20,456 nt of DNA, taken from positions 1-20,456 of the IMG/VR virus record IMGVR_UViG_3300031539_000391; one strand, 5' to 3'. Positions 1 to 20,456 of the stretch are shown one piece after another (position 1 is the first letter of the stretch; every line of letters starts with the position of its first letter). The translations under genes and the position numbers were made by a program. The notes under the pieces are model-generated. The model saw only the letters and a program-made list of their open reading frames with translations. It did no database searches and was not told the DNA's origin. The DNA is from a virus.

Positions 1-3000
1 TTAAAAATGGTGTTCAAAGCAAAATAAAAGAATATAATAGAAGTCAAACTTTATCAGTATCACTATCAAAATATTCACAATCTGGAAGTGGAATTAGTTC
101 TTCAATTGGTGACGGTCTTACCTACAACCAATATTATGGACTAAGAGTTCAAGATGAAGAAATATCATTAAATTATCCAGATGTGGTAAAAGTAATATCA
201 GTATACGAATCTTTTGATTCGTCAGCACCAACTTTGGATCAAGTTCAATTCACTTCTAGTGCTAATGTAACCACAAATGCTGTTATTGGTGAAGATATCC
301 TTGGAAACACTAGCAAAGCAATTGCAAGAGTTGTTTCAAAACCATCTACAAATGTTTTGGGTATTGTATATTTAAATCCTGAAAGATTTTTAGCAGGAGA
401 AACTGCTGTATTTAAAGATTCGGGTATAACTACAGAAATTGAATCTATTACTCTAGGTAAGTATAAAGACGTAACAAATTCATATTCATTAAATAAGGGT
501 CAAAAAGATCAATATTATGATTATTCAAGAATTGTTAGAAATAAAGATACAGCAGAACCTTCTAAACAATTACTAATAGTATTTGATTATTATTCAATAC
601 CATCTAATGATAATGGCGACGTATTTACAGTATTAAGTTACAACGAAGATAGATTTTTAACCGACATTCCAACAATTGGTCCAAGATTAGTAAGATCTTC
701 CGATACTTTAGATTTTAGACCAAGAGTTCCTGTATTTTCCGGAACCGGTTCTTCACCATTTGATTTTTCTTCAAGAAATCTTACCACTGAACCTAAATTA
801 ATTCTTTCTGCAAATGAAAGCTCATTAATTGGATATGATTATTATTTACCAAGAATTGATAAGTTATATCTTGATAGATTTGGAAATTTTATTGTTGAAA
901 AGGGAGTATCAGCAAAAGATCCTAAAGAACCAAGTAAAAATGATGCTGTAATGGAAATAGCAACTATTAAGTTGCCACCATATCTTTATAATCCATCAGA
1001 TGCTATCTTATCTTTAGTGGACAATAGAAGATATACGATGAGAGATATTGGTTTGATTGAAGATAGAGTTGAGAATCTAGAAAGAGTTACTTCACTATCT
1101 CTACTTGAAATAAATACACAAACTCTCCAAATTCAAGATTCTGAAGGTAGAAATAGATTTAAGAGTGGATTTTTTGTTGATGATTTTAAAAATTATTCCC
1201 TAATTAACAAGCAATTATCTAATATTAGAGTCAATACTGTAGCAAATGAATTAACACCAATTAACAGTAGAAATTCACTTAAATCACAAATTGCACCAGC
1301 AACAGCAGTTACTGATGAAGACTTGGATTTATCAGATAACTTTGAATTGTTGGATCCAAATATTCAAAAAACTGGAAATTCCGTAACTTTAAAATATGAT
1401 TCTATTGGATGGATTGAGCAACCATTTGCTACAACAGTTGAAAATGTAAATCCATTTAATGTTATAGTTTATAGTGGAAATCTTAAGTTAAGTCCAGAAA
1501 TTGATACTTGGGTAAGAACCGTTCAGCTTCCAGATAAGAATGTTAGTATAACATTAAACTCCACTAGGACACTTGAAAAAAATCTAGTAAGTAATGCTTT
1601 TGTTACTCTAACTCCTATTCGTACCACAAGCCAAAATACGGTTAATGGTGGAACAATACGTGGTCAAGGAAACTTCACTAGATCTAGTAGTTCTACAACA
1701 GAAACTTCATCAACTGCTACCAGTACCACATCAAATACAACACAAAGTATTGATTATGATACAATAAGTGATGTTGATACTACAATTAGAAATGTTTTAG
1801 TATCTTCATCTGATGAAGCATTTATGAGATCCAGAAATACTGAATTTTCTGCATCTAATCTTAAACCTTCCACAAGATTCTATCAATTCCTTGATGGAAA
1901 TAGTGGAGTCGATTTCATTCCAAAATTAATTGAGATAGCAAACGACACCACATTAGCAAATTATGGAGCTTCTGGTGCATTTACAGTTGGAGAAACTGTG
2001 ATTGGAAGATTTGGTGAAGACAATTTGATTACATTCAGAGTTGCAACTCCAAATCATAAGTATGGTAAATTTAATTCCCCATCCACAACATACACAATAA
2101 ATCCATATGTTAAGACTGAATCTATAGCATCATCGTATAGTCAGTCATCAAAAGTTCTTAATATTGATACAACTTCATTATCGCAAGAAGCTCAAGGAAA
2201 ATATTTTGGATATCTAGTCCAAGGTATGAAACTTGTTGGACAAACTAGTGGCGCAGTTGCATATGTAAAAGATTTGCGTTTAATCTCCGATAATTATGGA
2301 GATTTGATTGGGGCATTCTACTTAAGAGATCCAAATACTATTCCTGTCCCAACCGTTAGAATTCCAACGGGAACCAAGACCTTTAAGTTAACTTCAAGTT
2401 CAACAAATGATCTAGGTCTTCCTGGTAGCAATTCGATTTCACATGCAGAAACAAATTATAATTCCGACGGAACTCTTGAGCAGTGGGAAAACACTGTCAC
2501 TACAACTACAAGTAATTTAACAACAAAAACAGTAACTAATTTAACAACAAATACAACACAATCAGTTACAACAATAAACACCCATACAACAACAACAGTT
2601 CAAAGATTTGTTGATCCACTTGCACAGTCGTTTGTTGTTGGTGGAAATATAGAAGCTCCTTCTCCAAATAGTTCAAATGATGATGTAAATGGTGCATTCT
2701 TGACTGCGGTTGATTTATTCTTTGCAAGCAAGGATAGTGGAAATGCTCCCGTTAAGGTTGAGATAAGGACTGTTGAACTGGGAACACCAACAAGAATTGT
2801 TATTGGAACTCCAGTCACATTAAGACCAGATGAAGTTAATGTTTCTGATAATGCAGAAATTGCAACTAAAGTCACCTTCAGTGAACCAATTTATCTACCA
2901 CCTGGAAAAGAATATGCTGTTGTAATTATTTCAGAAAATAGTGATCAATATGAACTCTGGACAGCAGTTATGGGAGAAAAGACTGTAAATACCCAATCAC

Positions 3001-5105
3001 TCCCAGATGTTGATAGTGTTACTTACTCAAAACAATTTGCTATGGGAAGTCTATTTAAATCCCAGAATGGATCTATATGGACTGCAAACCAGTATCAAGA
3101 TCTTAAGTTCAAACTTTATAAAGCACAATTCACATCATCAACAGGAACTGCATTCTTCTATAATCCAACATTAGATGAAAGTAATGGATATGTTCAGAGA
3201 TTGGGAAATAATCCGTTAACAACTTTACCAAAAACACTTACTGTTGGAATTACAACAACAACAAATGCAACATTAATTGGTGATTTGTCAAATGGTAGGA
3301 AAATTGTTGATGGATCAAAATCGTATGTTTATGGTTATATTGTTGGAACAGGAAGTTCTGTCTCACAGGTAGGAATTACTACTGGTGGAAGTAATTATGT
3401 TACAGATACTTCTATACAAACTTACAATATTACTGGAAGTGGTTCTGGTCTCACATTAAATATTTCCGCATCTGGTGGAGTGATTACTGGAATAGCAACT
3501 GTAGTAAATCCTGGAAATGGATATGCTATTGGCGATGTTGTTGGAATAGTAACTTCTTCAGTTTCAAGTAATACTGGAAAGGATGCAAGAATTACAATTG
3601 GGGCAATTGGTAGTAGTCTTGATACACTGTACCTATCAAATGTTCAGGGTCAGTCATTTACTGTTGGTGCTGGACTAAGTTACTACAATAACGCTGGGAC
3701 ATTAGTATCTCTTGCGAGCACATTTATCAGAAGTTCCTCAAATGTAGGAAATCAAAATTCTGGTAACTTTATAAAAATCGATCATTTTGATCATGGGATG
3801 TATTCAAATACAAATAAACTTGCTATCAGTAACGTTGATTCAAATGTATCCCCAGTTCTACTTACTTCAGCATTGTCTGCTTCTGACTCAACAATTTCTA
3901 TCGCAATTGGAGATACTTCAAATTTTGCAAATTTTGAGGGAATTCCAGTTAATGGATCCAACCCAGGATATGTAAAAATTGAAAATGAAATTATTAGATA
4001 TCAATCTATTGGTAATGGGTTCTTAGGTACTATTACTAGAGGTATTGATTCAACTATTGCAATTCCCCATGAAAATAATAGTTTAATATACAAATATGAA
4101 TTAAACGGTATTTCTTTAAGAAGAATAAACACAACTCACGACATTAGTGATTATGGTATTGGATTGGATAGGTATTATATTGAAATCGATAGATCTTCAA
4201 ATGGAGTTAATAGGAGTTCTGATGGAACTCCAACAAATATGCCCGAGTTGTCGTTTACTTCGGAAGCAAATCTAGGAGGTTCTAAAGTACTCGCAACTGA
4301 AAATATTCAATATAGTTCAGTAGTACCAAATTATGATATTATTACTCCAGGTTCTTCTACGTCTGCTACTGCTATAATTAGAACCACTTCTGGAACAAGT
4401 GTGAGTGGTAGTGAGACATCATTCCTTGATAATGGATTTGAACCTATTGAACTTAATACATTAAATAGGTTAACATCAGTGAGACTTGTATGTTCCAAAG
4501 AGAATGAGACTGCATATCTAGCAAATCTACCAAGAAACAAATCATTTACTACTGGAATAACATTAAATACAGCAGATAGTAATTTATCTCCTATAATTTA
4601 TTTGGATACCACATTTACTGAATTTATTTCTAGTCGTTTAAATAACCCTGTTACAAATTATGCAACCGATGGTAGAGTTAATTCAATATTAGATGACCCA
4701 CATGCAGCAGTGTATGTTTCAAATATGGTAAACTTGGTCCAACCAGCAACTACATTAAAAGTTATTTTATCTGCGTATCGCCATTCTTCTGCTGATTTTA
4801 GAGTTCTATATAGTTTAATTAGACCAGATTCTAGTGAGATTGATCAATCATTTGAATTATTTCCAGGATATGATAATCTAAAATATACAACTACTCAAGG
4901 ATATTCAATCCTAGATAAATCAAAAAATAGTGGATTGCCTGATACCTTTGTTTCACCAAGTCTTGATAATCAATTTTTAGAGTATCAATTTACAGCAAAT
5001 GATCTAGATTTATTTACTGGATATGTAATTAAAATTGTAATGTCCGGAACTAATCAAGCATATGCTCCAAGAATCAAAGAACTTAGGACAATCGCTGTAA
5101 GATGA
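1..5105 (+). CDS. Giant virion structural protein, DUF4815-like, 5'-truncated by the window edge
   Basis: The frame is open from the first complete codon at position 3 to TGA at 5103-5105, giving 1700 residues, so the GTG at 183 is not the real start. The N-terminal part (about residues 340-400 of the visible protein) has a coiled-coil-like run containing RVENLER followed by KSGFFVDDF, which I recall from DUF4815-type cyanophage virion proteins. A Ser/Thr-rich linker (about 559-582) and a Thr-rich linker (about 831-868) flank a middle region, and the motif DPLAQSF (about 871) starts the next one. Two GxxY-type repeats lie at about 1115-1200, and an IENEIIRY-type module at about 1280-1376. The C-terminus is intact and ends KELRTIAVR. 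The likely role is a baseplate, fibre-connector or other tail-tip component. An equivalence to T4 gp10 cannot be shown from sequence alone. It overlaps the next gene by ATGA. Confidence 0.85.
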   Translation, partial: KNGVQSKIKEYNRSQTLSVSLSKYSQSGSGISSSIGDGLTYNQYYGLRVQDEEISLNYPDVVKVISVYESFDSSAPTLDQVQFTSSANVTTNAVIGEDILGNTSKAIARVVSKPSTNVLGIVYLNPERFLAGETAVFKDSGITTEIESITLGKYKDVTNSYSLNKGQKDQYYDYSRIVRNKDTAEPSKQLLIVFDYYSIPSNDNGDVFTVLSYNEDRFLTDIPTIGPRLVRSSDTLDFRPRVPVFSGTGSSPFDFSSRNLTTEPKLILSANESSLIGYDYYLPRIDKLYLDRFGNFIVEKGVSAKDPKEPSKNDAVMEIATIKLPPYLYNPSDAILSLVDNRRYTMRDIGLIEDRVENLERVTSLSLLEINTQTLQIQDSEGRNRFKSGFFVDDFKNYSLINKQLSNIRVNTVANELTPINSRNSLKSQIAPATAVTDEDLDLSDNFELLDPNIQKTGNSVTLKYDSIGWIEQPFATTVENVNPFNVIVYSGNLKLSPEIDTWVRTVQLPDKNVSITLNSTRTLEKNLVSNAFVTLTPIRTTSQNTVNGGTIRGQGNFTRSSSSTTETSSTATSTTSNTTQSIDYDTISDVDTTIRNVLVSSSDEAFMRSRNTEFSASNLKPSTRFYQFLDGNSGVDFIPKLIEIANDTTLANYGASGAFTVGETVIGRFGEDNLITFRVATPNHKYGKFNSPSTTYTINPYVKTESIASSYSQSSKVLNIDTTSLSQEAQGKYFGYLVQGMKLVGQTSGAVAYVKDLRLISDNYGDLIGAFYLRDPNTIPVPTVRIPTGTKTFKLTSSSTNDLGLPGSNSISHAETNYNSDGTLEQWENTVTTTTSNLTTKTVTNLTTNTTQSVTTINTHTTTTVQRFVDPLAQSFVVGGNIEAPSPNSSNDDVNGAFLTAVDLFFASKDSGNAPVKVEIRTVELGTPTRIVIGTPVTLRPDEVNVSDNAEIATKVTFSEPIYLPPGKEYAVVIISENSDQYELWTAVMGEKTVNTQSLPDVDSVTYSKQFAMGSLFKSQNGSIWTANQYQDLKFKLYKAQFTSSTGTAFFYNPTLDESNGYVQRLGNNPLTTLPKTLTVGITTTTNATLIGDLSNGRKIVDGSKSYVYGYIVGTGSSVSQVGITTGGSNYVTDTSIQTYNITGSGSGLTLNISASGGVITGIATVVNPGNGYAIGDVVGIVTSSVSSNTGKDARITIGAIGSSLDTLYLSNVQGQSFTVGAGLSYYNNAGTLVSLASTFIRSSSNVGNQNSGNFIKIDHFDHGMYSNTNKLAISNVDSNVSPVLLTSALSASDSTISIAIGDTSNFANFEGIPVNGSNPGYVKIENEIIRYQSIGNGFLGTITRGIDSTIAIPHENNSLIYKYELNGISLRRINTTHDISDYGIGLDRYYIEIDRSSNGVNRSSDGTPTNMPELSFTSEANLGGSKVLATENIQYSSVVPNYDIITPGSSTSATAIIRTTSGTSVSGSETSFLDNGFEPIELNTLNRLTSVRLVCSKENETAYLANLPRNKSFTTGITLNTADSNLSPIIYLDTTFTEFISSRLNNPVTNYATDGRVNSILDDPHAAVYVSNMVNLVQPATTLKVILSAYRHSSADFRVLYSLIRPDSSEIDQSFELFPGYDNLKYTTTQGYSILDKSKNSGLPDTFVSPSLDNQFLEYQFTANDLDLFTGYVIKIVMSGTNQAYAPRIKELRTIAVR
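1677..1746 (+). repeat. Ser/Thr-rich low-complexity linker in the giant virion protein
   Basis: This stretch encodes almost only Ser and Thr with a few Asn, Glu and Ala. It separates two regions that look folded. It reads as a flexible interdomain linker, not as a DNA-level regulatory repeat. Confidence 0.6.
2493..2610 (+). repeat. ACA/ACT-rich stretch coding a Thr-rich linker
   Basis: The DNA is dominated by ACA, ACT and AAC triplets and translates to a Thr/Asn-rich segment with short imperfect repeats (TTTTS, LTTKT, LTTNT, TTTTV). It ends directly before the DPLAQSF motif. It is likely a flexible or extended linker inside the giant virion protein. Confidence 0.6.
3345..3600 (+). repeat. 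Two GxxY-type tandem repeats in the giant virion protein
   Basis: Two consecutive units of about 35-45 residues share the pattern hydrophobic-x-V/I, then GG or NPG, then S/G-NY/GY, then an alternating hydrophobic strand and a G/S-rich turn (TTGGSNYVT, then VNPGNGYAIGDVV). The same type of unit recurs in the gp14 gene at 9091-9555. This is inferred from visual alignment only. Confidence 0.5.
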
Positions 5106-5308
5106 TAAGAGTAGAGGGACATCAAAATCTTTATAGAGATGAACGGTCTGGAGCAATTATAAATTGTGACTCTACTTCATATAATGAATATCTTAGTTCA
5201 TTGTCTATAAGAGATTCTCAAAAAAAAGAAATTGAACATCTAAAAAGTGAAATGTCTGAAATTAAAAATCTGCTTAAGGAGTTATTGTATGAATCCAGAT
5301 CAAATTAA
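5102..5308 (+). CDS. Small protein of 68 residues with a C-terminal coiled coil
   Basis: The ATG overlaps the TGA of the giant virion gene (ATGA), which suggests translational coupling; no strong Shine-Dalgarno is visible. The N-terminal half (VEGHQNLYRDE, then SGAIINCDS, then YNEYL) looks like a compact conserved head. Residues about 38-63 show a heptad-like pattern with many Lys and Glu (KKEIEHLKSEMSEIKNLL) that should form a coiled coil. I recall similar very small proteins next to tail genes in T4-like cyanophages, but no function is known to me. Its position between two structural genes suggests a minor virion or assembly role. It overlaps the next small gene by 20 bases. Confidence 0.75.
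   Translation: MIRVEGHQNLYRDERSGAIINCDSTSYNEYLSSLSIRDSQKKEIEHLKSEMSEIKNLLKELLYESRSN
5276..5281 (+). promoter_or_regulatory. Shine-Dalgarno AAGGAG that sets the start at 5289
   Basis: AAGGAG lies 7 bases before ATG 5289 and inside the preceding small gene. It is the strongest ribosome binding site in this part of the window. It argues against the upstream in-frame ATG at 5247, which has no such site. Confidence 0.7.
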
Positions 5309-5462
5309 TTTAGAATCAATTAGTAAATTATTTGAATATGAAAAATATTCTCGTCAAATTGATGAAATTGATGATTTGGAGCAACTAAGAGATTTTGCAA
5401 AATGCTTTATGAAATTATATTTAAAACAACAAGAAGTTGTGCTCGAATTGGGAATCAAGTAA
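5289..5462 (+). CDS. Small acidic helical protein of 57 residues, unknown function
   Basis: The start at 5289 is chosen because AAGGAG stands 7 bases upstream; the frame is also open from ATG 5247, but those extra 14 residues (Cys- and Leu-rich) look like out-of-frame translation of the previous gene. The protein starts MNPDQINLESISKLFEYEKY and continues with an acidic run (DEIDDLEQLRD) and a helix containing FAKCFMKLYLKQQEVV. No signal peptide or membrane segment is seen. I do not recognise a characterised family, although small proteins of this look occur beside tail genes of related phages. The stop is followed at once by a late promoter, so this gene ends the upstream transcription unit. 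Confidence 0.7.
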   Translation: MNPDQINLESISKLFEYEKYSRQIDEIDDLEQLRDFAKCFMKLYLKQQEVVLELGIK

Positions 5463-5463
5463 G

Positions 5464-5471
5464 TATAAATA
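5464..5471 (+). promoter_or_regulatory. T4-type late promoter TATAAATA
   Basis: This is an exact match to the T4 late -10 consensus, which in T4 is read by RNA polymerase with the phage sigma factor gp55 and the sliding-clamp-linked co-activator gp33. It starts 2 bases after the TAA at 5460-5462 and 32 bases before ATG 5503. Transcription would be expected to begin about 12 bases further on. It is the only exact late element upstream of the fibre and neck genes. Confidence 0.75.
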
Positions 5472-5502
5472 TATTTTAGATCCTGAGATTATTTTTTCAT
5501 AA

Positions 5503-5730
5503 ATGGCTGAGATAAAAGTCAGAGTCGGGCAACAAAATGCTGTAAAGGTAGTATCTTCACTAGCAGGTGCTCAAGGTCTGTCTTTAAGTGAGCTAAGTGA
5601 TGTTAATGCTACCAACCTTTTAGATGGTATGGTTCTTGTTTATAATGGTGCGACTAGAAAATGGGATGCTACATTATCATTAACCCCTGGAATTACACAA
5701 AATTTAGACATTAACGGAGGAAACTTTTAA
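5503..5730 (+). CDS. Short virion or fibre-associated protein, 75 residues
   Basis: The gene is the first after the late promoter at 5464. The N-terminus (AEIKVRVGQQNAVKVVSS) and a following segment with a pattern like LSELSDVNATNLLDGMVLVYN...WDA match what I recall of short conserved proteins that precede fibre-like genes in cyanophage tail clusters. The LxDV...LxDGxxLxYN pattern is also common in fibre attachment or shaft regions. The C-terminus ends in INGGNF, and its codons form the ribosome binding site of the next gene. The stop TAA shares its last A with the next ATG (TAATG), so the two products are probably made together. The role as a fibre adaptor is inferred. Confidence 0.7.
   Translation: MAEIKVRVGQQNAVKVVSSLAGAQGLSLSELSDVNATNLLDGMVLVYNGATRKWDATLSLTPGITQNLDINGGNF
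5716..5720 (+). promoter_or_regulatory. Shine-Dalgarno GGAGG inside the C-terminal codons of the previous gene
   Basis: GGAGG lies 9 bases before ATG 5730 and encodes part of the terminal N-G-G-N-F of the gene at 5503. It sets the start of the fibre-like gene. Confidence 0.7.
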
Positions 5731-7409
5731 TGGCAAGTATTATCAGGATCAAAAGATCTTCTGGTACTAATAAACCTTCCAGTCTAAATTGGGGCGAATT
5801 AGCGTATGTAACAGGTATTGGTAGCTATGGTGGAACCAATCAATATAAAGATAGAATTTTTGTTGGTGACGATGGCGCTAATGTAAATCCAGTTGGTGGA
5901 TATTATTATACCTCTATGATGGAGCACCAACCAGGTGCTATTGATGGTGTAACTAATACTCGCAACCAAGATGGTGGTATTGTTGCTGTTCTTGATAGCA
6001 ACAGAAAAGTTGACCAATGGAATGTTGATAATTTACGATTAGATGGAAATACATTTTCATCGCAAAACACTGATGGTGATATTGTATTAGATCCAAATGG
6101 AACTGGTGAAATCAATATTGTTGATGATACATATTTGAGTTTTGGAACCGATAAAGATGTAAAATTAAGATACGACGAAGCTACAGATAATAGATTTGAA
6201 ATTGAAGGTGCTGATTGGGCATTTGCTGATGGAGTTGCGATTAATATTGGTGATGTAACGCAATCGTCAGATAAAGATACTGGCGCTCTTGTAGTTGAAG
6301 GTGGCGTTGGTATTGAGAAAAACTTAAATGTTGGTGGAAATGCTACTATTGCTGGTGTATCTACATTCACTGGTAGTGTAGTTATAGGTGATGTAAGAAT
6401 TGAAGATAATGTAATTTCAACTATTCCTGGATCAGGAAATGTTCTTTATATTGACCCATATCCCGATGGTTTAAGTAATGAAGGCACAGTAGTAATTAAA
6501 GGCGATTTACAAGTAGATGGAACTACCACTTCAGTAAATTCAACTGCCGTAACAATTAATGATCCAATTATTGTTCTTGGCGATGTAACTAGTGCAAGAA
6601 CAGTAATGTCGCCAGTTGCATCTGGTGTTTCAACAATTACACTTGACTCAGTAACTGGAATCAATACTGGAGACACTATTCAAGGTAGTGCTTCTTTACC
6701 GAATGCAGGTCTCACGACAATTACATCATATAACCCCTCCACTAAGATTATTACCATTGAAGGTGCTACATCTTCAGGAATTGTTACAACTACACAATTA
6801 ACAATAACTCATGCATATGATACTAATACCGATAGAGGTATTGCTTTTGATTATAATACGAGCAGTGGAGTAGCAAATAATAAGACAGGTTTCTTTGGTT
6901 ATATTGATGGAACAAATACTGGAAGTTCCGCACCAGTAAGATCTTGGACATATATTCCCGATTCAACTATTTCAAATAGTGTCGCAATAGGAACAAGGGG
7001 ATATCTTGATATTAAAGGTATCTATTATCAAACTGGTGATTTTAGTACTCACGGTGTTGTATATTTTGATAGCACTGGATTACAAACCTCAACTAACGAT
7101 CCAGCATCACCAACAATTACATCTAAACAGGTATTGACTGCAATTACTGAAATTACGCTAACTTTTGGTAGTGCTGCTTCTGTTACTGCAGGTGATATAA
7201 TCTTGCAAGATACTAGTGGTGCTTATGGTATTGTTAAAACAACTGTTAACTCATCAACAATTACACTTGTTGGTGTAGAAGGAACATTTACAAATACTTA
7301 TAATGTAAATAAAAATAGTGTAAGTTTATCACTAATTCCAACAACTGTAACTACCATATATACTAACAAACCGACTTGGACATCAACTCTTGATGGAGGA
7401 ACATTCTGA
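5730..7409 (+). CDS. Tail-fibre-like virion protein, 559 residues
   Basis: The N-terminal segment (residues about 5-26, with IKRSSGT and LNWGELAYV) and the following DRIFVGDDG resemble head regions of cyanophage fibre-like proteins. Residues about 115-130 carry DGDIVLDPNGTGEINI. Residues about 184-216 have the fibre pattern GALVVEGGVGIEKNLNVGG followed by ATIAGVSTFTG, and about 258-282 the pattern GDLQVDGTTTSVNST...INDPI, both typical of trimeric beta-rich fibre shafts. The remaining part is Thr/Ser/Gly/Val-rich with alternating strands. The protein ends LDGGTF. A role in a short or side tail fibre is inferred, and receptor binding is not shown. The start is supported by GGAGG at 5716-5720. 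Confidence 0.75.
   Translation: MASIIRIKRSSGTNKPSSLNWGELAYVTGIGSYGGTNQYKDRIFVGDDGANVNPVGGYYYTSMMEHQPGAIDGVTNTRNQDGGIVAVLDSNRKVDQWNVDNLRLDGNTFSSQNTDGDIVLDPNGTGEINIVDDTYLSFGTDKDVKLRYDEATDNRFEIEGADWAFADGVAINIGDVTQSSDKDTGALVVEGGVGIEKNLNVGGNATIAGVSTFTGSVVIGDVRIEDNVISTIPGSGNVLYIDPYPDGLSNEGTVVIKGDLQVDGTTTSVNSTAVTINDPIIVLGDVTSARTVMSPVASGVSTITLDSVTGINTGDTIQGSASLPNAGLTTITSYNPSTKIITIEGATSSGIVTTTQLTITHAYDTNTDRGIAFDYNTSSGVANNKTGFFGYIDGTNTGSSAPVRSWTYIPDSTISNSVAIGTRGYLDIKGIYYQTGDFSTHGVVYFDSTGLQTSTNDPASPTITSKQVLTAITEITLTFGSAASVTAGDIILQDTSGAYGIVKTTVNSSTITLVGVEGTFTNTYNVNKNSVSLSLIPTTVTTIYTNKPTWTSTLDGGTF
7395..7399 (+). promoter_or_regulatory. Shine-Dalgarno GGAGG inside the C-terminal codons of the fibre-like gene
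   Basis: GGAGG encodes part of the terminal D-G-G-T-F of the fibre-like protein and lies 13 bases before ATG 7413, which is longer than ideal. It is the only candidate site for the next gene. Confidence 0.5.
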
Positions 7410-7412
7410 TTT

Positions 7413-7619
7413 ATGGCTAGTGAAGTTGACATTAATCTATTGATGAGTTTATACAATCAAAAAGTATCTCAATTATCAAATCAAAATATTTTATTAGAGG
7501 CAAAACTTCAAACTCTTAGCAAAGATTTTGAAGAGGAAAAAAATTTACTTTTAGAAGAAAATTTGAATCTTCAAGAAAAATATGATGCTCTAGTAAAAAC
7601 CAAAAAAAGTTCTGAATAA
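7413..7619 (+). CDS. Small coiled-coil protein, 68 residues
   Basis: The gene starts 3 bases after the fibre-like gene and ends 8 bases before gp13. Almost the whole protein is a predicted coiled coil: it begins EVDINLLMSLYNQKVSQL, then NQNILLEAKLQTLSKDFEEEK and LLLEENLNLQEKYDALV, with Leu at regular heptad spacing and many Glu and Lys. I recall proteins of this size and pattern just upstream of gp13 in T4-like cyanophages, always unnamed. No signal peptide or metal motif is seen. It may help assemble or chaperone the fibre or neck, but this is inferred only from position and coiled-coil content. Confidence 0.75.
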   Translation: MASEVDINLLMSLYNQKVSQLSNQNILLEAKLQTLSKDFEEEKNLLLEENLNLQEKYDALVKTKKSSE

Positions 7620-7627
7620 TAAGTACA

Positions 7628-8458
7628 ATGGCAAAACCAGCAAGTAGGCAACAACTCATAGATTACTGCCTAAGGCGGTTGGGTGCCCCTGTATTGGAGA
7701 TAAACGTAGATGATGACCAGATAGATGATTTAGTTGATGACGCTCTACAGTACTTCCAGGAGCGTCATTTTGATGGTGTTGAAAGAATGTATCTGAAGTA
7801 TAAAATTACGCAAGAAGATCTTGACAGAGGCAGAGGAAGGAATACTAATGGTGTTGGAATAGTTACAACTACTGCAACATCAACTACTGGAAATGTCTTT
7901 AATTTTTATGAGACATCAAATTATATTCAAGTACCAGATTCAGTTATAGGTATTGAAAAGATTTTTAAATTTGATACCAGTTCTATTTCTGGTGGAATGT
8001 TTAGTATTAAATATCAGTTATTTTTAAACGATCTATATTATTTTAATTCAGTTGAACTTTTACAATATGCTATGGTCAAATCATATCTAGAAGATATTGA
8101 TTTCTTATTAACTACGGATAAACAACTTAGATTTAATAAGAGGCAGGATAGACTTTATTTGGATCTTGATTGGGCATCACAAAAAGCAGATCAATATATT
8201 GTTATTGATTGTTATAGGATATTAGATCCAAATACATTCACCAATGTATATAACGATAGTTTTATTAAAAAATATTTGACTTCTTTAATTAAAAGGCAAT
8301 GGGGTCAGAATTTAATTAAATTTAGAGGAGTTAAACTTCCAGGGGGAATTGAGTTAAATGGTAGAGAGATATATGAAGATGCCGAAAAAGAATTAGAAGA
8401 TATTAAGCAAAGAATGTCACTTGAATATGAATTACCACCTTACGATTTTATTGGATAA
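7628..8458 (+). CDS. 13: Neck (head completion) protein gp13
   Basis: The product (276 residues) matches my memory of cyanophage gp13, especially the N-terminal RQQLIDYCLRRLGAPVLEIN, the acidic DDDQIDDLVDDALQYFQERH helix and the Tyr-rich middle part. T4 gp13 is of similar length (309 residues). In T4, gp13 and gp14 form the neck that closes the DNA-filled head and lets the tail attach. The gene directly precedes gp14, and its TAA shares the A with the gp14 ATG, which suggests coupled synthesis of the two partners. There is no strong Shine-Dalgarno before ATG 7628. The residue segment after about 75 (GVGIVTTTATSTTGNVFN) is a short variable loop. Confidence 0.85.
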   Translation: MAKPASRQQLIDYCLRRLGAPVLEINVDDDQIDDLVDDALQYFQERHFDGVERMYLKYKITQEDLDRGRGRNTNGVGIVTTTATSTTGNVFNFYETSNYIQVPDSVIGIEKIFKFDTSSISGGMFSIKYQLFLNDLYYFNSVELLQYAMVKSYLEDIDFLLTTDKQLRFNKRQDRLYLDLDWASQKADQYIVIDCYRILDPNTFTNVYNDSFIKKYLTSLIKRQWGQNLIKFRGVKLPGGIELNGREIYEDAEKELEDIKQRMSLEYELPPYDFIG

Positions 8459-9870
8459 TGGCACTTAATCCCTTTTTTCTTCAAGGAGCTTCCTCCGAAC
8501 AAAGACTTGTTCAAGATTTAATCAACGAACAATTAAAAATTTATGGTGTTGAAATAACTTATATTCCCAGAAAATTTGTTAGAAAACAAACAATAATAGA
8601 AGAAGTTCAATCATCAAAATTTGATGATAATTATTCAATTGAAGCATATGTAAATACTTATGATGGGTATTCTGGAGCTGGTGATATATTAACAAAATTT
8701 GGAATGAGTCTAAAAGATGAAGTAACTCTTACAATATCAAAGGAAAGATTTGAAGACTTTATTTCACCGTTTTTAGCAGCAGAAGATGATGGGACTGGAG
8801 ACAGTGCGATTGTATTATCAACTAGACCCAGAGAAGGCGACTTAATTTATTTTCCTCTGGGGCAAAGATTATTTGAAGTTAAATTTGTTGAGCACGAACA
8901 ACCATTCTACCAATTAGGAAAAAATTATGTTTATGAGTTGAAATGTGAGTTATTTGAATATGAGGATGAAGTTATTGATACTTCAATTGATGAGATTGAT
9001 ACTCAAATTGAAACTGAAGGATTTATTACAACACTCAATTTGATTGGTGTGGGAAGAACTGCCTCTGCTATTGCATCTATTAATTCTGGTTATATTCGTC
9101 AAATATTTTTAAACAATGATGGATATAATTATACTTCTGCGCCAATAGTTGCAATATCAACCTCTCCAACAGGAAATGTTAATAACAACGCTACTGCAGT
9201 AGCTATCACAACAAATAGAGGTGGATCGCTATCAGTAGAAAGTATTGTTCTAACAAATGCTGGTATTGGATATACGGTTACGCCAATAATTTCTTTCTCT
9301 GGTGGTGGAGGAACCGGTGCGGCTGCTACTTGTTCTATAGAAACTTCAAATAATGGAATAATTAAATATACTATAATTGATGGTGGAACTGGATATAGCA
9401 GTGCCCCAGTTATAACTATCACTGGAAATGTTGGATTGGGTCAAACCGCCATAGGAACTGCAATTATTAACTCTAGTACTGAAGTTAGTGCAATTTATGT
9501 ATCTAATCCAGGTAGTGGATATACGACTAACCCCACAATAACTATTGCTAATCCATCAATTTTAACAGGAATTGGTACATATCACTTTAATGAAATTGTT
9601 GAAGGATTACAATCTCGCACACAGGCAAGAGTTAAGTCTTGGGATGTTGATACTAATATTCTTAAAGTTTCGTTTGTTGGTATTGGAAGTACAACAAGAG
9701 GATTTGTTCCTGGAGAAATTATTGTTGGAGCAGCGTCTTCTGCAAGATATTCTGTTAAAAGTTATGATAATATGGATATATATGATGCATATGCACAAAA
9801 TGACGAAATAGAAGAAGAAGCAGATACCTTCTTGGATTTTTCGGAATCAAACCCATTCGGTAATTACTAA
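8458..9870 (+). CDS. 14: Neck protein gp14 with an inserted tandem-repeat domain
   Basis: The first 185 residues (MALNPFFLQGASSEQRLVQD, then YGVEITYIPRKFVRK, then YELKCELFEYEDEVIDT) are what I recognise as gp14 of T4-like cyanophages, the partner of gp13 in the neck. T4 gp14 has about 256 residues whereas this one has 470. The extra length is mostly residues about 212-366, four units with the pattern I/V-x-x-I-x-L-x-x-x-G-x-G-Y-x-x-x-P-x-I followed by a strand and a G/A-rich turn. A normal-looking C-terminal part resumes near residue 370 and ends in the acidic EEEADTFLDFSESNPFGNY. TAATG overlaps join it to the genes on both sides. The repeat may decorate the neck, possibly as whisker-like or surface-binding extensions; this is an inference. 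Confidence 0.85.
   Translation: MALNPFFLQGASSEQRLVQDLINEQLKIYGVEITYIPRKFVRKQTIIEEVQSSKFDDNYSIEAYVNTYDGYSGAGDILTKFGMSLKDEVTLTISKERFEDFISPFLAAEDDGTGDSAIVLSTRPREGDLIYFPLGQRLFEVKFVEHEQPFYQLGKNYVYELKCELFEYEDEVIDTSIDEIDTQIETEGFITTLNLIGVGRTASAIASINSGYIRQIFLNNDGYNYTSAPIVAISTSPTGNVNNNATAVAITTNRGGSLSVESIVLTNAGIGYTVTPIISFSGGGGTGAAATCSIETSNNGIIKYTIIDGGTGYSSAPVITITGNVGLGQTAIGTAIINSSTEVSAIYVSNPGSGYTTNPTITIANPSILTGIGTYHFNEIVEGLQSRTQARVKSWDVDTNILKVSFVGIGSTTRGFVPGEIIVGAASSARYSVKSYDNMDIYDAYAQNDEIEEEADTFLDFSESNPFGNY
9091..9555 (+). repeat. Four GxGY-type tandem repeats inserted in gp14
   Basis: Four units start near residues 212, 259, 301 and 342 of gp14. Their cores are NNDGYNYTSAPIVAI, TNAGIGYTVTPIISF, IDGGTGYSSAPVITI and SNPGSGYTTNPTITI. 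The units are similar in protein but clearly diverged in DNA, so the repeat is old and not a recent duplication. Confidence 0.75.
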
Positions 9871-10667
9871 TGCTAGGAAATTATTTTTATCACGAAATCA
9901 TTAGAAGAACGTTAGTCAGTTTTGGAACGGTATTCAATGATATCCATATTCGCCATAAAGATTCCAATGGTAATGGAATTAGTGATATGAGAGTTCCATT
10001 AGCATATGGTCCAGTACAAAAGTTTTTAGCAAGAATTGAGCAGCAACCAGAATTAAATAAGGCAGTTGCAATGACTTTGCCTAGAATGTCGTTTGAAATG
10101 ACTTCTATTCAATATGATGCGACAAGAAAGGCAGGGGTCACTCAAACCTTTAAGGCATCAGACGGAACAAACCTAAAAAAGGTTTTTATGCCGGTTCCAT
10201 ATAATATTGGTTTTGAACTTAACATTTTAACAAAATTAAATGATGATGCCTTACAGATCGTTGAGCAAATTCTTCCATACTTTCAACCATCATTCAATCT
10301 AACTGTAGATTTAATTGATTCTATTGGGGAAAAAAGAGATATCCCCATTGTTTTAGATTCAGTATCCTTTCAAGATGATTATGAAGGGGATTTTTCTACA
10401 AGAAGATCCTTAATATATACTTTACAATTTACGGCAAAGACATATCTGTTTGGTCCTATCGCTGATAGTACAGACGGTCTCATCCGCAAGGTTCAAGTTG
10501 ATATGTATGCAGATACAGATACTACAACTGCCAAGCGTGAAATGAGATATACCGTAACTCCAGACCCTATTGATGCTGCACCAGACGATGACTTTGGATT
10601 CAATGAGAATTGGGAGTTTTTAAATGACTCCAAGACTTATAGCCCAACACAACAGACTGATATTTAA
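9870..10667 (+). CDS. 15: Tail terminator / sheath stabiliser gp15
   Basis: The product (265 residues, T4 gp15 has 272) opens with LGNYFYHEIIRRTLVSFGTVF and contains YGPVQKFLARIEQQPEL and LPRMSFEMTSIQYD, all of which I recognise from gp15 of T4-like phages. In T4, gp15 forms a hexameric ring that caps the sheath and tube and joins the finished tail to the neck made by gp13 and gp14. The gene follows gp14 with a TAATG overlap and precedes the small terminase by 6 bases. No ribosome binding site is evident, so coupling to gp14 translation is likely. The C-terminal tail (DFGFNENWEF) is acidic and aromatic. Confidence 0.88.
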   Translation: MLGNYFYHEIIRRTLVSFGTVFNDIHIRHKDSNGNGISDMRVPLAYGPVQKFLARIEQQPELNKAVAMTLPRMSFEMTSIQYDATRKAGVTQTFKASDGTNLKKVFMPVPYNIGFELNILTKLNDDALQIVEQILPYFQPSFNLTVDLIDSIGEKRDIPIVLDSVSFQDDYEGDFSTRRSLIYTLQFTAKTYLFGPIADSTDGLIRKVQVDMYADTDTTTAKREMRYTVTPDPIDAAPDDDFGFNENWEFLNDSKTYSPTQQTDI

Positions 10668-10673
10668 TAAATT

Positions 10674-11096
10674 ATGAATAATAATTATGAAGACATTGGT
10701 AAGGCACTCAACATTGAGAGTAGCATAGTTGAGGTGGAGAAATCTATAGAGAAAGTTGATATTGTACCATCAAAACCTGATGATATTAGGAAGGACTATG
10801 AATATACAAGAGCAAATCTATATTCATTAATTGAGAAAGGTCAAGAAGCAATTAATGGAATTATGGAACTTGCTGGCGAAGGTGGAAGTCCTAGGGCATA
10901 TGAGGTTGCTGGACAATTAATTAAGAGTGTTGCAGATACAACTGATAAATTAATCGATTTGCAGAAGAAACTGAAGGATGTTCAAGAAGATACTGTCAAA
11001 TCACCTAGCAGTGTGACTAATAATGCTTTGTTTGTTGGTTCAACATCAGAACTTTCAAAAATACTCAAACAAGGTTTTCTAAATAGTAAAGATTAG
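10674..11096 (+). CDS. 16: Terminase small subunit gp16
   Basis: The product (140 residues, T4 gp16 has 164) is helix-rich. It has a short acidic N-terminus, then YEYTRANLYSLIEKGQEAI and an AGEGGSPRAYEVAGQLIKS segment, then a coiled-coil-like run (TTDKLIDLQKKLKDVQED), which matches T4-like small terminase subunits. In T4, gp16 forms a ring that regulates recognition of DNA and the ATPase and nuclease of gp17. The C-terminal tail (NNALFVGSTSELSKILKQG) is what I recall from cyanophage gp16. The gene lies after gp15 as in T4. Unlike T4, another gene separates it from gp17. There is no clear Shine-Dalgarno. Confidence 0.85.
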   Translation: MNNNYEDIGKALNIESSIVEVEKSIEKVDIVPSKPDDIRKDYEYTRANLYSLIEKGQEAINGIMELAGEGGSPRAYEVAGQLIKSVADTTDKLIDLQKKLKDVQEDTVKSPSSVTNNALFVGSTSELSKILKQGFLNSKD

Positions 11097-11108
11097 TCTT
11101 TACAAGTA

Positions 11109-12824
11109 ATGAACGAGCAACTGAAATCATATAAAACTGTAGAGCAGATTGCGAAAAAACATCGTATGGATGTCTCAGATATTCAGAAGCAACTTGATAT
11201 GGGTGCTCCTATTGAACACGAGCACACAAACAATCAAAAACTTGCTGTTGAGATTGCATTGCAGCATTTAGATGAAATCCCAGACTATTATACTCGTTTA
11301 AAGAAAATGGAAGCAGATGCTAAAAAGCATCATAAAAAGTTTAAGGATGTGAGAATTAATGAGGAAGGTCTTCGTGACTGGTTTGGAAAATCTAGATCTA
11401 AAGAAGGCAAACCTGGTTGGGTAAATGCTGTTACAGGTGGAACTTGTGCTAGTGATGAACCTGGAGAAGGAACTCCAAAATGTGTATCTTCAGCAAAAAG
11501 AGAAAGTATGACTAAATTGCAAAGATTATCTGCAACAAGAAGGAAAAAAGAAGCGGATCCTGGGCAACAAGAAAAATCTGGTGCTGCAAAACCAACCTAT
11601 GTTTCAACAGATTCAAAGGAAAAAATGAAAGAAGAAATGAATCTCCAAGAAGTAAAAGATAAACCGGGAAAAGGTAGTGGTAAAAAGGATGCTTGTTATA
11701 CTAAAGTAAAATCTCGTTACGATGTTTGGCCAAGTGCATATGCTTCTGGGGCACTTACAAAATGTCGTAAGGTTGGTGCGGCAAATTGGGGAACTAAATC
11801 TGAAGAATGTTGGAATGGTTATAAGCAAGAAGGTATGAAAAAGAAAGGTAAGAAAATGGTTCCAAATTGCGTTCCTGTATCCGAAAATGCCGATGCATTT
11901 GATTATGATTGGCATACCCCAGTTCGTGAAAGAGCAGATAGATATTGCCCAAAATGTGAAAAACTTGAGACAAGAAACGAATGTAAATACGGTCCAAGAT
12001 ATTGGGATATGTTTTCTTTACCTGCAGAGTTAATTAGTTCAAAGAAAGATTATAATACCACAATGCCACATCCAGCAAATGAGGAGAAGGACTACGAGTA
12101 TTCAATGGCTCGATCCGAACTTAGCACCATTATGAATGCTGCTAGAAGACTGAAGAAAAAAATGAAAGGTGAGGGTAATATTGAAGCCTGGGTCCAGTCA
12201 AAGATCACAAAGGCAGCAGACTATATTGATACCGCAGCAGATTATATTGATAGTGGAGAAAGTAAGGTTAATGAGGATGTGACAATTGAAGATGCAAATG
12301 GCAATACCTTTCTTCAGATTATTGATATTATCAAAGCAGACCGTCTTGTAAAAGAGGGGATTAGTTTTGATGTTGGAAAACCTTCTAGAGGTGCTGGTGC
12401 GTTAACTCCATCTGCTGCTGCACAACTTGGACCAAAAGCAGTTGAGTTACAAAAGAAAAAAGCTGCTTCGGTAAGTCTTCCAAGTACCGCTGGTGTTAAA
12501 CTTGCAGATTCTTATAAATTAAAATCATTTGACGAATTTATGTCGGAAGCATCACCTGCTTGGCAGAGAAAAGAGGGAAAGAATTCTGAGGGCGGTCTAA
12601 ATAAAAAAGGAATTGCTTCTTACCGCAAAGAGAATCCTGGATCAAACCTCTCACTTGCGGTTACGACAGAACCTTCCAAATTAAAAAAAGGATCAAAATC
12701 AGCAAATCGCAGAAAGTCATTTTGTTCCCGTATGAGTGGAATGAAAAAGAAACTGACATCAGCAAAAACTGCAAATGATCCAGATTCAAGAATCAATAAA
12801 TCATTAAGAAAGTGGAATTGTTAG
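11109..12824 (+). CDS. Mosaic multi-domain basic protein between gp16 and gp17
   Basis: The 571 residues read as several small modules. Residues 1-70 contain EHTNNQKLAVEIALQHL and PDYYTRLKKME, as in DUF5661. Residues about 97-170 contain KPGWVNAVTGGTCASDEPGE and RRKKEADPGQQEKSGAAKPT, as in DUF5872. Residues about 186-258 contain KKDACYTKVKSRYDVWPSAY, GALTKCRKVGAANWG and KKMVPNCVP. A CPKC pair (C280, C283) with C292 could bind zinc. Residues 330-382 are helical (AWVQSKITKAADYIDTAADY). Residues about 484-571 contain WQRKEGKNSEGGLNKKGIAS and end SRINKSLRKWNC, as in DUF6321. Just before it, residues 472-481 (KSFDEFMSEA) resemble the T4 capsid-targeting leader. The domain names are from memory. 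The protein is rich in Lys and probably binds nucleic acid or enters the head; the function is unknown. It is not a T4 gene at this position. Confidence 0.8.
   Translation: MNEQLKSYKTVEQIAKKHRMDVSDIQKQLDMGAPIEHEHTNNQKLAVEIALQHLDEIPDYYTRLKKMEADAKKHHKKFKDVRINEEGLRDWFGKSRSKEGKPGWVNAVTGGTCASDEPGEGTPKCVSSAKRESMTKLQRLSATRRKKEADPGQQEKSGAAKPTYVSTDSKEKMKEEMNLQEVKDKPGKGSGKKDACYTKVKSRYDVWPSAYASGALTKCRKVGAANWGTKSEECWNGYKQEGMKKKGKKMVPNCVPVSENADAFDYDWHTPVRERADRYCPKCEKLETRNECKYGPRYWDMFSLPAELISSKKDYNTTMPHPANEEKDYEYSMARSELSTIMNAARRLKKKMKGEGNIEAWVQSKITKAADYIDTAADYIDSGESKVNEDVTIEDANGNTFLQIIDIIKADRLVKEGISFDVGKPSRGAGALTPSAAAQLGPKAVELQKKKAASVSLPSTAGVKLADSYKLKSFDEFMSEASPAWQRKEGKNSEGGLNKKGIASYRKENPGSNLSLAVTTEPSKLKKGSKSANRRKSFCSRMSGMKKKLTSAKTANDPDSRINKSLRKWNC
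12519..12551 (+). other. Capsid-targeting-like peptide with a candidate gp21 cleavage site, internal to the mosaic protein
   Basis: Residues 471-481, LKSFDEFMSEA, align without gaps to the N-terminal MKTYQEFIAEA of T4 internal proteins, which targets them into the prohead and is cut after the second last residue shown (Glu) by gp21. K, E, F, E and A are identical, and S/T, F/Y and M/I are conservative. Here the first residue is Leu (TTA) where a free-standing protein would have Met. Cleavage after E480 is inferred, since the usual T4 site is (L/I)xE and here it is MSE. Confidence 0.45.
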
Positions 12825-12825
12825 T

Positions 12826-14478
12826 ATGCCGAATAATGATATCTATCTTGGTAATCCTCTGCTTAAGAGGGCAAATACCCAGATTGAATTTACAGAAGAA
12901 CAAATCTATGAATTTTTAAAGTGCAAAGAAGATCCCGTATATTTTGCACGTAATTACATTAAGATTGTTACTCTCGACCACGGACTACAACCTTTTAGAA
13001 TGTATCCGTTTCAAGAGAAGTTAATTAGCAATTTCCACGAGCACAGATTTAATATTTGTAAGATGCCTCGTCAGACAGGTAAATCTACAACTTGCGTCTC
13101 ATATCTATTACATTATGCAGTCTTTAATGATAATGTAAATATTGCTGTTCTTGCGAACAAGGCATCTACTGCAAGAGATCTTCTTCAAAGATTACAACTT
13201 GCTTATGAGAACTTACCCAAGTGGATGCAGCAGGGTGTGATATCCTGGAACAAAGGTTCTTTGGAACTTGAGAATGGTTCCAAAATATCATCAAACTCTA
13301 CATCATCATCTGCCGTTCGTGGTGGATCATACAACATCATCTTCCTGGACGAATTTGCGTTCATTCCAAATCATATTGCCGATGACTTCTTTGCGTCGGT
13401 TTATCCCACAATTTCTTCTGGTCAAAGCACAAAGGTCATTATTGTTTCTACCCCTCGTGGTATGAATCACTTCTACCGTATGTGGCACGACTCTGAGAAG
13501 GGTAAGAACGCATATGTGGCTACAGACGTTCATTGGTCCGAAGTGCCTGGTAGAGACGAAGAATGGAAGCAGCAGACGATTGCAAACACCAGTGAGCAGC
13601 AGTTTAAGGTTGAATTTGAGTGCGAATTTTTAGGTTCTGTAAACACACTTATTAATCCGGCAAAACTACGAAATCTTGTCTATGAAGATCCGATTAAGAG
13701 AAATGCTGGATTGGATGTTTATGAGGAAGCAAAGGAAGAAAATAACTATCTAATCACAGTTGATGTTGCAAGAGGAATTGGTAATGATTACTCAGCATTT
13801 ATTGTTTATGATATTACAAATTTCCCATATAAAGTTGTAGCAAAGTATAGGAATAATGAAATCAAACCGATGATGTTCCCAAGCGTCATTCATCAAGTAG
13901 CAAAGGGTTACAATGAAGCCTGGTTATTGGTTGAGGTCAATGATATTGGTGACCAGGTTGCGAGCATTCTACAATATGATCTTGAGTATGATAATGTGTT
14001 GATGTGTGCGATGAGAGGTCGTGCTGGGCAGATTGTTGGTTCTGGTTTCTCTGGTAAGAAGTCACAACTTGGAGTCAGAACAACTGCGGCAGTCAAAAAA
14101 TTAGGATGTTCAAATTTAAAGACCTTATTAGAGGATGATAAATTACTTGTATGTGATTATGATATCATCGCAGAACTCACAACATTTGCTCAAAGGGGCA
14201 ATTCATTTGAGGCAGAGGAAGGTTGTAACGATGACCTTGCAATGTGCCTGGTTATATTCTCTTGGTTAGTCGCACAAGACTATTTCAAGGAAATGACGGA
14301 TAACGATGTCCGTAAGAGAATTTATGAAGAACAAAAGAATCAAATTGACCAAGATATGGCTCCATTTGGATTTATCTCTGATGGTATTGATGAAATGACC
14401 AGTTTTGTAGATGAATCTGGGGATAGATGGTACACTGATGAATACGGTGATCGTTCTTATATGTGGGACTACCTGTAA
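12826..14478 (+). CDS. 17: Terminase large subunit gp17 (packaging ATPase and nuclease)
   Basis: The product (550 residues, T4 gp17 has 610) has all parts of the T4-type packaging motor. The ATPase domain carries a Walker A-like PRQTGKST (residues 81-88, with M80 before it), Walker B IIFLDEF (171-177, D175 and catalytic E176) and the coupling motif VSTPRGMNHFY (207-217). The nuclease domain carries ITVDVARGIGNDYS (D313), LLVEVNDIGD (E370) and CNDDLA (D469/D470), the usual acidic triad of the RNase H-like fold. It hydrolyses ATP to translocate DNA through the portal gp20 and cuts the concatemer. It starts 1 base after the mosaic gene. The C-terminal tail (after about 520) is acidic and aromatic (YTDEYGDRSYMWDYL). 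No key residue is missing. Confidence 0.95.
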   Translation: MPNNDIYLGNPLLKRANTQIEFTEEQIYEFLKCKEDPVYFARNYIKIVTLDHGLQPFRMYPFQEKLISNFHEHRFNICKMPRQTGKSTTCVSYLLHYAVFNDNVNIAVLANKASTARDLLQRLQLAYENLPKWMQQGVISWNKGSLELENGSKISSNSTSSSAVRGGSYNIIFLDEFAFIPNHIADDFFASVYPTISSGQSTKVIIVSTPRGMNHFYRMWHDSEKGKNAYVATDVHWSEVPGRDEEWKQQTIANTSEQQFKVEFECEFLGSVNTLINPAKLRNLVYEDPIKRNAGLDVYEEAKEENNYLITVDVARGIGNDYSAFIVYDITNFPYKVVAKYRNNEIKPMMFPSVIHQVAKGYNEAWLLVEVNDIGDQVASILQYDLEYDNVLMCAMRGRAGQIVGSGFSGKKSQLGVRTTAAVKKLGCSNLKTLLEDDKLLVCDYDIIAELTTFAQRGNSFEAEEGCNDDLAMCLVIFSWLVAQDYFKEMTDNDVRKRIYEEQKNQIDQDMAPFGFISDGIDEMTSFVDESGDRWYTDEYGDRSYMWDYL

Positions 14479-14489
14479 TAGTAGCAATT

Positions 14490-14497
14490 TATAAATA
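14490..14497 (+). promoter_or_regulatory. T4-type late promoter TATAAATA upstream of gp18
   Basis: This is an exact late consensus in the 54-base gap between gp17 and gp18, 11 bases after the gp17 stop and 35 bases before the gp18 ATG. It gives the most abundant tail protein its own transcript. Confidence 0.8.
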
Positions 14498-14520
14498 CTT
14501 GTAGAATAAATTTGGATTGC

Positions 14521-14526
14521 GAGGGA
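14521..14526 (+). promoter_or_regulatory. Shine-Dalgarno GAGGGA that sets the gp18 start at 14533
   Basis: GAGGGA is 6 bases before ATG 14533. The frame is open further up to a TTG at 14512, but the added residues would include this site and are not needed by the family. Confidence 0.65.
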
Positions 14527-14532
14527 CTTAAG

Positions 14533-16695
14533 ATGCCGCTAAATTTAGCATCTCCTGGAATTGTAGTAAGAGAAGTTGATTTAACAATTGGTAGAGTTAA
14601 TACGGTTTCGGATAGTGTTGCTGCGCAGGTAGCACCTTTCGCAAAAGGACCTGTTGATTCTCCTGCCGTTATTGAAAACGAAAACGACTTACTAAACACT
14701 TTCGGGCAACCATATTCAACCGATAAGCACTACGAACATTGGATGGTGGCTTCATCATACTTGGCGTATGGTGGAACAATGTTGATTTCAAGAGCAGATG
14801 ATGCCGGACTCAAGAATGCTTTTGTCGGAACAGCTTCAAGTATTAAAATTAAGAGTGAAACTCATTACAATCAACTTGGATATGATGAGAATACCATCAC
14901 CAATGTAACAGTTGTTGCTAAAAACCCAGGTTCTTGGGCAAATGATGTTAAAGTTGCAATTATTGACGCTAAGGCAGACCAAATTTTAGGAATTACCACT
15001 ACAAACCTAGTAGTAGGTTATGGAGTTACTCAAGCAGTTTCTGCAAATACCATTTTAGCAGGAGCAGGAACAACTAGTATTTTAGATGGATACTTTAAGG
15101 GTATCATCACAGAAATTGGTACTGGACAAATTTCAACAAAAATTTTGAGTCACGTTTCTGCAGCAGGAACTGTAACTACAGTAGATTACCAACCAAGTGG
15201 TGTTTATACATTTGGAACAAGCGGAAATCTAACGGTTCGTAATAGCAGTTCAGCAGCAATTGCAACATCTGCGGTATCATCTGCGCTTGATTGGTTTGAT
15301 CAGCAATCAATTACACTTTCGAATGGGTCAATTTCTTGGAACACAATTGCTGATAGACCATCAACATCAGATTATGCAGCATCAAGAAGTTCTAGATTCG
15401 ATGAACTCCATGTAGTCCTTATTGATGATAAAGGAACAATTACTGGAAATGCTGGAACAATTCTTGAAAAGCACCTTTCACTTTCTAAAGCAAAGGATGC
15501 ATCATTCTCTGTAGGAAGTCCATCTTATTGGAGAAAATATCTTGCAACCAATTCTACCTACATTTATGGAGGTTCTTCCCCAGTAGGAATTGTAACGACA
15601 GGATTTGTAGGAACTGGAGCAACTTCATTTACTCCAGCAAACGATGTTGGTTGGGATCAGGAAGCACAAGATATCATCTTTGCTGCAGCAGGTGCTCCAA
15701 CCTATACTCTTGCAGGTGGTAAAAACTATGGTGGAAGTGCAGATTTAACAACTTCTGGTTCTCTATATTCGGGACTTGATGATATTATCAGTGGTTATAT
15801 ACTATTTGAAAATACTGAAAACTATGAAACTAGTTTCATCTTAATGGGTTCGGCAAATTATGCCAAAGAAGATGCACAGGCACTTGCTAATAAGTGTATT
15901 GCTGTTGCCGAAATAAGACAAGATTCTGTTGCGTTCATTTCACCATACAGACAAGCATTCCTAAGTGACTCTACTGTTGGAACCGTTACTGTAAATAATG
16001 ATGATACAATCACTGATAACGTTGTAAGTTTCTATGCCCCAATTACATCCACAACTTATGGTGTATTTGATAGTGGGTATAAGTATATGTACGATAGATT
16101 TAACGATACTTTCCGTTATATCCCACTAAATGGTGATATTGCAGGAACATGTGCTAGAAATGATATCAATCAGTTCCCATGGTTCTCACCTGCTGGTACT
16201 TCAAGAGGTACTATCTTGAATGCTGTAAAACTAGCATACAATCCTGGTAAAGTTCAAAGAGACAAACTGTATTCAAACAGAATCAACCCAGTCATCTTCT
16301 CGCCTGGTGCTGGAATCATCTTGTTTGGTGATAAGACCGGATACGGTAAAGCATCGGCATTTGATAGAATTAACGTTCGTCGTCTCTTCATCTACCTTGA
16401 AGAAGCTATCTCTGCTGCTGCTAAGGACCAACTCTTCGAATTCAACGATGAAATTACAAGAACAAACTTTGTAAATATTGTTGAACCATTCCTCCGTGAT
16501 GTCCAATCTAAGAGGGGGATCTTTGATTATGTTGTTATCTGTGATGAAACAAATAACACTGCGGCGGTTATTGATTCCAATGAATTTATCGCTGACATTT
16601 ACATCAAACCCGCAAGATCAATTAACTTTATTGGTCTTACCTTCGTCGCCACCAGAACTGGTGTTGCTTTTGAAGAAGTAATCGGAAACGTTTAA
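14533..16695 (+). CDS. 18: Contractile tail sheath protein gp18
   Basis: The product from ATG 14533 has 720 residues (T4 gp18 has 659). The N-terminus (PLNLASPGIVVREVDLTIG) and QVAPFAKGPVDSP are typical of sheath proteins. The C-terminal domain is the best conserved part: GYGKASAFDRINVRRLFIYL, then FEFNDEITRTNFVNIVEPFL, then SKRGIFDYVVICDETNN, ending NFIGLTFVATRTGVAFEEV. In the virion, gp18 polymerises around the gp19 tube and contracts at infection. The middle (about residues 160-420) is Thr/Ser/Gly-rich and variable, which fits surface-exposed domains. Codon use is richer in C-ending codons toward the 3' end (for example CGT CGT CTC TTC ATC), as expected for a highly expressed gene. It is followed by gp19 as in T4. 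Confidence 0.93.
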   Translation: MPLNLASPGIVVREVDLTIGRVNTVSDSVAAQVAPFAKGPVDSPAVIENENDLLNTFGQPYSTDKHYEHWMVASSYLAYGGTMLISRADDAGLKNAFVGTASSIKIKSETHYNQLGYDENTITNVTVVAKNPGSWANDVKVAIIDAKADQILGITTTNLVVGYGVTQAVSANTILAGAGTTSILDGYFKGIITEIGTGQISTKILSHVSAAGTVTTVDYQPSGVYTFGTSGNLTVRNSSSAAIATSAVSSALDWFDQQSITLSNGSISWNTIADRPSTSDYAASRSSRFDELHVVLIDDKGTITGNAGTILEKHLSLSKAKDASFSVGSPSYWRKYLATNSTYIYGGSSPVGIVTTGFVGTGATSFTPANDVGWDQEAQDIIFAAAGAPTYTLAGGKNYGGSADLTTSGSLYSGLDDIISGYILFENTENYETSFILMGSANYAKEDAQALANKCIAVAEIRQDSVAFISPYRQAFLSDSTVGTVTVNNDDTITDNVVSFYAPITSTTYGVFDSGYKYMYDRFNDTFRYIPLNGDIAGTCARNDINQFPWFSPAGTSRGTILNAVKLAYNPGKVQRDKLYSNRINPVIFSPGAGIILFGDKTGYGKASAFDRINVRRLFIYLEEAISAAAKDQLFEFNDEITRTNFVNIVEPFLRDVQSKRGIFDYVVICDETNNTAAVIDSNEFIADIYIKPARSINFIGLTFVATRTGVAFEEVIGNV

Positions 16696-16702
16696 TCAAT
16701 TT

Positions 16703-16707
16703 AGAGG
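16703..16707 (+). promoter_or_regulatory. Shine-Dalgarno AGAGG for gp19
   Basis: AGAGG stands 9 bases before ATG 16717 in the 21-base gap after gp18. No promoter-like element is seen in that gap, so gp19 should be read from the gp18 transcript. Confidence 0.55.
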
Positions 16708-16716
16708 TTTAAAACT

Positions 16717-17310
16717 ATGGCAACCCGTCAACAACTAAATCCACCCCCTTTAAGGAAGATTACTGACTTCAAAAGTAAGCTGACTGGTGGTGGTGCAAGA
16801 CCCAACCTGTTTGAGGTTGTTCTTTCATTCCCAGATGCTGCTGCACCAGATGCAACAGTTTTAGATAAGGCAAGATTCTTAGTTAAGGCTGCGAATCTTC
16901 CAGCATCAAACGTTGCTGCGATTGATGTTCCTTTTAGAGGAAGAACCCTCAAAGTTGCTGGAGACAGAACTTTTGATAGTTGGACTATCACTGTTATGAA
17001 CGATACAGATTTCTCAATCCGCTCTGCGTTTGAGAACTGGATGAATACAATCAACAGAGTATCTGATAACACTGGTCTCACCAATACAGCAGACTATCAG
17101 GCAGATGCATTTGTTTATCAATTGGACCGTGATGGTTCTACTTTGAGAGCATATCACTTCTATGATGTATTCCCAACTAACGTTTCTGCAATTGAACTAT
17201 CTTATGATAGTGGTGGAGACATTGAAAACTTTACTGTAGAACTACAAGTTCTCTGGTGGGAAGCAGTAAAAGGTAATTCTCCTGCAGCAGGCGGTCAAGA
17301 TATCAACTAA
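16717..17310 (+). CDS. 19: Tail tube protein gp19
   Basis: The product (197 residues) is somewhat longer than T4 gp19 (163). The N-terminus (LNPPPLRKITDFKSKLTGGG then ARPNLFEVVLSFP) and the body (DVPFRGRTLKVAGDRTFDSW, then TVMNDTDFSIRSAFENWMN, then YHFYDVFPTNVSAIELSYD) are as I recall for cyanophage tail tube proteins. Six copies form each ring of the inner tube through which DNA passes, inside the gp18 sheath. The C-terminus (VELQVLWWEAVKGNSPAAGG) is intact. It sits between sheath and portal genes as in T4. The start is backed by AGAGG at 16703-16707. Confidence 0.93.
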   Translation: MATRQQLNPPPLRKITDFKSKLTGGGARPNLFEVVLSFPDAAAPDATVLDKARFLVKAANLPASNVAAIDVPFRGRTLKVAGDRTFDSWTITVMNDTDFSIRSAFENWMNTINRVSDNTGLTNTADYQADAFVYQLDRDGSTLRAYHFYDVFPTNVSAIELSYDSGGDIENFTVELQVLWWEAVKGNSPAAGGQDIN

Positions 17311-17321
17311 ATAGTTAAATA
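17306..17321 (+). promoter_or_regulatory. Weak late-promoter-like elements before the portal gene
   Basis: Two overlapping near matches, ACTAAATA (17306-17313) and GTTAAATA (17314-17321), stand 22-38 bases before ATG 17344. Each differs from TATAAATA at the first two bases. They are possible weak late promoters for gp20, or chance in AT-rich DNA. Confidence 0.25.
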
Positions 17322-17343
17322 ACAGACTAACTTTAATTATAAT

Positions 17344-19029
17344 ATGGCAAGACTTTTTGGTTTTTCAATTGAAGATACAGAAAAGAAATCCGCCTCTATA
17401 GTTTCCCCCGTTCCTCCCAATAATGAGGACGGGGTTGATAATTATATTGCTAGTGGATTTTATGGTCAATATGTAGATATTGAAGGTGTCTATAGAACAG
17501 AACACGATTTAATCAAAAGATATCGTGAAATGGCTATCCATCCAGAGTGTGATGGAGCCATTGAAGATGTTGTGAATGAAGCAATTGTCAGTGATTTGTA
17601 CGACTCACCAATTGAGATTGAACTATCAAATCTAAATGCAAGTGATAAATTAAAGAAGGCAATTAGGGAAGAATTTAAGTACCTTAAAGAAATTTTGGAT
17701 TTTGATAAAAAATCTCACGAAATTTTTAGAAATTGGTATATTGATGGAAGACTTTATTATCTAAAAGTTATTGATACCAAAAAACCTCAAGAAGGAATTA
17801 AAGAATTAAGATATATCGATCCAATGAAGATGCGATATATTCGTCAAGAAAAGAAAAAAGATAAACAAGATTATATTAATATAAGAGCAGGTGCAGATGA
17901 TACAAAGATTCTTTCGCCAGAATTAGAAGAGTATTTTATCTATACACCAACGCCAAACTTTCCAACTGGAATGATTACCAGTGGTAGTGGACAAAAAGGA
18001 GCAGTAAAAATTGCTAAAGATTCTATCTCATATTGCAGTTCAGGTCTTGTAGATAGAAACAAAGGTACTGTATTATCATATCTACATAAAGCAATCAAGG
18101 CACTCAATCAACTTAGAATGATTGAAGATTCTCTTGTAATTTACAGACTATCACGTGCTCCAGAACGTAGAATTTTCTATATTGACGTTGGCAATCTCCC
18201 AAAAGTAAAGGCAGAGCAGTACCTCAAAGAGGTTATGTCTCGTTACAGAAATAAACTTGTGTATGATGCAAACACCGGTGAAGTTCGTGATGATCGTAAG
18301 TTTATGTCCATGATGGAAGATTTCTGGCTACCACGTAGAGAAGGTGGTCGTGGAACTGAAATTACCACACTTCCTGGTGGTCAGAATCTTGGAGAACTTG
18401 CCGATATTGAATATTTCCAGAAGAAACTTTACAGAGCACTGGGTGTTCCCGAATCAAGAATTGCTTCAGATGGTGGATTTAACTTAGGACGTTCATCAGA
18501 AATCTTAAGAGATGAACTTAAATTTGCCAAGTTTGTTGGACGTTTAAGAAAGCGTTTTGCAAATATGTTTAATGATATGTTGAGAACGCAATTGATTCTC
18601 AAGAACATTGTATCACCAGAAGATTGGGAAACTATTAGTGACCATATTCAATATGACTTCCTATACGATAATCAATTTGCCGAACTCAAAGAATCAGAAT
18701 TGATGAATGATCGTTTAGCAACTCTTGCTACGATTGAACCCTATATTGGTAAGTATTATTCTACCGAATATGTTCGTAAGAAAGTACTTCGTCAAACTGA
18801 TTCAGAAATCATTGAGATTGATGAGCAAATTGAAGATGAAATTAAGAAGGGAATTATTCCAGATCCATCACAAGTAGATCCAATTACTGGAGAACCATTA
18901 CCACCAGAAGGTGCAGTTCCTCAAGAAGGTGGTGATCCTGGACTAATGGGAGATGTTCCACAAGAACCAGATATGAATGCTCAAGCACAAGTAACACAGG
19001 TTCCAGAACCTAAAGGTGGTAAGATATAA
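17344..19029 (+). CDS. 20: Portal vertex protein gp20
   Basis: The product (561 residues, T4 gp20 has 524) shows the T4-type portal signature: YREMAIHPECDGAIEDVVNE near residue 60, IVSDLYDSPIEIEL, FRNWYIDGRLYYLKVID near 125, LKEVMSRYRNKLVYDANTGE and DFWLPRREGGRGTEITTLPG near 330, then GVPESRIASDGGFNLGRSSE near 380. Twelve copies form the DNA-entry ring of the head, on which scaffold assembly starts and to which gp17 docks. The C-terminal tail from about residue 503 (IPDPSQVDPITGEPLPPEG and on) is Pro/Gln/Gly-rich and probably disordered. No strong ribosome binding site is seen; the 33-base gap before it is AT-rich. The stop codon lies within a late promoter. Confidence 0.95.
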   Translation: MARLFGFSIEDTEKKSASIVSPVPPNNEDGVDNYIASGFYGQYVDIEGVYRTEHDLIKRYREMAIHPECDGAIEDVVNEAIVSDLYDSPIEIELSNLNASDKLKKAIREEFKYLKEILDFDKKSHEIFRNWYIDGRLYYLKVIDTKKPQEGIKELRYIDPMKMRYIRQEKKKDKQDYINIRAGADDTKILSPELEEYFIYTPTPNFPTGMITSGSGQKGAVKIAKDSISYCSSGLVDRNKGTVLSYLHKAIKALNQLRMIEDSLVIYRLSRAPERRIFYIDVGNLPKVKAEQYLKEVMSRYRNKLVYDANTGEVRDDRKFMSMMEDFWLPRREGGRGTEITTLPGGQNLGELADIEYFQKKLYRALGVPESRIASDGGFNLGRSSEILRDELKFAKFVGRLRKRFANMFNDMLRTQLILKNIVSPEDWETISDHIQYDFLYDNQFAELKESELMNDRLATLATIEPYIGKYYSTEYVRKKVLRQTDSEIIEIDEQIEDEIKKGIIPDPSQVDPITGEPLPPEGAVPQEGGDPGLMGDVPQEPDMNAQAQVTQVPEPKGGKI

Positions 19030-19032
19030 ATA
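19025..19032 (+). promoter_or_regulatory. T4-type late promoter TATAAATA overlapping the gp20 stop
   Basis: This is an exact late consensus. The portal stop TAA (19027-19029) is inside it. It is 25 bases before ATG 19058 and should drive the gp67-like, 182-residue and gp21 genes. Confidence 0.78.
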
Positions 19033-19057
19033 AAGAATAGACATATATTGAAATTTT

Positions 19058-19225
19058 ATGGAAGAACTTATCGACTTGATTGCTACTGATTCGTCAGCAT
19101 CAGAAATCAGTGACAAAATTAAAGACGTTCTGTTTGCTAAGGCAGCAGAAAGAGTTGATGCTGCTCGTCCTTTAGTTGCTACATCTATGTTTGGTAATGA
19201 ACCATCATACGAGGATCAAGAATAA
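19058..19225 (+). CDS. 67: Prohead core protein gp67-like, 55 residues
   Basis: The frame from ATG 19058 to TAA 19225 gives 55 residues beginning MEELIDLIATDSSASEISDK and continuing IKDVLFAKAAERVDAARPLV, ending NEPSYEDQE. The gene fills the only gap near 200 bases in the window. Its place directly after the portal gene and its MEELI-type helical, acidic-ended sequence match what is called gp67 in T4-like cyanophages. T4 gp67 is 80 residues, acidic, and part of the prohead scaffold core, where it is destroyed by the gp21 protease. The present protein lacks the long acidic tail of T4 gp67, so the role is inferred from position and length. It has its own late promoter, and its stop overlaps the next start (TAATG). 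Confidence 0.75.
   Translation: MEELIDLIATDSSASEISDKIKDVLFAKAAERVDAARPLVATSMFGNEPSYEDQE
19211..19215 (+). promoter_or_regulatory. Shine-Dalgarno GAGGA for the 182-residue gene
   Basis: GAGGA stands 9 bases before ATG 19225 inside the last codons of the gp67-like gene and supports coupled translation. Confidence 0.5.
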
Positions 19226-19773
19226 TGACAGTACATAAACCCGTTGGTTTTGGTAGTTCTATTGCAATTACTTCTGGAGCTGCTACAACTTCATCTACGT
19301 TGTCAGTTCAGACTAAGGCACTAAGAGTTGTTGCAACTGCTGGAGCCTTTATTGCAATTGGAACAAATCCAACAGCATCATCAACAGATTATTATGTTCC
19401 TGCAGGCGGAACTGCAGTTCTTGCATTGAGTCCAGCATCACAAAGAATTGTTGGAATTATAACAGGAACAACAACCACAATCACATTTCCAGATGGAACG
19501 GGATCTCCATTTGTAGTTGGGGATTATGTAACTTTAACTTCAGTAGGACAACCATATTACAATTTTACCCATCAACCTGTTACAGCAGTTGATGCATCAA
19601 GTGGAGTTGGTGGATACTATTCAACCAGAATTACTGTATCTACTAGCACATCGGGGATTGTAACTGCATTTTCTACTGATGGGGACTTGAGAGATTCCAT
19701 AAAGATTTCGGCATATGGAACCGGAGCAGGAGCTTTATATTATCAACAAGTTCAAATTGCTGGAGACGCATAA
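19225..19773 (+). CDS. Beta-rich probable head or virion protein, 182 residues
   Basis: The gene lies between the gp67-like and gp21 genes, the place of gene 68 in T4, but shows no resemblance to a helical core protein. It is Thr/Ser/Gly/Val-rich with alternating strands: HKPVGFGSSIAITSGAATTS, then TKALRVVATAGAFIAIGTNP, then TTTTITFPDGTGSPFVVGDY, then STRITVSTSTSGIVTAF, ending LYYQQVQIAGDA. I recall similar unnamed proteins in this slot in T4-like cyanophages. Context suggests a head-associated structural or decoration protein produced together with scaffold genes. No signal peptide, membrane segment or catalytic motif is visible. Confidence that it is a real gene is high; the function is unknown. 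Confidence 0.8.
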   Translation: MTVHKPVGFGSSIAITSGAATTSSTLSVQTKALRVVATAGAFIAIGTNPTASSTDYYVPAGGTAVLALSPASQRIVGIITGTTTTITFPDGTGSPFVVGDYVTLTSVGQPYYNFTHQPVTAVDASSGVGGYYSTRITVSTSTSGIVTAFSTDGDLRDSIKISAYGTGAGALYYQQVQIAGDA

Positions 19774-19777
19774 ACAA

Positions 19778-20428
19778 ATGAAACTCATCACAGAAGAAGT
19801 ATCACAGGTTAAGTTCATCACCGAAGGAAAAGGTGCTGAAAAGAAAATGTATATTGAAGGAGTTTTCCTTCAAGGTGATATCTGCAATCGTAACGGCAGA
19901 ATGTATCCAATGCAAACTCTTGCAAAAGAAGTAGCAAGATACAATGAGTCATTTGTTTCCAAAGGTCGTGCTCTTGGAGAACTCGGTCACCCTGATGGTC
20001 CTACCGTCAATCTTGATCGTGTCTCTCATAAAATTGTTTCTCTTGAACAAAAAGGATGCAATTTTATCGGTAAGGCACAACTTCTAGAAACTCCAATGGG
20101 TAAGATTGCAAAATCACTTATTGGTGAAGGAGTTATGCTTGGTGTTTCTTCTCGTGGTGTTGGTTCATTAAAGATGACTAATGAAGGTCATAAAATTGTC
20201 GGTGAAGATTTCATGTTAGCAACTGCTGCTGATATCGTTGCCGACCCTTCTGCTCCTGATGCTTTTGTTCAAGGAATTATGGAAGGTAAAGAGTGGGTTT
20301 GGGAAGGAGGAATTCTTCGTGAAAGACTCGCTGAGCAAACTAAGCGTAGAATTAATACCTTAGTAGATGATAGAACACTTCAAGAACATAAAGTTGAATT
20401 GTTCCAAGATTTTCTATCAAATCTATAA
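19778..20428 (+). CDS. 21: Prohead core scaffold protease gp21
   Basis: The start at 19778 gives 216 residues (T4 gp21 has 212); the frame stays open to ATG 19715, but that would overlap the preceding gene by 59 bases and add residues with no family counterpart. The body shows YIEGVFLQGDICNRNGRMYP, GRALGELGHPDGPTVNLDRV and LIGEGVMLGVSSRGVGSLKM, typical of the T4-type (family S78) serine protease. H71 and S124 or S125 are the likely catalytic His and Ser. It cuts the scaffold and other head proteins in the prohead at (L/I)xE sites and then itself. Two candidate self-cleavage sites, ITE at residues 4-6 and 14-16, lie at its own N-terminus. Confidence 0.93.
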   Translation: MKLITEEVSQVKFITEGKGAEKKMYIEGVFLQGDICNRNGRMYPMQTLAKEVARYNESFVSKGRALGELGHPDGPTVNLDRVSHKIVSLEQKGCNFIGKAQLLETPMGKIAKSLIGEGVMLGVSSRGVGSLKMTNEGHKIVGEDFMLATAADIVADPSAPDAFVQGIMEGKEWVWEGGILRERLAEQTKRRINTLVDDRTLQEHKVELFQDFLSNL

Positions 20429-20430
20429 AT

Positions 20431-20438
20431 TATAAATA
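20431..20438 (+). promoter_or_regulatory. T4-type late promoter TATAAATA after gp21
   Basis: An exact late consensus begins 3 bases after the gp21 stop, with a near copy TATAAATT just before it (20424-20431). By T4 order the genes beyond the window edge would be scaffold 22 and major capsid 23, which need strong late expression. Confidence 0.75.
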
Positions 20439-20456
20439 AATATAGATTATAACACA

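Follow-up and report, generated by a model that had tools for sequence, protein, structure and literature searches.

The gene at positions 11109..12824 (+ strand) of the window, the stretch of 20,456 nucleotides analysed here, is best explained as encoding a head cargo polyprotein that is cut between its modules by the head protease gp21, its pieces probably being delivered at infection (probability roughly 0.74). From this single gene, a set of ready-to-inject proteins is probably loaded into the particle. A marine T4-like cyanomyovirus is the source of this fragment, in which gp14, gp15, gp16, the gene under study, gp17, gp18, gp19, gp20 and gp21 follow one another, the names being taken from gene order and the annotation of homologues. 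The terminase subunits gp16 (small, 10674..11096, +) and gp17 (large, 12826..14478, +), assigned by position and homologue annotation, flank the gene, and the proposed cutter gp21 is encoded in the same phage at 19715..20428 (+; Pfam Peptidase_S77, E 3e-36). The gp21 frame as listed is probably about 21 codons too long; its true start is likely near 19778, where MKLITEEVSQVKFITEG agrees with the start seen in homologues.

Homologous stretches were found in 512 phage records, chiefly of Synechococcus and Prochlorococcus phages, with syntenic homologues of the gene in S-SRM01, S-CREM2, P-HM1 and ACG-2014a. In the examples read, relatives sit in or beside the gp16-gp17 gap, which is among the Synechococcus-phage gene hot-spots in Sullivan et al. 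(PMC3037559), and most of the relatives listed are annotated just as hypothetical. In S-SRM01 (L002, 12830-16791), the 'tail sheath' and 'terminase large subunit' labels look interchanged from the order and lengths of the genes.

The 571-residue product, read in one frame, is a mosaic of modules, all coordinates of which refer to the + strand. Only two modules exceed the Pfam cut-offs, namely DUF5661 at residues 12-68 (11142..11312; PF18905, E 7e-15; pLDDT about 90) and the strongly basic DUF6321 at residues 482-571 (12552..12821; PF19846, E 1e-18, profile match 490-569, 67.9 bits against a curated cut-off of 28.5). Between them lie a DUF5872-like module (about residues 86-150, 11364..11558), which relatives carry at the N-terminus or internally and which falls below the Pfam threshold here, a KDACY module (about 186-231, 11664..11801) with 125 distinct occurrences, some of them free-standing, and a CW..VPNCV module (about 234-259, 11808..11885), which ends at the edge of the low-confidence segment 260-272 in the predicted site VSE/N (257-259; the slash marks the predicted cut here and below). 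A YCPKC cysteine module (about 279-312, 11943..12044), ordered in the structure model, and a helical YEYSMARSEL module (about 325-383, 12081..12257), modelled as two long helices, are both conserved in the alignment; they are followed by a VTIEDANGN module (12276..12356) ending in the predicted site VKE/G (414-416), kept in 33/37 orthologues, and by a disordered linker (417-470, 12357..12518; pLDDT about 30). Within the helical module, a 21-base short tandem repeat (12213-12252) encodes AADYIDTAADYIDS.

The sequence-only reading had seen unlike, basic modules in one frame. Of these, DUF5661 and DUF6321 are recognised by Pfam, and many phage proteins contain KDACY or CW..VPNCV as a unit of its own; the DUF5872 module named there has no Pfam match in the protein, a DUF5872 protein appearing among the weaker matches in a viral structure library (E 5e-3). 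The basic character holds for the DUF6321 fragment (481-571, pI 10.6) and fails for fragments 260-389 and 390-416, which are acidic (pI 5.5 and 4.4) assuming cuts at the predicted sites. A PHROGs search of the protein returned only families of unknown function, the PDB held no sequence relative of the modules, and Foldseek against the PDB gave nothing meaningful for DUF6321 or for the full model, whose domains are placed relative to each other with low confidence (pTM 0.29).

The signature of gp21 is L/I-x-E (PMC9026906), and the exposed junctions of the protein carry it, relaxed to Val and Met at P3. The same signature occurs in cyanophage major capsid proteins, which read LTE/A and LAE/A where a T4-type cut is expected. 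Candidate sites include INE/E (residues 83-85, 11355..11363) in the low-confidence linker 78-86, at a junction kind enriched in sites before the DUF5872-like module; LQE/V (179-181, 11643..11651) in the linker 176-193, a position holding a site in 30/37 orthologues; and VNE/D (387-389, 12267..12275) in the linker 385-393, where the exact place has a site in just 14/37. All the sites listed in the sequence-only reading are present, and the segments holding INE(83-85) and LQE(179-181) have pLDDT values under 50. LDE(54-56) was rejected, since it lies inside a confidently folded DUF5661 helix (pLDDT about 91), where a cut is implausible; VSE(257-259), VNE(387-389) and VKE(414-416) had been overlooked. 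The lowest-confidence segments of the model are 78-86, 176-193, 260-272, 385-393 and 401-471, and INE85, LQE181, VSE259, VNE389 and VKE416 are modelled inside or beside them, so that the predicted cuts would fall mostly in disordered linkers.

Just before DUF6321 lies LKSFDEFMSEA (residues 471-481, 12519..12551), present as first reported, with the codon TTA at 12519 for Leu471. Its predicted cut, MSE/A after residue 480, keeps its position in 35/37 orthologues. In the leader of T4 internal proteins, residues 4 and 7 act chiefly in targeting and residues 8 and 10 in processing (PMC9026906); these four positions are kept in cyanophage leaders, and LKSFDEFMSE fits the T4 rule (aromatic at 4 and 7, hydrophobic at 8, Glu at 10). 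The pattern [FYL]xxF[ILVM]xE[AS] arose in 0.12% of shuffles of the protein. The N-terminus itself, MNEQLKSYKTVEQ, has no leader. Met478 (ATG at 12540), considered as an internal start for a separate DUF6321 protein, has no obvious Shine-Dalgarno sequence upstream.

In the relatives S-CREM1_179, L173, L176 and L180, the leader is N-terminal. The cultured T4-like cyanophage S-CREM1 (Kyanoviridae) has, in its terS-terL gap, a free-standing DUF6321 gene that starts with MKTYNDFITEVAAWQRKEG and reads MKTYNDFITEVAAWQRKEGKN..., or, with the predicted cut, MKTYNDFITE/VAAWQRKEG.... Environmental contigs, too short to tell what type of phage they come from, also carry leader-bearing free-standing DUF6321 (MITLKEFIVEVAAW, MLTFQEFITEATPAW, MLSFSEFIVEAAPAW and MKSFKQFLEESAAW), with junctions such as MITLKEFIVE/VAAW, MLTFQEFITE/ATPAW, MLSFSEFIVE/AAPAW and MKSFKQFLEE/SAAW. 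Relatives of the N-terminal part also bear an N-terminal leader; one form, in T4-like loci, starts with MKTFQEFILEA, after which come DUF5661, DUF5872-like and KDACY-like modules. The search for free-standing homologues with an N-terminal leader, proposed with the sequence-only reading, thus found the forms whose absence would have spoken against that reading. The C-terminal DUF6321 unit would derive from a formerly independent gene whose product bore a T4-type capsid-targeting leader; the internal leader may still act, or may persist only as a cut site that came with the fused gene. A further family of about 105 residues, MKSFKQFISESVNIAGDFNG..., with a near-perfect T4-type leader, often adjoins or follows the polyprotein gene (L002 11196-11504, L003 10359-10679, L316 897-1226 and about 20 other loci) and is absent from the window.

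A survey of DUF6321 gave 172 distinct occurrences, comprising 113 fused, 5 single with an adjoining leader and 54 others. A Glu at most 6 residues before the conserved DUF6321 Trp is present in 111/113 fused and 5/5 leader-bearing single copies and missing in 49/54 of the other free-standing copies; among the five exceptions, L098 and L128 at least begin with a leader and another module. P-SSM2, P-HM1, ACG-2014a, S-RSM4 and S-SRM01 all have the Glu. T4-like morphogenesis genes were found in 91/111 Glu-bearing fused loci against 1/49 Glu-less free copies, counted in the stretch at hand. Nearly all contigs compared for gp21 co-occurrence are fragments. In one sub-group of relatives, LHAE or LHTE precedes DUF6321, with a His at P3 that lies outside the strict motif.

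The DUF6321 relatives of the podophages P-SCSP1m, Ran and HTVC022P have neither leader nor Glu and lie beside capsid or scaffold genes; small free-standing DUF6321-type genes lie next to scaffold and capsid genes in podophage loci L308 (1459-1713), L309 (1471-1710) and L310 (1471-1689). This placement suggests a head role independent of gp21. It also speaks against the idea of a terminase accessory or a tail or exterior virion protein, for which the location between the terminase subunits and the annotation of the region's neighbours in another phage as tail fibres could be cited; given that the protein matches no terminase or tail family and that neighbouring and related genes bear head-targeting leaders, that idea has only a very slight chance of being right.

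The presence of [LIVM]xE was scored in the 22 residues before each module over non-redundant junctions, with composition-preserving shuffles as control. Sites precede DUF6321 at 59/71 junctions (shuffled mean 31.7, max 41), KDACY at 45/53 (mean 23.8, max 34), CW at 73/82 (mean 36.2, max 46) and the DUF5872-like module at 45/49 (mean 12.8, max 21). The last Glu has a hydrophobic P3 in 80% of DUF6321, 43% of KDACY, 84% of CW and 55% of DUF5872-like junctions, against a flat background of 24-26% hydrophobic residues around Glu in other S-CREM2 proteins; KDACY junctions are weaker than the other kinds. The protein might instead be a modular virion protein with flexible acidic linkers that is never processed, its Glu-rich sites being incidental; relatives are indeed virion proteins, and the linkers are disordered and rich in Glu. 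We regard this as improbable, because composition-preserving shuffles fail to give the sites, hydrophobic residues are enriched specifically at P3 while P2 is free, and leaderless copies lack the Glu where the phage or locus has no T4-like genes.

Another alternative, unlikely in our view but the one for which site conservation speaks, is a head-packaged protein trimmed once only, freeing DUF6321 and leaving the remaining junctions uncut: the E480 position is the best kept and others, such as E389, are less so. The CW, DUF5872-like and KDACY junctions are enriched in the same way, however, and N-terminal leaders also stand directly on CW, DUF5872-like and KDACY modules.

Since the 178 junction sites comprise 116 different DNA 9-mers, selection acts on the protein and not on the DNA; P2 is variable, and P3 uses all 14 Leu, Ile, Val and Met codons. 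Linkers as DNA recombination repeats were rejected for this codon diversity. The diversity argues as well against the view that leader and linkers are functionless scars of fusion or module shuffling through recombination at short shared DNA sequences, a view to which the strong mosaicism of the gp16-gp17 hot-spot, the existence of free-standing donors and the survival of leader-like segments at just 10/113 fused DUF6321 junctions lend something. Those ten internal leaders nevertheless keep F/L4, F/Y7, a hydrophobic residue at 8 and E10 amid differing flanks, and we consider mere scars very improbable.

Relatives of the protein have been detected in purified virions. In S-SCSM1, the homologue SSCSM1_29 carries a virion-protein annotation, and the paper on that phage reports mass spectrometry (MS) of CsCl-purified particles. 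In the published virion MS of S-CREM2, the syntenic homologue ORF137 is represented by only 4 peptides (4.1% coverage) and a second module protein, ORF160, by 7 peptides, data that separate neither whole from cut protein nor location in the particle. Together with the leader-bearing free-standing forms, these detections support the fused, packaged polyprotein of the sequence-only reading, in which one of four listed sites was wrong. In the literature covered, mainly main texts outside subscription journals, no capsid-targeting leader or head polyprotein is described for cyanophages, and the papers found there name neither DUF6321 nor DUF5661.

An N-terminal leader pattern, fixed beforehand on S-SCSM1, was then tested on S-CREM2, where it occurs in 5/41 MS-detected virion proteins against 1/156 others (P 0.0016); the pooled figures for both phages are 6/87 against 2/389 (P 0.0007), and the enrichment in S-SCSM1 taken alone is not significant. 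The bearers include a SAM hydrolase, an APH-like kinase, a cytidylyltransferase and the product of ORF136, a gene between terS and terL, and 5/6 cytidylyltransferases examined start with a leader. The S-CREM2 authors left open whether virion-detected enzymes are cargo or contaminants; several of these enzymes carry the leader. An MS-detected Cas9-like protein of S-CREM2 (OR473000, 7704-10313, minus strand) has a leader-like KPLRFASFMAEAA near residue 20, which suggests a packaged Cas9.

On the favoured reading of a gp21-cut cargo polyprotein, the protein would be made as a single chain and enter the prohead along with the scaffold, where gp21 would cut after the Glu of [L/I/V/M]-x-E between modules, the best candidates being E85, E181, E259, E389, E416 and E480. 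The small pieces would stay with the DNA and probably be delivered into the cyanobacterium at infection, perhaps for DNA binding or early anti-defence.

In kind, the protein is intermediate between the T4 internal proteins, gp22 with its multiple cuts, and the polyvalent proteins. T4 IPI-IPIII are likewise small packaged proteins cut by gp21, with a leader that has aromatic residues at 4 and 7, a hydrophobic one at 8 and Glu at 10 (PMC9026906); they come from separate genes, each with a single N-terminal leader and a single module, whereas the present chain holds several modules and has its leader inside. The T4 core proteins gp22 and gp67 are single chains with several L/I-x-E cuts by gp21 in the prohead (PMC9026906), but they serve as scaffold, most of their fragments are expelled, and they are not built as mosaics of recurring modules. 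The polyvalent proteins that phages and conjugative elements encode are multi-domain, delivered with the invading DNA, thought to be released as units and have been compared to RNA-virus polyproteins (PMC5512222). They have embedded peptidase domains and another domain set, whereas Pfam found no embedded peptidase or other listed polyvalent domain in the 571-residue protein, for which the cutter would be gp21 in trans. In the giant phages phiKZ and SPN3US, the prohead protease cuts head proteins after Glu in a short x-x-E motif, cargo is internal or ejected, and long propeptides are cut several times (PMC10052503); the motif there is A-x-E or S/A-x-E, and the cuts mainly remove propeptides instead of separating modules.

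More broadly, we lean slightly towards a combinatorial cargo in T4-like cyanophages, in which small interchangeable modules, set apart by head-protease sites, are exchanged as cassettes within one or a few polyprotein genes, and an N-terminal T4-type leader brings complete enzymes into the head (cytidylyltransferase, SAM hydrolase, kinase, perhaps Cas9). If so, virion cargo could be read straight from genome sequence, with the leader as a rule for predicting packaged proteins, and this gene family, one of the commonest mysteries of cyanophages, would be host-delivered cargo that the capsid protease releases from a polyprotein.

Several leader-bearing or module-type proteins carry a segment that imitates the arm of the capsid protein just past the capsid's own expected cut (capsid LLTE/APTQAVGADGFTGAAAPGGPNAGFDPVM), such as AGATGFTGAAAPEGPVAGYDPLM in S-CREM2 ORF160 (L306, 28342-29232) and SEQPTNSVGNGGYTRSADASGPVAGDD in L156 (1512-1961); further loci are S-SCSM1 93121-93306, L236 259-693, L205 1112-1546 and L252 3603-3956. 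From the likeness of these segments, it is as if the cargo would dock where the capsid arm binds.
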